A stretch of 64,000 nt of DNA, from assembly GCF_040362765.1 (NCBI RefSeq), contig NZ_BAABWK010000002.1:186001-250000 (forward strand), given 5' to 3'. A program made the translations under genes and the position numbers. How positions within the stretch are numbered: the stretch's first letter is position 1; each line of letters begins with the position of its first letter. Shown piece by piece: positions 1 through 64,000 of the stretch. The notes beneath the pieces were generated by a model. That model worked only from the letters and a program-made list of their open reading frames with translations. It did not search any database and was not told the DNA's origin. The DNA comes from Pyruvatibacter sp. HU-CL02332 (GTDB lineage: Bacteria > Pseudomonadota > Alphaproteobacteria > CGMCC-115125).

Positions 1-34
1 GTCCATGAACTCCAAGAATACGCCGAGGGACTAG
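1..34 (+). CDS. rplM: 50S ribosomal protein L13, C-terminal tail (partial)
   Basis: Only the last ten codons are inside the window, read from base 2 and ending at TAG 32-34 (SMNSKNTPRD). A tail of this kind (MNSKN followed by a few polar residues) is usual for alphaproteobacterial L13, and rplM directly before rpsI is the standard bacterial order. Three bases separate the stop from the rpsI start. The call rests mostly on context. Confidence 0.7.
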   Translation, partial: SMNSKNTPRD

Positions 35-37
35 AGA

Positions 38-544
38 ATGTCAGAAACAGAAACCAAGTCCCTGGAAGATCTGGGCGACGCAATGACAGCTGCCGTCTCC
101 GACGCACCGGTTGTTGATGCAGAACCTGAGGTTCTTCCTGATCCGAAGATTGACGAGCTGGGCCGCTCCTATGCCACTGGCAAGCGTAAGGATGCGGTTG
201 CCCGCGTCTGGATCAAGCGCGGCACTGGCACCATCACGGTCAATGGCCGTGACCAGGAAAAGTACTTCGCACGCCCTGTGCTGCGGATGCTGGTCAACCA
301 GCCACTCGTGGTGACTGAGCGCGCGTCGGAGTTCGACATCATCTGCACCGTCACCGGTGGTGGCCTGTCAGGTCAGGCTGGTGCTGTGCGTCATGGCATC
401 TCCAAAGCCCTGACCCTGTTTGAGCCAGGCCTGCGCCGTACGCTCAAAGCAGGTGGCTTCCTGACACGCGACAGCCGTGTTGTTGAACGTAAGAAGTTTG
501 GCCGCGCGAAAGCCCGCCGGAGCTTCCAGTTCTCCAAGCGCTAG
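38..544 (+). CDS. rpsI: 30S ribosomal protein S9
   Basis: Small-subunit ribosomal protein S9, which contacts 16S rRNA and reaches the P-site tRNA with its C-terminal tail. The 168-residue product has an acidic, non-conserved N-terminal extension of about 40 residues, as often seen in alphaproteobacteria. The S9 core follows: [13 protein letters not shown] near residue 46, then [19 protein letters not shown], and a basic tail ending SFQFSKR. The family tail normally ends in Lys-Arg, as here. It is almost certainly cotranscribed with rplM, and a hairpin plus T-run follows the stop. Confidence 0.98.
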
Positions 545-571
545 GCTTCAAACCATTATCAATTGCGGGGA

Positions 572-602
572 GGGCGGTTCTTTGGAGCCGCCCTTTCTTT
601 TT
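572..602 (+). terminator. Rho-independent terminator of rplM-rpsI
   Basis: GGGCGG at 572-577 pairs with CCGCCC at 588-593, followed by a T-rich run. It sits 27 bases after the rpsI stop. Confidence 0.8.
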
Positions 603-610
603 GGCTGCTG

Positions 611-1051
611 TCAGGGCTTCGCCGGCGCAATCACCGCTTCTGCCTTGTAGCGTCCGTGGCACTCGGACACGGACTTTTTGACTATGACCTTGCGAAACAG
701 CTCGTCGCGCTCCAACCAGATGGCGGCGATGTCTGCGTCAATGCCCACTTCAGCCAGTGCTTCGGCAAGCAGTCCGTGGCGGATGTCAAAGACTTCGTCC
801 GTAATGAAGAGGTGCGGATGGGCCTTGTTTGGCAGGCGACCTGAATAGGTCATCGGGCCACCGAGAATACCGACGAAAAAATCCGTGAGCTGGTTTTCCT
901 GATGCTGGCGATCCGAATTGGCAAAGAATCCCTTCAGCCAAGGGTGCGCATAGACCTTGCCGTAAAAGACACGGTGAACCTTGAGAACAACGTCTCTGCC
1001 ACCGATGACGTCGATCAGTGGAACCTCCGATGTGGCACGTTGGGCTTGCAT
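611..1051 (-). CDS. Truncated-hemoglobin-like (2/2 globin) protein
   Basis: A 146-residue globin-like protein. The region HPWLKGFFAN..., then ILGGPMTYSGR and NKAHPHLFI (candidate proximal histidine in AHPHL), then FDIRHGLLAEAL, follows the pattern of truncated hemoglobins, which bind heme and usually handle O2, NO or related ligands. I cannot assign group 1, 2 or 3 from motifs alone. A C-terminal extension after LFRKVIVKK carries the only cysteine (SECHGRY), which is not part of the globin core. It is monocistronic and convergent with rpsI. Its start is ATG at 1051; the Shine-Dalgarno is poor. Confidence 0.75.
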   Translation of the reverse strand: MQAQRATSEVPLIDVIGGRDVVLKVHRVFYGKVYAHPWLKGFFANSDRQHQENQLTDFFVGILGGPMTYSGRLPNKAHPHLFITDEVFDIRHGLLAEALAEVGIDADIAAIWLERDELFRKVIVKKSVSECHGRYKAEAVIAPAKP

Positions 1052-1197
1052 CCTGTGAGACCTGCTCAGTTACTCCTGGTTGTCTGAACACTGCACTGCA
1101 ACCATGAATAATTGTGAAAGAGAGCTGGCCTGGTCCTTGAAGCGTCAGTACGCACCTCTATCTAACTAATAGTAATTCGCAAATACGGGTGATCGAG

Positions 1198-1431
1198 ATG
1201 GCGCGGACGATGACGAAAACAGCGACCTATTCCGTCATGCACATGGTTGTGGCGATCAGCGTGGCCTATGCGCTGACCGGGAGCTGGATTGTGGCCCTTG
1301 GTATCGGGCTGGTGCAGCCTGTCGTGCAAACCGTGGCCTACCATCTGCACGAAAGGGCATGGTCTTTTGGTGATCCGCGTGGCCATAGTCGGCGTAAGGT
1401 TACCATCGACACGGCACAGGCTGCGGCTTAG
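1198..1431 (+). CDS. DUF2061 small membrane protein
   Basis: A 77-residue membrane protein (MARTMTKTATYSVMHM...) with two hydrophobic helices. It ends with the HERAW motif that is typical of DUF2061, a family of unknown function. The start is placed at ATG 1198, behind GGGTGATCGAG; an in-frame GTG lies at 1189. It is a single gene between the divergent globin gene and the alpha/beta hydrolase. Confidence 0.7.
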   Translation: MARTMTKTATYSVMHMVVAISVAYALTGSWIVALGIGLVQPVVQTVAYHLHERAWSFGDPRGHSRRKVTIDTAQAAA

Positions 1432-1544
1432 TTGGCACCCGGACACAATATGTTGGGTTCCAAGGGGGTAGGCGGCGTCTGACAGCAAAACCCGTGATCG
1501 GTGAGCAATTTCAGCGGTCTAGCCGCTCATATGAGGGTCATTGA

Positions 1545-2336
1545 ATGTCAGATATTGGTCACGCTCCGCCTGAAACGCCTCACAAATACCGCCCGATTGC
1601 ACCGCCACGGCCGACTCTCTGGCCGCTGGAAATGCGTGTTCTGGGCGAAGGGGCAGCCCTTGCAGCCGCCTGGCCGGCCCTAGACCGGGCCCCCAATGGC
1701 GACGGCCACGGTGTGATCGTGGTTCCGGGCTTTTCGACAGATGACAACTCGACTGTTCCCCTGCGCCGCTACATCCGCAACCGCGGGTATCACACCCGTG
1801 GCTGGCGCAATGGCCGCAATGATGGCCCGACACAGGCAAATCTCGACGCCATCGTCGATAATGCCAAGGAACTGGCCGACAAGACGGGCGAAAAGGTCTC
1901 GCTTGTGGGCTGGAGCCTGGGCGGGGTTCTTGTTCGCGAAGCCACCCGTCAAAATCCTGAACTTGTGCGTGGCGTCATCACCATGGGCAGTCCGTTCCAG
2001 GATGTGAGGGCCAACTCCATCAGCATTATGTGGAACCTTCTGGCCTCGAAGGATCGGATTGAGGACAAAGAGCGCACAGAAGCGCTTGGCGCGCCAATTC
2101 CAGTCCCAGCCACGGCCATTTTCTCGAGTACGGATGCGGTTGTGGCCGGTGACGCCTGCCGGGAGCGCCCTGGTGGAAAGCGGGAATCCATTGAAGTTTT
2201 CGCCAGCCATTTCGGTCTGGGCGTCAATCCGCTGGTTTACTACGCCATTGCGGACCGCCTCGCCCAGAAGAAGGGCACCTGGAAGCACTTCGAACCCCCG
2301 GCACTCATGAAACGCCTCTACGAAGTGCATAGCTAG
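1545..2336 (+). CDS. Alpha/beta-fold hydrolase
   Basis: A 263-residue hydrolase. It has VIVVPGFSTDD (strand and oxyanion region) around residue 58, the nucleophile elbow GWSLGG near residue 123, then VITMGSPF, and a late histidine in FASHFGLGVNP that is the likely catalytic base. The nucleophile context G-x-S-x-G with GSPF is typical of lipase/esterase-like family members, but the substrate cannot be inferred. There is no signal peptide or membrane helix, so it is probably cytosolic. It appears monocistronic, with an AGGGTCATTGA ribosome site and its own terminator. Confidence 0.85.
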   Translation: MSDIGHAPPETPHKYRPIAPPRPTLWPLEMRVLGEGAALAAAWPALDRAPNGDGHGVIVVPGFSTDDNSTVPLRRYIRNRGYHTRGWRNGRNDGPTQANLDAIVDNAKELADKTGEKVSLVGWSLGGVLVREATRQNPELVRGVITMGSPFQDVRANSISIMWNLLASKDRIEDKERTEALGAPIPVPATAIFSSTDAVVAGDACRERPGGKRESIEVFASHFGLGVNPLVYYAIADRLAQKKGTWKHFEPPALMKRLYEVHS

Positions 2337-2363
2337 GCCGCATCAGGCATCTAGGACAATCCG

Positions 2364-2398
2364 GGGAGGCGTGATACATCGCGCCTCCCTATTTGTTT
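2364..2398 (+). terminator. Rho-independent terminator after the hydrolase
   Basis: GGGAGGCG at 2364-2371 pairs with CGCCTCCC at 2382-2389 around a 10-base loop, followed by TATTTGTTTG. Confidence 0.75.
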
Positions 2399-2431
2399 GT
2401 GATCTCACGTTTTTCGTAAAGGCAGCGCACC

Positions 2432-3400
2432 ATGGCGCATACGGTATTCATCGATGGCGAAGCCGGTACAACCGGCCTTCAAATCCGCGACCGGCTGGAC
2501 GCCCGGGCAGATATTGAGGTTGTGTCGATTGATCCGGCACGCCGAAAGGATGCTGATGCCCGTGCGGAACTCCTGAATGGCTGTGACGCGTCGATTCTGT
2601 GTCTGCCCGACGATGCCGCGCGCGAAGCGGTATCCCTTGTCACGAACCCGAATGCCCGGATTCTGGACGCCTCGAGTGCCCACCGGACACTGGACGGCTG
2701 GGCCTATGGCTTTCCTGAGATGGCGCCGGGGCAGCGGGATGCCATTGCGAAGACCAAACGGCTCGCGGTTCCAGGCTGCTATCCCACGGGATTTCTCGGT
2801 CTTGTGCGTCCCCTCGTTGACGCGGGACTCATTGCGGCCGACTGGCCTGCATCTGTCTTTGGTGTGTCCGGCTACTCGGGTGGCGGCAAGGCTCTGATTG
2901 ACCGGTACGAGAACGAGAAGAATGACGCCTATATCACTGAAGGACATAGGCTTTATGGCCTGACGCTTCAGCACAAGCACTTGCCTGAGATGCAACATTT
3001 CTCTGGTCTGGATGCGGCACCGCTGTTTGTTCCAGCAACCAGTCAGTTCCGGCAGGGCATGTTGATACAGGTACCATTGCCGCTTCAGATGCTATCAAAG
3101 CACGCCCATATTTCTGATCTAAAACAAGTGTTTATGGAATTTTATAAAGGCGAACGCTTCGTAGTGGTTGCCGCTAATGATTCGGCAAATCCACCATCGG
3201 AGATGTTCGGTGAGGATCTCATTGGGACGAATACGATGCGGTTAAGCGTGTTTGGTCATGATGGCGCCGAGGGCACACCCGGTCAGGCTTTGCTGGTCGC
3301 GGAACTGGACAATCTTGGCAAGGGGGCCTCAGGCGCGGCTGTTCAGTGCCTCAACCTGATGCTGGGTCTGGATGAAAGCGCAAGCCTTTCAGCGATTTAG
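2432..3400 (+). CDS. argC: N-acetyl-gamma-glutamyl-phosphate reductase (type 2)
   Basis: Third enzyme of arginine biosynthesis; NADPH-dependent reduction of N-acetylglutamyl phosphate to the semialdehyde. At 322 residues it matches the shorter type-2 ArgC class. Visible are the cofactor-binding start [13 protein letters not shown], the substrate region DASSAHR, and the catalytic cysteine in VPGCYPTG (about residue 114). [16 protein letters not shown] follows. Proximity to rplM-rpsI is frequent in alphaproteobacteria. The segment around 3060-3200 is visibly more AT-rich than the rest of the gene while staying in frame. Confidence 0.95.
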
Positions 3401-3710
3401 TGAGCGCAATCGTCGCTTGGCAACACTCTGTTAAGTATTCAGGCACACCCTCATGAGGAAGCTGTTTCCGTCGTTATACGGTGGGCGGTGCTTGGCCAAT
3501 TTATTTGCCTATTTTGCCATGTGGCTAATGCGCTTTTGGCTGGCATTTGGTATGGAATAACTGTGTTCCGGTGCGAGGGGATTTCGCGACGTGTTGGAAC
3601 ACTTGCAGCATCGTTATCCAGATGATGGCTGCGCATCGGGTGGAATTTCCGGATTGTAGCGCCCTGACTAGGTGCCTGCTGCAGGGCCGGACGTCAAAAA
3701 AGAGAGCTTT
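3401..3710 (+). other. Intergenic region upstream of the OmpA-type lipoprotein
   Basis: 310 bases without a convincing gene. Short open frames here lack ribosome sites and protein-like composition. It presumably holds the promoter of the following lipoprotein gene, but I see no clear -35/-10 pair, repeat or terminator. Confidence 0.5.
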
Positions 3711-5255
3711 ATGACCAACACTTCTCTTTCACGTGTGAGCATTGATCAGCCATCAAAGACCCGCCGCGCCGGCTTGCGCGCAGGTCCGCTGGTTGCCGCA
3801 GCCGCTGGGCTCATGCTCGCCGCATGTTCCACTCTCCCGGACTGGACCAAGCCCTCTACCGCGTCGGACGCGATTACCGGCCAGTCACCCAGCCAGACCA
3901 CCAATCAGACGGTGGCTGCTCAGCAGGCACGTGCCGAGGCTGCCTCCGAAAACAGCAGTTTCCCGACAGCGGGTTCTACGCCTCAGGTGCCTAAGACTGG
4001 CGACGCGAGTGCGAAGCGCGATCTGGCCAACAGCCTCGTCGCTGATCGCCAGCATGCCCGTTATTCCGGCGAAGCCCTTCGTGGCGGCACCGAGCCACCT
4101 GCATCTCCGCTGCCATCGCGGCGCGTTGCCCCTTTGCCTGACCTGCCCTCAACAGCTCCGGCTGGAACGGTCGCTGCTGCCGCCCCATCTGCTGCTGGCG
4201 TCATTCCGGCACGGGATATTCCTGCATTCCAGACACCAGCTCGCCGTATGGGCCAGCTGGACGACGGCGAAATTGTTGAGACGCCAGTAGCTGCGGCTCC
4301 AGCCGCGCCTGCGCCCACAACTCCCAAGGTTGAGGTAGCAACACTGCCTGCGCCTACTGTCGCACCTGCAGCTCCATCGGCTCCAGCCGCTGTGCCGTCT
4401 GCAGCAGCGCCTCGCGTCGCTTCAGCTCCGGTTGCAACACCTGTTCGTCAGGCTGCAACAGCACCTGCGCGCCGCGCCGCCGTGCCCGCACGGTCTGTTC
4501 CAACATATGAATCAGAAACCATTGCAGCGTCTGCGCCAGCGGCTTCTGTTCCTGTCCGTTCAGCCGTCACTCCGGTCAATGCATCCGGTCAGCCACAATT
4601 TGCTGTTTCCACGGCACCGCCGCTGCCTGCTGAGGTGCGTGATCAGGTGCCCGCCGTTGTTGCAGCACGTTTTGACGAGACGCTGGGTGAACCTCCCGCA
4701 GCTGCACAGAATGCTGGGCAGCTTTCAGCACCAGCTGCGCAAGTCGGTGCTGATGGTGTGGTCATTGACTATTCAGCCATCGGAGCTGGTTCACCGGTTC
4801 CTGCTACTCCCACGCTCGAGCAGGGCTCTACGCCGACACTTCCAATTCAGGCTTATGAGCCGCTGGAATTCTCCGGTGCTGCCTCAGACGCTGAAGGCGG
4901 ACCATTTGCGCCAGTTGCCATTTACTTCGGTCACGGCTCATCCAACTTGAGCGCTGCTGATCGCGCACAGATTTCCGAAGTCGCAGCGCTCCACAAGAAG
5001 CGCGGGCAGGGCTCTGTCCGTGTGGTCGGTCATGCGTCCAGCCGGACCAACAACCTGCCGGTCAATGCTCACCTGCTTGCCAATTTCGAGGCATCCATGG
5101 ACCGTGCCAATGCGGTCGCCAATGAGCTGATGCGCAAGGGCGTTGCAGCCTCTGATCTGGTGATTGAAGCGGTCGGTGACCGTGCGCCTGAATACTACGA
5201 GTCAATGCCCGCGGGCGAAGCCGGCAACCGGCGCGCGGAAATCTTTCTCGAGTAA
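3711..5255 (+). CDS. OmpA-family lipoprotein with a long Pro/Ala linker
   Basis: A 514-residue envelope protein. The start is ATG 3711, preceded by AAAAGAGAG; an upstream in-frame GTG (3672) is less likely. A signal peptide ends in the lipobox LMLAAC, giving lipidation at the cysteine near residue 38. About 340 residues of low-complexity Pro/Ala/Val sequence follow. The C-terminal ~120 residues form an OmpA-like peptidoglycan-binding domain (IYFGHGSSNLSAADR..., MDRANAVANELMRKG, GNRRAEIFLE at the end). It probably tethers the outer membrane to peptidoglycan. The TD-x-x-G motif of classical OmpA is replaced by SRTNN, so peptidoglycan affinity is uncertain. Confidence 0.85.
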   Translation: MTNTSLSRVSIDQPSKTRRAGLRAGPLVAAAAGLMLAACSTLPDWTKPSTASDAITGQSPSQTTNQTVAAQQARAEAASENSSFPTAGSTPQVPKTGDASAKRDLANSLVADRQHARYSGEALRGGTEPPASPLPSRRVAPLPDLPSTAPAGTVAAAAPSAAGVIPARDIPAFQTPARRMGQLDDGEIVETPVAAAPAAPAPTTPKVEVATLPAPTVAPAAPSAPAAVPSAAAPRVASAPVATPVRQAATAPARRAAVPARSVPTYESETIAASAPAASVPVRSAVTPVNASGQPQFAVSTAPPLPAEVRDQVPAVVAARFDETLGEPPAAAQNAGQLSAPAAQVGADGVVIDYSAIGAGSPVPATPTLEQGSTPTLPIQAYEPLEFSGAASDAEGGPFAPVAIYFGHGSSNLSAADRAQISEVAALHKKRGQGSVRVVGHASSRTNNLPVNAHLLANFEASMDRANAVANELMRKGVAASDLVIEAVGDRAPEYYESMPAGEAGNRRAEIFLE

Positions 5256-5296
5256 CGCGTAGCCGGCCTTTTTTCTGACTTCTCCTCGGGGTTCAT

Positions 5297-5335
5297 TGGC
5301 CGGGGCTGTTCCCTCATCGGGCAGCACCCCGGCCA
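5297..5335. other. GC-rich inverted repeat
   Basis: TGGCCGGGG at 5297-5305 and CCCCGGCCA at 5327-5335 form a perfect 9-bp stem with a 21-base loop, about 40 bases after the lipoprotein stop. No T-run follows, so it is not a textbook terminator; it may act as a transcript 3' stabiliser. Confidence 0.4.
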
Positions 5336-5491
5336 TTCGCCGTTTGTGCTTTCCAACAACCCGGGCCCCATCCAGGGGACACAGGCCGGGACATTGTCAA
5401 AAGCGCTGATTGTCTGCTAATGCCGCTGGACATTCGCGCGGGGTTTTATCGCCCCGCAGCACCTGCCGCGGCAGGAACCGGAACCTTTGTT

Positions 5492-6745
5492 ATGTCGCAA
5501 GAATTTCACCGTATTCGCCGCCTTCCGCCTTACGTCTTTGAAGTCGTCAACAAGCTTAAAGCCGAAGCCCGCGGGCGTGGCGAGGACATCATTGACCTGG
5601 GCATGGGAAATCCCGATCTGCCCACGCCTCAGCACATTGTCGATAAGCTGGTTGAAACGGTCTCAAAGCCGCGCACGAACCGCTACTCGACCAGTAAGGG
5701 TATTCCCGGACTGCGTCGCGCGCAGGCTGCTTACTACGAGCGCCGGTTTGGCGTGAAGCTCGATCCAGAGACCGAGATCGTTGCGACGATCGGGTCCAAG
5801 GAAGGTTTTGCAAACCTGGCACAGGCCATCACCGCGCCCGGTGATACAGTATTGGTGCCGAACCCGACTTATCCGATCCACTCATTTGGGTTCATCATTT
5901 CCGGTGCCGTGATCCGTCACGTGCCCATGGGAACTGAGAGCGAGTTCATGGCTGGTCTGGAACGGGCCATGAAGCACTCTGTACCCAAACCGTCTGCGGT
6001 TGTTCTTAACTTTCCGTCCAATCCAACGGCGCAGGTTGTAGATCTCGATTTCTACAAGGAGATGGTCAAGTTCGCCTACAAGCACGACGTGTTCCTGCTG
6101 TCGGATCTGGCCTATTCAGAGGTTTACTTCGACGACTGTCCGCCGCCACCGTCCATCCTGCAGGTGCCCGGTGCCAAGGATGTCGCGATCGAGTTCACCT
6201 CGCTCTCCAAGACCTACTCCATGCCTGGCTGGCGCATGGGCTTTGCCGTCGGCAATGAGCGCCTCGTGGCTGCGCTAACGCGCATCAAGTCCTATCTCGA
6301 CTATGGTGCGTTTACGCCCATTCAGGTGGCAGCAACCGCTGCCCTCAACGGTCCGCAGGACTGTGTGGACGAAATGCGTGCGACCTATCAGGCACGTCGT
6401 GATGCGCTTGTGCAGTCCATGGCGCAGGCTGGATGGGACATCCCATCACCGCCCGCCACGATGTTTGCGTGGGCGCCGCTGCCGGAAAAATTCCGCCATG
6501 TGGGATCGCTTGAGTTTTCAAAGATGATGCTGGAGCACGCCAAGGTGGCTGTCTCTCCGGGCATCGGGTTTGGCGAGTATGGCGACGGACATGTCCGCGT
6601 GGCGATTGTCGAGAACGAGCAGCGCATCCGTCAGGCTGCCCGCAATGTGCGTCGCTTCATGCAGAATGCGGATGCCATTCTGGCCGGCGAAACGCCGGAC
6701 CTGCGGCTGGATGAACCCGACCCGAAACCGGCTGAAGCCTCATGA
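5492..6745 (+). CDS. Class I/II PLP aminotransferase (AlaC / LL-diaminopimelate aminotransferase-like)
   Basis: Pyridoxal-phosphate transaminase of 417 residues from ATG 5492; an in-frame ATG lies upstream at 5420, but homology-like sequence begins at MSQEFHRIRRLPPYVF. Family features are LGMGNPDLPTP, RYSTSKGIPGLR, VLNFPSNPT, SDLAYSEVYFDD, the PLP lysine in SLSKTYSMPGWR (K240), and HVRVAIVENEQRIRQA. Relatives are annotated as alanine transaminase (AlaC) or LL-diaminopimelate aminotransferase. The coupling to hom (ATGA overlap) points to aspartate-family metabolism, but the substrate is not settled by sequence. Confidence 0.9.
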   Translation: MSQEFHRIRRLPPYVFEVVNKLKAEARGRGEDIIDLGMGNPDLPTPQHIVDKLVETVSKPRTNRYSTSKGIPGLRRAQAAYYERRFGVKLDPETEIVATIGSKEGFANLAQAITAPGDTVLVPNPTYPIHSFGFIISGAVIRHVPMGTESEFMAGLERAMKHSVPKPSAVVLNFPSNPTAQVVDLDFYKEMVKFAYKHDVFLLSDLAYSEVYFDDCPPPPSILQVPGAKDVAIEFTSLSKTYSMPGWRMGFAVGNERLVAALTRIKSYLDYGAFTPIQVAATAALNGPQDCVDEMRATYQARRDALVQSMAQAGWDIPSPPATMFAWAPLPEKFRHVGSLEFSKMMLEHAKVAVSPGIGFGEYGDGHVRVAIVENEQRIRQAARNVRRFMQNADAILAGETPDLRLDEPDPKPAEAS

Positions 6746-8061
6746 GCGGTAAATCCAAAAGCGGAAAACCCATCCGCGTCGGCATCGCCGGTCTTGGTAC
6801 TGTCGGCGCGGGTGTCATCAAGATCCTGACGGCGCAAGCTGATCTTCTGTCTGCGCGGGCAGGGTGTCCCATCGTCATTGGCGGTGTGTCGGCCCGCAGC
6901 AAGGATCAGGACCGGGGCGTCGATCTCTCCGCCTATCCATGGTTTGACGACTGCCTCGATATGGCTGCGTCCGACGATATTGATCTCGTGATGGAACTCA
7001 TCGGCGGCGAAGAAGGTGTTGCCCGGTCACTGGTGCAAACCGCCCTTGAGAACGGCAAACATGTTGTGACAGCCAACAAGGCCCTGCTGGCGCACCATGG
7101 TGTGGAGCTTGCGCGGCTGGCTGAAACAAAAGGCGTTGTGCTTGCCTATGAAGCGGCTGTGGCGGGTGGCATTCCCGTCATCAAGGGTCTGCGGGAAGGC
7201 CTCACAGCCAACCGGATAGACCGCATGGTCGCGATCCTGAACGGCACCTGCAATTTTGTTCTCAGCCTGATGGAAGATGAAGGTGTCAGTTTCGACGCCG
7301 CGGTCAAGCAGGCGCAGGATGTAGGGTTTGCGGAAGCCGACCCGACCACGGACATTGGTGGTTTTGACGCTGCCCACAAACTGGCCATTCTCGCCAGCAT
7401 CGCCTTTGGCACCCGCGTCAACTTTGATGCGGTGGACATTCAGGGCATTGACTCGATCACTGCCGAAGACATTGAAGCAGCCAAGGAGCTTGGCTATCGC
7501 ATCAAGCTGATCGCCGCAGCCCAGCGTCTGGACGGCGGCTGCCTCCAGCGGGTTCAGCCGGCCCTTGTGCCTCTGGCCCATCCGCTTGCGCTGGTGAGCG
7601 GCGGGGGCAATGCCATCCATCTTGAAGGCGACTGGGTCGGAGCGGTGGAATTTGGCGGTCCAGGTGCCGGAGAAGGCCCCACAGCCTCGGCGGTTGTGGC
7701 TGACACCGTTGATATTGCCCGCGGACTGGATGTTCCGGTGTTTGGCATTCCGGTGGATGATCTTGTCGCCGAAAATGCGTCTGCGGAAGATACGTCGCAG
7801 ACCGCCTTCTATCTGCGGTTCCAGATGGCCGACCAAAAGGGCACAATTGCAGCAGTTACGGGCCTTTTGGCGGAAAATGACATCTCGATTGAGACGATGA
7901 TTCAGCGCCCGGAGCGCGATCACGTAGAGGGCGCAAATATGCCTGTCATCGTGATAACCTATCCCTCAACCCGTCAGGCCCTTACCAAGGCCATTAACGC
8001 CATTGAGGAAACCGGTATCGTTGCCAGCCGCCCCCATGTTATTCGCGTGGAATCGCTGTAA
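6742..8061 (+). CDS. hom: Homoserine dehydrogenase
   Basis: Reduces aspartate semialdehyde to homoserine with NAD(P)H, feeding threonine and methionine synthesis. The 439-residue protein has the nucleotide-binding motif GIAGLGTVGAGVIKIL at about residue 14, VTANKALLAHHG, the catalytic core AYEAAVAGGIPVIKGLREGL, and GFAEADPTTDIGGFDAAHK. A C-terminal ACT domain (MADQKGTIAAVTGLLAENDISIETM) suggests feedback control by an amino acid, normally threonine. It overlaps the aminotransferase stop by 4 bases. It is followed closely by glpX. Confidence 0.97.
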   Translation: MSGKSKSGKPIRVGIAGLGTVGAGVIKILTAQADLLSARAGCPIVIGGVSARSKDQDRGVDLSAYPWFDDCLDMAASDDIDLVMELIGGEEGVARSLVQTALENGKHVVTANKALLAHHGVELARLAETKGVVLAYEAAVAGGIPVIKGLREGLTANRIDRMVAILNGTCNFVLSLMEDEGVSFDAAVKQAQDVGFAEADPTTDIGGFDAAHKLAILASIAFGTRVNFDAVDIQGIDSITAEDIEAAKELGYRIKLIAAAQRLDGGCLQRVQPALVPLAHPLALVSGGGNAIHLEGDWVGAVEFGGPGAGEGPTASAVVADTVDIARGLDVPVFGIPVDDLVAENASAEDTSQTAFYLRFQMADQKGTIAAVTGLLAENDISIETMIQRPERDHVEGANMPVIVITYPSTRQALTKAINAIEETGIVASRPHVIRVESL

Positions 8062-8145
8062 ACGTACCCGGTAGACCGACATTCTTATTTGCCACCAGCA
8101 TTCCGGCTGGCGCGCTTCACACAGATTACGAAAGACCAAAAGATC

Positions 8146-9141
8146 ATGAGCCAGGCCAAGTCCGACGATCAGGCACCAGCATCTCTTCTTCACCGTGAGC
8201 TGACGCTTGAGCTTGCCCGTGTGACCGAACGCGCCGCTGTGGCTGCATCGCGTCTGCGCGGCCGTGGCGACGAAAAAGCCGCTGACCAGGCCGCCGTGGA
8301 TGCCATGCGCCGCGAGCTCAATGCCCTGGACATCGACGGCACGGTCGTCATCGGTGAAGGCGAGCGCGACGAAGCGCCCATGCTCTACATCGGCGAAGAA
8401 GTTGGCACTAAGTCCGGCCCCAAAGTTGATATCGCGCTTGATCCGCTTGAAGGCACGACCCTGTGCGCCAAATGCATGCCCAACTCGCTGGCAACCATTG
8501 CCATGGCGGAAGGCGGGAGCCTTTTGAACGCACCTGACGTCTACATGGAAAAGATTGCCATCGGCGGCGGCTACCCTGATGGCCTTGTGGACCTGGATGC
8601 AGACCCCAAGGACAACGTCCTGGCGCTGGCCAAGGCAAAGGGTGTTGATCCCTCGCAGATCACCGTCTGCGTGCTGGATCGTCCACGTCACTCCCACATC
8701 ATCAAGTCGGTTCGTGATGCCGGTGCAGCGGTCACACTGATTACCGATGGCGACATTGCCGGTGTGATCCACACAGCTGAACCCAATACTGGCATTGACA
8801 TGTATATGGGTACGGGTGGTGCACCAGAAGGCGTGCTTGCCGCCGCAGCCCTGCGCTGCATTGGTGGTCAGATCCAGGGCCGCTTGATCTTCCGCGATGC
8901 AGAAGAACGCCGCCGCGCTGAGCGTGTTGGCTACACGGACTTTGACCGGAAATACGTCACCAACGAACTGGCATCGGGTGATGTCCTGTTTGCCGCCACC
9001 GGCGTAACCGATGGCGACATGCTGGAAGGCATCAAGTGGGGCAAGGATACCGTCTCCACGCACACTGTTGTGATGCGGTCCTCAACCGGCACTGTCCGCT
9101 ACATCAAGGCGCAGCATAGCTATCTTGCAAAGTTCCGCTAA
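8146..9141 (+). CDS. glpX: Fructose-1,6-bisphosphatase, class II (GlpX)
   Basis: Gluconeogenic hydrolysis of fructose-1,6-bisphosphate; in some autotrophs it also acts on sedoheptulose-1,7-bisphosphate. The start is set at ATG 8146 (MSQAKSDDQAP); the frame is open from 8089 but the leader is not protein-like. The 331-residue protein shows GEGERDEAPMLYIGEEVG, with metal-binding acidic residues, and DPLEGTT, also typical of class II FBPases, plus MGTGGAPEGVLAAAALRC. It continues the aminotransferase-hom run and its stop lies 4 bases before the recJ GTG. Confidence 0.95.
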   Translation: MSQAKSDDQAPASLLHRELTLELARVTERAAVAASRLRGRGDEKAADQAAVDAMRRELNALDIDGTVVIGEGERDEAPMLYIGEEVGTKSGPKVDIALDPLEGTTLCAKCMPNSLATIAMAEGGSLLNAPDVYMEKIAIGGGYPDGLVDLDADPKDNVLALAKAKGVDPSQITVCVLDRPRHSHIIKSVRDAGAAVTLITDGDIAGVIHTAEPNTGIDMYMGTGGAPEGVLAAAALRCIGGQIQGRLIFRDAEERRRAERVGYTDFDRKYVTNELASGDVLFAATGVTDGDMLEGIKWGKDTVSTHTVVMRSSTGTVRYIKAQHSYLAKFR

Positions 9142-9145
9142 ACCA

Positions 9146-10939
9146 GTGACCGACGCTTCTACCGGGCCTACGCCTTACCTTGGCGTGGCCCGGTCTTACT
9201 CTGGTCGCAGCTGGGCATTGCGGCCTGCGGACGAGCGCATTGCCGAGACCATTTCACAGGCAATGAGCCTCGATGCCTTTCTGGCGCGCATTCTTGCCGC
9301 CCGGGGCGTGACGCCGGATACAGCGCCCACTTACCTTGCACCTACATTGCGTGAGCTGCTGCCTGATCCATCCACCATGGTGGATATGGATGCAGCGGCG
9401 TCGCGTCTGGCAGACGCCATCGCCAATGAAGAGCCGGTTGCGGTCTTTGGAGATTATGACGTAGACGGAGCAACCTCCAGCGCCTTGCTTGAGCGCTATC
9501 TGACTGCACTTGGCGTCAAGCCGCGCATCTACATCCCAGATCGTATCAAGGAAGGCTACGGCCCCAACCCCATTGCCATGCGGCTACTGGCTGAGGAGGG
9601 CGCGCGCGTTGTCATCACCGTTGATTGTGGCACCATGGCCCATACAGCGCTCGAAGAAGCAAAGTCGGCCGGGCTGGATGTGTTAGTGATCGATCACCAT
9701 AAGGCGAGCCCGCAGCTGCCGCCGGCATGGGCTGTCGTCAATCCAAATCGTCTTGATTGCTCGTCGGGACTGGGGCAACTCGCCGCTGTTGGCGTCGCCT
9801 TCATGCTTGCGGTGGCCACCAATCGGGCGCTGCGGCAGCGAGGCTTCTTCGGAGACAGCCGTCCTGAGCCGAAACTGACCCAGTGGCTTGATCTGGTAGC
9901 GCTTGGCACCGTGTGTGACGTGGTGCCCCTCAAGGGCGTCAACAGAGCCTTTGTGACCCAGGGCCTTAAAGTCATGGGGCAGCGCGGCAATGTGGGCCTT
10001 ATGGCCCTTGGCGCTGTCTCCAAGATGGAAGGGGCCCCATCGCCATATCACGCAGGCTTCATGCTTGGCCCCCGGGTCAATGCGGGAGGACGCATCGGGG
10101 CATCCGGTCTGGGGGCCAAATTGCTGGCCAGCAATGATCCCGCTGAGGCTGCTCAGATTGCCGAACGTCTGGATGTTCTGAACGCGGAACGTCGGGCCAT
10201 TGAGGCTGACGTCCTTGAGCACGCCATGGGCATTGTCGAGCGGGACAAGCTGGCGGACCGGCCTGTGGGCATTGTCGCCGGTGAAGGCTGGCATCCCGGC
10301 GTCATCGGCATTGTGGCGGCCCGCATCAAGGAGCGCACCAACAGACCGGCGATCGTGATTGCCCTGGATGAAAATGGTCTGGGCAAGGGATCAGGCCGCT
10401 CGATTGCGGGCGTTGATCTGGGCGCTGCGGTGGTTCGGGCGCTGGAAAGCGACCTGCTGGTCAATGGCGGCGGCCACGCCATGGCGGCCGGCCTGACGGT
10501 AGCGGCCAATAAAGTCCCGGAACTGAGCAATTTTTTGGAAAAAGACCTGGCTGAGAGCGTCGATCAGGCTCAGGCGAGCATGGGACTGACGCTGGATGGC
10601 GCCATTTCGTGCGGCGGGGCCAATGCGTCTCTGGTCGACATGATTGCCCAGGCAGGCCCCTATGGGTCAGGCAACCCCGAACCGCGGATTGCCATATCAG
10701 ACGCCCGTGTGGCCTTCGCAGACGTTGTCGGCAGTGGGCATGTCCGGGTCACGCTCAAAGGCTCCAGTGGCAAGAATCTCAAGGCGGTGGCCTTCAGAAG
10801 TGCGGATCAGCCTCTGGGACAGGCGCTATTGGCGGCGTCTGACGAGCGTATTCATGCTGCCGGACGGCTCAAAAGGGACACCTGGCGGGGTGGAGACGCC
10901 GTTGAGTTGCATATTGAGGATGCGGCACCGGCCACGTGA
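9146..10939 (+). CDS. recJ: Single-stranded-DNA-specific exonuclease RecJ
   Basis: 5'-3' ssDNA exonuclease used in RecF-pathway recombination and mismatch/base-excision repair. The start is uncertain: GTG at 9146 is preferred, and a TTG at 9125 would overlap glpX. The 597-residue protein has DHH-family motifs in order: VFGDYDVDGATSSALL, VITVDCGT, VIDHHKASPQLPPA, GTVCDVVPL. The C-terminal DHHA1 region has VNGGGHAMAAGLTV, then GSGNPEPRIAI. Length and motif order fit the family. It is the last gene of the hom-glpX-recJ run. Confidence 0.96.
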   Translation: MTDASTGPTPYLGVARSYSGRSWALRPADERIAETISQAMSLDAFLARILAARGVTPDTAPTYLAPTLRELLPDPSTMVDMDAAASRLADAIANEEPVAVFGDYDVDGATSSALLERYLTALGVKPRIYIPDRIKEGYGPNPIAMRLLAEEGARVVITVDCGTMAHTALEEAKSAGLDVLVIDHHKASPQLPPAWAVVNPNRLDCSSGLGQLAAVGVAFMLAVATNRALRQRGFFGDSRPEPKLTQWLDLVALGTVCDVVPLKGVNRAFVTQGLKVMGQRGNVGLMALGAVSKMEGAPSPYHAGFMLGPRVNAGGRIGASGLGAKLLASNDPAEAAQIAERLDVLNAERRAIEADVLEHAMGIVERDKLADRPVGIVAGEGWHPGVIGIVAARIKERTNRPAIVIALDENGLGKGSGRSIAGVDLGAAVVRALESDLLVNGGGHAMAAGLTVAANKVPELSNFLEKDLAESVDQAQASMGLTLDGAISCGGANASLVDMIAQAGPYGSGNPEPRIAISDARVAFADVVGSGHVRVTLKGSSGKNLKAVAFRSADQPLGQALLAASDERIHAAGRLKRDTWRGGDAVELHIEDAAPAT

Positions 10940-11055
10940 GGCCTCCAGCCCACAATCAGCCCAAAAAGTCGCAAAATTTGCCACTTTGGGTACTTGAATA
11001 CGTCCCATATGCAGTGTACCTAACCTCTCCGCAGCGCAACAACGCGCGGATATGT

Positions 11056-11130
11056 GCGCCCTTCGTCTATCGGTTAGGACGCCAGGTTTTCAACCTGGAA
11101 AGAGGGGTTCGACTCCCCTAGGGCGTACCA
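11056..11130 (+). tRNA. tRNA-Glu (anticodon TTC)
   Basis: A 75-base cloverleaf with encoded CCA. The anticodon stem CCAGG/CCTGG holds loop TTTTCAA (anticodon TTC), and the T arm is AGGGG-TTCGACT-CCCCT. The first acceptor pair is G-T, which is unusual but tolerated. Confidence 0.95.
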
Positions 11131-11203
11131 TTTCTTCACTTTTCCATTTCTTCATTTTTTCCGGCCATTTTGGTGTCTTGATCAATCAGACCCATTGGCC
11201 GTC

Positions 11204-11845
11204 ATGTCAGCCGTAGCAGCAGAATCGCGTCAAGGCCCCTCAAACACTCTTGAGTGTTATGAGCCTGCTCTTGCCTTGTCTGATGCACCTGACCGGCTGC
11301 GCGAGTTTCTGCAGATCTACGAAGATGTCCGCGGCGACAAAGTTGCCCCGACCAGAAGTGATCTTGACCTTCGCCGCCTGGCCAAACTGCTTCCCGATGT
11401 CACCATCATGGAACGTCTGGCTCCGATGTCAGTGATTTACCGGCTTATGGGAACAGCAGTGGCCGAGCGCATGGGTGCTGACCTGACCGGGCATAACTTC
11501 CTGAACTATCTGGGACAGACAGAACGCTCCCGCATTGACCTTGGTGTCTCAATCGTAACCGAGCTGCCGTGCGGGACGTTTTCTGTCTATGAGAACGATT
11601 ACTCATCAGGCGTGACCGTCCGAGCTGAATCGATAGCCCTCCCGCTGGACACCGGCAGCGGTTGTGCGCCCTATCTGTCCCTCGGTTTGCATTCCTCCCA
11701 GACACCAGTGTCCTATGGGCAGGAAAGGGAGGAGAGCATGATCGGAACACGTTGGAAGGACGGCGTGGTGATCGATCTTGGATATGGCTTGCCTGATCAG
11801 GCGACCATGGATGCTCTCAAGATCGAAGATGACGGAACTAACTGA
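11204..11845 (+). CDS. PAS_5-type PAS domain protein
   Basis: A 213-residue protein of the alphaproteobacterial PAS_5 kind. The pattern is DLDLRRLAKLLPDVTIMERL followed by YRLMGTAVAERMGADLTGHNFLNY, which corresponds to the start of a PAS fold. No output domain is attached, so it may be a stand-alone sensor or ligand-binding protein; its function is unknown. The start is taken at ATG 11204 (TTG 11195 also possible). Its last 17 bases overlap the DksA/TraR-type gene downstream, implying coupled translation. Two related proteins are encoded at 15.4-16.6 kb. Confidence 0.75.
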   Translation: MSAVAAESRQGPSNTLECYEPALALSDAPDRLREFLQIYEDVRGDKVAPTRSDLDLRRLAKLLPDVTIMERLAPMSVIYRLMGTAVAERMGADLTGHNFLNYLGQTERSRIDLGVSIVTELPCGTFSVYENDYSSGVTVRAESIALPLDTGSGCAPYLSLGLHSSQTPVSYGQEREESMIGTRWKDGVVIDLGYGLPDQATMDALKIEDDGTN

Positions 11846-12173
11846 CGCGGCCCTCGCAGATTTCCGGCAACAACTTGAAACAGAGCGCGATGAGCTTGTG
11901 CAGCAACAGGAAGCATCCGACGCAGATCGGGCGCCGGTCACACTAGACCAGCAAAGCGTTGGGCGACTGTCGCGTATGGACGCCATGCAGGTCCAGGCCA
12001 TGGCCAAGGCTGTGGACGATCGCCGCAAGCTGGCGCTGGTTCAAATAGAGGCCGCGCTGAAGCGTCTTGATGCAGGAGACTTTGGCTATTGCGTCAATTG
12101 CGATGAACCCATCGCCCGAAGACGTCTTGAGCTTGATCCCAAAGCTGCCAGCTGCATCAAGTGTGCGACCTGA
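11829..12173 (+). CDS. Short DksA/TraR-family zinc-finger protein
   Basis: A 114-residue member of the DksA/TraR family, whose members bind in the secondary channel of RNA polymerase and modulate transcription with ppGpp. An N-terminal coiled-coil region is followed by QQSVGRLSRMDAMQ, typical of the short alphaproteobacterial subgroup. The C-terminal Cys4 zinc finger is complete (C88, C91, C109, C112; CVNCDEPIARRRL). The usual DxxDxA coiled-coil tip of E. coli DksA is not evident, so DksA-like activity is unproven. The start is ATG 11829, within the end of the PAS gene; the stop abuts the convergent yceI stop. Confidence 0.88.
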   Translation: MTELTDAALADFRQQLETERDELVQQQEASDADRAPVTLDQQSVGRLSRMDAMQVQAMAKAVDDRRKLALVQIEAALKRLDAGDFGYCVNCDEPIARRRLELDPKAASCIKCAT

Positions 12174-12767
12174 TTAGTCTTCTTGGTCAGCCCCGGCTTC
12201 CGGCGTCGCTGCAATATCAATTGAAATGACCACATCAAGCCCGACCGTTGAGCCGCCCACATAGTCGCCCTGACCAACACCGTAGTCCGTCCGGTTCACG
12301 GTCACTGAGCCCGTTGCCACCACGCCGTCTGATGCTTCAGTCAGCGTAAAGGGCAGGGTGATGGGATTGGTCGTGCCACGCATGGTGAGATCGGCATCCA
12401 TTTCAAAGCGGCCATCATCCAGCGAGCGGAATGCTGTACTGGTGAGCGTTGCCTCTGGATGCTCTTCAACAGCAAACCATTCTGCCCCCTTGAGGCTGCC
12501 GTCGCGTGCTGCATCGCCTGTGTCCGCACTGCTCATATTGATGACGACAGAGACCTGCGAGGTATCCAGAGCGTCCTCATCGAACACAATCTCGGCTGTC
12601 CAATCCCCGAACGTGCCGGGCACGGCTGAACCAAACACCTGCGCTTCAAAGCTCAGAGTGCTGTTGCCTTTGTCTATGGTCCAGGATGCCGCTTGCGCAG
12701 GAAGAATGCTCAGTAGCGTTGCGGTTGCCATCACGCCAAATGTCTTGAGCATCGATACGGGGGTCAT
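12174..12767 (-). CDS. YceI-family periplasmic protein
   Basis: A 197-residue secreted lipocalin-like protein. A signal peptide of about 26 residues ends in PAQA, followed by WTIDKGNSTLSFEAQVFG. The YceI hallmarks are present: VFDEDALDTSQVSVVINMSS, F-E-M-DADLTMRGTTNPITLPF, and VNRTDYGVG. YceI proteins bind polyisoprenoid or other amphiphilic molecules. The start overlaps the end of the cytochrome b561 gene by 4 bases; YceI-cytochrome b561 is a common functional pair, with quinone-linked redox roles proposed. Confidence 0.95.
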   Translation of the reverse strand: MTPVSMLKTFGVMATATLLSILPAQAASWTIDKGNSTLSFEAQVFGSAVPGTFGDWTAEIVFDEDALDTSQVSVVINMSSADTGDAARDGSLKGAEWFAVEEHPEATLTSTAFRSLDDGRFEMDADLTMRGTTNPITLPFTLTEASDGVVATGSVTVNRTDYGVGQGDYVGGSTVGLDVVISIDIAATPEAGADQED

Positions 12768-13384
12768 GAACTCGTCCTTTTTTCGTTTTCCAGTCGTTCC
12801 TGAAACGCAGCTTCCGACACGGGAAGCATTTTGAGTAGGACGCTGTCACGCAACTTTATGTGATGATAGAAGGCCGCCCCCACATGGGCGATGAACAAGG
12901 CCAGCAATCCATTGGCTGCCAGTTCGTGCGCATCTCCAAACCAGCCCTCCAGAGCCTGCTTGTTAGTGGAGCTGGCGATGGCCTCGATGTGGGGCAGGGT
13001 GAAAACACCAAATATGACTGTGGGAATATTGAGGCTTGAAGCAGAAACCATGGCCCAGCCAGCCAAAGGTGCTGCAAGCAGCAGAGTATAAAAGCCCCAA
13101 TGTGTGCCCTTTGCTGCCAGCCTCTGCCAGGCAGGCATGCCCGGCGGCAAGCCAGGTTGCGGGTTCGCGATCCGCCAGACCAGCCGAACCACTGTCAACA
13201 GCAGTACCGTGATGCCAAAGGACTTGTGGAGCTGATACAGCTCAAATTGCTGGAGGGAAGGTTTCATGTCCTCCATGATGGACCCAATGACATAGAGGCC
13301 AATGACCGCCAGCGCGATAAGCCAGTGCAGGGTGATAGCCACAATTCCATAGCGTGTGCTGTCGTTGGTCAAAGAGCGAGCCAT
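12764..13384 (-). CDS. Cytochrome b561 family protein
   Basis: Di-heme membrane electron carrier of about 206 residues from ATG 13384 (AAGAGG site upstream). Four transmembrane helices are visible, with histidines positioned for heme: ITLHWLIALAVIG, LYQLHKSFGIT, and AHVGAAFYHHIK near the C terminus. Members oxidise ubiquinol or pass electrons to periplasmic acceptors. It is translationally coupled to yceI. A longer frame reaches 13654, but it overlaps the upstream gene and is not protein-like. Confidence 0.93.
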   Translation of the reverse strand: MARSLTNDSTRYGIVAITLHWLIALAVIGLYVIGSIMEDMKPSLQQFELYQLHKSFGITVLLLTVVRLVWRIANPQPGLPPGMPAWQRLAAKGTHWGFYTLLLAAPLAGWAMVSASSLNIPTVIFGVFTLPHIEAIASSTNKQALEGWFGDAHELAANGLLALFIAHVGAAFYHHIKLRDSVLLKMLPVSEAAFQERLENEKRTSS

Positions 13385-13394
13385 GGGAATCCTC

Positions 13395-14054
13395 TTAATC
13401 AGACGATGATTGGGTGGTTTCAGTCCAGAAAACGGGCGTCCAGTTTCGAGCCGCCTGAACACCCTTGAGGTATTCTGTACGCGGAATACTTTTACGGATC
13501 GTTTGCATGTCGGTTGTTTCCAGCGCGTTTTCAGTGCCGATGGCCAGGCGCAATGGATTGGTTTGATACAGATAGAGCCATTTTGCGGCGATATGATGAG
13601 GGTGATAGTCGGTGCCGCCGGACAGGTAGCCCCGCAAATGCGATGCCTGCGCATCCGCCAATCCGGCCTGCGCGGCCCGTTCTATCCAGTTTCTTCCTTC
13701 GGTTTCCTGGCCTAACTGGATCTTGCACAGGCCCAGGGCATGCTGCGCGTTTTCATATCCGCGGCCTCGATTGGCCAGAAGCTGAAGATCTTCCACAGCT
13801 TCGTTACACCGGCCAGCGCTGGCAAGCTCAAAGGGGGTCCAGTACTCGCCGGTAAGTGTCTGGCCTTCTTTTTCGGCCTGTTCCGCCTGACGCCGGCGCA
13901 CTACTTCAGCGCCCGTCTCCCGTGGGTCCGGGGATGTCTGGGCGCGGGCAGATATCGACAGGGTTTCACCATGTCCCGTGGCATGGGCAGCCGCCCATAT
14001 GGCGCCAATAGCCACCCAGCAGACAGTCAGGATACGGGCCATGCTGGAGGTCAT
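13395..14054 (-). CDS. Sel1/TPR-like secreted protein
   Basis: About 219 residues from ATG 14054 (MTSSMARILTVCWVAIGAIWAA...), which places a signal peptide or N-terminal anchor at the start; ATG 14042 is also possible. The body contains Sel1-type alpha-solenoid helices: ENAQHALGLCKIQLGQETEG and WIERAAQAGLADAQA, then AAKWLYLY. Such repeats mediate protein-protein contacts; no catalytic motif is visible. It is flanked on the same strand by cytochrome b561 (10 bases) and the glyoxalase-fold gene (10 bases), so all four genes may share a transcript. Confidence 0.7.
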   Translation of the reverse strand: MTSSMARILTVCWVAIGAIWAAAHATGHGETLSISARAQTSPDPRETGAEVVRRRQAEQAEKEGQTLTGEYWTPFELASAGRCNEAVEDLQLLANRGRGYENAQHALGLCKIQLGQETEGRNWIERAAQAGLADAQASHLRGYLSGGTDYHPHHIAAKWLYLYQTNPLRLAIGTENALETTDMQTIRKSIPRTEYLKGVQAARNWTPVFWTETTQSSSD

Positions 14055-14064
14055 GCAGATGGTC

Positions 14065-14484
14065 CTACCAATGACCAACATTTTCCATGGATGCCCATGG
14101 CTCAGCGGGTTCCTTGGAGGCGCCTTTCTGCAGCAGCTCGACAGATACATTATCCGGTGATCGGACAAAGGCCATGCGCCCATCGCGTGGCGGGCGGTTG
14201 ATTGTTACGCCTGACGCCTGAAGTTTTTCACAGATCGCGTAGATGTCATCGACTTCATAAGCCAGATGGCCAAAGTTACGTCCTTCGCCAAGCTCTTCGT
14301 CATCCCAGTTGTGGGTCAGTTCGACCTGGGCTGACTCGTCGCCGGGCGCGGAGAGAAACACGAGCGAGAAACGCCCATCCTCGATGTCAAAGCGGCCGCG
14401 CTGCTCCAGCCCAAGATGATCGCAGTAGAAGGCCAGGGAAGCATCCAGGTCACGGACACGAACCATTGTGTGCAGGTATTTCAT
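14065..14484 (-). CDS. Glyoxalase-fold (VOC) protein, lactoylglutathione lyase-like
   Basis: A 139-residue vicinal-oxygen-chelate protein. MKYLHTMVRVRDLDASLAFYCDHLGLEQ carries the first metal histidine. VELTHNWDDEELGEGRNFGHLAYEVDDI carries the expected Glu and His. VRSPDNVSVELLQ ends the fold with the last Glu. The order matches glyoxalase I (GloA), which isomerises the methylglyoxal-glutathione hemithioacetal. The E. coli DPDGY motif is SPDN here, so a different thiol or substrate cannot be excluded. First gene of the leftward run toward yceI. Confidence 0.85.
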   Translation of the reverse strand: MKYLHTMVRVRDLDASLAFYCDHLGLEQRGRFDIEDGRFSLVFLSAPGDESAQVELTHNWDDEELGEGRNFGHLAYEVDDIYAICEKLQASGVTINRPPRDGRMAFVRSPDNVSVELLQKGASKEPAEPWASMENVGHW

Positions 14485-14620
14485 TTCGTCTCTCTTCGCG
14501 GCAGATTAAAAAGCGCTCGCGCCCGAGATGCCGGGCAGCATTTGACCGTGATGATTGCCCAAGGCTGGGCTAGGGTCAAAGCACATATTTACGCAAGATA
14601 TCACGCAGTTGGATTAAAGA

Positions 14621-15361
14621 ATGGCAACGACACTCAAGGACTATGTGGATCAGGCAAAGCGCGTTGTCGTCTTTACCGGCGCTGGTATTTCAACTGAATC
14701 CGGCATCCCTGACTTCCGCAGTCCGGGTGGGCTGTGGACACAGAATAAGCCGATCTACTTTCAGGATTTCATGGCTTCTGAAGCCATGCGTATTGAAGCC
14801 TGGCAGCGGAAATTCAACATGGATGACACCTTCACCAATGCTGAACCCAATGCCGGTCACATGGCGATTGCTCGGCTGGTGCAAAGCGGCAAGGTCACGT
14901 CGGTCATTACCCAGAACATCGACAATCTGCATCAGGATTCAGGCATTCCCGATGACCGTATCGTCGAACTGCACGGCAATACGACTTATGCAAAGTGCCT
15001 GGATTGTGGCGGGCGTCATGAAATCGAGTTCGTGCGTGCAGGCTTTGAAGAAGACGGGCTCCCGCCACCCTGCAGCAAGTGCAATGGCATTCTGAAGACG
15101 GCAACCATCTCGTTTGGTCAAAGCATGCCGGAGGAAGAAATGCTGCGAGCAGAAGCAGCCACCCTGGAGTGCGATCTGTTTATCGCCATTGGCTCATCGC
15201 TTGTTGTGTATCCCGCTGCAGGGTTTCCGATCATTGCCAAGCAAAACGGCGCCCGGCTGGTCATCCTCAACCGCGAAGAAACCGAACTGGATGAGATTGC
15301 AGATCTTGTCCTGAATACGGAAGCCGGGCCAACGCTGTCGGCGCTGCTTCCCCACAACTAA
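14621..15361 (+). CDS. NAD-dependent protein deacylase, Sir2 family
   Basis: A 246-residue sirtuin that removes acyl groups from lysine using NAD+. The NAD pocket GAGISTESGIPDFRS begins at residue 20, and TQNIDNLHQ at 97. The catalytic His118 lies in ELHGN. The zinc site is complete: C126, C129, C151, C154 (CLDC / CSKC). GSSLVVYPAAG and ILNREETELD complete the Rossmann fold. The Tyr/Arg pair that marks desuccinylases of the CobB/SIRT5 class is not evident, so acetyl or other acyl preference is open. Convergent with the PAS_5 gene. Confidence 0.95.
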   Translation: MATTLKDYVDQAKRVVVFTGAGISTESGIPDFRSPGGLWTQNKPIYFQDFMASEAMRIEAWQRKFNMDDTFTNAEPNAGHMAIARLVQSGKVTSVITQNIDNLHQDSGIPDDRIVELHGNTTYAKCLDCGGRHEIEFVRAGFEEDGLPPPCSKCNGILKTATISFGQSMPEEEMLRAEAATLECDLFIAIGSSLVVYPAAGFPIIAKQNGARLVILNREETELDEIADLVLNTEAGPTLSALLPHN

Positions 15362-15372
15362 TCCTGTCGCGC

Positions 15373-15963
15373 TCAGCTTGGTGTCATGGCGACCAATGGC
15401 TCAGCCATCGCCTCGGCATCACGAGGCGTGGTCAGCTCGCAATCTACGGGCAGCAATGTGCGCGGGTCGTAGACGGTTCGGCGTTGCAGTTCCCCAACCA
15501 GAATATCTTTACGTGGTTCGGTAAGGGGCATCTCCGGCATCGGTGTGTCGTTCATCAAGAGCAGGTAGCGATCATGAACACCGTCCTCGTTCCCCACCGG
15601 CATCATGAACTGTTCAATGAGAACCGCAGTGCCGTCGCGTCGGTGATAGGCGCGCAGTGACTGGGTAAGGTTGTGATGCTTAAAGATGTGCTCGTAGAAC
15701 CGCTCCAGCAAGTCATGTTGCGTACTAGGATATGCATTTTTGACTTCGCGCCCGGTCGCGTCTGCACCGAACGACTCCACCAGAGCCGTGCCTACCAGCG
15801 TTATCCGATAGGTAAGGTCGGGCATACGGCGGATCATGACAATGTTAGGGAGAAACGGGCGCATCTGAAACGGCCCGAACTGCGAGGTCGTGGGAAACAA
15901 TGCGTCGCCGCGAGCTTTGAGCCACGCCTGCAGTGCCTGTTTTGAATCGTCCGAGTGCAGCAT
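15373..15963 (-). CDS. PAS_5-type PAS domain protein (tandem copy B)
   Basis: A 196-residue protein (ATG 15963; a GTG at 15966 is also in frame). It is closely related to the upstream neighbour: both share LGPFQMRPFLPNI-like (here FGPFQMRPFLPNI), YRITLVGTALVESFGADATGR, and RRTVYDPRTLLPV with TTPRDAEAM. The PAS fold has no attached output domain and no membrane segment. It lies 80 bases downstream of copy A, in the same direction as the halohydrin-dehalogenase-type gene. Function unknown; a small-ligand sensor is the simplest guess. Confidence 0.75.
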   Translation of the reverse strand: MLHSDDSKQALQAWLKARGDALFPTTSQFGPFQMRPFLPNIVMIRRMPDLTYRITLVGTALVESFGADATGREVKNAYPSTQHDLLERFYEHIFKHHNLTQSLRAYHRRDGTAVLIEQFMMPVGNEDGVHDRYLLLMNDTPMPEMPLTEPRKDILVGELQRRTVYDPRTLLPVDCELTTPRDAEAMAEPLVAMTPS

Positions 15964-16046
15964 CACTTGCGCTTGTTACATTTGGTGTTGCAACGCAGAG
16001 TAGAACTGGCTGGTGAATAACTCGTTATGATCATATGTCGGGTCGG

Positions 16047-16637
16047 TCACCCCTTAAACGCTGTGAGCTTTTCCCGCATCTGCGCGGCGTCTCTTGGCGT
16101 AGTTGCAAAGCATGCAACGGGCAGCAGCGTTTCGGGGTGGTACACGGTGCGCTCTTCGAGGCTGCCCAGAGCAATGGTCCGATTGGGATCGCTGCGCGGT
16201 CGCTGGGGCAGGGGAACGTTGTAGGCCAGCAGCACGTATCTATCGTGCGCACCATTTTCATCGCTCAGTGGCACCATGAGTTGCTCGATTGTAACGAGGG
16301 CGCCTGTTCCCTTGCGTTCATAAACCCGAACTGAGTGGCTGATGTACTGATTGTTGAAAAGCAACTCATAGAAGGCGCTAAGTTCGGCATACACATCATC
16401 GGGATAAACCTCGTCCAGAAACCTACCCGTAGCATCAAACCCGAATGCCTCAACCAGACCGGTTCCCTGCAGGGTCACCTTGTAACGACCCTCCGGTGCC
16501 TTCCGATACATTGCAATGTTGGGCAGAAAGGGGCGCATCTGGAACGGCCCAAGCTGGGACGCTTTCGGCATCAACTGATCACCACGCGCATCGAGCCATT
16601 TGCTCGCGAGTTGCTGTATGTGATCAGCACGGAGCAT
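16047..16637 (-). CDS. PAS_5-type PAS domain protein (tandem copy A)
   Basis: A 196-residue paralog of the next gene, with LGPFQMRPFLPNI, YKVTLQGTGLVEAFGFDATGR, then ERTVYHPETLLPV and TTPRDAAQM. Its ATG follows directly after the stop of the halohydrin-dehalogenase-type gene with no intervening base, so the two are surely cotranscribed. No output domain is fused. Clear block identity with copy B indicates a tandem duplication followed by divergence. Confidence 0.75.
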   Translation of the reverse strand: MLRADHIQQLASKWLDARGDQLMPKASQLGPFQMRPFLPNIAMYRKAPEGRYKVTLQGTGLVEAFGFDATGRFLDEVYPDDVYAELSAFYELLFNNQYISHSVRVYERKGTGALVTIEQLMVPLSDENGAHDRYVLLAYNVPLPQRPRSDPNRTIALGSLEERTVYHPETLLPVACFATTPRDAAQMREKLTAFKG

Positions 16638-17369
16638 CTAGGCCCACCCGCCGGACGCGGCAATCACCTGACCGGTAAAGAACCCGCCATCCTCGCTGGC
16701 CAGCTGAGCAACCATCGCGGCCACCTCCTCGGGTTTGCCGAGGCGGCCAAGAGGAATGTTCCTGAGAATCTTGGGTGCCTTGTCCGGGTCCGCCATCAGG
16801 TCAGGCGGGAAATAGTCCGGGTTCGCTACAAAGTTAGGCGCAATGGCATTGACCTGCACATTGGATGGACCCAGCTCCTTGGCCAGTGCCTTTACTGCCG
16901 CATTCATGGCACCGCGCGCGGCGCAATACATGGCGTAGTTGGGCAGACCGTTCAGCGGGGCAGCCGAAGTGAGGAAAACAATCTTGCCTTCCTTGCGTGC
17001 CTTCATGTGGCTTGCAACGTGGGACGCAAAGTCAAAAGGCTTCACGACCAATGCTTCCAGGGTGTCGCGCAGAACATCGGAGGCAATGTCCTGAAGTGGC
17101 GCGCGGATGGCGGGGTAAGCATCATTGCTGGCCAGAAGGTCAATCTGACCTTCCTTGCCCATCACATGTTCTACGACGTCCGCAGCACTGTGTTGGGTGA
17201 GGGCGCTTATGTTTCCCGCCAAAGATTCAAAGGCAGATCGCTTGTCTGCGTCTGAAAACACGGGATCGACGGCAAAGACCCTATAGCCGTCATTGGATAA
17301 TCGTTTTGCGATGGCATCGCCTACAAAGTGAGTGGCGTCGGTCAGGATGGCGATACGTTTGTCGGTCAC
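16638..17369 (-). CDS. Halohydrin dehalogenase-type SDR (HHDH family)
   Basis: A 243-residue protein of the short-chain-dehydrogenase fold lacking the usual TGxxxGxG NAD motif. In its place is T10-x4-F15-x-G17 (TDATHFVG). The catalytic set is S135-x12-Y148-x3-R152 (SAAPLN...YCAAR), with Arg instead of the usual Lys. These two patterns together define halohydrin dehalogenases, which convert vicinal halohydrins to epoxides without cofactor and can reopen epoxides with cyanide, azide or nitrite. The halide-site loop reads P178-N179-F180, like PNY in HheC. SNDAY at 81 matches the family's SND. The start is GTG 17369. It heads an operon with two PAS_5 genes. Function is inferred from motifs only. 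Confidence 0.82.
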   Translation of the reverse strand: MTDKRIAILTDATHFVGDAIAKRLSNDGYRVFAVDPVFSDADKRSAFESLAGNISALTQHSAADVVEHVMGKEGQIDLLASNDAYPAIRAPLQDIASDVLRDTLEALVVKPFDFASHVASHMKARKEGKIVFLTSAAPLNGLPNYAMYCAARGAMNAAVKALAKELGPSNVQVNAIAPNFVANPDYFPPDLMADPDKAPKILRNIPLGRLGKPEEVAAMVAQLASEDGGFFTGQVIAASGGWA

Positions 17370-17468
17370 GAAAAAGGCCTTGCATTGGGAAATGACTGAG
17401 GCAGGTTAACGCGACTTCAATTCTACGCAAACGAGTGATTTGCGTGTACGCGATGGGGAAGAACGAAC

Positions 17469-19067
17469 ATGAGCGAGTGGTGGCAAGGTGCCGTCGTCTA
17501 CCAGATCTATCCGCGCAGCTATATGGACACGGATGGGGACGGCGTTGGTGATCTTGAAGGCATTCGGCGCAAGCTCGACTATGTTGCCTCTCTTGGCGTG
17601 GACGCAATCTGGCTATCACCGATCTACCCGTCACCAAACAATGACTTTGGGTATGACGTTGCCGACTATGTGAATGTTGATGCGGCCATGGGGGGTATGG
17701 CTGCATTCGATGCGCTGCTTGAAGAAGCCCATGCGCGCGGTTTGAAAGTCATTCTGGATCAGGTCCTGAGCCACACGTCCGACCAGCATGCCTGGTTTCA
17801 GGAGAGCCTGACGTCAAAGGACAACCCCAAGTCCGACTGGTATGTGTGGACCGAAGCACGCGAAGACGGTACACCGCCCAACAACTGGCTGGCAGCCTTT
17901 GGCGGGGCTTCATGGTCATGGCACCCCCTGCGCCGGCAATACTACTTCCATCAGTTCCTGCGGACGCAGCCCAAGCTGAATTTCCACAATCCCGATGTGG
18001 TTGAGGCGGTGCTGAACGTATTGCGTTTCTGGCTCGACAAGGGCGTGGACGGGTTCCGGCTTGATGTTGCCAATTCCTATGTGCACGACGCCTCCCTTGG
18101 GGACAACACACCCGTTCCCAAGGAGAAGCGCTCAGCCCTCTCCTGGAGCCACCCAGCCCGCCTGCAGTTTCATGACCATGATTGGAACCAGCCGGAAAAC
18201 GTCGCCATCATGACCCGCATCCGCGACGTGGTGGACAGCTATGAAGATCGACTGGTGTTTGGCGAGTTTGCCGCAGGTGAGAAGATCCTCGGCCAATATG
18301 CGGGCGGCGACGACCGGCTACACACCGCATACACATTCACGCTGTTGGATGCTGCCAACCTCGAGCGCTCGGTCTTTGATCATTACTACAGCCGCATCGC
18401 CGGACCGGTGGAAGACCTGTTCCCGTGTGTGACCTTTTCCAACCACGATGTGGCCCGGCCCGTCACACGCTGGTCCAAGGGCCGTGACAAGGCGCAGGTC
18501 GCCAAGCTCGGCATGGCGCTCCTCATGTGCCTGCGCGGCACGGCCTTGATGTATCAGGGCGAAGAGCTGGGTCTCGACGACATTGATGTCACCCGCGAGC
18601 AGATACAGGACCCGTTCGGCACGTTGTATTTCCCACACTTCAAGGGCAGGGACGGGTGCCGCTCTCCCATGCCGTGGGCGCCGGACGTCCGCTATGCGGG
18701 GTTCTCGACTGTTGAGCCGTGGCTGCCCGTTGGGCCGGAGCATCCCGCCCTGTCAGTCAGCACTCAGGAAGCAGACACTGGCTCGACACTGGCGTTTTCC
18801 AAGCAAGCGATTGCTCTGCGCAAGGCGCACCCGGTTTTGCAGACCGGTGACATCACACTGCTTGAAACGTCAAACGACGTGCTGGCCTTCACCCGAAGTG
18901 ACGGAGCTCAGACCATGACGTGCGTGTTCAATTTTGGCGATGAAGACGCAACCATCGACACCAATGCTGTCCTCTCCCCAGAGCTGACCTTAGGCAAGGC
19001 TGGCCACGATGCGGGTCAGGTGACAGTTGGCCCGCTGGGGGTCTTTGTCGGGATGAATGCTGAGTAG
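17469..19067 (+). CDS. GH13 alpha-glucosidase
   Basis: A 532-residue alpha-amylase-family glycosidase, probably cytosolic, acting on maltose-like or sucrose-like alpha-glucosides. WWQGAVVYQIYPRSYMDTDGDGVGDL opens the TIM barrel. DQVLSHTSDQH, the nucleophile Asp in GFRLDVANS (about residue 198), the acid/base Glu in VFGEF (about 264) and FSNHDVAR (about 326) form the GH13 active site. QPKLNFHNPDV is typical of the alpha-glucosidase subfamily. The start is ATG 17469 after GGGGAAGAAC. It is divergent from the HHDH-type gene with 99 bases between them; no sugar regulator or transporter is adjacent. Confidence 0.93.
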   Translation: MSEWWQGAVVYQIYPRSYMDTDGDGVGDLEGIRRKLDYVASLGVDAIWLSPIYPSPNNDFGYDVADYVNVDAAMGGMAAFDALLEEAHARGLKVILDQVLSHTSDQHAWFQESLTSKDNPKSDWYVWTEAREDGTPPNNWLAAFGGASWSWHPLRRQYYFHQFLRTQPKLNFHNPDVVEAVLNVLRFWLDKGVDGFRLDVANSYVHDASLGDNTPVPKEKRSALSWSHPARLQFHDHDWNQPENVAIMTRIRDVVDSYEDRLVFGEFAAGEKILGQYAGGDDRLHTAYTFTLLDAANLERSVFDHYYSRIAGPVEDLFPCVTFSNHDVARPVTRWSKGRDKAQVAKLGMALLMCLRGTALMYQGEELGLDDIDVTREQIQDPFGTLYFPHFKGRDGCRSPMPWAPDVRYAGFSTVEPWLPVGPEHPALSVSTQEADTGSTLAFSKQAIALRKAHPVLQTGDITLLETSNDVLAFTRSDGAQTMTCVFNFGDEDATIDTNAVLSPELTLGKAGHDAGQVTVGPLGVFVGMNAE

Positions 19068-19096
19068 CAGGCTTACCGGATTCGCGGTGTCGCGGG

Positions 19097-20794
19097 TCAG
19101 ACGTAGCTGACCAGCAACATCACTACCAGAAGAATGGCAACCCACAGGACGCTCAGTCCGGTGCCCCATGTGGCGGCTACATTGGTCTGTGGTCCTGCGG
19201 CCGTGAACATGGCGCGGAAGGTCCCTACCAGGCGAGCACTCACAAAGTTCTGCCACGCCGAATAGGCCGCAGACGTAACCGACATGACGGTAGCCACAAT
19301 TGCCGGTCCAAGACGGCGATAGAGCCAGTCCACGTCGATGAGGGCGGATGCCTCGTCGCGTGGCAGAAGTCCCCAGGCCCGAGCAGCGGCGAAAACCAGC
19401 AGCGAGAAAGCCAGTCCCTGCATGTGCAGAACAAGACCTGCCGCATCAAAGGCCACATTGTCCCAATAGGGCATGGAGCCGATGCCAACGCAGCCCAGCA
19501 CACCAATCATCATGGCCAGACGCATGTGCAGAGGCGCGTCCGAAACAGTGTGCTCTTCCTGACGCTCACCGAAGAAGGCCGCAGCGGGTACCCGGAGGCC
19601 CGCATGGGCCCAAACACCGGCCACGCCGAACAGGGCCAGCGCCGCCACATAGGGACCTGAATTGGTCCAGATGGATGTCAGGAGCGCGGGAATGGCGGTG
19701 CCACCCGCGAGGATCGGAAGACCCGCGACCGACAGGCCACCAATCACCGCGAAACCTGCCGTCCACGGCATTTGGGCAGCAAGGCCGCCAAGGCTGGCAG
19801 CAGAAGCGGTGCCGGTGCGGAACAGAACCGCGCCAATGGCCATAAACATCAAGAGGAAGCCAAAGATGTTGGCAACAGCGAGTGTCGTGGCGGCCGCAAG
19901 GGCTTCGGGTGTGCCGATGCCAACTGCGGTGACGGCAAGGCCCACCTGACTGATCAGGCCGTAGCACAGCGCCCGGCGCAGATCGTTGGCGAGGAGCGCA
20001 AGAAAGACCGGAAAGGCAATCATCACAGGACCGATGAAGGTCAGCAGCTGCTCACCTGGCAGGAAGCGCATCAATGCGTATACGGATGTTGTCACAGCGA
20101 AGACGCTGAGCAGAACGGTGCCGCCCGGCGTGGACTCCGGATAGGCATCTGTCAGCCATGCGTGCAGCACTGGAAAAGCCGAGCGAATGCCAAGCGCGAG
20201 AATGAGATAAACGCCGGCGGTCGTGCTCAGGTCACCCACAAAGAAGGAAATGCTGCCGGTCACCTTGTAGGTCAGCAGGAACGCTTCCAGCAGCAAGACA
20301 CCGGCCAGAATATTGGCAACGGCAAAGCGCATGCCTGCGCCCAGTGAGCGGCTGGTGCCGCCGGACCAGATCAGGAAGGCGGCCGCGATGGAGGAGATTT
20401 CAAAGAAGATGAAGAAGCTGGGCAGGTCGCCTGCCAGCACCGCGCCTGTTGCACAGCCTGTGTAAATCAGCCCGGCAGCCACGGGCAGGCCTGCGCGCTC
20501 ATGCCAGTTGAAGATGCCGGCGATGGTCGCCGCTGCCAGAAAGCTGACCGCGATGGCAAAGCCCGGCTGAGTGATATCAAACGTCGCGATGGAAATGCCG
20601 AGCATCTCGACCATCCCACCGGGTCCGGCAGGCAGGGCCAGCAGATGCACAAGGCCGAGGAGCGGCGCTGCGACAGAGACAAATGGACGTGTCGCGCGTG
20701 GCAGCAGCGTTGCCAGAAGACCGGCAAGGATCAGCAGGAAGCCAGGCGACAGTCCATCAAGCGCTCCACCAAAAATATCGGGACCCATGCTCAT
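19097..20794 (-). CDS. Antiporter-like membrane subunit, degenerate MrpD/NuoN-type (third copy)
   Basis: A 565-residue, 14-helix-type membrane protein, last gene of the Mrp operon. It retains the TM5 glutamate (E132 in FFEISS) of proton-translocating Mrp/complex I subunits. The TM7 lysine is replaced by Arg (R204 in IRSAFPVLHAW), the TM8 lysine by threonine (TTSVYALMRF near 236), and the TM12 lysine motif (FISKW in MrpD) is absent (GGTAIPALLTSIW). It may be structural or have altered coupling. The start overlaps the preceding small gene by 4 bases. Confidence 0.85.
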   Translation of the reverse strand: MSMGPDIFGGALDGLSPGFLLILAGLLATLLPRATRPFVSVAAPLLGLVHLLALPAGPGGMVEMLGISIATFDITQPGFAIAVSFLAAATIAGIFNWHERAGLPVAAGLIYTGCATGAVLAGDLPSFFIFFEISSIAAAFLIWSGGTSRSLGAGMRFAVANILAGVLLLEAFLLTYKVTGSISFFVGDLSTTAGVYLILALGIRSAFPVLHAWLTDAYPESTPGGTVLLSVFAVTTSVYALMRFLPGEQLLTFIGPVMIAFPVFLALLANDLRRALCYGLISQVGLAVTAVGIGTPEALAAATTLAVANIFGFLLMFMAIGAVLFRTGTASAASLGGLAAQMPWTAGFAVIGGLSVAGLPILAGGTAIPALLTSIWTNSGPYVAALALFGVAGVWAHAGLRVPAAAFFGERQEEHTVSDAPLHMRLAMMIGVLGCVGIGSMPYWDNVAFDAAGLVLHMQGLAFSLLVFAAARAWGLLPRDEASALIDVDWLYRRLGPAIVATVMSVTSAAYSAWQNFVSARLVGTFRAMFTAAGPQTNVAATWGTGLSVLWVAILLVVMLLVSYV

Positions 20795-21063
20795 TGGGTG
20801 TCATCCTTCCCGCTGTAATAGCCAATCCGGCGGCGCAGCAAAAAGCGCAGCGGCCAGGTAGCGACAACAGCGACCAGCGCTGCGGCGAACGAAGCCACGG
20901 CAGCGCCAAACGGAATGTCGGAAATGAACGGAAGACCGTTGGATGGAAACACAAGTCCTGCCGCGGCCAACAGCACGCAGAGGATCACAATGAAGACCAG
21001 CATGTTGCGGTCCGCCTGTTTGGTCAGCGCCCAGCCCCAGAAGCCATTTGGTTTGTCAGACAT
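20791..21063 (-). CDS. Small membrane protein of the Mrp operon
   Basis: A 90-residue protein with two predicted helices (MLVFIVILCVLLAAAGLVF and AAVASFAAALVAVVATWPL) and a basic C-terminal end. I do not recognise it as a standard Mrp subunit. Overlapping start and stop signals with the flanking antiporter genes, and conservation of spacing, suggest that it belongs to the complex. The start is ATG 21063; a TTG lies one codon upstream. Confidence 0.75.
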   Translation of the reverse strand: MSDKPNGFWGWALTKQADRNMLVFIVILCVLLAAAGLVFPSNGLPFISDIPFGAAVASFAAALVAVVATWPLRFLLRRRIGYYSGKDDTQ

Positions 21064-21075
21064 CAATCAGCCTCC

Positions 21076-22596
21076 CTAGTGGCCGCCAATGATGGGCGCA
21101 ATCAGCTCTTTGAGCGGCCCAACGAGGAACAGGGTGAGGAAACACAAGGCGGCGGTAATCACAGGCGCAATGACGGTGAGCCGTGGTGCACGAATGCGCT
21201 CTTCCACGGGCACGGCTTCATTGAACTGGGATGCTGGCTCTGCCCGGTCACCAAGATTGCCAAAGAAGCCACGGGCAACGACCGGCAACAGATAGCCAAT
21301 GGACAGAAGCGAGGCGAGGATCAGAGGATAGATGATGTATTTTTCGCCCGAATCCGTCGCGGCCATCACCAGGTAAAGCTTCACCCAGTCACCTCCCAGA
21401 GGCGGTATGCCGATGATCGCGAGGGCACCTACGGTAAAGGCGCCATACACCCAGGGCATTTTGCGCCCCAGACCATCCATCTGGCTCAGCTCGGTCTTTT
21501 GCGTGGCGACGTAAATGGCACCGGCACACATGAAGAGGGTGATCTTGGCCGTCGCGTGCATCATGATCTGCAGGGCACCGGCCGTGACGCCATAGCCTGA
21601 CGCGAGCATGGCCCCAAGCGTCACATAAGACAGCTGACTGACGGTCGAGTAGGCCAACCGCGCTTTCAGATTGTCCTTCGTCATCGCAATGATGCCGGCA
21701 AACACAATCGAGAACGCAGCCACCCACATCAGCCAGACGCTGGCGTCCGTAGACGACAGAAAGTCCGTGCCGAAGACATAGACGGTCACCTTAAGAACCG
21801 TGAACACACCGGCTTTCACAACGGCCACGGCATGCAGCAATGCGGATACTGGTGTCGGTGCCACCATGGCATGGGGCAACCACGGGTGAATGGGGACGAG
21901 CGCCGCCTTGCCAATGCCGAACATGTAAAGGCCCAGCAGGATCGGCAGCAGTGCTTCGTCGATCTTGCCTTCAAGGATGCCGCCGACCTGGAAGTCACCG
22001 GTGCCAGCAACCGCATAGGTCCAGATGATGGCGGGGAGCAGGAGGCCGATGGATGTGGCCAACAGGATGCCCAGATAGATGCGTGCACCACGTCGTGCTG
22101 CCGGTGTCTCCTTGTGGGCCACCAGCGGATAGGTTGAGAGCGTGAGCACTTCGTAGAAGATGAAAAGCGTCAGCAGGTTATCTGCCAGCGCAATGCCCAT
22201 GGCTGCGCCCAGCGCAATGGCAAAGCAGGCATAGAAGCGTGTCTGGTTTTCTTCCTTGTTGCCGCGCATATAGCCGATGGCATAGAGCGACGTCACAATC
22301 CAAAGCCCACTGGCGACCAGCGAGAAGATGACGCCCAGCGGTTCCAGTTTGAAGGCAATGGGCACGCCGGGCACCACATCAAACAGCACAAGACGTGGCG
22401 CTTCACCTGCCAGATATCCGCCCAGCAGATGCAGAACAGTGATGAAGAGCGCAACAGCGGTTGTCAGCGTGACGGCTTCACGCAAATTGGGCCAACGACC
22501 GGCTAGCACCAAAAGCACCGCACCGGCCATGGGGAGCAGAACGGCAATCAGCATCGCCGTGCCAAAATCGATGCCTAAGGGAGTGAGCAAGGTCAT
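21076..22596 (-). CDS. Mrp antiporter large subunit, MrpA/NuoL-like (second copy)
   Basis: A 506-residue antiporter-like subunit. It keeps the TM5 Glu (E149, FIFYEVLTLSTYP), the TM7 Lys (K230, GIGKAALVPIHPWLP) and the TM8 Lys (K261). The segment PTPVSALLHAVAVVKAG is the signature of MrpA and NuoL rather than MrpD, so this protein may supply the MrpA N-terminal function, with the DUF4040 protein upstream supplying the C-terminal part. TM12 has DWVKLYLV. Start and stop overlap the mrpD-like gene by 4 bases. Confidence 0.88.
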   Translation of the reverse strand: MTLLTPLGIDFGTAMLIAVLLPMAGAVLLVLAGRWPNLREAVTLTTAVALFITVLHLLGGYLAGEAPRLVLFDVVPGVPIAFKLEPLGVIFSLVASGLWIVTSLYAIGYMRGNKEENQTRFYACFAIALGAAMGIALADNLLTLFIFYEVLTLSTYPLVAHKETPAARRGARIYLGILLATSIGLLLPAIIWTYAVAGTGDFQVGGILEGKIDEALLPILLGLYMFGIGKAALVPIHPWLPHAMVAPTPVSALLHAVAVVKAGVFTVLKVTVYVFGTDFLSSTDASVWLMWVAAFSIVFAGIIAMTKDNLKARLAYSTVSQLSYVTLGAMLASGYGVTAGALQIMMHATAKITLFMCAGAIYVATQKTELSQMDGLGRKMPWVYGAFTVGALAIIGIPPLGGDWVKLYLVMAATDSGEKYIIYPLILASLLSIGYLLPVVARGFFGNLGDRAEPASQFNEAVPVEERIRAPRLTVIAPVITAALCFLTLFLVGPLKELIAPIIGGH

Positions 22597-24143
22597 GGCG
22601 CCACTCCTTCGACCACACCATCAAGAGGAATGATGCTGGTCGCAGCATCAACGCTACCATTGAGAAGTGTTTCAGCCACGGTCTGGCCGATACTGGCCGT
22701 CAGCTCCGCATTGATGCCGAAATAGACGCACACAAGCGCAAGGGTCCACATGGGAAGCAGCATGGACAATGGAGCTTCGCGCACGGGTTTTGATCCCTCA
22801 GGAGCAGGTGTGAGATAGGCCATCTCAACCATCCGCCATACATAGATGACAGCGATGAGTGAACTCGCCACGATCATGAAAGCGATGATCCAGTCGCCGG
22901 TCTCAAGGGCACCGAGGATGAGGTACCACTTGGAAATGAAGCCGACCGTCAGGGGCACGCCGATCAGCGACAAACCGCCCACGACCATCGCCGCCATGGT
23001 CCACGGCATCTGTCGGCCAAGGCCTGCAAAGCTGGTGACGGCTGTTGAGCCCACACGATAGACTACGGCACCTGCGACCATGAACATGACGCCTTTCATG
23101 GCGGCGTGGTTGAACAGGTGCACCATGGTTGCCGTCAGGCCGGTGACGCTCGCCATGGAGAAGCCCAGCACCATGTAGCCGATCTGGGCCACAGACGAGT
23201 AGGCGAGCAAACGTTTGAAGTCAGTCTGGAATACCGCAACCGCGGAAGCCACGAACATAGCGACCAGCGCCAAGGGCAGGAACACGGTTGAGAGCGATAG
23301 CTCAACGACCGGGAAGTCATACCCAAACACTGTGAACATGAAGCGCAGCAGCACATACACAGCCACCTTGGTGGACGTCGCCGCCAGAAAGATGCTCACC
23401 ACGGATGGCGCATAGGTGTAGGCGTTGGGCAGCCAGGCGTGGATCGGGAACATGGCCAGCTTCAGTGCCAGACCAACCATGATGAAGGCGAAGCCCGCCC
23501 GAACGCTGGTGAGTTCACCCAGTGGCTGCAACCGCACAGCCAGGTCTTCCATGTTGAGGGTGCCGGTTGCCTGATAGAGCAGCCCCAGTCCGATCACATA
23601 GAAGGTGGCGCCGATGGTGCCCATCACGAGATAGGTGTAGCCCGCGGTCAGGGCGCGGCGGTCCCGTCGTGCGCCCATGGCAACAAGGACATATGTCGAG
23701 AGCGATGAAATCTCGAGAAACACGAAGACGTTGAAGGCATCGCCCGCAATCGTGACACCCAGAAGGCCCGTCAGGCACAGCGTAAAGACCGTGTAGAAAA
23801 GCGCCTGTTTGGAGGGTTCAATTTCTGCGCGTATGGAGCGACGCGCAAATGGCAGAACCAGCGCGCTGGTCGCCGCAACGATCACCAGCACAAAGGCATT
23901 CATCGCATCCACACGATACTCAATGCCAAAGGGTGGTGCCCAGCCGCCCAACTGATAGGAGATTGGTCCGCTGACGATGACCTGCTGCAACAGCAACAGT
24001 GACATGATGAAGCAAAGAATGCCTGTCACGAGCGCCACGAGACCAGCAAGGTTGCCGCGCATCATCAGCAGGCAGATAGGTGCCGCCAGCATCGGCACGA
24101 CCACCTGCAGCGCAGGCAGGTGATACATGATGAAGTCCATCAT
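22593..24143 (-). CDS. mrpD: Na+/H+ antiporter subunit MrpD (MnhD)
   Basis: A 516-residue antiporter-like subunit of the Mrp complex in the inner membrane. All key charged residues are present: E144 in VFLEISSLSTY (TM5), K228 in LALKLAMFPIHAWLP (TM7), K259 in TSTKVAVYVLLRF (TM8), and FISKWYLI in TM12. The start is ATG 24143, sharing a base with the mrpC stop (TGATG); upstream TTG/ATG alternatives exist. Mrp antiporters export Na+ or other cations in exchange for protons, supporting pH and salt homeostasis. Confidence 0.93.
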   Translation of the reverse strand: MMDFIMYHLPALQVVVPMLAAPICLLMMRGNLAGLVALVTGILCFIMSLLLLQQVIVSGPISYQLGGWAPPFGIEYRVDAMNAFVLVIVAATSALVLPFARRSIRAEIEPSKQALFYTVFTLCLTGLLGVTIAGDAFNVFVFLEISSLSTYVLVAMGARRDRRALTAGYTYLVMGTIGATFYVIGLGLLYQATGTLNMEDLAVRLQPLGELTSVRAGFAFIMVGLALKLAMFPIHAWLPNAYTYAPSVVSIFLAATSTKVAVYVLLRFMFTVFGYDFPVVELSLSTVFLPLALVAMFVASAVAVFQTDFKRLLAYSSVAQIGYMVLGFSMASVTGLTATMVHLFNHAAMKGVMFMVAGAVVYRVGSTAVTSFAGLGRQMPWTMAAMVVGGLSLIGVPLTVGFISKWYLILGALETGDWIIAFMIVASSLIAVIYVWRMVEMAYLTPAPEGSKPVREAPLSMLLPMWTLALVCVYFGINAELTASIGQTVAETLLNGSVDAATSIIPLDGVVEGVAP

Positions 24144-24577
24144 CAAGCAGCGCCTCCGCTTGCGGATGTTCCGCTCTCGCCACCGGCACGGGGTGAGACA
24201 TCACGTCCAGCATCCGCGGCCTGAATGTCATCTTCTTCAATGGTGCCATAGGCGCGCTGAATACGGATAACGAGGCTCAATCCAACGGCCAGCGTCGCGA
24301 CACCCACCACAATGGCGGTGAGGATCAAAACGTGGGGCAGGGGATTGGAATACAACGCATTGGGATCATCGACATAGATCGGGGCCGTGCCGCCCGTGAC
24401 CTTGCCAACGGAGATGTAGAACAGAAACACGGACACCTGAAACAGGTTCAGGCCGACGAGCTTCTTGACGAGGTTGCCACGGGCCACAACGACATACAGA
24501 CCCACCATCATCAACACGATGACGAGCCAGTAGTTGTAACGGCCAAGTACGAATTCGAGGATGGGGCTATCTTCCAT
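24143..24577 (-). CDS. mrpC: Na+/H+ antiporter subunit MrpC (MnhC, NuoK-like)
   Basis: A 144-residue NuoK-like subunit with three helices. YWLVIVLMMVGLYVVVARGNLVKKLVGLNLFQVSVFLFYI carries the conserved glycine/asparagine pattern, and DPNALYSNPLPHVLILTAIVVGVATLAVGLSLVIRI is the typical third helix region. The C-terminal 35 residues are polar and rich in Asp, Gly and Ser and not conserved. It lies 3 bases after mrpB and is coupled to mrpD. Confidence 0.95.
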   Translation of the reverse strand: MEDSPILEFVLGRYNYWLVIVLMMVGLYVVVARGNLVKKLVGLNLFQVSVFLFYISVGKVTGGTAPIYVDDPNALYSNPLPHVLILTAIVVGVATLAVGLSLVIRIQRAYGTIEEDDIQAADAGRDVSPRAGGESGTSASGGAA

Positions 24578-24580
24578 GGC

Positions 24581-25030
24581 CTACCAGTCCTTGTCGTCGA
24601 TTGGACCTGCCGCGTCTGCAAATCCGTAAAACACAAGCACCATGACAGCGGCCACGGTCAGACCTACGCCTGCTTCAATCAGCAGGATGCCCAGATGTTG
24701 CCCGGCAACCGCATAGCCGATGGGGTCAGCTGCCACATAGTCATAGTCGAGGAAGTTGCCGCCGCGCAGCATGGTGTAGACGCCGACGCCCGCATAAATC
24801 AGCACGCCAAAGCAGGCCGCTGTTCGCACCACCCACAGCGGCATGACCTGCTGTGTTGTGCGCAGACCAAAGATCAGCGCGTAGAGAATAAATCCAACAG
24901 CAACAATCACGCCGGCCTGAAAGCCACCCCCGGCGCCAAAGTCGCCATGGAATTGAACGTACAGGCCAAACAGAATGATTGGCGCAATCAGGATCTTCGT
25001 GATGACGCGAAGGACGATGTGATGGTTCAT
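24581..25030 (-). CDS. mrpB: Na+/H+ antiporter subunit MrpB (MnhB)
   Basis: A 149-residue subunit. It opens with the MrpB signature VLRVITKILIAPIILFGLYVQFHGDFGAGGGFQAGV, followed by helices VIVAVGFILYALIFGL and GILLIEAGVGLTVAAVMVLVFY. Four helices are expected. The start overlaps the stop of the DUF4040 gene by 4 bases. Confidence 0.96.
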   Translation of the reverse strand: MNHHIVLRVITKILIAPIILFGLYVQFHGDFGAGGGFQAGVIVAVGFILYALIFGLRTTQQVMPLWVVRTAACFGVLIYAGVGVYTMLRGGNFLDYDYVAADPIGYAVAGQHLGILLIEAGVGLTVAAVMVLVFYGFADAAGPIDDKDW

Positions 25031-25608
25031 TCATCTTCCTCCCGACGATTTGCCGCCTGCGCCCGCGCAGCGACGGCGCGTCTCACCGGCTTGTGGCCCA
25101 GCAGAGCCAGCACACCTACACCGGCCATGAACACAACGACGACTTCGCCCAGAGTATCGAAGCCGCGATAGCTCGCGAGGACGGCGGTGACAATATTGGG
25201 CACGTCGATCTCTTCAGGTGTCTTGGTGATGTAGTAGGGCCCGACATGGGTCTGTGAGGGTGCCTGCGGATCACCGAATACCGGCATGTCGAAGGTTGAA
25301 TAGATCAGCGCCATGCCGGTGGCGACGACCACCAGCAGGGGCACAATCTGAGTTCGCTTGGAAGGTTTTTGAATCTGCGATGTGAGCGCAAGTGTTCCCA
25401 GCATCAAGACTGTTGAGATGCCGGCACCCACGGCGGCTTCCGTAAAGGCCACATCCGGTGCATCAAGCGTGATGAAGAGGCTGGCTGTCAGTAGGCTGAA
25501 GACGCCCGACAGCATGGTCACGACAAACAGATGATCCAGCCGGACAATCTGGATGGCCACGGCCACCAGCAGCGTAAAGAGCACAAGGTCGATGATGAGC
25601 GCACTCAT
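25027..25608 (-). CDS. MrpA C-terminal-like subunit (DUF4040/MbhD-MbhE type)
   Basis: A 193-residue membrane protein that matches the C-terminal part of MrpA, or the MbhD plus MbhE subunits of membrane-bound hydrogenase. LDAPDVAFTEAAVGAGISTVLMLGTLALT is the DUF4040 core (NuoJ-like), and NIVTAVLASYRGFDTLGEVVVVFMAGVGVLALL is the MbhE-like part. In single-polypeptide MrpA these are fused to the NuoL-like half; here they are separate. Overlaps mrpG and mrpB by 4 bases each. Confidence 0.9.
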   Translation of the reverse strand: MSALIIDLVLFTLLVAVAIQIVRLDHLFVVTMLSGVFSLLTASLFITLDAPDVAFTEAAVGAGISTVLMLGTLALTSQIQKPSKRTQIVPLLVVVATGMALIYSTFDMPVFGDPQAPSQTHVGPYYITKTPEEIDVPNIVTAVLASYRGFDTLGEVVVVFMAGVGVLALLGHKPVRRAVAARAQAANRREEDE

Positions 25609-25958
25609 GTGGCACCCCCATCCTTGCCGCCGGCGTCGCCTTCTTTCAGGTCCTTGCCCAGCAGCGGCCGCAGTCCTGCCGTCCAGGCCGCATTGGCCAC
25701 AGCATGGGTGGATGTCGGGCTGGTGAAGAACATGAAAAAGCCGATGGCGACTATTTTCACTGTGATGAGGCTGAAACCGGTCTGCAGCATCATCCCCAGC
25801 AAAATGAGTTCCGCGCCAAGTGTGTCGGTTATCCCGGCGGCATGCATGCGCGAATAAAAGTCGGGCAGGCGCAGGACGCCGATTGACCCGACGAGCAGGA
25901 AGAAGCTTCCACCCGCGAGCAAAACACCTGTCGCGATATCGAGGGCCATTTCAATCAT
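25605..25958 (-). CDS. mrpG: Na+/H+ antiporter subunit MrpG (MnhG)
   Basis: A 117-residue subunit with three helices. GSFFLLVGSIGVLRLPDFYSRMHAAGITDTLGAELILLGMML is the family signature. Codons ATG 25958 and 25949 could both start it; 25958 overlaps the mrpF stop. Coupled by a 4-base overlap to the DUF4040 gene. Confidence 0.95.
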   Translation of the reverse strand: MIEMALDIATGVLLAGGSFFLLVGSIGVLRLPDFYSRMHAAGITDTLGAELILLGMMLQTGFSLITVKIVAIGFFMFFTSPTSTHAVANAAWTAGLRPLLGKDLKEGDAGGKDGGAT

Positions 25959-26269
25959 TGAGAGGCCTCCGGCTTTGAAGAACCGTCCGGCTCGGCGGGC
26001 ACATCCTGATCAATGTCGCCCAGCGCCCGGTAGCGGAAGAACTTCAGAACGGCGATCGTGCCAACGAAGTTGATCAGTGCATAGAGGAGCGCAATGTCCA
26101 TGAAGTCCGGCCGGTCGGTCACAAATCCAACCAGACCGATCAGCAGCACTGTCTTCGTGCCGAAGGCGTTAAGGGCCAGCACACGGTCATAAAGACTTGG
26201 ACCTGCAAACAAGCGCACAAGCATCAGCAGCATGGCAGCGAGGAGGGCGAGGCTAGCGGCAAAGAACAT
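25955..26269 (-). CDS. mrpF: Na+/H+ antiporter subunit MrpF (MnhF)
   Basis: A 104-residue subunit with three helices. RLFAGPSLYDRVLALNAFGTKTVLLIGLVGF is the MrpF hallmark, with the conserved Asp of DRVLALN. ALINFVGTIAVLKFFRYR forms the last helix. The C-terminal ~20 residues are acidic and variable. It lies 10 bases after mrpE. Confidence 0.95.
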   Translation of the reverse strand: MFFAASLALLAAMLLMLVRLFAGPSLYDRVLALNAFGTKTVLLIGLVGFVTDRPDFMDIALLYALINFVGTIAVLKFFRYRALGDIDQDVPAEPDGSSKPEASQ

Positions 26270-26279
26270 CTGTCAGCCC

Positions 26280-26753
26280 CTATCGATTTTCGATCGCGGT
26301 GACGCGGCGATCCATATCAGCCAGCGCTTCCACGTCAGCAAAAGAATCATCAATGGCGTGCACAATGAAGTCCTTGCCATCCGCATCAATGGTCACCGTG
26401 CCCGGCGTCAGAGTGATAGAGTTGGCAAAGGTGACCCGACCGATATCGCTTACTTGGGTGGGCGTGACCCGGACAATGGCGGGAGAAATTTTCAGCCGCG
26501 GCGCCAGAAGAATCTTCGTGACCGCGATGTTGGCTTTGACGATCTCCGCCTGCAACCAGCCCCAATACCGCATGGTGCCAAACCGCATCTGATTGGGCAC
26601 ACCTTCCGAATCAAGAACATCCATTCGGGCAATCAGGAAGGTGACAGCAATGGCAGATCCGGCTCCAAGGCCGATCCACAATGGCTTGTAGACGCCTGAC
26701 AGCAGCAGCCACAGACCAAACAACCCAAGCGCCAAGATAAGACCGCGCAACAT
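26280..26753 (-). CDS. mrpE: Na+/H+ antiporter subunit MrpE (MnhE)
   Basis: A 157-residue subunit with two or three N-terminal helices (ILALGLFGLWLLLSGVYKPLWIGLGAGSAIAV). A cytoplasmic domain with ANIAVTKILLAPRLKISPAIVRV, SITLTPGTVTIDADGKDFIVHAID follows, as in MrpE. It is the first gene of the operon, giving the order E-F-G-DUF4040-B-C-D-A/L-like-small-third copy. The promoter must lie in the 295 bases before it, shared with the divergent cold-shock gene. Confidence 0.94.
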   Translation of the reverse strand: MLRGLILALGLFGLWLLLSGVYKPLWIGLGAGSAIAVTFLIARMDVLDSEGVPNQMRFGTMRYWGWLQAEIVKANIAVTKILLAPRLKISPAIVRVTPTQVSDIGRVTFANSITLTPGTVTIDADGKDFIVHAIDDSFADVEALADMDRRVTAIENR

Positions 26754-27048
26754 TGTGTTTTCAGATCGCTCCCCAAAGCAGGCTCAAAGGGCCCGTTGTC
26801 ATCTTTGATAATGCGCGCAGGTGCAGTTGACCAGCAGAACCGGACGAAAAAGCGAAAGAAACCGCCCGAACCGAGCACCAAATGCTCGGAAAATTTCGCA
26901 GACACTTCTCCCCACTTTTCGAGTGTGTTATCTTGACGCACATAAGTAACGAGGTGACCCGACAAAGGGCGCCCGAAAACAAAAGCGGCATGTACAAAAG
27001 ACCGTAAGAATAGGCCGTAATAGAAGCGCGAAAACGCCGGGGGTCAGG

Positions 27049-27609
27049 GTGGCGGAAACGCAGATGCAGGTTCAGGGAGAGGCCGCAAGCGACGCAGAGC
27101 TCGCGTTCAGAGTGACGGGCGTCGTCAAGTGGTTCGACACAACCAAAGGCTATGGCTTCATTGTCCCCGAAGACGGTTCGGCGGACGTGTTGTTGCATAT
27201 GTCCTGTCTCAAGCAGGCGGGACTTGATGCAGCACGGGAAGGGGCCACGGTCGAATGCGAGGCCGTCAAGCGGCCCAAGGGCACACAGGCCCTTCGCGTT
27301 CTTGAAGTAGATGACAGCACAGCTGTTGCTGCTCCGGTTCAAACAGACACACCAAAAAGTAATGGCGAGTCGCGGGCACCGCGTGTTGTTGCCGTTGGGG
27401 ATCAGGAGACAGCCACGGTCAAGTGGTTCAACCGGGCCAAGGGCTATGGTTTTGTCACCCGCGGAGACGGCACGCCGGACATCTTTGTGCACATGGAAAC
27501 ACTGCGCGAAGCAGGCATTCGTGAATTGCGCCAGGGGCAGCAAGTTCAGGTGCGGTTTGGCGAAGGCGACAAAGGCCTTATGGTCGCCACCATCGAGTTG
27601 CTTGATTAG
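27049..27609 (+). CDS. Double cold-shock-domain protein
   Basis: A 186-residue protein with two cold-shock domains joined by a ~35-residue linker. Domain 1 has [21 protein letters not shown] and DVLLHMSCL (residues ~28-90). Domain 2 has [20 protein letters not shown] and DIFVHMETL (residues ~123-186). The RNP1 (K-G-Y-G-F) and RNP2 (VFVH-like) motifs are present in both, so ssDNA/RNA binding and RNA-chaperone activity are expected. The start is GTG 27049, or ATG 27064. It lies 39 bases ahead of the DUF192 gene, a linkage often seen in alphaproteobacteria. Confidence 0.92.
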
Positions 27610-27648
27610 CACTCACCGCTGTCTCAACTGATTTTGCAGGTCCTTTGT

Positions 27649-28137
27649 ATGCGTAACCTTGCAGCTATGCTGCTTGCGGCAACACTTGCTGTCACAGGCC
27701 TTGCAGCATGCGCAGAACCAGATCCTTCACATGAAACCGCCGCCGAGAGTCTCACCATCGAGACCTCAACGGGTGTTCATGGCTTCAAGGTAGAGCTTGC
27801 CGATACTGAAGAGCGCCGTCGTACGGGACTGATGTTTCGTGAAGACCTGGCTTTGGACGCCGGCATGCTCTTTGATTTTGAGACCCCGCGCGTCATCACC
27901 ATGTGGATGCGCAACACACCACTGCCTCTTGATATGATTTTCATCGATCCAAACGGACGCATCGTCAGCGTGGCTGAGAATACGGTACCTTATTCAGAGG
28001 CGATTGTTTCGTCGCGTTACCCTGCGTCGGCTGTCTTTGAGGTCAATGCGGGCACAGCGAAACGGATCAGCATCAAGGTCGGCGACAGGGTATCGCACCC
28101 CCTTTTCGAGAGCCCGGCCACACCAGGTGACGGGTGA
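27649..28137 (+). CDS. DUF192 family exported (lipo)protein
   Basis: A 162-residue protein from ATG 27649. A signal peptide ends at a lipobox-like LAACAEPD, so it may be lipidated. The DUF192 core is visible: HGFKVELADTEERRRTGLMFREDLALDAGMLFDF, VITMWMRNTPLPLDMIFID, VFEVNAGTAKRISIKVGD. Function of the family is unknown; the fold is barrel-like. It follows the cold-shock gene and is probably cotranscribed with it. Confidence 0.9.
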   Translation: MRNLAAMLLAATLAVTGLAACAEPDPSHETAAESLTIETSTGVHGFKVELADTEERRRTGLMFREDLALDAGMLFDFETPRVITMWMRNTPLPLDMIFIDPNGRIVSVAENTVPYSEAIVSSRYPASAVFEVNAGTAKRISIKVGDRVSHPLFESPATPGDG

Positions 28138-28168
28138 CACCCGGCATCAGCTGCGATATTCCCGCGTG

Positions 28169-28624
28169 ATGACATCACCAACCAAAGCTGATCTGGCTGA
28201 CCAGACCGCTCCCAATCCGCCGCAAGGCTTTGAGGAGAGCACCAATCGCGGGCCGTTTACGACCCACAACGGACCGTTCTTTCATCGCATTGATGATGAT
28301 GGCAGCTTCCTGCATGGCTTCCGCGCCGCAGAGCAGCACTGCAACGGCATGGGAATCGTCCATGGCGGCCTGGTGACTGCCTTTGCGGATGGTCTGATGG
28401 GCACTGCGGTCTGGCGGCACACGCAGATTGTCGGCCTTACCATTCGTCTGAATGCTGACTTCCTGTCTATCGCCAAGGTCGGCGACTGGGTGGAAGGAAC
28501 GGCCACGGTGACCCGGGCGACACGATCCGTTGCCTTTGTGGAGGCTCATGTCTCGGTCGGTTCGCGGCCCATTCTGCACGCCACGGGGGTCTTCAAATTG
28601 ATGCCCCGACACAAGAAAAAGTAA
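28169..28624 (+). CDS. PaaI-type hotdog thioesterase
   Basis: A 151-residue hotdog-fold protein from ATG 28169. NGMGIVHGGLVTAFADGLMGTAVW is the PaaI/DUF4442-type active-site helix: a histidine-glycine-glycine turn and a downstream Asp that activates water. LTIRLNADFLSIAKVGDWVEGTATVTR completes the sheet. It would hydrolyse acyl-CoA thioesters; the substrate is unknown. It begins 31 bases after the DUF192 stop. Confidence 0.88.
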   Translation: MTSPTKADLADQTAPNPPQGFEESTNRGPFTTHNGPFFHRIDDDGSFLHGFRAAEQHCNGMGIVHGGLVTAFADGLMGTAVWRHTQIVGLTIRLNADFLSIAKVGDWVEGTATVTRATRSVAFVEAHVSVGSRPILHATGVFKLMPRHKKK

Positions 28625-28732
28625 GGAAAATGAGATTTGGGCTTTAATGGGCTTGCAGGAGCGGGCCTGTTGAGCCAATGTCCCGCCTCGCTGACGCAAA
28701 TGGCGGTATTTCGCTGATTGTTTTAGCTCGGT

Positions 28733-28809
28733 CGGGGCATGGCGCAGCCCGGTAGCGCACCTGTTTTGGGAACAGGGGGTCAGAGGTTCGAATCCTCTTG
28801 CCCCGACCA
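28733..28809 (+). tRNA. tRNA-Pro (anticodon TGG)
   Basis: A 77-base cloverleaf with encoded CCA. Acceptor CGGGGCA pairs with TGCCCCG; the anticodon loop TTTGGGA gives TGG; the T arm contains GGTTCGAATC. Confidence 0.96.
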
Positions 28810-29091
28810 TTTTTCACATAATTGAAGCTATCTGACGGGCAGCCTGGCCCTATATCGTTGCGCCTTTCTCATCGCCACATGACCAAAATCTGACCAAAAA
28901 TTGTGGGTTTGGGCTCAGATGACCGCTACAGGCTTGATATTCCACATTGTTTTTGTAAAACCGGGCTCTCTTAGGCCGATATGTCACTATCGCAGAGCTT
29001 GGTGTCTGCGGGCGCGGGTCATATCTTAAGGCTTAGGGTTTACTGGGAATCGGGTTTCCCAGACGGCCAGACTTGGTGAAAGGCGATAATT

Positions 29092-29799
29092 GTGACCCCT
29101 CCGGCAACAGCCGCAGAAAAGGTGACGTCCTCCACAGCAACAGCTGCGGGACGGTCTGGCACGCCAAAAGCACGGGCACCTGAAGCCAAACAGGCGCGGG
29201 CAGAGGCCTTGTTGCAGGCGGCAGAAGCAGCCCTGGTGGATGCCTCCTATCACGACATCACCATGCTGCAGATTGCCAAGCGCGCCGGCCTCGCCAAGGG
29301 CACTGTCTATCTCTACTACCCAAGCAAGGAAGCGCTTTTTCTCGCGGTGCTGATGCACAAGCTGGACGCCTGTTACGACACCATTGAAGAAGGTCTGCAG
29401 GGAGACCGTCAGTCTGCGGATCATATTGCGAAAGTGCTGAGCGGAGCGTTGCTTGGTCAGCACGCTTTGCTGTCTCTGCTGAGCCTGCTGTTTACACAGC
29501 TTGAACCGGGCGCAGGCATTGAGGCGCTGGTGGACTTCAAACGCCAGTTGATGTCGCGCATGGTTGAAGTCGGCGCCACGATCGAGCGCGCTGGTGGGCT
29601 GGAAGAGGGCGTGGGCACGACGCTGATCACCCGGGCGTCTGCGCTGGCCATCGGTCTGCAGCAGTTCGCCTCTCCGCCACCCGACGTTATCGCGGAACTC
29701 GCGATCCGGGCGCCGGAACTGAAAAAACAACCGCTGAATGTCGAGGCCGAGTTGACCAGCACATTGTCCGATATCATCAAGGCCAGAATGTCAGCCTGA
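29092..29799 (+). CDS. TetR/AcrR family transcriptional regulator
   Basis: A 235-residue regulator starting at GTG 29092. After a ~30-residue low-complexity N terminus rich in Ala and Thr, the TetR HTH appears: ARAEALLQAAEAALVDASYHDITMLQIAKRAGLAKGTVYLYYPSKEALFLAVL. The ligand-binding half has no recognisable signature. No neighbouring transporter or enzyme gene makes an obvious target; the next gene is the NDUFS4-like subunit. An autoregulated local role cannot be confirmed. Confidence 0.92.
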   Translation: MTPPATAAEKVTSSTATAAGRSGTPKARAPEAKQARAEALLQAAEAALVDASYHDITMLQIAKRAGLAKGTVYLYYPSKEALFLAVLMHKLDACYDTIEEGLQGDRQSADHIAKVLSGALLGQHALLSLLSLLFTQLEPGAGIEALVDFKRQLMSRMVEVGATIERAGGLEEGVGTTLITRASALAIGLQQFASPPPDVIAELAIRAPELKKQPLNVEAELTSTLSDIIKARMSA

Positions 29800-29918
29800 C
29801 AGCCAATGCTGTCGGAGTGAAATGGGCAATTGCCCAATCAAATGGCTTGATCTGGCGGGTTTGTTTCCGCCATACAGGCTCACAGGTAAAACGAACTTCT
29901 ACAGGGTACCAAAGCATC

Positions 29919-30227
29919 ATGGTGGCGCGCATTTACAAGCCGGCCAAAACGGCCATGCAGTCTGGCACCGCAAAGACCAATCTGTGGTTTTTGGACTATG
30001 AGCCGGAAAGCGCTCGCGAGATTGATCCGCTCATGGGCTGGACCAGTTCAGGCGACATGAACGGCCAGCTTCAGCTGAAGTTCTCCAGCAAGGAAGAAGC
30101 GGTCGCTTATGCCGAGCGGCACAAGATTGCCTATCAGGTGTTTGAGCCGCAGCCACGGGCTGCCCGCCCAAAGGCCTACTCCGACAATTTCAGATCAGAT
30201 CGCGTGGACGGTAACTGGACGCATTAG
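29919..30227 (+). CDS. NDUFS4-like accessory subunit of NADH dehydrogenase (complex I)
   Basis: A 102-residue homolog of mitochondrial NDUFS4 (ETC complex I 18 kDa family), a peripheral-arm subunit that stabilises the N module. VARIYKPAKTAMQSGTAKTNLWFLDYEP and DPLMGWTSSGDMNGQLQLKFSSKEEAVAYAERHKIAYQV are the family blocks. The start is ATG 29919; the frame is open from 29817, but the leader has no protein character. It is encoded away from a nuo operon, next to tRNA-Arg. Such subunits are typical of alphaproteobacteria. Confidence 0.93.
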   Translation: MVARIYKPAKTAMQSGTAKTNLWFLDYEPESAREIDPLMGWTSSGDMNGQLQLKFSSKEEAVAYAERHKIAYQVFEPQPRAARPKAYSDNFRSDRVDGNWTH

Positions 30228-30258
30228 CGATCAGTCTGACTGTCCTGCTTCGCGTTTT

Positions 30259-30335
30259 GCGCCCGTAGCTCAACTGGATAGAGCAACGGCCTTCTAAGCC
30301 GTAGGTTGCAGGTTCAAGTCCTGCCGGGCGCGCCA
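30259..30335 (+). tRNA. tRNA-Arg (anticodon TCT)
   Basis: A 77-base cloverleaf with encoded CCA. Acceptor GCGCCCG pairs with CGGGCGC; the anticodon loop CTTCTAA gives TCT; the T arm has GGTTCAAGTC. Confidence 0.96.
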
Positions 30336-30356
30336 GCACTAAAAACTTCACCACAA

Positions 30357-31232
30357 CTAGCAATTTGCATGCAGGTGATCGAGGAACGCCCTTACCTTGG
30401 GCGTTATACCTCTCCGACTTGGGACAACTGTAAAGAAGTCCACCTGGCCGCCAGTCCAATCACTAAGAACGCGTTTTAGCTCTCCGCGGCGAACAAAACC
30501 CTCTGCCAGGTAATCCGGAAGCAGAGCAACGCCCGCGCCGTCCAAAGCGAGTTGGCGTAAAACATTGAAGTCATCGCACGCGATTTGTGGCTTGAACGCA
30601 AATTCGATGTCTCCCGATGGCGATTGAAGGCTCCATCTTGCGCGCTTATCGACGGCATTCATGTGCAGACAGGAGTGCCCCTCAAGATCGTCCGGCTTCG
30701 TCAACGGATGGGCGGTCTTGAGATAGTCAGATGACGCATAAAGCCCCATCTGCTTGGTGCAAAGCCGAGCGGCAATCAGATTTGAATCCGCCATTTCGCC
30801 AACCCGGATGACGACGTCGAAACCCTCTTCAAGAAGATCAACCCGCCGGTTGGTCAATTGGAGGTCGATCTTCACGTCAGGATATGTTTTCGCAAACGTC
30901 CCGAGGTGAGGGGAGAGCAGATTTTGGCCCACGGTCACAGACGTGCAAACCCGAAGCCGGCCTCTTGGGGATATCGTGAACTGCTCAATTGACGCATTTG
31001 CTGCCTCAAGCTCATCTTTCACACGCACAGCATGAGCATAGTATGCCCGGCCGATCTCGGTCGGCTGGAGGCTGCGTGTCGTTCGTTCAATCAGGCGTAC
31101 ACCCAGAGCCTTTTCCAGCCTGGAGATGCTCCGGCTGACATTCGACTTCGGCATTCCAAGAACGTGTGCAGCCGCCGTAAAGCTTCCGCTGTCCAGCACT
31201 TCGGCAAAAGTCAGTATGTCTTCCAGATTCAT
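30357..31232 (-). CDS. LysR family transcriptional regulator
   Basis: A 291-residue LysR regulator. The N-terminal winged HTH reads LEDILTFAEVLDSGSFTAAAHVLGMPKSNVSRSISRLEKALGVRLIERTTRSLQPTEIG. The effector domain shows RGRLRVCTSVTVGQNLL and GFDVVIRVGEMADSNLIA, as in the CrgA/YhaJ-like subgroup. It is transcribed away from the pirin/isochorismatase genes, with 106 bases between the starts. That divergence is the standard LysR layout, so it is inferred to regulate those genes. Base composition appears lower in GC than neighbouring core genes. Confidence 0.94.
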   Translation of the reverse strand: MNLEDILTFAEVLDSGSFTAAAHVLGMPKSNVSRSISRLEKALGVRLIERTTRSLQPTEIGRAYYAHAVRVKDELEAANASIEQFTISPRGRLRVCTSVTVGQNLLSPHLGTFAKTYPDVKIDLQLTNRRVDLLEEGFDVVIRVGEMADSNLIAARLCTKQMGLYASSDYLKTAHPLTKPDDLEGHSCLHMNAVDKRARWSLQSPSGDIEFAFKPQIACDDFNVLRQLALDGAGVALLPDYLAEGFVRRGELKRVLSDWTGGQVDFFTVVPSRRGITPKVRAFLDHLHANC

Positions 31233-31233
31233 T

Positions 31234-31249
31234 TTATTGTTATCAATAA
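31234..31249. promoter_or_regulatory. Inverted repeat at the LysR start (candidate operator)
   Basis: TTATTG at 31234-31239 and CAATAA at 31244-31249 form a perfect 6-bp inverted repeat with a TTAT spacer, 1 base from the LysR start codon. Its position suits autorepression. No binding data; the assignment is from position only. Confidence 0.45.
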
Positions 31250-31338
31250 TGGATCAAAACATCTCTATCTCGTCCCTTTATCTCACAATGACACATCGAT
31301 AGATACCTCACTACCGACCGTAGTTTTAGGTGATCGAT

Positions 31339-32016
31339 ATGGAAATTCTGAAGTTTGAAGACCTGCCACAAGGTGGCTTTGCGGGGCTTCGCGAACGTCG
31401 ATTTGTAATGGATCAGCGGGTGTTTGGCGCGCGCAAAGGAGCCGGGACGGCAGATGGCATTGGAAATTTTGTCTATTTGGCAGACGCCAACTTCATGCCG
31501 AAAGGCGAAACGGGACTCCACCCACACCATGAGATCGATGTGATCTCTGTGATGGTCGACGGGCGAATTTCACACGCTGGGTCGATGGAACACGGTCAGG
31601 CATTGGAGGCTGGCATGGTTCAGGTGCAGCGAGCGGGCGCTGAAGGTTTTTCGCACAACGAGATTAATCCCGACGATACACAAAACCACATGATCCAAAT
31701 CTGGGTAGCACCTGACGAACCAGGTGAACCGGCAGGCTACAAATCCTACACACCAAAGATGGGCGACCACGCACATGTCTATGGTGGCCCGAACGACCAA
31801 AACGATCGCTTTTACAGCAAAACGCAGATCAAAATCGTGAACGCAACGGCGGGTCAGACTTTCTCACATCATGGCGAGGTCATGGCCTACCTCAGCAAGG
31901 GTAGCGGTACCGCAAACGGGCAGGCGGTAAATGCCCGAACTCTTATGCGCACCGACGGCATCGAGTTTCAGGCTGGCGAATTGGCTCAGCTCATCCTCAT
32001 TCATACCAACAACTAA
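31339..32016 (+). CDS. Pirin-like bicupin protein
   Basis: A 225-residue pirin family protein. ATG 31339 is preferred over GTG 31330 because AGGTGA lies 5 bases upstream. The N-terminal cupin has H61-x-H63-H64 (GLHPHHEID) and then H106-x-E108 (FSHNEIN), matching the metal set HxH...H...E of pirins. A second cupin-like half follows. Some pirins are quercetinases; others modulate regulators. It is followed by an isochorismatase-type hydrolase, and both diverge from LysR. Confidence 0.92.
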   Translation: MEILKFEDLPQGGFAGLRERRFVMDQRVFGARKGAGTADGIGNFVYLADANFMPKGETGLHPHHEIDVISVMVDGRISHAGSMEHGQALEAGMVQVQRAGAEGFSHNEINPDDTQNHMIQIWVAPDEPGEPAGYKSYTPKMGDHAHVYGGPNDQNDRFYSKTQIKIVNATAGQTFSHHGEVMAYLSKGSGTANGQAVNARTLMRTDGIEFQAGELAQLILIHTNN

Positions 32017-32038
32017 CTGACCTCAGAAGGGTGCCGAT

Positions 32039-32671
32039 ATGGCTAAATCCAACTACTCAGAGTTTCTCACACCGCACAATGCGGTCCTTACAATGATCGA
32101 CCATCAAACAGGCCTAATGGTTGGACTTGGCGATGAACACCCAACCGTCCTGAAGAATAACATTCTTGCTCTTTCGAACATTGCAAAAACGATCGGGCTG
32201 CCATCAGTTGTCACGGCAAGCCTGCCGGAGGGCCCCAACGGGCCAGTGATGCCGGAAATCGTCGAAATTCTGGAGGCCAAGGTCATTGAGCGTGAAGGTC
32301 AAATCAATGCTTGGGACAGTAAGGCCTATCGCGAAGCAATCGAGAAGACTGGCCGACAGAAAATCATCATGGCTGGTATTGTCACTGACGTTTGCCTTCT
32401 GTTTCCAGCGTTATCCGCAATTGCTGAAGGCTATGACGTATACGCAGTAATTGATGCCTCAGGTACCTGGAACAAAACGGTTCAAGAGGTGACCATCCAC
32501 CGGCTGGCGCAGGCTGGTGTGAAGGTCACTACCTGGGCGTCGGTGTTGGCCGAAATCATGAACGATTGGCGCAGCGAACACGGTGAAGCCTTGGGTGGTG
32601 TCCTTGCTGCGTACACGACGAAGTACGGCTACGTCATGAACAGCCATTTTGCGCGCCAATCGGATGAGTAG
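32039..32671 (+). CDS. Isochorismatase-type cysteine hydrolase (YcaC-like)
   Basis: A 210-residue cysteine hydrolase. The catalytic Asp is D21 in MIDHQTGL, and the nucleophile is C119 in AGIVTDVCLLFPAL, in the YcaC-type arrangement. VTASLPEGPNGP is also typical. Members hydrolyse amide or vinyl-ether-like bonds; the substrate is unknown. It begins 22 bases after the pirin gene and its last codons overlap the next gene by 8 bases, so it is operonic. Confidence 0.92.
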   Translation: MAKSNYSEFLTPHNAVLTMIDHQTGLMVGLGDEHPTVLKNNILALSNIAKTIGLPSVVTASLPEGPNGPVMPEIVEILEAKVIEREGQINAWDSKAYREAIEKTGRQKIIMAGIVTDVCLLFPALSAIAEGYDVYAVIDASGTWNKTVQEVTIHRLAQAGVKVTTWASVLAEIMNDWRSEHGEALGGVLAAYTTKYGYVMNSHFARQSDE

Positions 32672-32909
32672 TCATAGTGATGATGGGCAACCAAGCCCGC
32701 ACTTGGTGGCCTTTCTAACATTTATCGGATTGCTCCCATTGGTCTACTTCATTCCGCCATGGATCATGGACAATGTTACAAATGATAGCCTGATTGTAAC
32801 GTTGCTCTCAGTCGGGTTGATCGTGCCGGTGATATCTTACGTCTTGCTCCCCATGAGTTTGAGGATGATTGCTGCAGGCATAAAGTACTTTCGACAAAGT
32901 GCTCGTTAG
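32664..32909 (+). CDS. Small two-helix membrane protein
   Basis: An 81-residue protein with two strongly hydrophobic segments (LVAFLTFIGLLPLVYFIPPWI and SLIVTLLSVGLIVPVISYVLL) and a basic end. The start at ATG 32664 lies inside the isochorismatase stop region (8-base overlap), implying coupled translation. The sequence vaguely recalls the C-terminal membrane domain found fused to some antibiotic-biosynthesis-monooxygenase (ABM) proteins, but no ABM part is present. Not recognised with confidence; perhaps a broken derivative. Confidence 0.6.
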   Translation: MSSHSDDGQPSPHLVAFLTFIGLLPLVYFIPPWIMDNVTNDSLIVTLLSVGLIVPVISYVLLPMSLRMIAAGIKYFRQSAR

Positions 32910-33003
32910 GCATGCGCGGGAGAAGACCTCCCAACAAGCGACATATCGAAATAATCTGGCCAATATGGTGAATGCTCGTTCAGAAGGGCATCACACACAA
33001 CTG

Positions 33004-33049
33004 TGAGCCACCTGACGGAAGTGTAACTTGCGTCATCACAGGTGGCTCA
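33004..33049. repeat. 11-bp perfect inverted repeat, intergenic
   Basis: TGAGCCACCTG at 33004-33014 and CAGGTGGCTCA at 33039-33049, with GACG/CGTC in register as an inner arm separated by a bulge. It lies between the small membrane protein and the Sel1 gene. No T-run follows, so it is not a standard terminator. Confidence 0.5.
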
Positions 33050-33147
33050 GCCACGTTTTCACCCTAGATATTGAATATACAACAATACGGGTATCAAATT
33101 ACCCGATAGCGGCGCTGTTCCCCGGCGTCTGTTTGGGAGAAGACAGA

Positions 33148-33924
33148 ATGACGAAACGCTCTGCGGACACAAAAGCCGCATCAATGGAAAACGGGCCATC
33201 TCTTCAGATTCTGGCTGTCGCCGGTGTGTTGGCACTGGGCGCGCTGATCTGGGTCGGTATGGCAGACGCCAAGGCTCCAGCGCTTGATGCGGCGGCCGGT
33301 GAGGCGGAGGCACTTGAGGCAACAGCTGCAACCGAAAAAGCAGATGCGCCGCGTCCACTCGCTGTGGGTGATGAGGATGCCATTGCCCGCGTCGTTCGAG
33401 AAGCCGAGCGGACCGAAGACGGTGGTCTTGGACTCTATAAGCGCGGGCTTTACCCCGAAGCGCTTGTGGTCTGGGAAGAAGCAGCTGAAGCCGGCGATGC
33501 GGGCGCTGCTTACCGGATCGGCGCTGCCTACATGGATGGGCAATCAGTGTCCCACAGCTTTGATGAAGGCTTGAAGTGGCTGCGTCGCGCAGCTGATATG
33601 GGCGACGGACGCGCCATGGGTGACCTTGGCAGTGCCTATGACTGGGGCTTTGGGGTTGAGCAGGACCGTGTGGAAGCTGCCAAATGGTTCGAGCAGGGCG
33701 CCCTGCGCGGCCACGCGGCCAGCCAGTACAATGTCGGCGTTCTGTATGAAGAAGGCGAGGGCGTCGAAAAGGACGTCATCAAGGCCTACATGTACTACAT
33801 CCTCTCCAACGACAACGGCTTCCCCAAATACCCGGCGGAGGCGATTGAAGCCCTTACACCCAAGCTGACAAATGATCAGATCAAGAAGGGTGTGGATGCT
33901 GCCAGGGCATTTGAACCGATTTAA
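33148..33924 (+). CDS. Sel1-repeat membrane-anchored protein
   Basis: A 258-residue protein from ATG 33148, with GGGAGA upstream. An N-terminal transmembrane anchor (LQILAVAGVLALGALIWVG) is followed by an Ala/Glu-rich spacer and Sel1 repeats: GLYPEALVVWEEAAEAGDAGAAYRIG, DEGLKWLRRAADMGDGRAMGDLGSAYDWG, EAAKWFEQGALRGHAASQYNVGVLYEEGEG. Such proteins scaffold other proteins, often at the envelope. No partner gene is adjacent. Confidence 0.9.
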   Translation: MTKRSADTKAASMENGPSLQILAVAGVLALGALIWVGMADAKAPALDAAAGEAEALEATAATEKADAPRPLAVGDEDAIARVVREAERTEDGGLGLYKRGLYPEALVVWEEAAEAGDAGAAYRIGAAYMDGQSVSHSFDEGLKWLRRAADMGDGRAMGDLGSAYDWGFGVEQDRVEAAKWFEQGALRGHAASQYNVGVLYEEGEGVEKDVIKAYMYYILSNDNGFPKYPAEAIEALTPKLTNDQIKKGVDAARAFEPI

Positions 33925-34137
33925 AGAGAGATGCTGGGCAACACCATGGTTTACGTGGGGGGTTATTCAGTTTTTGCGTAGTCACCTTTCGCGTAATTCA
34001 TCTTCATTTGTTGGCGTTCCGTGCTATGTCACTCTTTGAAATTGAAGGACGCTGGATTTCTGCAGCATCCGGATTGATCTTGTTCAGATAGTTTCTGTTC
34101 AGGTCGGTGATGGCTTTACTACCCGCAGAATGTGGGG

Positions 34138-34156
34138 TGTCCGCCAAACGCGGACA
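34138..34156 (+). promoter_or_regulatory. Leader hairpin upstream of the DUF1329 gene
   Basis: TGTCCGC at 34138-34144 pairs with GCGGACA at 34150-34156 around a 5-base loop, 33 bases before the DUF1329 ATG. It may stabilise the mRNA or be an operator. Confidence 0.4.
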
Positions 34157-34189
34157 GGCCAATTTGGGGGCCCACAAGGAGGACCAACA

Positions 34190-35560
34190 ATGAGTTCAGT
34201 TTTTAACACCAGCACTGGTGCGATTGCCGCGCTGCTGACAGCGTCGGCATTTGCCGTCCCTGCAGTTGCAGGCGTGAGCCAGGCTGAAGCCGACAAGCTC
34301 GGCACAACCCTGACGCCAATCGGCGCCGAAAAGGCAGGCAATGCCGACGGCACAATCCCAGCTTGGGAGCCGCTAGCAAATGCGCCGGCTCACACGGCAG
34401 GCGATTTTTACGCTGATCCGTATGCCGATGATGCGCCGCTGTTCACGATTACATCTGAGAACAAGGCTGAGTATGCCGACAAGCTGACCGGCACCCATGC
34501 CGCTTTGCTTGACGACATCGCCGGCTACAAGATGATCGTGTACCCATCACGCCGCAATTGCTCCTATCCGGACTTTGTGAATGCCGCCATCAAGCAGAAC
34601 GCTCTCAACAGTGAGCTGGTTGCCGATGGTAACGGTGTGGCAAACGCCACAATCGGTGCACCATTCCCAATTCCAACAGAAGCTGTTCAGCTCGCCTGGA
34701 ACCACAATCTGCGGTATCGCGGTTACAAGCTGAACCGTCAGTTCGCGTCCATCGCTCCGGACGGCAATGCCAACTTCACACCGATTACGGTGTATGACGA
34801 AGTGGTGTTCACCTATTCAAACCCGGACATCCCCAACTTCGATAGCCTGAACAACATTTCACTCAAGTACCTGCAGACGGTGATTGCACCGTCTCGTCGT
34901 GCCGGTGAATTGCTGCTCGTGCACGAAACCATCAACCAGGTGAAGGGTGCGCGTAACGCGTGGCAGTACAACCCGGGCACCAAGCGTGTGCGTCGTGCAC
35001 CAACAGTGGCTTATGACAACCCGCAGTCATACGCTGATGGTCGACAGACAACGGACCAGTTTGACCTCTTCAACGGGTCACCTGACCGTTACACCTGGAC
35101 CATGCAGGGCAAGTCCGAGAAGTACATTGCGTACAACTCTTACAAGTGGGCAAACCCAGCCAACACCTATGACCAGATGCTGCAGCCAGCGTCCCTCAAT
35201 CAGGATCTTCTTCGCTACGAACTGCACCGCGTGTGGACCGTTGAAGCCAAGATCCGTGAAGGTCAGCGTCACATCTACACACGTCGTGTGAAGTCATTTG
35301 ACGAAGACACCTACAACATGGTCACCGGCGAAATGTTTGACAGCCGTGGTCAGCTGTGGCGCGTCCAGGAAGGTCACATCCTGAACTACTACGATGTGCC
35401 AACTTGCTGGAACAACTCAGACGTCACCTATGACATTCAGGCGGACTACTACAACGTCCAGGGCCTGAAGAACCAGGAACGTGAAATCAACTACACATAT
35501 GATGAGTTGAGCGAAGACAACCTCGACCCGGCAGCCCTGCGCCGCCGTGGCGTTCGGTAA
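34190..35560 (+). CDS. DUF1329 outer-membrane lipoprotein-sorting-like protein
   Basis: A 456-residue exported protein of the DUF1329 family (LolB/lipoprotein-carrier-like fold). The start is ATG 34190, behind a strong AAGGAGGACC site. The signal peptide ends in AVA or AVAG near residue 26. Family sequence includes DKLGTTLTPIGAEKAGNADGTIPAW near the start, YRGYKLNRQFASIAPDG, and RAPTVAYDNPQSYADGRQTTDQFDLFNGSPDRYTW. Related proteins occur beside RND exporters or sterol/lipid catabolism genes; none is adjacent here. The strong ribosome site and terminator suggest high expression. Confidence 0.92.
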   Translation: MSSVFNTSTGAIAALLTASAFAVPAVAGVSQAEADKLGTTLTPIGAEKAGNADGTIPAWEPLANAPAHTAGDFYADPYADDAPLFTITSENKAEYADKLTGTHAALLDDIAGYKMIVYPSRRNCSYPDFVNAAIKQNALNSELVADGNGVANATIGAPFPIPTEAVQLAWNHNLRYRGYKLNRQFASIAPDGNANFTPITVYDEVVFTYSNPDIPNFDSLNNISLKYLQTVIAPSRRAGELLLVHETINQVKGARNAWQYNPGTKRVRRAPTVAYDNPQSYADGRQTTDQFDLFNGSPDRYTWTMQGKSEKYIAYNSYKWANPANTYDQMLQPASLNQDLLRYELHRVWTVEAKIREGQRHIYTRRVKSFDEDTYNMVTGEMFDSRGQLWRVQEGHILNYYDVPTCWNNSDVTYDIQADYYNVQGLKNQEREINYTYDELSEDNLDPAALRRRGVR

Positions 35561-35585
35561 ACCACCGAACATCGAGAGCCTAAAG

Positions 35586-35623
35586 AAAGCCCCTCGGACG
35601 CAGTGTCCGGGGGGCTTTTTCTT
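35586..35623 (+). terminator. Rho-independent terminator after the DUF1329 gene
   Basis: A strong GC-rich stem (GCCCCTCGGAC with GTCCGGGGGGC, loop GCAGT) followed by a TTTTTCTTT run, 26 bases after the stop. Confidence 0.9.
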
Positions 35624-35717
35624 TGGCCAAATCACCCGCCAGTCGATTGCATCCTGAGCGAATGTCGAACATGCTTTGCACGAACGTGATCAAACAAAGA
35701 GGCGCAGTGCGGGCCCG

Positions 35718-37058
35718 ATGAGTATCCAGCAAAAGAATGCCGTGTGGACCAACTGGTCAGGGGCGCTGACATGCGCACCCTCCAACCTCGTGACTGCCAA
35801 TAGCGAAGCCGAGATTTCTGCAGCGATTGTGGAGGCAGCGGGTCAGGGCAGGGGTCCTGTTCGTGCGCCGGGTACCGGACACTCATTTACGCCCATCGTC
35901 ATTACAGACGGCACGATGATCGATATCGATGGCCATGAAGGGCTGGTGTCTGCAGATACATCAACCGGCAGGGCACGGGTCAAAGCCGGCACAAAGATTC
36001 ACAATCTCGGCGCGCCGCTTCTTGACGCGGGACTGGCGCTCGCCAATCAGGGTGACATCAACCGCCAGTCAATTGCTGGCGCCATCTCTACAGGCACCCA
36101 TGGCACAGGCCTGGCCCTTGGCTCAGTGTCATCTCAAGTGGCTGGTGTGCGTGTTGCGACAGCGGATGGCAGCATCGTGTCGTGCTCTGCCGATGAAAAC
36201 ACTGATGTCTTCAATGCGGCCCGCGTCTCGCTGGGCACGCTGGGCATTCTGACCGAGTTCGATCTGCAGTGCCTTCCGGCTTACTCCCTGCGGGAGACCG
36301 GGGGCCGGATGGCTGTGACAGAGGTCATGGCGCAGATGGACAGCCTGGTGAATGACAACCGGCACTTTGAGTTCTTCTGGTTCCCGTTTGCCGACGATGT
36401 TCTGGTCAAATTCCTGAACACCACTGACGAACCTGCACGTCCGCCGCGTGATGGTGGGGGCGGCATGGAACAGTTCGCCATGGTGGCCGCGTGCGAGATC
36501 AGCCGCTTTGCGCCCTTCATGCGCGGACCGTTGCAGCGGTTCCTGACCAACAATGCCGGTGCCCGATACATGGGCGCGGATGAGTTTTCACAAAAGGCGA
36601 AAGTCCGCCATGCCTATCAGGCATTCCCCAGTGATAGGGATGTTCGCTTCAATGAAATGGAATTCTCCGTCCCGCTGGCCAGCGGGACGGACTGCGTTCA
36701 GGAACTCGCCGAGCATATGCGCAAGCGCGGCGGCAACTTCATCTTCCCGATTGAGTATCGCACCATTCAGGGCGACGACATCTGGCTGAGTCCGTTCCAG
36801 GGGCGTGACAGCGTATCGATCTCAATCCACCAATATGCGAAGCAGGATTACCGGCGTCTGTTTGATGGCGCCGAAGCCATCTTCCGCAACTATGGCGGCC
36901 GCCCGCACTGGGGCAAGTTGCACACGCTTACGGCGCGTGAGCTGGCTCCGCTTTATCCACACTGGGATGATTTCCAGGAAGTGCGCAGGCGGCTTGACCC
37001 GAATGGTCTATTTCTCACGCCATATCTCGCGCGCCTGTTCGGAGAAGACGCAGCCTAG
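35718..37058 (+). CDS. FAD-linked aldonolactone oxidase-like protein
   Basis: A 446-residue VAO/PCMH-fold flavoprotein, like L-gulono-1,4-lactone or D-arabinono-1,4-lactone oxidases. The N-terminal FAD domain has VRAPGTGHSFTPI; H55 is the usual site of covalent flavin attachment. ANQGDINRQSIAGAISTGTHGTG is the second FAD block. The C-terminal ALO domain ends with the HWGK motif (GRPHWGKLHTLTARELAPLYP), which is needed for activity in this family. The actual sugar substrate is unknown. It is convergent and overlaps the cytochrome c gene by 4 bases at the stops. No partner gene is cotranscribed. Confidence 0.9.
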   Translation: MSIQQKNAVWTNWSGALTCAPSNLVTANSEAEISAAIVEAAGQGRGPVRAPGTGHSFTPIVITDGTMIDIDGHEGLVSADTSTGRARVKAGTKIHNLGAPLLDAGLALANQGDINRQSIAGAISTGTHGTGLALGSVSSQVAGVRVATADGSIVSCSADENTDVFNAARVSLGTLGILTEFDLQCLPAYSLRETGGRMAVTEVMAQMDSLVNDNRHFEFFWFPFADDVLVKFLNTTDEPARPPRDGGGGMEQFAMVAACEISRFAPFMRGPLQRFLTNNAGARYMGADEFSQKAKVRHAYQAFPSDRDVRFNEMEFSVPLASGTDCVQELAEHMRKRGGNFIFPIEYRTIQGDDIWLSPFQGRDSVSISIHQYAKQDYRRLFDGAEAIFRNYGGRPHWGKLHTLTARELAPLYPHWDDFQEVRRRLDPNGLFLTPYLARLFGEDAA

Positions 37059-37450
37059 TAGTCGATCACGTCGCCTTCATCTATGTCGTCGTGCGGCACG
37101 GGCGGCGGTGGAAGGATCGTTTCCAGATACGCAATCAGATTATCAATCTGGGTGGCATCCAGCTGGAACTGCGGCATGCCCACATGGGCGTCCGTTCCAA
37201 CGACAATGCCTTCGGCAAATCCTTCCGCCAGATGGTCCGCTGGATAGGCAAGCACGAGTTCATGGAAGTTTGGTGCCGCATCATTGGGCGACAGGCCATC
37301 GGCCTCCAACGCATGACAGGACGAACAAAGGTTCTGTGCCAGCTTTTCACCTGCTTCTGCTTCGGCTGAAAAGTCTGCGTGTGCGGTGGCCGGCGCCAGC
37401 ATGATCGCCAGTATCAAAGATGGAATGGCAGTGAGTGCCCGTATACGCAT
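37055..37450 (-). CDS. Periplasmic cytochrome c
   Basis: A 131-residue class I c-type cytochrome from ATG 37450, with a GAGGGG site. The signal peptide ends in AHA near residue 25. The heme motif is C42-S-S-C45-H46; the distal methionine is likely that in VGMPQF. The tail is acidic and proline-rich (LPPPPVPHDD). It is the last gene of a leftward run that also contains metC, modA and modB. It may accept electrons from the lactone-oxidase-type flavoprotein, which ends opposite it; this is speculative. Confidence 0.93.
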   Translation of the reverse strand: MRIRALTAIPSLILAIMLAPATAHADFSAEAEAGEKLAQNLCSSCHALEADGLSPNDAAPNFHELVLAYPADHLAEGFAEGIVVGTDAHVGMPQFQLDATQIDNLIAYLETILPPPPVPHDDIDEGDVIDY

Positions 37451-37475
37451 GTTGATGCCCCTCTTGAGAATTGGC

Positions 37476-37688
37476 CTAGACGTCCATCCGCGCAACAACC
37501 TGGCCTTCTTCGACCAGTTCTTCTTCTTCGACCAGAATTTCAGTGACCTTGCCGTCCTTCGGCGCGGCAACGGGAATTTCCATCTTCATGGATTCCAGAA
37601 TGATGATCGCATCTTCTTCTTCCACGGACGTGCCCGGGGTGGCTTCAATCTTCCAGACCTTGCCTGAAATCTCCGACTTGATATCCAT
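37476..37688 (-). CDS. Stand-alone biotinyl/lipoyl attachment protein
   Basis: A 70-residue single lipoyl/biotinyl domain, with the biotin-type motif E32-S-M-K35-M. K35 is the expected biotinylation site. VARMDV ends the fold. Such free-standing domains (BLP type) are biotin carriers of uncertain carboxylases, or acceptors of BirA. No carboxylase or carboxyltransferase gene is adjacent, so its partner is unknown. It lies 15 bases after modB and 25 before the cytochrome c gene. Confidence 0.9.
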   Translation of the reverse strand: MDIKSEISGKVWKIEATPGTSVEEEDAIIILESMKMEIPVAAPKDGKVTEILVEEEELVEEGQVVARMDV

Positions 37689-37703
37689 AAATTCAACTTC
37701 CCT

Positions 37704-38390
37704 TTATCGCTGCCGGGCGGAGCGGCGCACGAGATATTCAGATGCAACCAGCGCTGCAACAGCAACAGTTACCGATAGGATGAGAACGCGCAATGCGGCC
37801 TGTTCGCCACCCGGCATTTGCAAAAAAGTATAAAGGGCAAGGGGCAGTGTCCGCGTCTCGCCCGGAATGGATGCCGCAAAGGTGATGGTGGCCCCAAACT
37901 CTCCAAGCGCGCGGGCAAAGGCCAGTACGCCACCGGCCACTATTCCGGGAACCATCAACGGCAGCGCAATGGTCGCGAAGGCGCCAAAGGGCGACTGGCC
38001 AAGCGTGCGGGCCGCCTGCAACAACCGCTCCTCAACATTCTCAGCCGAAATGCGAATGGCACGAACGGCCAGAGGAAAACCGCTGACGGCTGCCACAATC
38101 ACAGCCCCGGACCATGAGAACGCAAGATTGATCCCGAACCATGACTGGAGCGGTTCACCGATCGGCCCACGTGGCCCCAGTGCCAGAAGCAGGAGATAGC
38201 CAAGGGCCACCGGCGGCATGACGAGCGGCAGATGCACAATAATGTCGAGGGCCGTCTTGCCCCAGAACTGCCAGCGGGCCAGCGCCCAGCCGGTGAGCAG
38301 AGCGAACGGCATTGACACCAGCAGGCCAATGCCTGCGACCGTCAAAGAGACCGTGAGCGCCTGAAGCTCTGCGTCGGTTATGCCCCACAT
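37704..38390 (-). CDS. modB: Molybdate ABC transporter permease
   Basis: A 228-residue inner-membrane permease. The start is ATG 38390, 7 bases after the modA stop. Five helices are visible, and the permease signature EERLLQAARTLGQSPFGAFATIALPLMVPGIVAGGVLAFARALGEFGATITFA matches ModB, including ALGEFGATI. Oxyanion import requires ModC ATPase; no ATPase gene lies next to it. modB is in a run of metC-modA-modB-biotinyl protein-cytochrome c. Confidence 0.93.
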   Translation of the reverse strand: MWGITDAELQALTVSLTVAGIGLLVSMPFALLTGWALARWQFWGKTALDIIVHLPLVMPPVALGYLLLLALGPRGPIGEPLQSWFGINLAFSWSGAVIVAAVSGFPLAVRAIRISAENVEERLLQAARTLGQSPFGAFATIALPLMVPGIVAGGVLAFARALGEFGATITFAASIPGETRTLPLALYTFLQMPGGEQAALRVLILSVTVAVAALVASEYLVRRSARQR

Positions 38391-38397
38391 GTGTTGA

Positions 38398-39210
38398 CTA
38401 CCCGCATTCTGCTTCTGGATGGGAGCCATCTGACGGATTGGCATCAGGGGGTGTCGCAAACCCATGGGACATCAGGATTGTGCTGCCTTCCGGGCTGCTA
38501 AGAAAGGCCAGGAAATCATACGCCTTGGATGTCGCGCTGGTGACCGCGAGCGCCTCATAGACAATCGGTCCGTGCAGTGTGTCAGGTATCGTGGCCAACA
38601 CATCAACGTCGTCCACGATTGCAGCGTCTGTGGCGTAGACAATGCCAACGGGCGCTGTGCCGGTCCTCACCCAGTTCAGCACCGTGCGAACAGTATCGCC
38701 CTGCACAAGCCGGTCCTGCACAAGTTGCCATGCCTTAACTGCCATGAGAGCCTCGCGGGCATAGACCCCTGCGGGCACACCGATAGGGTCCGCGATGGCT
38801 ATGCGCCCGCGGCTCAGCCCGGAATGGTCCGGGCCGAACGGTGCCTTACCTGATGCAATGGTACTGTCTTCGTCGGGACGTGAACCAATCAGGACCAATT
38901 CATTGCCTGCAATGGCGCGGCGCGATGCCTTGTCGCCAATGCCGCAGGCAACCAGCCATTCCGCCCACTGGGAATTTGCGGAAATGAAAACATGTGCAGG
39001 CGCCCCTTGCTGTATCTGTCGGGCCGCCCGCGATGTTGAATCAAACACCGTAATGGTCGGGCCATATCCGGCAGCTTCAAAGGCGTCGGCCATCTCCTGC
39101 ACCGCGTTGGTCATGCTTGCGGCCGCAAAAATCAAAAGCGGCGTATCTGCTTTTGAGGGCAGGGACGAACCGATAGCAATCAGCAGAGCAAGGACGGTAG
39201 CGCGGATCAT
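38398..39210 (-). CDS. modA: Molybdate-binding periplasmic protein
   Basis: A 270-residue substrate-binding protein. The signal peptide (MIRATVLALLIAIGSSLPSKAD) is followed by LLIFAAASMTNAVQEMADAFEAAGYGPTITVFDSTSRAARQI, the ModA N-terminal pattern including the Ala-Ser-oxyanion contact. PVGIVYATDAAIVDDVDVLATIPD is the C-terminal lobe signature. It could bind molybdate or tungstate. The start overlaps the metC stop by 4 bases. Confidence 0.94.
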   Translation of the reverse strand: MIRATVLALLIAIGSSLPSKADTPLLIFAAASMTNAVQEMADAFEAAGYGPTITVFDSTSRAARQIQQGAPAHVFISANSQWAEWLVACGIGDKASRRAIAGNELVLIGSRPDEDSTIASGKAPFGPDHSGLSRGRIAIADPIGVPAGVYAREALMAVKAWQLVQDRLVQGDTVRTVLNWVRTGTAPVGIVYATDAAIVDDVDVLATIPDTLHGPIVYEALAVTSATSKAYDFLAFLSSPEGSTILMSHGFATPPDANPSDGSHPEAECG

Positions 39211-40361
39211 CCGGCAGCCCTGAGGCGTGCAAACCCCTTGTCCAGATCAGTTTTCAGATCATCCATATCTTCAAGGCCGGCATGGAAACGCAGCAGGCGA
39301 CCAGGGGTGTCCCATTGGGTCGCCGTGCGATATCGGCCCGGATTAGAGGGGACAACAAGACTTTCAAAGCCGCCCCATGAGTAGCCCATGCCGAACAACT
39401 CAAGACCATCCAGCATTGCTGCCAGCGCGGGTTCCTCAACCGGATTCAGCACAACCGAGAAGAGGCCACTGGCGCCCAGAAAATCCCGCGCCCAGATGTC
39501 ATGCTGTGGATGTGAGGGAAGGGCTGGATGAAGCACATGGGAAACCTCGTCGCGCTCACCCAGCCAGGTGGCCAGCTCAATGCCCTGCTTCATGTGCTGC
39601 TTTAACCGAACATCCAATGTGCGCAGGCCACGCAACGCCAGATAGATGTCGTCCGGCCCGGCGCACAAGCCAAGTTCGCCCCGAGCGGCATGAAGCAGGG
39701 GCCAGCATTCTTCATTCGCGGTGATCGTTCCCAACATCGTGTCGGCATGGCCAACCACATATTTTGTGGCCGCTTGGATGGAGACATCTACCCCATGCTC
39801 ATAGGGCTTGAAGAACAAGGGCGATGCCCAGGTGTTATCGAGAATGACCTTTGCGCCGTTTGCATGCGCCACTTCTGCAATCGCCGGAATGTCCTGCACT
39901 TCAAAGGTCAAGGAGCCGGGGCTCTCCACAAAAACCACCGTGGTTCGGTCGGTCATGAGGGATGCGATATCAGCGCCGATCGTCGGGTCGTAGTAAGTCG
40001 TCTCGACGCCCATGCGTTTCAGGAACGTATTGCAGAAATTGCGTGTCGGTCCGTAGGCGCTGTCCGTCATCAACAGATGGTCGCCGGAGCTCAGGAAGGC
40101 GAGCAGGGCGGTGGTGCATGCATTCAGGCCTGAGGGCACGATTGCGCACCCAGCACCTCCCTCAAGCGCCATGATGGCGTCTTCCAGCGCAAAGACGGTG
40201 GGCGTCCCGCGACGACCATATTGCACGCGCGTCTTGGGGTGCTTCAGATCCTCATAGGTCGGATAGAGGATGGTGGAGGCATGATAGACAGGCGGATTGA
40301 CGGCACCGTGATTTGATTTCGGGTCCCGTCCGGCGTGAACTATTTTGGTCTTTTCTTTCAT
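39207..40361 (-). CDS. metC: Cystathionine beta-lyase (PLP)
   Basis: A 384-residue Cys/Met-metabolism PLP enzyme from ATG 40361 (MKEKTKIVHAGRDPKSNHGAVNPPVYHAST). The Schiff-base lysine is K200 in QAATKYVVGHADTM. YGRRGTPTVFALEDAI and GFESLV in the active site match cystathionine beta-lyase, which converts cystathionine to homocysteine, pyruvate and ammonia. The gene is the first of the leftward mod run and overlaps modA by 4 bases. It is divergent from the aap operon, with 172 bases between starts. Confidence 0.92.
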   Translation of the reverse strand: MKEKTKIVHAGRDPKSNHGAVNPPVYHASTILYPTYEDLKHPKTRVQYGRRGTPTVFALEDAIMALEGGAGCAIVPSGLNACTTALLAFLSSGDHLLMTDSAYGPTRNFCNTFLKRMGVETTYYDPTIGADIASLMTDRTTVVFVESPGSLTFEVQDIPAIAEVAHANGAKVILDNTWASPLFFKPYEHGVDVSIQAATKYVVGHADTMLGTITANEECWPLLHAARGELGLCAGPDDIYLALRGLRTLDVRLKQHMKQGIELATWLGERDEVSHVLHPALPSHPQHDIWARDFLGASGLFSVVLNPVEEPALAAMLDGLELFGMGYSWGGFESLVVPSNPGRYRTATQWDTPGRLLRFHAGLEDMDDLKTDLDKGFARLRAAG

Positions 40362-40533
40362 CGCACCCACTTTGGTTCCAACGGCCAAATACGGCTTTTC
40401 CAGCCATGACACAGATGTTGCGCCAAGCCTCTAGCCGAGGCCTTGAGGAATGCTACACTGGCACAAATGCTGGCAAAAATCGCCGCGTGCGGTACATCCA
40501 GTACCCAGAATTCGACTGTGAGGATAGATTCGT

Positions 40534-41595
40534 ATGATTCCCACCACCATTCGTGCCCTTGGGCGTCCTGCTCTGGCCGGTCTTGCCGGTCTGGCGTTTG
40601 GATTAATGTCTGTTCACGGTGCTGCCGCACAGCCCGCCGATGCGGGAGCCACGCTGGCTGCCGTAAAGGCAAAAGGCCATTTGCAGTGTGGGGTGAGCCA
40701 GGGGCTTCCCGGCTTCTCCAATCCGGATGCCACCGGCGAGTGGACAGGCCTTGATGTGGATTTCTGCCGTGCTGTTGCTGCTGCCATCTTCGGGGATGCC
40801 AGCGCTGTTCGGTTTACGCCGCTCTCCGCCAAGGAGCGATTTACGGCACTTCAGTCTCGTGAGATTGATGTTCTGTCGCGCAACACAACCTGGACCCTCG
40901 ATCGCGACACGTCGCTTGGGGTCAACTTTGCCGGTGTGAACTACTATGACGGTCAGGGCCTGATGGTCCGTAAATCTGTCGGCGTGACAGACGCGCTTGA
41001 ACTAGATGGCGTGACTTTGTGCACAAACACCGGCACGACAACCGAGCTGAATGTTGCTGACTTCTTCCGGTCCAACAATCTTGAGTACAAGATCCTCGCC
41101 TTTGAAAAGGCTGATGAGGTTGTGGCCGCGTACAACGCCAACCGCTGCGACGTGTACACAACAGATGTCTCCGGCCTTGCTGCCCAGCGCCTCAAGCTCA
41201 CCGAGCCGGATGCCCATGTCATCCTCGACACCATCATCTCTAAGGAGCCGCTTGGGCCAGCCGTTCGTCAGGGCGACGATCAATGGCTCGACATTGTCCG
41301 CTGGACGCTCAATGCACTTGTTGCTGCTGAAGAGCTTGGCGTGACGTCCGCCAATCTTGATGAAATGAAGTCCAGCGAAAATCCGCAGATCAAGCGGCTG
41401 CTGGGAACCGAAGGCGCCTTTGGTGACGCTCTGGGTCTGTCCAATGACTGGGCCTACAACGCAATCAAGGCCGCGGGCAACTACGGCGAGAGCTTTGAGC
41501 GCAACCTTGGCGTCAACACGCCACTTGGCCTTGCCCGAGGGCAAAACGCGTTGTGGACGGACGGCGGCCTTCAATACGCCATCCCAGTTCGCTAG
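40534..41595 (+). CDS. aapJ: General L-amino acid ABC transporter, binding protein
   Basis: A 353-residue periplasmic binding protein. The signal peptide ends in AAAQ near residue 33. VKAKGHLQCGVSQGLPGFSNPDATGEWTGLDVDFCRAVAAAIFGD is the AapJ pattern. LTPLSAKERFTALQSREIDVLSRNTTWTLDRDTSLGVNFAGVNYYDGQGLMV follows. In rhizobia the Aap system takes up many L-amino acids. It is the first gene of aapJQMP, and a terminator-like hairpin separates it from aapQ. Confidence 0.95.
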   Translation: MIPTTIRALGRPALAGLAGLAFGLMSVHGAAAQPADAGATLAAVKAKGHLQCGVSQGLPGFSNPDATGEWTGLDVDFCRAVAAAIFGDASAVRFTPLSAKERFTALQSREIDVLSRNTTWTLDRDTSLGVNFAGVNYYDGQGLMVRKSVGVTDALELDGVTLCTNTGTTTELNVADFFRSNNLEYKILAFEKADEVVAAYNANRCDVYTTDVSGLAAQRLKLTEPDAHVILDTIISKEPLGPAVRQGDDQWLDIVRWTLNALVAAEELGVTSANLDEMKSSENPQIKRLLGTEGAFGDALGLSNDWAYNAIKAAGNYGESFERNLGVNTPLGLARGQNALWTDGGLQYAIPVR

Positions 41596-41617
41596 ACGCT
41601 GATACCAAACAAGACAT

Positions 41618-41657
41618 GGCGCGCCGATATCCAATGAGAGATCGGCGCGCCGTTTTT
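41618..41657 (+). terminator. Intra-operon terminator/attenuator between aapJ and aapQ
   Basis: A perfect 11-bp stem (GGCGCGCCGAT 41618-41628 with ATCGGCGCGCC 41641-41651, 12-base loop) followed by a five-T run, 22 bases after aapJ. It would reduce transcription of the permease/ATPase genes relative to the binding protein. Confidence 0.8.
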
Positions 41658-41675
41658 ATGTATGCTTGCAACTGA

Positions 41676-42896
41676 ATGACAGATCCCACCATAGCTACTT
41701 CCTCCAAACAACAAGGTCGACCCCAGGCCCGACCTCAGGCCAAGGCATCATTGGTGAACGACCCGCGCGTGCGTGGCATCGTCTATCAATTGCTGACGCT
41801 GCTTGTGGTCGTTTGGATCGGCGTTGAGTTCTGGACCAATGCGGTCAGTAATCTTGAGCGCGCAAACATCGCGTCGGGCTTTGGGTTCCTGGATACGACA
41901 GCCGGCTTTGGCATCGTCCAGACGCTGATCGAATACACTGAGGAATCCAGTTACGGGCGGGCATTTTTTGTTGGTCTGTTCAACACCCTGATTGTCGCGT
42001 TCTTCGGCATCATCCTCGCGACTGTCATTGGCTTCCTGGTTGGCATCGGATCCCTGTCACGCAACTGGCTCATCCGTCAGATATGCGTCGCCTATGTGGA
42101 AGTGATGCGCAACATCCCGCTGCTGCTGCATCTGTTCTTCTGGTATTTCGGCGTCCTGCGTGCGGTCCCGGGTCCACGCGAGAGCCTGAATTTTCTCGAC
42201 AGCGTGTTCGTTAACAACCGGGGTATTTATTTCCCAAGACCGGAAGGTGGGGACGGGTTTGGCCTTGTCCTTATTCTTGTGGCTATCGGCATTGCTGCCT
42301 CGTTCTTCATTGCGCGGTGGGCGCGCAAGCGGCGTGAACAGACCGGGCAACCTTTCCCCGTGCTCTACTGGTCACTGGGCCTGATTGTCGGCCTCCCACT
42401 GGCAGTGTTTCTCTTGCTCGGCATGCCGCTGACATTCGACTATCCCGCTTTGAAAGGCTTCAACTTCCGCGGCGGCATTGTAATGATCCCTGAGTTCATC
42501 TCTCTGGTTCTTGCCCTGTCGATCTACACCGCTGGCTTCATTGCTGAGAATGTGCGTTCCGGCATCCAGTCCGTGAACAAAGGCCAGACAGAAGCCGCCT
42601 ATGCGCTTGGCATTCAACCTGGCCCGACCATGCGTCTGGTGATCATCCCCCAGGCCATGCGGGTGATCATTCCGCCGCTCACCAGCCAGTATTTGAATTT
42701 GACCAAGAATTCGTCTCTTGCCGTCGCCATTGCCTATCCCGACCTCGTGTCGGTCTTTGCAGGCACGGTGCTGAACCAGACGGGGCAGGCGGTTGAAATC
42801 CTGTTCCTCACCATGTCGGTCTATCTGACGCTCTCAATCATCACCAGCATACTGATGAACTGGTACAATTCGCGCATTGCGCTGGTGGAGCGCTAG
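41676..42896 (+). CDS. aapQ: General L-amino acid ABC transporter permease
   Basis: A 406-residue permease. Its long form has an N-terminal cytoplasmic region and a periplasmic insert, as in AapQ. The ABC-type motif EAAYALGIQPGPTMRLVIIPQAMRVIIPPLTSQYLNLTKNSSLAVAIAYPDLV contacts the ATPase. It pairs with AapM to form the translocation channel. It starts 18 bases after the intra-operon hairpin and ends 3 bases before aapM. Confidence 0.95.
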   Translation: MTDPTIATSSKQQGRPQARPQAKASLVNDPRVRGIVYQLLTLLVVVWIGVEFWTNAVSNLERANIASGFGFLDTTAGFGIVQTLIEYTEESSYGRAFFVGLFNTLIVAFFGIILATVIGFLVGIGSLSRNWLIRQICVAYVEVMRNIPLLLHLFFWYFGVLRAVPGPRESLNFLDSVFVNNRGIYFPRPEGGDGFGLVLILVAIGIAASFFIARWARKRREQTGQPFPVLYWSLGLIVGLPLAVFLLLGMPLTFDYPALKGFNFRGGIVMIPEFISLVLALSIYTAGFIAENVRSGIQSVNKGQTEAAYALGIQPGPTMRLVIIPQAMRVIIPPLTSQYLNLTKNSSLAVAIAYPDLVSVFAGTVLNQTGQAVEILFLTMSVYLTLSIITSILMNWYNSRIALVER

Positions 42897-42899
42897 GCC

Positions 42900-44039
42900 A
42901 TGTCAGACGCACATCACATGCAAGCCTTTGTCCGCACCGAGACCAAACCCGCGCTGCCGCCTCCCGGACGCACGAAGGGTGTCATCGCGTGGATGCAGGC
43001 GAACCTGTTCTCGTCAGTCAGCAATACGCTCCTGACGCTTCTTGGCGCTTACCTGCTTTATCTGATTGTCCCCTCGGTCCTCGACTGGGCGCTGTTCAGT
43101 GCGACGTTTACCGGAGACGGACGCGAGGCCTGCCTGCGCGACGGGGCTGGTGCCTGCTGGCCATTCATTGATGCCAAGATGGATCAGTTCATCTATGGCC
43201 GCTATCCACTGGAAGAGCGCTGGCGCGTTGACTGGACCTTCTTCCTGGGCGTTGCGGGCCTTATTCCGATGCTTATTCCATCGGTGCCATACAAGCTGTG
43301 GAATGCGATTTATCTGCTGGTGCCCTATCCGGTGATTGCGTTCCTGCTGCTCACCGGCGGCACGTTTGGCCTTGTAGAAGTCGAGACATCCTTCTGGGGT
43401 GGCATGCTCGTAACCTTGGTGGTTGCCATCACCGGCATTGTTGCATCGCTGCCGCTTGGCATTCTGCTGGCTCTGGGCCGTCGATCAGAGATGCCGATCA
43501 TTCGCATGCTTTGCATCGGCTTTATCGAGATATGGCGCGGCGTGCCGCTTATCACGGTGCTGTTCATGGCCAGTGTCATGCTGCCGCTGTTCCTGCCCGA
43601 GGGCGTGACCTTCGACAAACTCCTGCGCTGCCTTGTGGCCGTTGCCCTGTTCTCATCGGCCTACATGGCTGAAGTGGTGCGTGGCGGATTGCAGGCCGTG
43701 CCGCGCGGCCAATATGAGGGGGCTCAGGCGCTGGGTCTCAACTACTGGAAGATGATGGTCTTCGTCATCCTGCCTCAGGCCCTCAAGACCGTGATCCCCG
43801 GCATCGTCAATTCTTTCATTGCCCTCTTCAAGGATACGACGCTGGTGCTCATTATCGGCCTGTTCGATTTTTTGGGCATCATCCAGCTCAACTTCACCGA
43901 TCCAGAGTGGTCAACGCCGCAGACAGCCATCACGGGCTATGTGTTCGCGGCCATGATCTACTTCGTCATATGCTCCGGCATGTCGCAATATTCGCGCTAC
44001 ATGGAGCGCCGCCTAGATACGGGACACCGTAATGACTGA
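42900..44039 (+). CDS. aapM: General L-amino acid ABC transporter permease
   Basis: A 379-residue permease paired with AapQ. Helices flank a periplasmic loop containing [34 protein letters not shown], an insert that is distinctive of AapM. The coupling motif [55 protein letters not shown] is intact. Its 3' end overlaps aapP by 8 bases. Confidence 0.95.
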
Positions 44040-44844
44040 CAGCCCAAAAACGGACGCACCAGTCCTGCCTGAAAAAGGTGCCGCAGATTCCTCTCGCATG
44101 TCGGTCTCGTCCGACAAGGCGATTGAGATCAACGGCATGAACAAGTGGTACGGCGATTTCCACGTCCTGCGCGACATTGACCTCACGGTTCATCGTGGCG
44201 AGCGCATCGTCATCTGCGGGCCGTCGGGCTCGGGCAAATCCACCCTGATCCGCTGCATCAATCGTCTGGAGCAGCACCAGAAGGGCAGCATTGTTGTTGA
44301 TGGCATCGAGCTGACGGACGACCTCAAGCGAGTGGATGAAATCCGCCGCGAAGTCGGCATGGTGTTTCAGCACTTCAATCTCTTTCCGCACATGACGGTG
44401 CTGGACAATTGCACACTTGCTCCCATCTGGGTCCGCCGCATGCCGCGCAAGAAGGCGGAAGAGTTGGCGATGGAATATCTGGAGCGCGTGCAGATTCCAG
44501 AGCAGGCACTCAAATATCCCGGGCAGTTGTCAGGTGGTCAGCAGCAGCGTGTGGCCATCGCCCGCTCGCTGTGCATGAACCCGCGCATCATGCTGTTTGA
44601 TGAGCCGACGTCTGCCCTTGATCCTGAGATGATCAAAGAAGTGCTCGACGTGATGGTGTCGCTCGCCGAAGACGGCATGACCATGCTTGTGGTGACCCAC
44701 GAAATGGGCTTTGCCCGCACCGTCGCCAACCGCATCATCTTCATGGATGAAGGTCAGATCGTTGAGATGAACGAACCTGAGCAGTTCTTCTCAAACCCTC
44801 AAAGCGACCGGACCAAGCTATTCCTTAGCCAGATCCTGCACTAG
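44032..44844 (+). CDS. aapP: General L-amino acid ABC transporter ATPase
   Basis: A 270-residue ATPase. Walker [10 protein letters not shown], signature [15 protein letters not shown] and Walker [13 protein letters not shown] are all present. The N-terminal ~25 residues are variable. It overlaps aapM by 8 bases and ends convergently with the SH3 protein gene, sharing 4 bases at the stops. aapJQMP is complete. Confidence 0.96.
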
Positions 44845-45503
44845 CGTCGCAGCTGGTCGGGACCGGGTAACGAGCAACAGCCGGTAAAAATGCGTTGTTC
44901 GTCCTGCCCAATATCAACAGAGATATCTGCCGAGTAGGGATACAGCGCGTCCGACATCCCGTCGGAACAGGCGCTTCGGCGGATCAGCGCATTGCCGCGG
45001 TCCTCGACGCTTTGTCTGAGTTTGATCCACGTCACATGGAAGCGTGCTGCGGCTGACTGGACGGTTCCAATTGCGAACTTGGCCGGCTCATCAAGAATGA
45101 TGTCATCAAGAACTGCCGTCCCATCTGCTTCAAAGCTGAGGCTCCAGAACGGTTCGGTTCCAAAGCAGGTCAATCCGACCGGCAGGGACGTTTCCCCCAA
45201 CACAGGCACGTCGACCTCTTTGAGAAACCTGAGGCTCACCCAGCCATTGCGTTCCTGACTGACAATCTGCCCCCAGCCATCCTTGGTAGAGAGCACTTCA
45301 ATGGGTCCTGCGCCCGGCGCGAGTTCACCAATGGTGTCTGATCGCGCTGTGGCTTCAGCACGGACATTCAGCGTGTCCCCGTCTTCAACGCCGGAAACCT
45401 GATAATACTTCGATCCGAAATCGAACGGGTTCTCATGGGCCAACGCTGCAAAGGGTAGGCATGCTATGCCTGCAAGGAGTGTCAGCATGTGTGTCAGCCG
45501 CAT
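44841..45503 (-). CDS. Exported SH3-domain protein with COG3650-type C-terminal domain
   Basis: A 220-residue secreted protein (signal peptide ends near AALA-HEN). Residues ~34-95 form a bacterial SH3 domain: [38 protein letters not shown] and GWVSLRFL. The C-terminal ~115 residues match COG3650: [17 protein letters not shown], then [24 protein letters not shown]. The paired cysteines there could form disulfides. Binding target unknown; cell-wall association is likely. Convergent with aapP. Confidence 0.85.
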
Positions 45504-45522
45504 GTGATGTCCTTATCGAGTT

Positions 45523-46038
45523 TCAGTCGAGTTCTTCGACTTCGGCCTCAGTCTGAGCGTAAGGCATAAAGCCCATACGCTGATACAGGCCGAGGGCGCG
45601 CGGGTGGTCCAATGTGCAGGTCTGCACCTTCAGTTTGGTAATGGAATGCTGCCAGGCAATCTCAATCGCCTGCGCCAGCAGATATTCGCCAAGGCCGCCC
45701 CCGACGAATTCCGGCATAAGGCCCATATAGGCTAGCTCACATACACCGCGCTCACGAAAGTTCAGTTCCGCAAATCCGGCTGGTGAGCCCTCGACGTAAA
45801 GAACATAAATTTCGACCAGATCATCGTGGATGATGCTCAGGAGGTCCGCATCGCTCTTGCGCTTGCGGTCCACCCAGATGTGGTCACGCCCTACTGCATC
45901 ATAGAGATAGCGATAGTAATGCACCGGTGGCTCAACACTACGCATCAAGGCCAGACGTCGTGCCGGTATGGGAACCCGGTTGTCCGGGTCCTCATCCATG
46001 CTGAGAAAGGTAACGGTGGTCTTGTGTTTGGTGCCCAT
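45523..46038 (-). CDS. GNAT-family N-acetyltransferase
   Basis: A 171-residue GNAT protein. The acetyl-CoA loop is MGLMPEFVGGGLGEYLLAQAIEIAW, with the C-terminal end ALGLYQRMGFMPYAQTEAEVEEL as in typical members. The usual Gln/Arg before G-x-G is Phe-Val. The substrate is unknown. It lies 19 bases upstream of the SH3 protein gene (same strand), so they may be cotranscribed. Confidence 0.87.
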   Translation of the reverse strand: MGTKHKTTVTFLSMDEDPDNRVPIPARRLALMRSVEPPVHYYRYLYDAVGRDHIWVDRKRKSDADLLSIIHDDLVEIYVLYVEGSPAGFAELNFRERGVCELAYMGLMPEFVGGGLGEYLLAQAIEIAWQHSITKLKVQTCTLDHPRALGLYQRMGFMPYAQTEAEVEELD

Positions 46039-46079
46039 GCCCGCCTAAGCCTGCATCCTGCGATGCGTATGAATACGTC

Positions 46080-46943
46080 CTAGCTGGTCTCGATCGGGCA
46101 ACCGTCGGTGCTGCCCCATTCCGTCCAGGATCCATCATAAAGCGAAGTGTCTTCCACGCCTATGCGTGCGAGTGCCAAAGTGAGGATGGCTGCCGTCACG
46201 CCAGAGCCACACGTGGTGATGATGTTCATCTCTTCACCAACGCCCAATCCGGCGAACAGGTTCTCAAGGTCGGACGGGGCATTCAGGAAGCCCTCCGACG
46301 TAACGACGCTGGAAAACGGAAGGCTTGTTGCGTTTGGCATGTGACCCGAGGGCAGCCCCGGCCGCGGCTCCGGCTGCGAGCCATCAAAGCGTCCGGCCGG
46401 GCGCGCATCCAGAATGACATGGCTGGCGCCCTCACTCGCTGCCTGCATCGCAGAAAGTGGCGTTACGGCGCGGGGGCTGAACTGGGCCTCATAGGTGGAA
46501 CGCTCAAATTGTTCTTTGGCATCTGTTGTCGCGCCACCTGAGGCCAACCACGCGGGAAGCCCGCCATCCATCACGGCGACTTTGTCATGCCCCATGGCCC
46601 GAAACATCCACCACGCTCTGGCGGCACTGAAGATGCCGACGGTGTCATAGATGACAATCTGGTCGGCATTCGAAATGCCAAGACCACCCACTGACGCGGC
46701 AAAGGCATCAGGCGTAGGAAGCATATGGGGCAGGGGTGACGAAGTATCGCTGATGGCATCGATATCGAAGAACCGCGCGCCTGCAATATGGTCGCGCCCG
46801 TATTCGGCACGCGGGTCACGCTCAGCCGCTGGCATGTGCCAGGAAGCATCCAGCAGCACCAGATGGGGATCAGAGATATGGTCGCGCACCCATTGGACTG
46901 ACACCAGCGTCCGGGGATCATCCGTATGCGGTGCGGCAGTCAC
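46080..46943 (-). CDS. sseA: 3-mercaptopyruvate/thiosulfate sulfurtransferase
   Basis: A 287-residue two-rhodanese protein. VSVQWVRDHISDPHLVLLDASWHMPAAERD opens the first, inactive domain. The active site in the second domain is TTCGSGVTA (about residue 238-246), a CG[S/G]GVT loop that is typical of mercaptopyruvate sulfurtransferase. It transfers sulfur from 3-mercaptopyruvate to a thiol or cyanide. The ATG is directly adjacent to the cysK stop with no intervening bases, so both are in one sulfur-metabolism operon. Confidence 0.94.
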   Translation of the reverse strand: MTAAPHTDDPRTLVSVQWVRDHISDPHLVLLDASWHMPAAERDPRAEYGRDHIAGARFFDIDAISDTSSPLPHMLPTPDAFAASVGGLGISNADQIVIYDTVGIFSAARAWWMFRAMGHDKVAVMDGGLPAWLASGGATTDAKEQFERSTYEAQFSPRAVTPLSAMQAASEGASHVILDARPAGRFDGSQPEPRPGLPSGHMPNATSLPFSSVVTSEGFLNAPSDLENLFAGLGVGEEMNIITTCGSGVTAAILTLALARIGVEDTSLYDGSWTEWGSTDGCPIETS

Positions 46944-47963
46944 TTACTTGTCCAGCCAGCCAGGAACGGGAAGTCCCTTTTCCTTCAGGAAAGCCGGGTT
47001 GAACATCTTGGACTGGTAGCGGGTGCCGAAGTCACACAGGATCGTCACGATCGTATGGCCGGGGCCCATCTTCTTGGCTAGGCGCATGGCACCGGCCACG
47101 TTCACGCCGCTTGATGACCCCATACACAGGCCTTCATGTTCCAGGAGGTCAAAGGCGACGGGCAGGGCTTCTTCGTCCGGGATCTGGAATGCTTCATCTA
47201 CCTTGAGGCCTTCAAGGTTGGCTGTGATGCGACCCTGACCGATGCCCTCTGTAATGGACGTGCCCTCGGCTTTGAGTTCACCGTTGGCGTAGTAGTTGTA
47301 GAGCGCGGCCCCCATGGGATCGGCGATGCCGATGGTGATGTCTTTCTTCTTTTCGCGCAGGCCCATGGCCACGCCTGCCAGTGTGCCGCCAGTGCCGACA
47401 GCACAGATGAACCCGTCCACCTTGCCGTCCGTCTGTTCCCAGATTTCAGGCGCCGTTGTTTCGATATGGCCCTGACGGTTGGCAACATTGTCGAACTGGT
47501 TGGCCCAGATCGCGCCTTTGGGTTCCTTGGCGGCCAGCTCTTCTGCCAGACGACCGGAGTATTTCACGTAGTTGTTGGGGTCCTTGTACGGCAGCGCTGG
47601 CACTTCAATCAGTTCCGCGCCGGCCAGACGCAACATGTCTTTCTTTTCCTGGGTCTGAGTTTCCGGGATAACAATCACGGTCTTGAACCCAAGCGCATTG
47701 CCGACCAGCGCAAGGCCGATTCCAGTATTACCGGCCGTGCCTTCAACGATGGTGCCGCCGGGCTGGAGGCGACCGGACTTAATGGCGTCCTGAATGATGA
47801 AGAGTGCGGCCCGGTCCTTGACGGACTGGCCGGGGTTCATGAATTCCGCTTTACCCAGAATTTCGCAGCCGGTTTCCTCGGAGGCCTTTTTCAGGCGAAT
47901 GAGAGGAGTGTTGCCGATGGCATCGACAATGCCGTTCCTGATCCCGGGTGTTGCAGATGTCAT
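46944..47963 (-). CDS. cysK: Cysteine synthase A
   Basis: A 339-residue PLP-dependent O-acetylserine sulfhydrylase. GIVDAIGNTPLIRLKKASEETGC starts the family pattern. The PLP lysine is in NPGQSVKDRAALFI. IVEGTAGNTGIGLALVG is the asparagine/threonine loop, and EGLCMGSSSGVNVAGA is the phosphate-binding region. It gives cysteine from sulfide. First gene of cysK-sseA; its promoter must lie in the 129 bases before the divergent sigma-E-type promoter at 48.1 kb. Confidence 0.95.
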   Translation of the reverse strand: MTSATPGIRNGIVDAIGNTPLIRLKKASEETGCEILGKAEFMNPGQSVKDRAALFIIQDAIKSGRLQPGGTIVEGTAGNTGIGLALVGNALGFKTVIVIPETQTQEKKDMLRLAGAELIEVPALPYKDPNNYVKYSGRLAEELAAKEPKGAIWANQFDNVANRQGHIETTAPEIWEQTDGKVDGFICAVGTGGTLAGVAMGLREKKKDITIGIADPMGAALYNYYANGELKAEGTSITEGIGQGRITANLEGLKVDEAFQIPDEEALPVAFDLLEHEGLCMGSSSGVNVAGAMRLAKKMGPGHTIVTILCDFGTRYQSKMFNPAFLKEKGLPVPGWLDK

Positions 47964-48002
47964 GAACGTTATTCCTCACTGGAAACTGTAGATTTATGCG
48001 AT

Positions 48003-48021
48003 CCACATATTTTTCATGTGG
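48003..48021. promoter_or_regulatory. Inverted repeat upstream of cysK
   Basis: CCACAT at 48003-48008 and ATGTGG at 48016-48021 form a 6-bp inverted repeat with a 7-base spacer, 40 bases upstream of the cysK start. It could be an operator, but is short. Confidence 0.35.
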
Positions 48022-48092
48022 TTGGAAGCATGGGGAAACTGGAAAATAGGGAGCAGCCTGCCTGGACGCAATGCATCATTTACCACATTGAG

Positions 48093-48122
48093 TGATCCAA
48101 ATCGCTTATGTGTCCGTATCTA
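48093..48122 (+). promoter_or_regulatory. Sigma-E/ChrR-type promoter of the ChrR-like gene (predicted)
   Basis: -35 TGATCC (48093-48098), 18-base spacer, -10 TATCTA (48117-48122). The -35 and spacing match promoters of the RpoE-ChrR (singlet oxygen) system of Rhodobacter; the -10 matches only in part. The predicted transcript starts near 48129. The same TGATCC-N18-TA layout precedes the photolyase operon at 56781-56752. Confidence 0.65.
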
Positions 48123-48149
48123 CAGGGAAATTCAGAGACTGCGACCCAG

Positions 48150-48169
48150 TTCCGCCAAATTTGGCGGAA
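48150..48169. promoter_or_regulatory. 20-bp perfect palindrome in the ChrR-like gene leader
   Basis: TTCCGCCAAATTTGGCGGAA is fully self-complementary without spacer. It lies about 20-40 bases downstream of the predicted start of transcription and 60 bases before the ATG. A dimeric repressor operator is the likeliest role; an RNA hairpin is also possible, but without a loop it would be poor. Confidence 0.6.
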
Positions 48170-48229
48170 TTCAGCCAATTCCGCGCCTGTACTTGCGTGG
48201 AAAAACCAAGGACGACCAAGAGACCTCGA

Positions 48230-48904
48230 ATGCAGAATTCGCCAAGAACAAACCGTCCTGCACCAACCATTGACTGGCTTATTTCTCAGTACGCGTTGGG
48301 TCAGCTGCCAAGAGCCGCAGCCCTGCTTGCGCAGAGCTATCTGGAGATGAATCCGCACCAGCGCCACACAGCTGATCGGATCGAACAGGTGGGCGGCTGG
48401 TCTCTCGAAAAGGCTGAACCTGTTGCCATGCGTGCAGCAACCTCTGACGCCCTTTTGGCGCAGTTCGAGGGCACTGCTGTCATGAGCGCGCCGCGGCGGA
48501 AATCAACGTCTGAAGCCCATGAAAGTGCGTTGCCGTCTTCATTACTGGACGCCATTGGGCAGCCGCTCTCGGAGGTTCCCTGGAAGTGGCGCGGCATCGG
48601 CGCATATGAACATCGCCTCAGCGCCCTTGAGGACGATGGCATTGTTGCCCGTCTGTTGCGTATCGAGCCGGGAAAGGCCGTGCCACAACACACCCACGAA
48701 GGCATGGAAGCAACACTGGTGGTATCAGGCGCGTATTCCGATGATGCAGGACGTTTTGGCCCCGGTGATATCGAACTTGCTGATGATGCGGTGGACCACA
48801 AACCCATCGCCGAGCGCGGAGAGACATGCATCTGCTTTGCTGTGACCGAAGCGCCCATGCAGCTTACCGGGCGCATTGGTCGGATATTCCAATCATTGCT
48901 TTAG
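48230..48904 (+). CDS. ChrR-like cupin anti-sigma-factor homolog
   Basis: A 224-residue ChrR-family protein. The start is ATG 48230; the frame is open from 48092. The C-terminal cupin keeps its predicted zinc site: H154, H156, E160, H190, with the same spacing as H141/H143/E147/H177 of Rhodobacter ChrR. The N-terminal anti-sigma domain (IDWLISQYALGQLP...) has lost its zinc ligands: positions equivalent to H31, C35 and C38 are Y37, N41 and Q44. No sigma factor gene is adjacent, unlike rpoE-chrR. It is followed by an SDR gene and faces the photolyase/CFA operon, so a role in the photo-oxidative response is inferred. Confidence 0.85.
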   Translation: MQNSPRTNRPAPTIDWLISQYALGQLPRAAALLAQSYLEMNPHQRHTADRIEQVGGWSLEKAEPVAMRAATSDALLAQFEGTAVMSAPRRKSTSEAHESALPSSLLDAIGQPLSEVPWKWRGIGAYEHRLSALEDDGIVARLLRIEPGKAVPQHTHEGMEATLVVSGAYSDDAGRFGPGDIELADDAVDHKPIAERGETCICFAVTEAPMQLTGRIGRIFQSLL

Positions 48905-48971
48905 GGCCTTCGTGTCACCAGATCCAAGGTGTCGTGACAGACATGATTTTCGCCGACATATGTGAGGATCC

Positions 48972-49790
48972 ATGGCCGACCCTGTAACTAAAGAAGACGG
49001 CGTAGCCTGGGTGACCGGTGCGAGTTCAGGCATCGGCCGCGATGTCGCCCTCAGGCTGGCCGCAGATGGCTGGCAGGTTGTTGCAACCGCCCGACGGGTA
49101 GGCGAGTTGGCTGAATTGGCTGAACTCAGCAAAGATCTTGCCGGTGAGATCCGTCCATTCGCTGGCGATGTATCAGACAAGGCTGCGATGCAGAGCATCG
49201 TGGAGCGCGTTGAACACCAGTTTGGAAAAGTGGCGCTTTGCATCCTGAATGCTGGCGTGTTCAAACCGATTGATGCACGCAATTTCACCGCTGATGCCTT
49301 TCAGTCCACGTTCGACATAAACCTTGTGGGTGTCGCCAATTGCCTGGAACCGGCGATTGCGTCCATGAAGGCCCGTGGCAAAGGTCAGATTGCCCTGGTC
49401 GCATCAGTGACAGGGTATGGCGGACTGCCGACGAGTTCCGCCTATGGTGCCAGCAAGGCAGCTCTGATCAACCTGGCCGAGACGTTGCGCATCGAACTTG
49501 ATCCGATCGGCCTGCTGATTCAGGTGGTCAATCCTGGGTTCATTGATACGCCTGCCACGAAGAACAATCCGTTCCCCATGCCTGCATTGATGGCGTCACC
49601 GGATGCGGCGGACCGCATCGTGGATGGGCTCAAGTCAACGCGGTTTGAACTGACGTTCCCGCGTCGCTTTACCTATGTCCTCAAAGCACTGGATTTTCTG
49701 CCGACCACGTGGCGGCTGGCCCTTGTCAGGAAGCTGACAGGCTGGGATGACCCTCACACCACACCGGATGTTCCCACAGGCGACGCGTAG
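48972..49790 (+). CDS. Short-chain dehydrogenase/reductase
   Basis: A 272-residue classical SDR. The cofactor motif is TGASSGIG (about residue 15), then NAGVF, the catalytic Ser in ASVTGYGG, and YGASK. NPGFIDTPATKNNPFPMP is typical of members acting on lipid-like or bulky substrates, but the substrate is unknown. It lies 67 bases after the ChrR-like gene on the same strand. An SDR of this type also occurs in the Rhodobacter sigma-E-controlled cluster. Its C-terminal end has a hydrophobic segment. Confidence 0.9.
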   Translation: MADPVTKEDGVAWVTGASSGIGRDVALRLAADGWQVVATARRVGELAELAELSKDLAGEIRPFAGDVSDKAAMQSIVERVEHQFGKVALCILNAGVFKPIDARNFTADAFQSTFDINLVGVANCLEPAIASMKARGKGQIALVASVTGYGGLPTSSAYGASKAALINLAETLRIELDPIGLLIQVVNPGFIDTPATKNNPFPMPALMASPDAADRIVDGLKSTRFELTFPRRFTYVLKALDFLPTTWRLALVRKLTGWDDPHTTPDVPTGDA

Positions 49791-49813
49791 CAGTTAGCTA
49801 CCTTACGAGGTGC

Positions 49814-50311
49814 TTAACTGCCTCTTGATGTGCGTCGTGAAATCGTTTGGCGCACAGTGCCGAAGGGCAGACCAAACTTCTTCACACTTGCCGTATTGAC
49901 CAGCGCATCGGGCTCGCACAGCTTAAACTCGTCATCGAAGTTGAGCCGCCAGGCGCGACCCCCAATGGGAAAATCAATCGGATAGGACCAGCGCAGGCGC
50001 GGGCCTTCTACCTTGCCTTCTGCAATACCAACAACGTCTGTTGCTTCACCTGTGTAGCGGCCATCACCATGGGCACGAATAACCCACTCGCGTTCATCTA
50101 TCTGGCCATCGTGGTAGTGAAACTTTTCGTGGATACGGATGGTGTTGCCATCGCGTTTGCCGGTGACACGAGCGTGGAAGGTCCGACGGACGCGGCCGAA
50201 GGGGTCGCGGAACTCGCCCTCTGCGTCCAACGATCCATCAAAAAACTCTTCGAGACGCAACTCGAGGCCTGATGCAGCTTCTGCGTCTTCGTAATGTCTG
50301 TTCTCACTCAT
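49814..50311 (-). CDS. DUF3833 family protein
   Basis: A 165-residue member of DUF3833. The pattern LRLEEFFDGSLDAEGEFRDPFGRVRRTFHARVTG, then HDGQIDEREWVIRAHGDGRYTGEATDVVGIAEG and LRWSYPIDFPI is typical. The family is of unknown function, commonly found beside CFA-type methyltransferases and photolyases. There is no signal peptide or lipobox here, unlike many gammaproteobacterial members. Last gene of the photolyase operon, 48 bases after the transporter gene. Confidence 0.88.
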   Translation of the reverse strand: MSENRHYEDAEAASGLELRLEEFFDGSLDAEGEFRDPFGRVRRTFHARVTGKRDGNTIRIHEKFHYHDGQIDEREWVIRAHGDGRYTGEATDVVGIAEGKVEGPRLRWSYPIDFPIGGRAWRLNFDDEFKLCEPDALVNTASVKKFGLPFGTVRQTISRRTSRGS

Positions 50312-50359
50312 GAGGCAGCTCGCACTCGTCCACTGACGGGGCCGGGGCCCGCAATTGGA

Positions 50360-51697
50360 TCAGGAGGAGGAAGCAGCCGCCGAAATCCGCGTCTGCAGGT
50401 CTTCCTGAGCTTCCCGGCTCAATGGAAAATTCCACATAAGTACGAGCGCTGGCAGCTTTAGGATCACCGGCAAACCGGCATAAAGCATTGAAACAGCAAA
50501 TAAACTTCCATTTGTGTTCGTGCTGTCGAGCCCTGGAAGGGTATCTGCCTGAAAGCCCACAAAAGCAAGAAGGGGAAAGGCCACACCGGCTGCGAGCGCC
50601 AGTGAGAGTTTTGTGGCAAGGCTCCAGAGCGCGAAGTAGAGACCCGTGCGCTGTTCGCCAGTGTCTGCTGTGTCTACATCCACCACGTCGGCCTGAATGG
50701 CCGCGGGCAGCACAAGGTCAGCTCCAACCGCAAAACCGGACAGCACGCAGATCACGGCAAACCACAGGACGTCGCCCGCGCCCAGGAACGGAACCCAGAG
50801 GAAGGTGACGCAGGCAAGCGTCATCGAGCCGACCCAGACACGGTGTTTGCTCCACCGGCGCGACAGCCAGACCCATCCAGGAATGGCCAGCACACCTGAC
50901 AGGAAGTAGAGGAACAAAAGCGGGCCTACCATCTCAGGCGCCACAAGCACGTGCGTGACGAAGAGCACAAAGAGCGTCGCGGGCAGGCCGTTGGCCCACC
51001 CGTTGATGAGGTAGGCGGAGACAAGCCGGACGAAAGACTTGTTTGACCCGATCGCCCGCAGACCGGCGCCCAGCGCCACACGCTGACGGCTTTTGTCAGG
51101 GGGTGATGGAACGCGCCACAGGCACAGGGCAACTGTCAGCGGTAGCAGCACAACCAAACCCAGTGCGAGTATCTCAAGGGCGGCCGACGTTCCGATTACA
51201 CCCAGCGCCGCCAGCACGGCGGGCGTTGCCGTGGCCAGCAACGTGCCCGCCACCACCATGCCTTCGCGTCGCGCGGTAACCGCTGTGCGACCGTCATAGT
51301 CATCAGCAAGTTCAGCGCCCCACGCGTTGTAGGGCAGGATCATCAGGGTCCAGCCTACCGATAGCACGGCACTCCAGACAAAAAGGTAAGTCGCTGACGG
51401 CGTCTGCGAGGGGACGAACACCATCCAGACCGCAAGCATGGTGGGTATGAGGCCAATGATCATCCACGGCTTTCGGCGGCCGCCGGGAAGGCGAAGTCTG
51501 TCACTCAAGAAGCCAATGGCGGGATCAGAAATGGCGTCCAGCAGGCGGACGCCGAGCAACACAGTTCCGATCAAGGCCAGAGATACGCCAAGCTCTGCAT
51601 AGAAGGCCGGCACGAACACATATACCGGCAACGTAAGTGCTGCGAGCGGAAGGCCCGGCAGTGCGTACCACCAGAACGTCGATGTACGGGAGGACAT
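50360..51697 (-). CDS. MFS transporter of the GPH (glycoside-pentoside-hexuronide:cation symporter) type
   Basis: A 445-residue 12-helix transporter starting at ATG 51697. GTVLLGVRLLDAISDPAIGFLSDRLRLPGGRRKPWMIIGLIP is the GPH/MFS_2 signature. It is 9 bases downstream of the CFA-type gene. In the Rhodobacter sigma-E regulon a GPH-like carrier is also encoded beside CFA-type and flavin genes; its substrate there is not a known sugar. A lipid- or redox-linked substrate is suspected, without direct evidence. Confidence 0.87.
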   Translation of the reverse strand: MSSRTSTFWWYALPGLPLAALTLPVYVFVPAFYAELGVSLALIGTVLLGVRLLDAISDPAIGFLSDRLRLPGGRRKPWMIIGLIPTMLAVWMVFVPSQTPSATYLFVWSAVLSVGWTLMILPYNAWGAELADDYDGRTAVTARREGMVVAGTLLATATPAVLAALGVIGTSAALEILALGLVVLLPLTVALCLWRVPSPPDKSRQRVALGAGLRAIGSNKSFVRLVSAYLINGWANGLPATLFVLFVTHVLVAPEMVGPLLFLYFLSGVLAIPGWVWLSRRWSKHRVWVGSMTLACVTFLWVPFLGAGDVLWFAVICVLSGFAVGADLVLPAAIQADVVDVDTADTGEQRTGLYFALWSLATKLSLALAAGVAFPLLAFVGFQADTLPGLDSTNTNGSLFAVSMLYAGLPVILKLPALVLMWNFPLSREAQEDLQTRISAAASSS

Positions 51698-51706
51698 CAA
51701 ATGAGA

Positions 51707-52966
51707 TCAGGCGCGCGCAAGTGTGACCTGGGTCACGTCGGTGTTGGCTGAACTGAAGCCAGCCTCGCAATAGGCCAGATAGAAGTGCCAGAGCCGCTTG
51801 AACCGCTCGTCAAATCCAAGTGGTTCGATCTTTGGCCATGCTTCAGCGAAACTCTCCTGCCACATGCGCAGGGTGCGGGCGTAGTCGCGTCCAAATTCCC
51901 GGTTGCCGGTCAGAACCAGTCCCGCCTTGCTGATCTGATCACGCAGGGCTGTAGGCGAGGGAAGCATGCCACCGGGAAATATGTAGCGCTGAATGAAGTC
52001 CGCAGTGTTGCGGTAGTCTTCATAGGCATCATCCGCAATGGTGATGATCTGCAAGCCGGCCTTGCCGCCGGGTTTGAGTACATTGCGGACCTGCTGGAAG
52101 TAGGTTGGCCAATAGTCCTCACCAACCGCTTCAAACATCTCGATCGAGGCAACCCGGTCAAACGTCTCGTTGACGTCGCGGTAGTCCTGATAGCGGATTT
52201 CAACCTTGTCGCTCAGTCCAGCGCGCTGCACACGCTCGCGGGCAAACTCCAGTTGTTCCTTGGAGATTGTGATGCCGGTGACCCGGCAGCCAATTTCGCT
52301 GGCTGCAAACTCCGCAAAGCCACCCCAGCCGCAGCCGATTTCCAGCACGTGGTGCGAGGCGTCGAGCTGCATGCTTTCGGCCAGCGCACGATATTTTTCA
52401 CGTTGGGCTGACGCCAGATCGTTCATGCCGGGCTTAAAGATCGCGGACGAATATGTCATCGTTGGATCAAGCCACAGGCCGTAGAACTCATTGCCCAGAT
52501 CGTAGTGCGCATGGATGTTGCGCTCAGAGCCCTTGCGCGTGTTCTTGTGCAGCTTGTGATAGAGCTTGTTTACCCAGTCAAAAAGGCCCATGCGCAGCGC
52601 TTGCAACATCATGGTGCGGTTGCGGGCAAACACTTCCAGGAACTTCGCCATATCCGGCGAGTCCACGTCGCCGGCGATATAGGCCTCTCCAAAACCGATG
52701 CCGCCACCGGCCAGCAGCCGGCGCACCGTACGATAGTGCTTCAATTCAACTTCGCCGTGGTCGCCGGGTTCCTTGCCTACAAACCGCAAGGGTGCTTGAT
52801 CCGGCAAACAGACCGTCAGGCTGCCGCTTTGGATATTGAGGAGCATGCGCAGTGAAAAACGCACGAGACGCGGCACACCAGACAGACCGTCCAGAATTTC
52901 CGGGGTTGCCACAACAGGCGCAGGGCGTCCCTGCGCGGCAACGTCTGACATATCAGTGGTCGTCAT
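51707..52966 (-). CDS. Cyclopropane-fatty-acyl-phospholipid synthase-type methyltransferase
   Basis: A 419-residue SAM-dependent enzyme. An N-terminal ~100-residue CFA-type domain precedes the methyltransferase fold: LEIGCGWGGFAEFAASEIGCRVTGITISKEQLEFA, then ASIEMFEAVGEDYWPTYFQQVRNVLKPGG. The cysteine of E. coli CFA synthase (YSCAYW) is Ser here (YSSAIF). This form is usual in the ChrR-associated paralogs, some of which make methylated unsaturated fatty acids rather than cyclopropanes. It acts on membrane phospholipid acyl chains. It is 5 bases from the DUF1365 gene. Confidence 0.9.
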   Translation of the reverse strand: MTTTDMSDVAAQGRPAPVVATPEILDGLSGVPRLVRFSLRMLLNIQSGSLTVCLPDQAPLRFVGKEPGDHGEVELKHYRTVRRLLAGGGIGFGEAYIAGDVDSPDMAKFLEVFARNRTMMLQALRMGLFDWVNKLYHKLHKNTRKGSERNIHAHYDLGNEFYGLWLDPTMTYSSAIFKPGMNDLASAQREKYRALAESMQLDASHHVLEIGCGWGGFAEFAASEIGCRVTGITISKEQLEFARERVQRAGLSDKVEIRYQDYRDVNETFDRVASIEMFEAVGEDYWPTYFQQVRNVLKPGGKAGLQIITIADDAYEDYRNTADFIQRYIFPGGMLPSPTALRDQISKAGLVLTGNREFGRDYARTLRMWQESFAEAWPKIEPLGFDERFKRLWHFYLAYCEAGFSSANTDVTQVTLARA

Positions 52967-52971
52967 GTCGC

Positions 52972-53862
52972 TCAGGCTGCCTTTGTTTTTGCGGGATCAG
53001 TATAGCGTTTTTCCGGCGCCTTTGCAGGGTCGATTGCATTTCCTCGTGCACCTTGCGAAGGACCATCCAAACTGGAACGCGCGGGCGCCTGCAGTGGACT
53101 GGTAAAAAACGGCACGCCTTTGAGCCACAACCGCAGTGCCTCAAAATGAATGGCCCCGACAATCTTGAGTGTCATGAGGGGGTATTTGACAAACGCCTGG
53201 GCCAGCGTCGCTGTTGAAAAGGGGCGAGCCTTGCCATCAAACGTGGCCAGCAAAAACGGCCCGTCTTCATCTGTTTCACGAATGCGGATGCCAATCGTTT
53301 CAGCAGGGTCATCAAGAGCAAAATGGTAGGACGCGGCCATGCCAACGAAAGGCGAGACGTGCAGGTTCTTGTCCCGGGACTGATGAACCACACGACCTTT
53401 TTGCTCAGCGTCTGACACAGGCGCGATGTAGCTGTGCACATCGCCGAATGTGTTGTGGACTTGGTAGACCAGCACGGACAATTGTCCCGCCGCGTCGTAG
53501 CAGTAATAGACCGACAACGGATTGAACACATATCCAAGAATACGCGGATAGCAGAGCAGCTTGATCTTGGCAGGCGCAGGCAGGTCAGCGTCACTCAGCA
53601 GCGTGTCGATGTGGGTGCGCAATGAACTGCCGTCTTTGGGACCGTGATCCCGGCGATGAAAACTGAACAGATTGAACCGATCGAGAGAGAACAGCCGGCT
53701 GGTCTTCGCAGCATCCTCAAGCCGATCGATGTTGATCAGCATTGAAAAGACCTTGTACGCAAAGCGGTGCTTGCGCGGGCGCGAGCGCGCGTGGATGACC
53801 CGCCCGAAATACAGCCGGGCGGCTGGGTCATTGATTGCAGGAGTGGGTAGGGTGCCCGTCAC
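52972..53862 (-). CDS. DUF1365 family protein
   Basis: A 296-residue DUF1365 protein: LYFGRVIHARSRPRKHRFAYKVFSMLINIDRL near the start, LLCYPRILGYVFNPLSVYYCYDAAG in the middle, and HVSPFVGMAASYHFALDDP after it. The family has unknown biochemistry, but is almost always beside the flavin amine-oxidase-like and CFA-type genes, as here. It overlaps the flavoprotein gene by 4 bases. Confidence 0.92.
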   Translation of the reverse strand: MTGTLPTPAINDPAARLYFGRVIHARSRPRKHRFAYKVFSMLINIDRLEDAAKTSRLFSLDRFNLFSFHRRDHGPKDGSSLRTHIDTLLSDADLPAPAKIKLLCYPRILGYVFNPLSVYYCYDAAGQLSVLVYQVHNTFGDVHSYIAPVSDAEQKGRVVHQSRDKNLHVSPFVGMAASYHFALDDPAETIGIRIRETDEDGPFLLATFDGKARPFSTATLAQAFVKYPLMTLKIVGAIHFEALRLWLKGVPFFTSPLQAPARSSLDGPSQGARGNAIDPAKAPEKRYTDPAKTKAA

Positions 53863-55163
53863 TCGGCGGCCTCAACAAACGGTTCAATGCTTGCGGGCGC
53901 AGCGGTGTCACCTGCATTTGCGTCGAGCACCATCTGAGCGACATCCAGCCCAGAGGACAGTCCATCTTCATGGAAACCATACCCAAGCCACGCGCCACAG
54001 AACCAGGTATTGCTCTGGCCCTGCAGAGACGAGATTTCCTTTTGGGCATCCAGCGCCTGCGCATCAAACATCGGGTGATCGTAGTTCAATTCCGCAAAAG
54101 TCAGGTTCGCCTTGGGCGGGGCCACCGGATTGAGCGTCACGAACAGAGGATATTTTTCATCAATCCCCTGAAGCTGGTTCATCCAGTAGGTCACTGACAA
54201 GTGGCTGCCCTTGTCGATACGGCCCGGTGACAGATAGTTCCATGCGGACCATGCACGACGACGACGTGGCATCAGCGCAGGGTCACGGTGCAGATAGACC
54301 TTGTTGGGTCCGTAGCGCACAGCGCCAAGGAGCCGGTTTTCTGCTTCAGATGCATCCGACAACATGGCCAGCGCTTCATCCGAATGCGCACCAATGACGA
54401 TGTGATCAAATTCTTCGGTATTGCCGTTGGTATCCGTCACCTGCACCCGACCGTCGTTACGGGTCACCTTGGCAATGCCGACACCGAGCCGGATACGGTC
54501 TGCAAACGGCGCTGTCAGCTTTTTGACGTAGGAGCGAGAGCCGCCCGTGACGGTGCGCCACTGGGGGCGATCCTCATCAATGAGACGGTGGTTGCGGAAG
54601 AAATCCAGAAAGCTGCGTGCCGGAAAGCGCAACATCTCACTGGCAGGTGTGGACCAGATAGCAGCGCCCATGGGCAGCAGATAGTCGCGCTTGAAGCGCG
54701 CGGAAAATTTGTGGCTGGTCAGATAGTCGCCCAGAGACACGCTTTCCTTGAGGCCCGTCTCCAGATCCTCACGCGCGAGGCGATTGAACCGGAAAATCTC
54801 TCGCAGCATGAACAAGAAGCCGGGGCTGAAAAGATTGCGCCGTTGGGCAAACACGCTGCGCACTGTGCGTCCTGACCACTCGAATGCGCCCCCCATGGTG
54901 GAGACAGCAAAGCTCATATCACTGTCCTGCGTCTCCACGCCAAGCTCGGCAAACAGCTTCGTCATACGTGGATAATTGTGTTCGTTGTACACAATGAACC
55001 CGGTATCGACGGGAATGCTGACACCGTCATAGTCCACATCCACCGTGTTTGAATGACCACCAATACGGTCCTGCTTTTCGTAAATCGTCACCTCGTGATG
55101 GCGCGACAGCACATGGGCTGCAGCGTTGGAGGAGATACCAGTTCCGGCAATTGCAATTTTCAT
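53859..55163 (-). CDS. Flavin amine-oxidase-like FAD/NAD(P)-binding protein (COG2907 type)
   Basis: A 434-residue flavoprotein. The dinucleotide fold IAGTGISSNAAAHVLSRHHEVTIYEKQDRIGGHSNTV opens the sequence, and IVIGAHSDEAL and WFCGAWLGYGFHEDGLSSG end the FAD site. Members with CFA-type methyltransferases in sigma-E clusters have been linked to desaturation or oxidation of methylated fatty acids; the activity here is inferred. The ATG is 65 bases after the photolyase gene. Confidence 0.9.
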   Translation of the reverse strand: MKIAIAGTGISSNAAAHVLSRHHEVTIYEKQDRIGGHSNTVDVDYDGVSIPVDTGFIVYNEHNYPRMTKLFAELGVETQDSDMSFAVSTMGGAFEWSGRTVRSVFAQRRNLFSPGFLFMLREIFRFNRLAREDLETGLKESVSLGDYLTSHKFSARFKRDYLLPMGAAIWSTPASEMLRFPARSFLDFFRNHRLIDEDRPQWRTVTGGSRSYVKKLTAPFADRIRLGVGIAKVTRNDGRVQVTDTNGNTEEFDHIVIGAHSDEALAMLSDASEAENRLLGAVRYGPNKVYLHRDPALMPRRRRAWSAWNYLSPGRIDKGSHLSVTYWMNQLQGIDEKYPLFVTLNPVAPPKANLTFAELNYDHPMFDAQALDAQKEISSLQGQSNTWFCGAWLGYGFHEDGLSSGLDVAQMVLDANAGDTAAPASIEPFVEAAE

Positions 55164-55228
55164 GGTCGGTCAGTGTCTTTCTACGCAAGGCGCGCGGCAT
55201 CAAAGTGACGCCAATATGTGGCAAGCAC

Positions 55229-56680
55229 TCAGCTGGCCTTCTTGATTTCGCTATATCCACACAAGGCCCGCTCGCGCGCGTCTGAGTGATCTACGATGGG
55301 TCGTGGGTAGTCCGTTCCCAGAACAACGCCTGCCTGATCAAGCACGCCTTCGGGAGCGGTCCAGGGAGAGAACAGATACTTGTTGGGTAGTTTTGCAAGT
55401 TCCGGCACATATTTGCGAACATAATCGCCATCCGGATCAAATTTGTTTCCCTGGGTCATCGGGTTGAAAATCCTGAAATAGGGTGCCGCATCTGCCCCGG
55501 AGCCGGCCACCCACTGCCAGCTGGCGGCATTGGCGGCCAGATCAGCATCCACCAGAGTGTCCCAGAACCAACTCTCGCCTTCGCGCCAGTGCACCATCAA
55601 ATGCTTGGCAAGGAAGGATGCGACGATCATCCGTACACGGTTATGCATCCAGCCGGTCTGCCATAGCTGACGCATGCCGGCGTCCACCATGGGGTATCCC
55701 GTCATGCCCTTTTGCCAGGCAGCAAGACCTTCTGCGTCGTCGCGCCAGGGGAAGCCGTCAAACTTGTCCTGATAGTTGTCGGTTGGAATGTTCGGGAAGT
55801 GATAGAGCAGATGATAGGCAAACTCACGCCAGCCCAATTCTGCAATGAATTTGTCAACGCTCGTGGTCTGAGCCGGATGCTTGTCCGCATGAGACTTGGC
55901 CGCCCAAAAAGCGTGACGCGGGCTGATTTCGCCAAAGTGCAAATGAGGAGACAGGCCTGACGTTCCATCGACGCCAGGCATGTCGCGTGCCTCTTTGTAG
56001 CCTCCGGCCGCCTCGTCAAGGAAACGACCCAACCTTGCGCTAGCCCCCTTTGAGCCAGGTGACCATTGGTCTGCCAGACCACCAGCCCAGTCCGGGCGTG
56101 TTGGCAACAGATGCCAGCTATCCAGAGTATCAGAGGCCGGGCCATCCTTCGGGGATGTCAGTTTGCGGGGCGCTTCTTTGGGGTGTTCCGGCGCATCAAG
56201 TTCGCGCATGCAATTGCGCCAGAAGGGCGTAAATACACGGTAGGGTCCACCGGTCTTGGTTTTTGCTGACCATGGCTCAAACAGAAGGCTCGCATTGTAG
56301 CTGCTGACGTCAATGTCCATGGCCTGAAGGTCAGCCTTCAGCGCCTTGTCGCGAGCAATCGCATAGGGCTCATACAACCGGTTCCAGTGAACCGCAGTGG
56401 CCTTGGTCTGGGAGACCATGTCCTTGAGAACGTGTGCCGCGTGGCCCTTGCGCAGGATCAGTTCGGTACCAAGCCCATCCAGGTCAGCTTTAAGCGACGC
56501 CAGAGAATGGTGAAGCCACCAGCGGCTTGCTCCGCCAATACGCCACTCACCGGGAGTCTCATCATCCAGTATGTACAGGGCAACGACCGGCTGGCCGGAT
56601 GCCGAAGCCGCCAACAGCGCCGCGTTGTCCGCAATACGCAGATCCTGCCTGAACCAAACAATGACGGGGGCGTTGTTCAA
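55229..56680 (-). CDS. phrB: Deoxyribodipyrimidine photolyase (CPD photolyase, class I)
   Basis: A 483-residue light-dependent DNA repair enzyme that splits pyrimidine dimers. The N-terminal antenna domain starts VWFRQDLRIADNAALLAA. The FAD domain has ELGWREFAYHLLYHFP, DAGMRQLWQTGWMHNRVRMIVASFLAKHL, and WQWVAGSGADAAPYFRIFNP, all conserved. The start is TTG 56680 (the annotated sequence matches the family from its second residue); no ATG suits better. It is the first gene of the six-gene leftward operon behind a sigma-E-type promoter. Confidence 0.96.
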   Translation of the reverse strand: MNNAPVIVWFRQDLRIADNAALLAASASGQPVVALYILDDETPGEWRIGGASRWWLHHSLASLKADLDGLGTELILRKGHAAHVLKDMVSQTKATAVHWNRLYEPYAIARDKALKADLQAMDIDVSSYNASLLFEPWSAKTKTGGPYRVFTPFWRNCMRELDAPEHPKEAPRKLTSPKDGPASDTLDSWHLLPTRPDWAGGLADQWSPGSKGASARLGRFLDEAAGGYKEARDMPGVDGTSGLSPHLHFGEISPRHAFWAAKSHADKHPAQTTSVDKFIAELGWREFAYHLLYHFPNIPTDNYQDKFDGFPWRDDAEGLAAWQKGMTGYPMVDAGMRQLWQTGWMHNRVRMIVASFLAKHLMVHWREGESWFWDTLVDADLAANAASWQWVAGSGADAAPYFRIFNPMTQGNKFDPDGDYVRKYVPELAKLPNKYLFSPWTAPEGVLDQAGVVLGTDYPRPIVDHSDARERALCGYSEIKKAS

Positions 56681-56751
56681 AAGAAAAACCTAATGCAGAA
56701 CCCCGAAATTGGGGCAAGTGGCGCGTCCGTTGACGCAAATTCAGTATGGTT

Positions 56752-56781
56752 TTTCTACGGCCCCGGACCGCTTTTGGATCA
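56752..56781 (-). promoter_or_regulatory. Sigma-E/ChrR-type promoter of the photolyase operon (predicted)
   Basis: On the minus strand: TGATCC (56781-56776), 18-base spacer, TAGAAA (56757-56752). The predicted start of transcription is near 56745, 65 bases before the TTG start of phrB. Its spacing and -35 equal those of the ChrR-like gene promoter at 48093. Confidence 0.65.
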
Positions 56782-56793
56782 TTTTCGGGCTGA

Positions 56794-57615
56794 TTACGGG
56801 GCTGTTTGCGTGGCGGCCTCAATAAAGCGGGCCACATGGCTGGTTGCAGGTGCCGACCTGATGGCGGCCGGGGTGCCAATCTGGGCAACGCGCCCGTTTT
56901 CAAGAACAGCCATACGGTCCGCCAAACGGGCAGCTTCTGAAAAGTCGTGGGTGACGAACACAATGGTGCGGGCCAATTCAGCCTGGAGCTCAAGCAGAAG
57001 GTCCTGCAGATCAACACGCGTGATGGGGTCCAAAGCCGAAAACGGCTCATCGAGCAGCATGATAGGCGACTCGACACATAAAGCGCGGGCCAGACCTACC
57101 CTTTGGCGCATTCCCCCGGACAGCTGGTGCGGGTACGACGTGCCATGAGCCCCCAGGCCGACGCGCCCCAGCAATTTGCTAGCCCGCGCCTCTCGATCAG
57201 CCTTATTCATCCCGGCGACCTTAAGACCGAAAGCCGCGTTCTCCCCAACCGTGCGGTGAGGGAACAGCGCGAAGCTCTGGAAGACCATGGCGATGCGCTC
57301 GCGCCGGAACGCAATCAGGTCGGGTTTGGAGAGCCCACTCACGGTAACACCATCCACAGTCACGGATCCCGCATGTGGCGACAACAAGCCGTTGATCAGG
57401 CGGACCAATGTGGATTTTCCTGAGCCCGACAGGCCCATGACCACGAACAACTCACCGTCCTGGATGTCCAGTGACACATCATCGAGCGCCAGGGTCACAC
57501 CAAGTTGATCCCGTATCCGGTCGCGGCCAGCGCTTTGTTGGGCGGCAACGATTCCCTGACGCACCGCACGTGGATTGCCGCCAAACAGAAGTGATGCCTG
57601 ATCGATGGAGATCAT
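56794..57615 (-). CDS. Choline/glycine betaine-type ABC transporter ATPase
   Basis: A 273-residue ATPase. Walker A is GLSGSGKST, the signature LSGGMRQRVGLARAL, and Walker B IMLLDEPFSALD. It resembles ProV/ChoV but is shorter than ProV and lacks the C-terminal CBS domains that sense ionic strength in OpuA/ProV. Uptake would therefore respond to substrate supply rather than directly to salt. It overlaps the permease by 4 bases. Confidence 0.9.
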   Translation of the reverse strand: MISIDQASLLFGGNPRAVRQGIVAAQQSAGRDRIRDQLGVTLALDDVSLDIQDGELFVVMGLSGSGKSTLVRLINGLLSPHAGSVTVDGVTVSGLSKPDLIAFRRERIAMVFQSFALFPHRTVGENAAFGLKVAGMNKADREARASKLLGRVGLGAHGTSYPHQLSGGMRQRVGLARALCVESPIMLLDEPFSALDPITRVDLQDLLLELQAELARTIVFVTHDFSEAARLADRMAVLENGRVAQIGTPAAIRSAPATSHVARFIEAATQTAP

Positions 57616-58472
57616 TTCGTATCGTCCCCGCGCGAGGTCAGGCGACGGGTGCCGAAAGCCTGCGTGATGCGATCAAGCACAATGGCAAGCAACACAATGG
57701 ACAGACCACCGATCAATCCCTTGCCAACGTCGGCGCGCTGCAACCCTTCCAGAACCGTCTGACCAAGGCCGGGCGCGCCCACCATGGACGCGATGACGAC
57801 CATCGCCAGTGCCATCATGGTTGTCTGGTTGATGCCTTGCAGAATATTGGGGGCGGCAAGGGGCAGTTCAACGGATACAAGGCGCTGCATCGCGGTCGCG
57901 CCAAAGGCGTCTGCCGCCTCAAGCAACTCCTGTTCAATCAGGCGCAGACCCAGATCCGTCAAACGAATAAGCGGGGGCAGGGCATAGACCACCGTTGCAA
58001 GGATCGCCGGGACCTTGCCCAGGCCCAGCAACATGGCAACGGGAATGAGATAGACGAAGCTGGGGATGGTCTGCATCAGGTCCAGCACCGGCGAGAGCAG
58101 TCGGCGGACCATCGCGCTTTTGGCCATGGCTATGCCAAGCGGCACACCAAAGATGGCGCACACACCAACCGATACCAGCACAATGGCAAGGCTCTGCATG
58201 GCCTCGTCCCAGACCCCAAGCGCGCCAAGCAGCCACATGCCGCCGGTGCACACAAGCATCAGCAGGATTTTGCGGGATGCCGCAAAGGCCAGGACTGCGA
58301 CCACCAGCAACACAGCCCAAGGAGGCATGGCGCGCAGCGGCAATTCCACAAACAGGAAAGCTCCCAGCAAGGCATCAGACACGGCGTCAAAGCTGTTGCC
58401 ATGGGTGATGATCAGCCAATCAATTGCCGCGTTGGCCGCGTCTCGCAGAGGGGTGCCGAAATCGGGAAACAA
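57612..58472 (-). CDS. Choline/glycine betaine-type ABC transporter permease
   Basis: A 286-residue permease. The BPD signature is EAADAFGATAMQRLVSVELPLAAPNILQGINQTTMMALAMVVIASMVGAPGLGQTVLEGL, as in ProW/ChoW/OpuAB. The start is TTG 58472; no ATG or GTG fits better. Six helices are expected. It lies 9 bases after the binding-protein gene. Confidence 0.9.
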   Translation of the reverse strand: MFPDFGTPLRDAANAAIDWLIITHGNSFDAVSDALLGAFLFVELPLRAMPPWAVLLVVAVLAFAASRKILLMLVCTGGMWLLGALGVWDEAMQSLAIVLVSVGVCAIFGVPLGIAMAKSAMVRRLLSPVLDLMQTIPSFVYLIPVAMLLGLGKVPAILATVVYALPPLIRLTDLGLRLIEQELLEAADAFGATAMQRLVSVELPLAAPNILQGINQTTMMALAMVVIASMVGAPGLGQTVLEGLQRADVGKGLIGGLSIVLLAIVLDRITQAFGTRRLTSRGDDTK

Positions 58473-58481
58473 GATGTGGCC

Positions 58482-59501
58482 TTACTGTCCGGCCAGAGCT
58501 GCAAGAATGCGCACTCGTGCATCTTCCGAAACCCAGTCGGCCCAATGATCTGGGTGGGTCGACAGGAACCAATCGGCGGCTTCCTCATCCGACAGGTCGT
58601 TCTCCCGCATTTGCGCCAGGACATTGGAGACCATTTGTGAGGTGGTGTTGTAGGCCTTCAGCATGGCAATGATTTCCGGCGCGGCTGCTTCAAATTCGGT
58701 GTTCACACCAATGGCAACCGCCGCAACGGGGTATTCCACACCCGTCAGCAAGGGCAGGTCCGGGTCCCTCAGGGCGCTGAAGGCGTCCTGATCGTAGGCA
58801 GGTTCTTCCAGCTTTACGAGATCATGAAGCCCGGCCAGCCATGTCGGTTCCCAGTAATAAAACAGGATCGGACGCTTGCGTCTTACTGCCCCGGCAACAG
58901 CAGCTGACAGTGCCTCGCTCGTGCCGGGTCGAAAGTTTGTGTACAGATCATCAAGACCGTAAGCCTTGAGCTTGCGTGTGTTGACGATCTCGCAGGACCA
59001 CCCGGTGATGCAATTGTAGAACCGGCCTTTGCCGGGTTCTTCGCGATCCTTGAACAGGTCCGTGTAGTTGGGCAGGTCGCTGACATGCTTGAGATCCGGG
59101 GCAGGGGCGTCAGGTCCGTCCACCACATATCGCGGCACGTACCAGCCTTGCACAGCGTCGGGAAAGTTGGCGCCGATATCCACGACCTGACCACGGTCCA
59201 CCGCCTTGACCCAGGCGGCCGCCAGATTGTTGCGCCAGACTTCCATCATCACATCAATGTCGCCTCGGGCGAGACCGTTGGTGAGGGGAATGGTGGACCC
59301 GGGAATGTTGGCTGTTTCACACCCGTAGCCCGCCGACAAAAGCCGCGCGGCAACGGCGTTGTGAAAGCGCGCGGAATCCCAATCGAGGCCGGCAAGGACC
59401 ACGGGGCGATCGATGGGGCATGTCTGGGCTGTGGCCGTTGTCGGCAGCCCCAGGGCCGCCATCAAGATCAGGGGAGCAAGAAGTTTGAGAATAAGGGTCA
59501 T
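58482..59501 (-). CDS. Choline/glycine betaine-type substrate-binding protein
   Basis: A 339-residue periplasmic binding protein of the OpuAC family. The signal peptide ends in ATAQ near residue 26. VVLAGLDWDSARFHNAVAARLLSAGYGCETANIPGSTIPLTNGLARGDIDVMMEVW is the family N-terminal pattern. ILFYYWEPTWLAGLHDLVKLEEP carries tryptophans that commonly form the aromatic cage for quaternary-ammonium ligands. The ligand (choline, glycine betaine or proline betaine) is not certain. First gene of a three-gene operon. Confidence 0.9.
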   Translation of the reverse strand: MTLILKLLAPLILMAALGLPTTATAQTCPIDRPVVLAGLDWDSARFHNAVAARLLSAGYGCETANIPGSTIPLTNGLARGDIDVMMEVWRNNLAAAWVKAVDRGQVVDIGANFPDAVQGWYVPRYVVDGPDAPAPDLKHVSDLPNYTDLFKDREEPGKGRFYNCITGWSCEIVNTRKLKAYGLDDLYTNFRPGTSEALSAAVAGAVRRKRPILFYYWEPTWLAGLHDLVKLEEPAYDQDAFSALRDPDLPLLTGVEYPVAAVAIGVNTEFEAAAPEIIAMLKAYNTTSQMVSNVLAQMRENDLSDEEAADWFLSTHPDHWADWVSEDARVRILAALAGQ

Positions 59502-59560
59502 GAGTCACAGTTTAGGTGACCTCACACCGGATTCACACCCGCGGTTTCAGGCGGGCAGAT

Positions 59561-60187
59561 TTACGCGACCGGTGCGCTGATCTGATCCAACAGTGCAGAG
59601 CGCCGCGATCGGGCGGCTTGACGGGCCGCAGGCTTTTTCTTTCGGAATGACGAGGGCGCACGTCCATAGAGCTTGTTAAACGCAGCATTGAACCGTCGGG
59701 TGCTGCCAAATCCAGCTTCAACGGCGATGTCCGCCATGGACAGGTCTGTTTGATCCAGCAGGCGTTTGGCCTTGTGGATACGCAACGTCTGCGCAATCTG
59801 CTTGGGTGAAGCGCCAATGTGTTCCTGCAGGAGGCGGCTTAGATGCCTAGCGCCGATTCCCAGACGGTCGGCGAGCTCCTCAACCGACCCGCTGTTGAGT
59901 GCACCTTGCGCAATGAGGCGCATGGCGCGGTCCGCGGTGGTGCGCGTGCCATTCCACGCGGGGCTGAACGGCGCTGTTTCCGGGCGACATCTCAGACAAG
60001 GGCGAAACCCTGCCTGCTCGGCAGCCGCAGCACTTGGATGGAACGTCACGTTCTTTTCCATGGGTGTTTTCACCCGACAGACCGGACGACAGTAAATGCC
60101 GGTCGTCCGCACACCGATAAAAAACACCCCATCAAATGCGGCATCGCGCTGGCGCATCGCTTTCAGGCATGTGGGAAAATCAAGCAT
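59561..60187 (-). CDS. Ada-N/AraC-type methylphosphotriester sensor-regulator
   Basis: A 208-residue protein. The Ada metal-binding domain has C33, C37, C64 and C67, with exactly the spacing of C38/C42/C69/C72 in E. coli Ada; C33 would take a methyl group from DNA phosphotriesters. An AraC-type HTH pair follows (SVEELADRLGIGARHLSRLLQEHIGASPKQIAQ and DIAVEAGFGSTRRFNAAFNKLYGRAP). The C-terminal O6-methylguanine transferase or AlkA glycosylase that often follows is absent; the frame ends with a basic tail. It resembles AdaA of Bacillus. The target may be ada/alkA genes elsewhere. Confidence 0.9.
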   Translation of the reverse strand: MLDFPTCLKAMRQRDAAFDGVFFIGVRTTGIYCRPVCRVKTPMEKNVTFHPSAAAAEQAGFRPCLRCRPETAPFSPAWNGTRTTADRAMRLIAQGALNSGSVEELADRLGIGARHLSRLLQEHIGASPKQIAQTLRIHKAKRLLDQTDLSMADIAVEAGFGSTRRFNAAFNKLYGRAPSSFRKKKPAARQAARSRRSALLDQISAPVA

Positions 60188-60346
60188 GGGCGAACATTAT
60201 CACAGGAGACGCGGGCTGCAGTCGGCTGGCTCATGATGGCGTCTGAAAACGTCCAATGGCGCAGGTGACGCTGATTGCAGTGGTCTGGAGCACCTTTTTG
60301 CCATCTCGACAGCCCGCTAAGATGATTTCACCTAGGGGGAATCAAA

Positions 60347-60721
60347 ATGAACTCGATATGGCTTTTCGCAGCATCCGGTGCAGCGCTGGTGCTTTTTCTC
60401 GTCCATGTGATTGCGGGCGGGCGCGCCTATGTGCGCCCCTTAATGGCCCAACCTGATCTGCCGGACATGATCCGCTGGATGAGCTACATGGCCTGGCACT
60501 CCGCCAGCGTCGGCATGGCCGCTTTGTGTTTGACCTATGGCTATCTGGCTATCTATGGCGGCCCGATCGAACTGGCGGTTGCGGCAACGCTCTACAGCGT
60601 AGGCAGCGCTCTGGTGCCGCTGTACATAGCCATATTTGGCCATGGCATGTTTTTCAGGCTGCCGGCAATCTATGGATTTGGGACGATTGCAGCCTTCGGT
60701 GCCCTGGGCATCGCCCTTTAG
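60347..60721 (+). CDS. Conserved hypothetical four-helix membrane protein
   Basis: A 124-residue membrane protein with a strong ribosome site (AGGGGGAATCAAA). Four hydrophobic segments are visible, including ALVLFLVHVIAGGRAYVRPL, YMAWHSASVGMAALCLTYGYLA, and FFRLPAIYGFGTIAAFGALGIAL. The motif H-x2-GGR-x-YVRPL plus W-H-S-A is typical of an alphaproteobacterial family of unknown function. It stands alone between the Ada-N gene and tRNA-Asn. Confidence 0.75.
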   Translation: MNSIWLFAASGAALVLFLVHVIAGGRAYVRPLMAQPDLPDMIRWMSYMAWHSASVGMAALCLTYGYLAIYGGPIELAVAATLYSVGSALVPLYIAIFGHGMFFRLPAIYGFGTIAAFGALGIAL

Positions 60722-60810
60722 ACAAATCGAGCGATAAGGCTGGCCCGACGGGTCTGGGCCGATTGTTTTTCAGCAATGAAGAAGGGGTGTTGGTGGCCCC
60801 TGAAAGAAAA

Positions 60811-60886
60811 TGGCTCCCCGGGCCGGACTCGAACCAGCGACAAAGCGGTTAACAGCCGCTTGCTCTACCAACTGAGCTACCGGGGA
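60811..60886 (-). tRNA. tRNA-Asn (anticodon GTT)
   Basis: A 76-base cloverleaf with encoded CCA on the minus strand. Acceptor TCCCCGG pairs with CCGGGGA; the anticodon loop CTGTTAA gives GTT. Confidence 0.96.
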
Positions 60887-61121
60887 ACACTCACAAAGCA
60901 GCCATTGGTCAGCCGCTCCGTGCGAGATGCAGGGCTATAGCAAAGCCCTTAACGCCTTGCAAAGCCCCATTTCGCCAGAATGCAACAAATCTCGTCTTGT
61001 TCGGGTTAACACCAGCCACATTCCCGCCTACGTGTGGGGTTATCCGCACTGCATTGTCAGGACTTGGGCCGTTTGAAACTCAAAATCCGGCGCAAACTGC
61101 AATTTGACTGCACAGAGGCCC

Positions 61122-61394
61122 ATGGCACGAATCAAACTTGGCAAACGATCCTATGCTGTTCCGGGTTCAAAACCGGTCCGCATCGCCCTGGGTGTCGTTT
61201 TGGTGTTCCTGGGCATGCTCGGCTTCCTGCCAATAATCGGCTTCTGGATGATCCCGCTGGGCCTGCTCGTTCTGTCCGTGGACTCGTGGCGCGTGCGCCG
61301 GATGCGGCGGCGGCTGGAAGTCTGGTATGGACGCCGCAAGGAAGCCAAGGCGGCGCAGAAAGCCAAAGCCGCGTCTGAAACGGAAACAGCCTGA
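61122..61394 (+). CDS. Small two-helix membrane protein
   Basis: A 90-residue protein from ATG 61122 (AGAGGCCC upstream). A basic N terminus precedes VRIALGVVLVFLGMLGFLPIIGFWMIPLGLLVLSVD, a helical hairpin, then an Arg/Lys/Ala-rich tail (RRLEVWYGRRKEAKAAQKAK). The pattern resembles short PGPGW-type membrane proteins, but the signature is not complete. Function unknown. Confidence 0.65.
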   Translation: MARIKLGKRSYAVPGSKPVRIALGVVLVFLGMLGFLPIIGFWMIPLGLLVLSVDSWRVRRMRRRLEVWYGRRKEAKAAQKAKAASETETA

Positions 61395-61450
61395 GCCGCC
61401 CGTGCCTTAGGCCGGCATCGGGTTCGACGTTGCATCTGATTTGGGAAAGT

Positions 61451-61524
61451 TGGAGGCCACGCCCGGAATCGAACCGGGGTAAACGGATTTGCAGTCCGGC
61501 ACGTAACCACTCCGCCACGTGGCC
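61451..61524 (-). tRNA. tRNA-Cys (anticodon GCA)
   Basis: A 74-base cloverleaf with encoded CCA on the minus strand. Acceptor GGCCACG pairs with CGTGGCC; the anticodon loop CTGCAAA gives GCA. Confidence 0.96.
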
Positions 61525-61749
61525 TCAACCTGAATAGGGTGTCCAAAAGGACAGGATCCATCCAAGGCAGGGGGCTATAGCAGATGGTGCGCCGCCAAAC
61601 AATCGCGGAAAACACGGTATGTTCCTTCTGAGCACACTGGGACGCATTGTCAGCCACCAAGCCGCTGACTATAAGGCCCGATAACGCTATTATTGGTGCA
61701 ACCGTCAGCATTTTGCCGATTGTTGCCTCTTTCAGGTCAGGCCGAACCC

Positions 61750-62418
61750 ATGCTCGATTTTGCTTCAGCTCGCTACAACATGATCGAAAGCCAGATCCGT
61801 CCCAATGACGTGACGGACAAGTCTGTGCTTCAGGCCATGTCAGATACGCCGCGTGAACTGTTCGTGCCTGCTGCCAAACGGTCTGTGGCCTATCAGGACG
61901 AAGACTTTGTCATTCACACTTCAGAAGAAGGCGTTCAGCGCTTCATCATGGAGCCGCGTGTCTTCGCCCGTCTTCTACAGTTTGCAGACATCAAGCCGGG
62001 TGCCCTGGTCCTCTATGTTGGCGCGGGCCTTGGGTATGGCCCGGCGGTCGTTTCAAAACTGGCTGAAACAGTCGTGGCTCTGGAGAGCGACGCCACTCTG
62101 GCCAGCCATGCGGGTCAGAACCTGACAGAGGCGGGCGCTGACAATGTGGCGATCATTGAAGGTGCTCTGCAGGACGGATGTCCGGATCAGGCTCCTTTTG
62201 ACGCCATCATCGTTGATGGAGCCCTGCCAGAAGCCCCTGCAGCTCTGTGCAGCCAGCTAAAAGACGGCGGAAAGCTTGTGTGTGTGATCGGGCAGGGCCT
62301 TGCGGGCAAGGCTCACGTGTTTGAGGCCACCGGCGGTGAAGCAAGTGCCCGTGCGGAATTCAGCGCTGCGGTTGCGCCAGCACCCGGTTTTGAAAAACCT
62401 CAGGCTTTTGTCTTTTAG
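61750..62418 (+). CDS. pcm: Protein-L-isoaspartate O-methyltransferase
   Basis: A 222-residue SAM-dependent enzyme that repairs isoaspartyl residues. The start is ATG 61750 (MLDFASARYNMIESQIRPNDVTD). SAM site: GALVLYVGAGLGYGPAVVSKLA; the usual IG-x-GSGY is VGAGLGY here. FDAIIVDGALPEAP and QLKDGGKLVCVIG follow. This subtype, next to tolC, is usual in alphaproteobacteria. It reads toward tolC with 226 bases between. Confidence 0.9.
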   Translation: MLDFASARYNMIESQIRPNDVTDKSVLQAMSDTPRELFVPAAKRSVAYQDEDFVIHTSEEGVQRFIMEPRVFARLLQFADIKPGALVLYVGAGLGYGPAVVSKLAETVVALESDATLASHAGQNLTEAGADNVAIIEGALQDGCPDQAPFDAIIVDGALPEAPAALCSQLKDGGKLVCVIGQGLAGKAHVFEATGGEASARAEFSAAVAPAPGFEKPQAFVF

Positions 62419-62644
62419 GCAACAATTCGCCCACAACCGGCCTAAACCACACAACCAGTTGGGCTTTTTACGCGTAAAACCTGTGTTTAGGGGCCACCAA
62501 TGGCCGATTCACGGCTGATATGCAGACGATTTGTCCACTTTTTAGCGCGACTGTGTTGAACCGGCTTCTACCGGCACCCTATATAGGACTGACATAAGCA
62601 GCTGAGGTGCACATCGCACCGACAGGGCACAAGCGGGGCATGTT

Positions 62645-64000
62645 TTGAGCAATTATTCAGCGGACTTTCTGGCCAAGAAGCTGCGCAGCGGCGCATCTTT
62701 TGCGGCTCTTTCGCTTTCTCTCGTATTTGCGGGCGGCATGACAGCAGCGTCGGCGGAAACTCTGCAGGACGCTTTGGTGGCCACATATGGCTCCAATCCG
62801 ACGCTTCAGGCGGCCCGTGCCGAGCTTCGCGCGACTGACGAAAACGTCAATCAGGCCCTGGCCAACTGGCGCCCGTCGATTTCCGCGACCGGAACCAGCC
62901 AGTTCACCCAGTCCGACAGCGATCTGCGATCAGGCGCGGGCCTTACCTCGCTTACCGCCAAGGATGACCGCACCACAAACACCGGCACGGTCACCGTTCA
63001 GCAGAACATCTTCCGCGGCGGACGGACCGTCTCCCAGACCCGTCAGGCCAAGGCACAGGTTGCCGCGGGCCGCGCTCAACTGACCAGCACAGAACAGGAT
63101 GTGCTGCTGAGCGCCGTGACGGCCTATATGGACGTGCTGCGCGATACCGCCACCGTCGAGCTCAATCAGAACAACGTAAGCGTGCTGCAGCGCCAGCTTG
63201 AAGCCTCGCAGGATCGCTTCGATGTGGGCGAGATCACGCGGACGGATGTGGCCCAGTCGGAAGCCCGCCTCAGCCGCTCGGAATCCTCGCTCATTCAGGC
63301 GCAGGCCAATCTCATCAACTCACGCGCCACCTATGAACGGGTGGTTGGATCTGCGCCGGGCACCCTTCAGGCAGCACCCGTTCTGCCGCCACTGCCTGAG
63401 AGTGAAGATGCTGCGCTCGCCACAGCAACGGTCAACAACCCGACATTGGTTGCAGCCCGTTTTGCGGAAGAAGCCTCACGCCATGCCATTCGGACGGCAC
63501 AGGGTGGTTTGCTGCCGACACTCACCGTGCAGGGCGACTACAGTCAGTCAGACAATCCAAGCTCGACAGTGAAGAGTTCTGAAACCGCATCCGTAACTGG
63601 CCGGCTGACGATCCCGCTTTATCAGTCAGGTGCCGAATACAGCCAGATCCGCCAGGCCAAGCAGCTGAACAGCCAGTCTCGCCTGCAGATCCGCGAAGCG
63701 ACTCGCTCGGTTGAAGAAGGCGTTGCAAGTGCCTGGGAAAACTACCGTGCCGCCAATGCCCGTATTGTGTCAGACCGCGAGCAGGTGCGTGCCAACGAGA
63801 TCGCTCTTGACGGTGTTCAGCAGGAAGCACAGGTCGGCTCACGCACAACGCTTGACGTTCTCGATGCCGAGCAGGAGCTGTTGGACTCACGCGTTGCCCT
63901 GGTGACGTCAGAGCGTAATGCCTATGTCGCTGCCTATCAGGTGCTGTCGGCAATCGGCCGCCTGAATGCCGGTTACCTGGCCCTGCCAGTCGACCAGTAT
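62645..64000 (+). CDS. tolC: TolC-type outer-membrane efflux protein (3' end outside the window)
   Basis: 452 codons up to the window edge, no stop yet. The start is TTG 62645; no ATG in this frame is better placed, and the leader then is SNYSADFLAKKLRSGASFAALSLSLVFAGGM, with a signal peptide ending near ASA. LQDALVATYGSNPTLQAARAELRATDENVNQALANWRPSISA is the OEP N-terminal repeat, and the second repeat begins near AALATATVNNPTLVAARFAEEA. VGSRTTLDVLDAEQELLDSRVALVTSERNAYVAAYQVLSAIGRL is the classical OEP end. It forms the outer-membrane channel of type I secretion and RND pumps. Confidence 0.94.
   Translation, partial: MSNYSADFLAKKLRSGASFAALSLSLVFAGGMTAASAETLQDALVATYGSNPTLQAARAELRATDENVNQALANWRPSISATGTSQFTQSDSDLRSGAGLTSLTAKDDRTTNTGTVTVQQNIFRGGRTVSQTRQAKAQVAAGRAQLTSTEQDVLLSAVTAYMDVLRDTATVELNQNNVSVLQRQLEASQDRFDVGEITRTDVAQSEARLSRSESSLIQAQANLINSRATYERVVGSAPGTLQAAPVLPPLPESEDAALATATVNNPTLVAARFAEEASRHAIRTAQGGLLPTLTVQGDYSQSDNPSSTVKSSETASVTGRLTIPLYQSGAEYSQIRQAKQLNSQSRLQIREATRSVEEGVASAWENYRAANARIVSDREQVRANEIALDGVQQEAQVGSRTTLDVLDAEQELLDSRVALVTSERNAYVAAYQVLSAIGRLNAGYLALPVDQY

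Follow-up and report, generated by a model that had tools for sequence, protein, structure and literature searches.

The open reading frame at positions 16638 to 17369, on the reverse strand of the 64,000-nucleotide stretch of DNA analysed here (the window), very probably encodes a cofactor-independent halohydrin dehalogenase (HHDH), presumably of the broad A type. The 243-residue product, translated from a GTG start, is assigned from its motifs, its matches in the PDB and its position on the A/C side of a family tree, and is a further member of an already known family rather than a new family. It adds one more motif-verified HHDH, and a candidate biocatalyst, to that family. Its conserved gene neighbourhood further suggests, for the A-type HHDHs of these bacteria, a long history of vertical inheritance under purifying selection. 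This old syntenic setting is relevant to what HHDHs do in nature, presumably haloalcohol detoxification and degradation, a role that a 2024 article gives only as an assumption (PMC11536340).

HHDHs are distinguished from the oxidoreductases of the short-chain dehydrogenase/reductase (SDR) family by two motifs, T-X4-F/Y-X-G and S-X12-Y-X3-R, in place of the T-G/A-X3-G/A-X-G and S-X10-14-Y-X3-K of the SDRs, according to the relevant sections of two publications (PMC11976700; PMC4989007). The original prediction had placed both HHDH signatures in this protein and taken them together as the mark of an HHDH, a reading that agrees with these published definitions, and the translation reproduces them residue for residue. 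Motif 1 reads T10-D-A-T-H-F15-V-G17 (positions 17319 to 17342, reverse strand) and would form the nucleophile pocket that replaces the NAD(P)-binding glycine-rich loop (PMC11976700, in part). Motif 2, the predicted catalytic set S135-x12-Y148-x3-R152, spans positions 16914 to 16967 on the same strand, and its mechanism is described in a section of PMC4989007. The classical NAD(P)-dependent SDR signature of TGxxxGxG with Ser-Tyr-Lys is absent, with F15 substituting for the middle Gly and R152 for the Lys. A P178-N179-F180 loop had likewise been proposed to match the halide-site region. It is present, within a stretch that continues to Y186-F187 (16809 to 16838, reverse strand), and lines up with P-N-Y in HheC, which starts at P175, in the loop where P175 and L178 are listed as nucleophile-pocket residues in the section concerned of PMC11976700. 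The genome itself contains 40 SDR-like loci, and among the 39 examined (C2:1014499 was left out) the window gene alone carries both motifs; motif 1, sought near the N-terminus, occurs in one of the 39, and motif 2, sought anywhere in the reading frame, in two. The combination of motifs in the window gene is not due to chance. The second-best match in the same genome (G000:C2:415700; 35% identity) was rejected as an HHDH, being an ordinary SDR with T-G and S-Y-K.

The ten best sequence matches in the PDB are all HHDHs by name, headed by 6a41 (‘dehalogenase’; 202 bits), with chains of HheC and HheA at 136 to 122 bits. Next in rank are 8xxb and 7b73, which are deposited as SDRs but contain both HHDH motifs and fall among the HHDHs in the tree. 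Among ordinary SDRs the top score in the search is 94 bits, higher than those of the G-type chains that are named as HHDHs (90, 90 and 86 bits), and therefore score alone is insufficient to define the family. Curated family names were also discarded as a means of identification, as no NCBIfam family matches the window protein above its cut-off and Pfam returns only adh_short and adh_short_C2. Similarly, the AlphaFold2 model (pLDDT 92.6), built on an alignment in which most rows are ordinary SDRs, superimposes on 6a41 with a Z score of 33.7 and on a FabG with 33.0. HHDH and FabG chains lie within one Z unit of each other, and the fold was rejected as proof of an HHDH because FabG chains score equally well; the predicted model agrees with an HHDH without deciding between the two.

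A tree of 92 proteins was built from 15 chosen ordinary SDRs and 77 HHDH-side rows, of which 69 are genome loci, six are PDB stretches and the other two are the window protein and the plasmid HheA. All 15 SDRs have Gly at aligned position 15 and Lys at 152, whereas the HHDH-side rows have Phe, Tyr or Trp at 15 in 74 of 77, Arg at 152 in 74 of 77 and Asn at 179 in 73 of 77. Both motifs are present in their strict form in 65 of these rows, and the remaining 12 depart from them, for example through Trp at position 15, through Ser or Ile at position 10, or because the Tyr or Arg is missing. The tree was computed by a quick method with SH-aLRT support only, without bootstrap, and the program flagged long branches and odd composition. 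The 15 SDRs separate from all other rows with a support of 99, and the window protein falls on the HHDH side. Support is 100 for the grouping of the B and D rows and 89 for the A/C side, while the genus of the window protein, itself supported at 100, joins genes of another family (f10) at only 82 to 85. The smallest well-supported sets that contain the window protein are its own genus. Judged by path, the closest rows beyond the genus come from f10 and include the gene of genome G394. The window protein groups with this gene at a support of 82 and separately from the B and D rows (100), in a tree from which types E, F and G are absent. With the SDRs split off at 99 and the B/D rows set apart, the tree supports the placement of the protein as an HHDH rather than an SDR, and as neither type B nor type D, although, as its references cover types A to D, it provides no full subtype scheme. 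The phylogeny suggested with the original prediction thus places the protein within the HHDHs, as far as references of these four types reach, and not outside them.

Among characterised enzymes, HheA3 from Parvibaculum lavamentivorans DS-1 (PMC4989007, in the section concerned) is probably the closest in kind. In genome G394, one of 20 SDR matches has both HHDH motifs, and its product and the window protein share 50% identity. There are strong grounds to equate this gene with HheA3, of which the window gene is then likely an ortholog. The two share the glyoxalase, sirtuin and divergent GH13 neighbours; they differ in half of their residues and in the PAS_5 genes found between HHDH and sirtuin, which are confined to the genus of the window as far as was seen. 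The best solved match, PDB 6a41 (‘Dehalogenation enzyme’), shares 43% identity with the window protein, but lies in another branch of the tree with rows of family f67. HheC (PDB 1pwx; 35% identity) has the catalytic set, the T-x4-F-x-G motif and the P-N-aromatic loop in common with the window protein. In contrast, it has 254 residues, with a C-terminal extension described in the pertinent part of PMC4989007 as found in HheC alone among HHDHs, while the window protein stops at residue 243. The terms ‘dehalogen’ and ‘dehalogenase’ do not occur in the main texts of PMC4110880, PMC3368416 and PMC10915500.

In characterised HHDHs, the Ser orients the substrate, the Tyr serves as the base and the Arg lowers the pKa of the Tyr, and the departing halide enters the pocket that accommodates NAD(P) in SDRs, as set out in a section of PMC4989007. 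By analogy with these relatives, S135 and Y148 of the window protein would bind a vicinal haloalcohol through its hydroxyl group, R152 would lower the pKa of Y148, and Y148 would take up the proton. The resulting alkoxide would expel the halide as the epoxide closes, and the halide would sit in a pocket made of T10, F15, G17 and the N179-F180 loop, equivalent to the NAD(P) site of SDRs. The reverse reaction, in which an epoxide is opened by halide, azide, cyanide and similar nucleophiles, would also be expected. In vivo, the enzyme may detoxify naturally occurring haloalcohols and hand on the epoxides to hydrolases whose genes lie at other sites in the genome; another contig carries two adjacent reading frames with an epoxide-hydrolase N-terminal domain (G000:C1:935052-936598; L219 and L220). 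Detoxification of haloalcohols or epoxides is the best guess as to the native role.

The HHDH gene lies within an ordered group of genes in the window, comprising a glyoxalase-family gene (14065 to 14484, reverse strand; PF00903), a sirtuin (SIR2) gene convergent with the HHDH (14621 to 15361, forward strand; PF02146), two PAS_5-domain genes (15373 to 15966 and, directly downstream of the HHDH, 16047 to 16637, both on the reverse strand; PF07310), the HHDH itself, a divergent GH13 alpha-amylase-family gene across 99 bp (17469 to 19067, forward strand; PF00128) and antiporter-type membrane subunits. The glyoxalase, sirtuin and GH13 genes recur in related genomes. PAS_5 matches also adjoin the HHDH gene in three other genomes of the genus, and none was found in the f10 stretches read. 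No sigma-70-like promoter was detected between positions 15300 and 17600.

The gene is present in all four genomes sampled from the window's family and order, which represent one genus, at identities of 100, 89, 76 and 89%, the last being a fragment at a contig end. Comparison with the 89% ortholog gave a dN of 0.08 and a dS of 1.29, and with the 76% ortholog a dN of 0.18 and a dS of 1.74, with dS near saturation; the gene is constrained by purifying selection. Family f10 is represented by 40 genomes, 27 of which have a match at E <= 1e-30. In the stretch read, the gene is accompanied by sirtuin and GH13 matches in 20 of these 27 (in one of which the HHDH gene is split between two contigs), by GH13 only in two, by sirtuin only in two and by neither in three, though for most f10 loci the flank read was just 1.5 kb long and missing neighbours are not proven absent. 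The three f10 genomes with neither neighbour have a more distant HHDH copy (39-42% identical). As the f10 counterpart in G394 has the same neighbours, the HHDH gene looks old, vertically inherited and chromosomal, and this setting points to a native role.

The original prediction regarded HHDHs as a small group with few known members, a view that has become outdated. Motif searches had uncovered 37 new HHDH genes in 2014 and 26 more by 2016, according to part of a 2016 review (PMC4989007), and matches at E <= 1e-30 occur in 48 of the 385 genomes sampled from the window's class. The 53 HHDH-like segments from the class-sample loci and the plasmid include 47 with Ser-Tyr-Arg, three with Ser-Tyr-Gln, two with Ser-Pro-Arg and one with Ser-Ala-Arg, and none with Lys. 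Four of 398 genomes match in a sample of the phylum, two of them already in the class sample. Six records match among plasmids, and the one read in detail is annotated as a haloalcohol dehalogenase. A scan of a genome collection returned 53 loci, and of the 60 segments scored from 50 of these, 59 have Lys at position 152; the sole Arg belongs to a fragment from the window gene's own genus (L001).

These data bear on two alternative accounts of what the gene is and how it arrived. That the product is an ordinary NAD(P)-dependent SDR oxidoreductase which has lost the classical motifs would fit its SDR fold, its two adh_short Pfam matches and a structural match to FabG as close as that to HHDHs. 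Nevertheless, F15 and R152 stand where every one of the 15 compared SDRs has Gly and Lys, and both the PDB ranking and the tree place the protein with HHDHs, which makes this account extremely improbable. Recent acquisition for xenobiotic degradation, as for the HheA, HheB and HheC of epihalohydrin degraders, has precedent in the family (PMC4989007, in part). In Microbacterium sp. J1-1 (L115), a plasmid carries an HheA that is almost the same in sequence as PDB 4z9f and 1zmo; it has both motifs, is 33% identical to the window protein and lies between an epoxide hydrolase and a glycerol kinase gene with transposases nearby, placed as a catabolic gene would be. In contrast, no epoxide hydrolase or glycerol kinase was found among the neighbours of the window gene, and the 11 neighbouring proteins scanned (one of which matches nothing) gave no match to a mobile-element family. 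The G+C content of the gene (0.579) equals that of the whole window, and its presence in all four genomes sampled from the order and its synteny in f10 further argue against such an origin, which is very unlikely.

A third account concerns function and overlaps with the preferred one as to family. Here, an old chromosomal HHDH scaffold would perform a different native job, such as ring opening or closure of an endogenous epoxide, perhaps in connection with the enzyme encoded by the divergent GH13 gene, with dehalogenation as a side activity. This is possible, if rather doubtful. It draws on purifying selection, on the retention of sirtuin and GH13 beside the HHDH in those 20 f10 genomes, and on the divergent arrangement of HHDH and GH13 in 25 of 26 distinct genomes (one locus having no GH13 match), although these genomes were picked for an expected GH13 match and four further f10 loci without GH13 were left out. 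Spacing, with starts extrapolated from the alignment over 26 regions in which G394 is listed twice, is about 94-143 bp in 24 genomes and 517 bp in one. Plain vertical inheritance, however, can also conserve gene order, and the catalytic residues of the protein are complete. Moreover, beyond the two syntenic families no recurrent partner gene was recognised in 45 loci by crude calling of reading frames, which missed the HHDH cluster itself in eight of the 45; the widest cluster of non-HHDH neighbours within the fetched flanks comprises seven proteins in five families. Nor was an inverted repeat common to the 26 HHDH-GH13 intergenic regions found, with a script that in effect required about eight paired bases. 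A shared operator was rejected, given that repeats occur in only four of the 26 regions (L136, L137, L138 and L144). It is tentatively proposed that in the genus and the syntenic family the gene is an ancient chromosomal housekeeping HHDH with an endogenous substrate, co-regulated with GH13. If true, genes of this kind would have given rise to the HHDHs of xenobiotic degraders.

Within the window, the intergenic region between HHDH and GH13 contains an inverted repeat whose two 7-base arms match exactly and are separated by 7 bases (17425 to 17445). It is absent from two relatives of the genus at six bases, and equally good repeats arose in 45 of 1000 shuffles; for these reasons it was dropped as an operator.

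Several related loci depart from the typical HHDH form. In genome G398 (L158/L161), the match next to the sirtuin gene covers only residues 131-243 of the HHDH, and no GH13 match occurs within 13 kb; this HHDH gene is possibly truncated. Three HHDH-side proteins (L105, L106 and L108) have the catalytic Tyr replaced by Ala or Pro. In family f98 (L096, L097 and L102), HHDH-like genes form a tandem pair, one with S-Y-R and the other with S-Y-Q and no motif 1 aromatic; the latter is perhaps a catalytically altered partner. Finally, three homologues in family f40 (L123, L124 and L127) combine a T-x4-W-x-G form of motif 1 with an intact S-Y-R, and such Trp-type proteins would be overlooked by motif mining based on Phe or Tyr.
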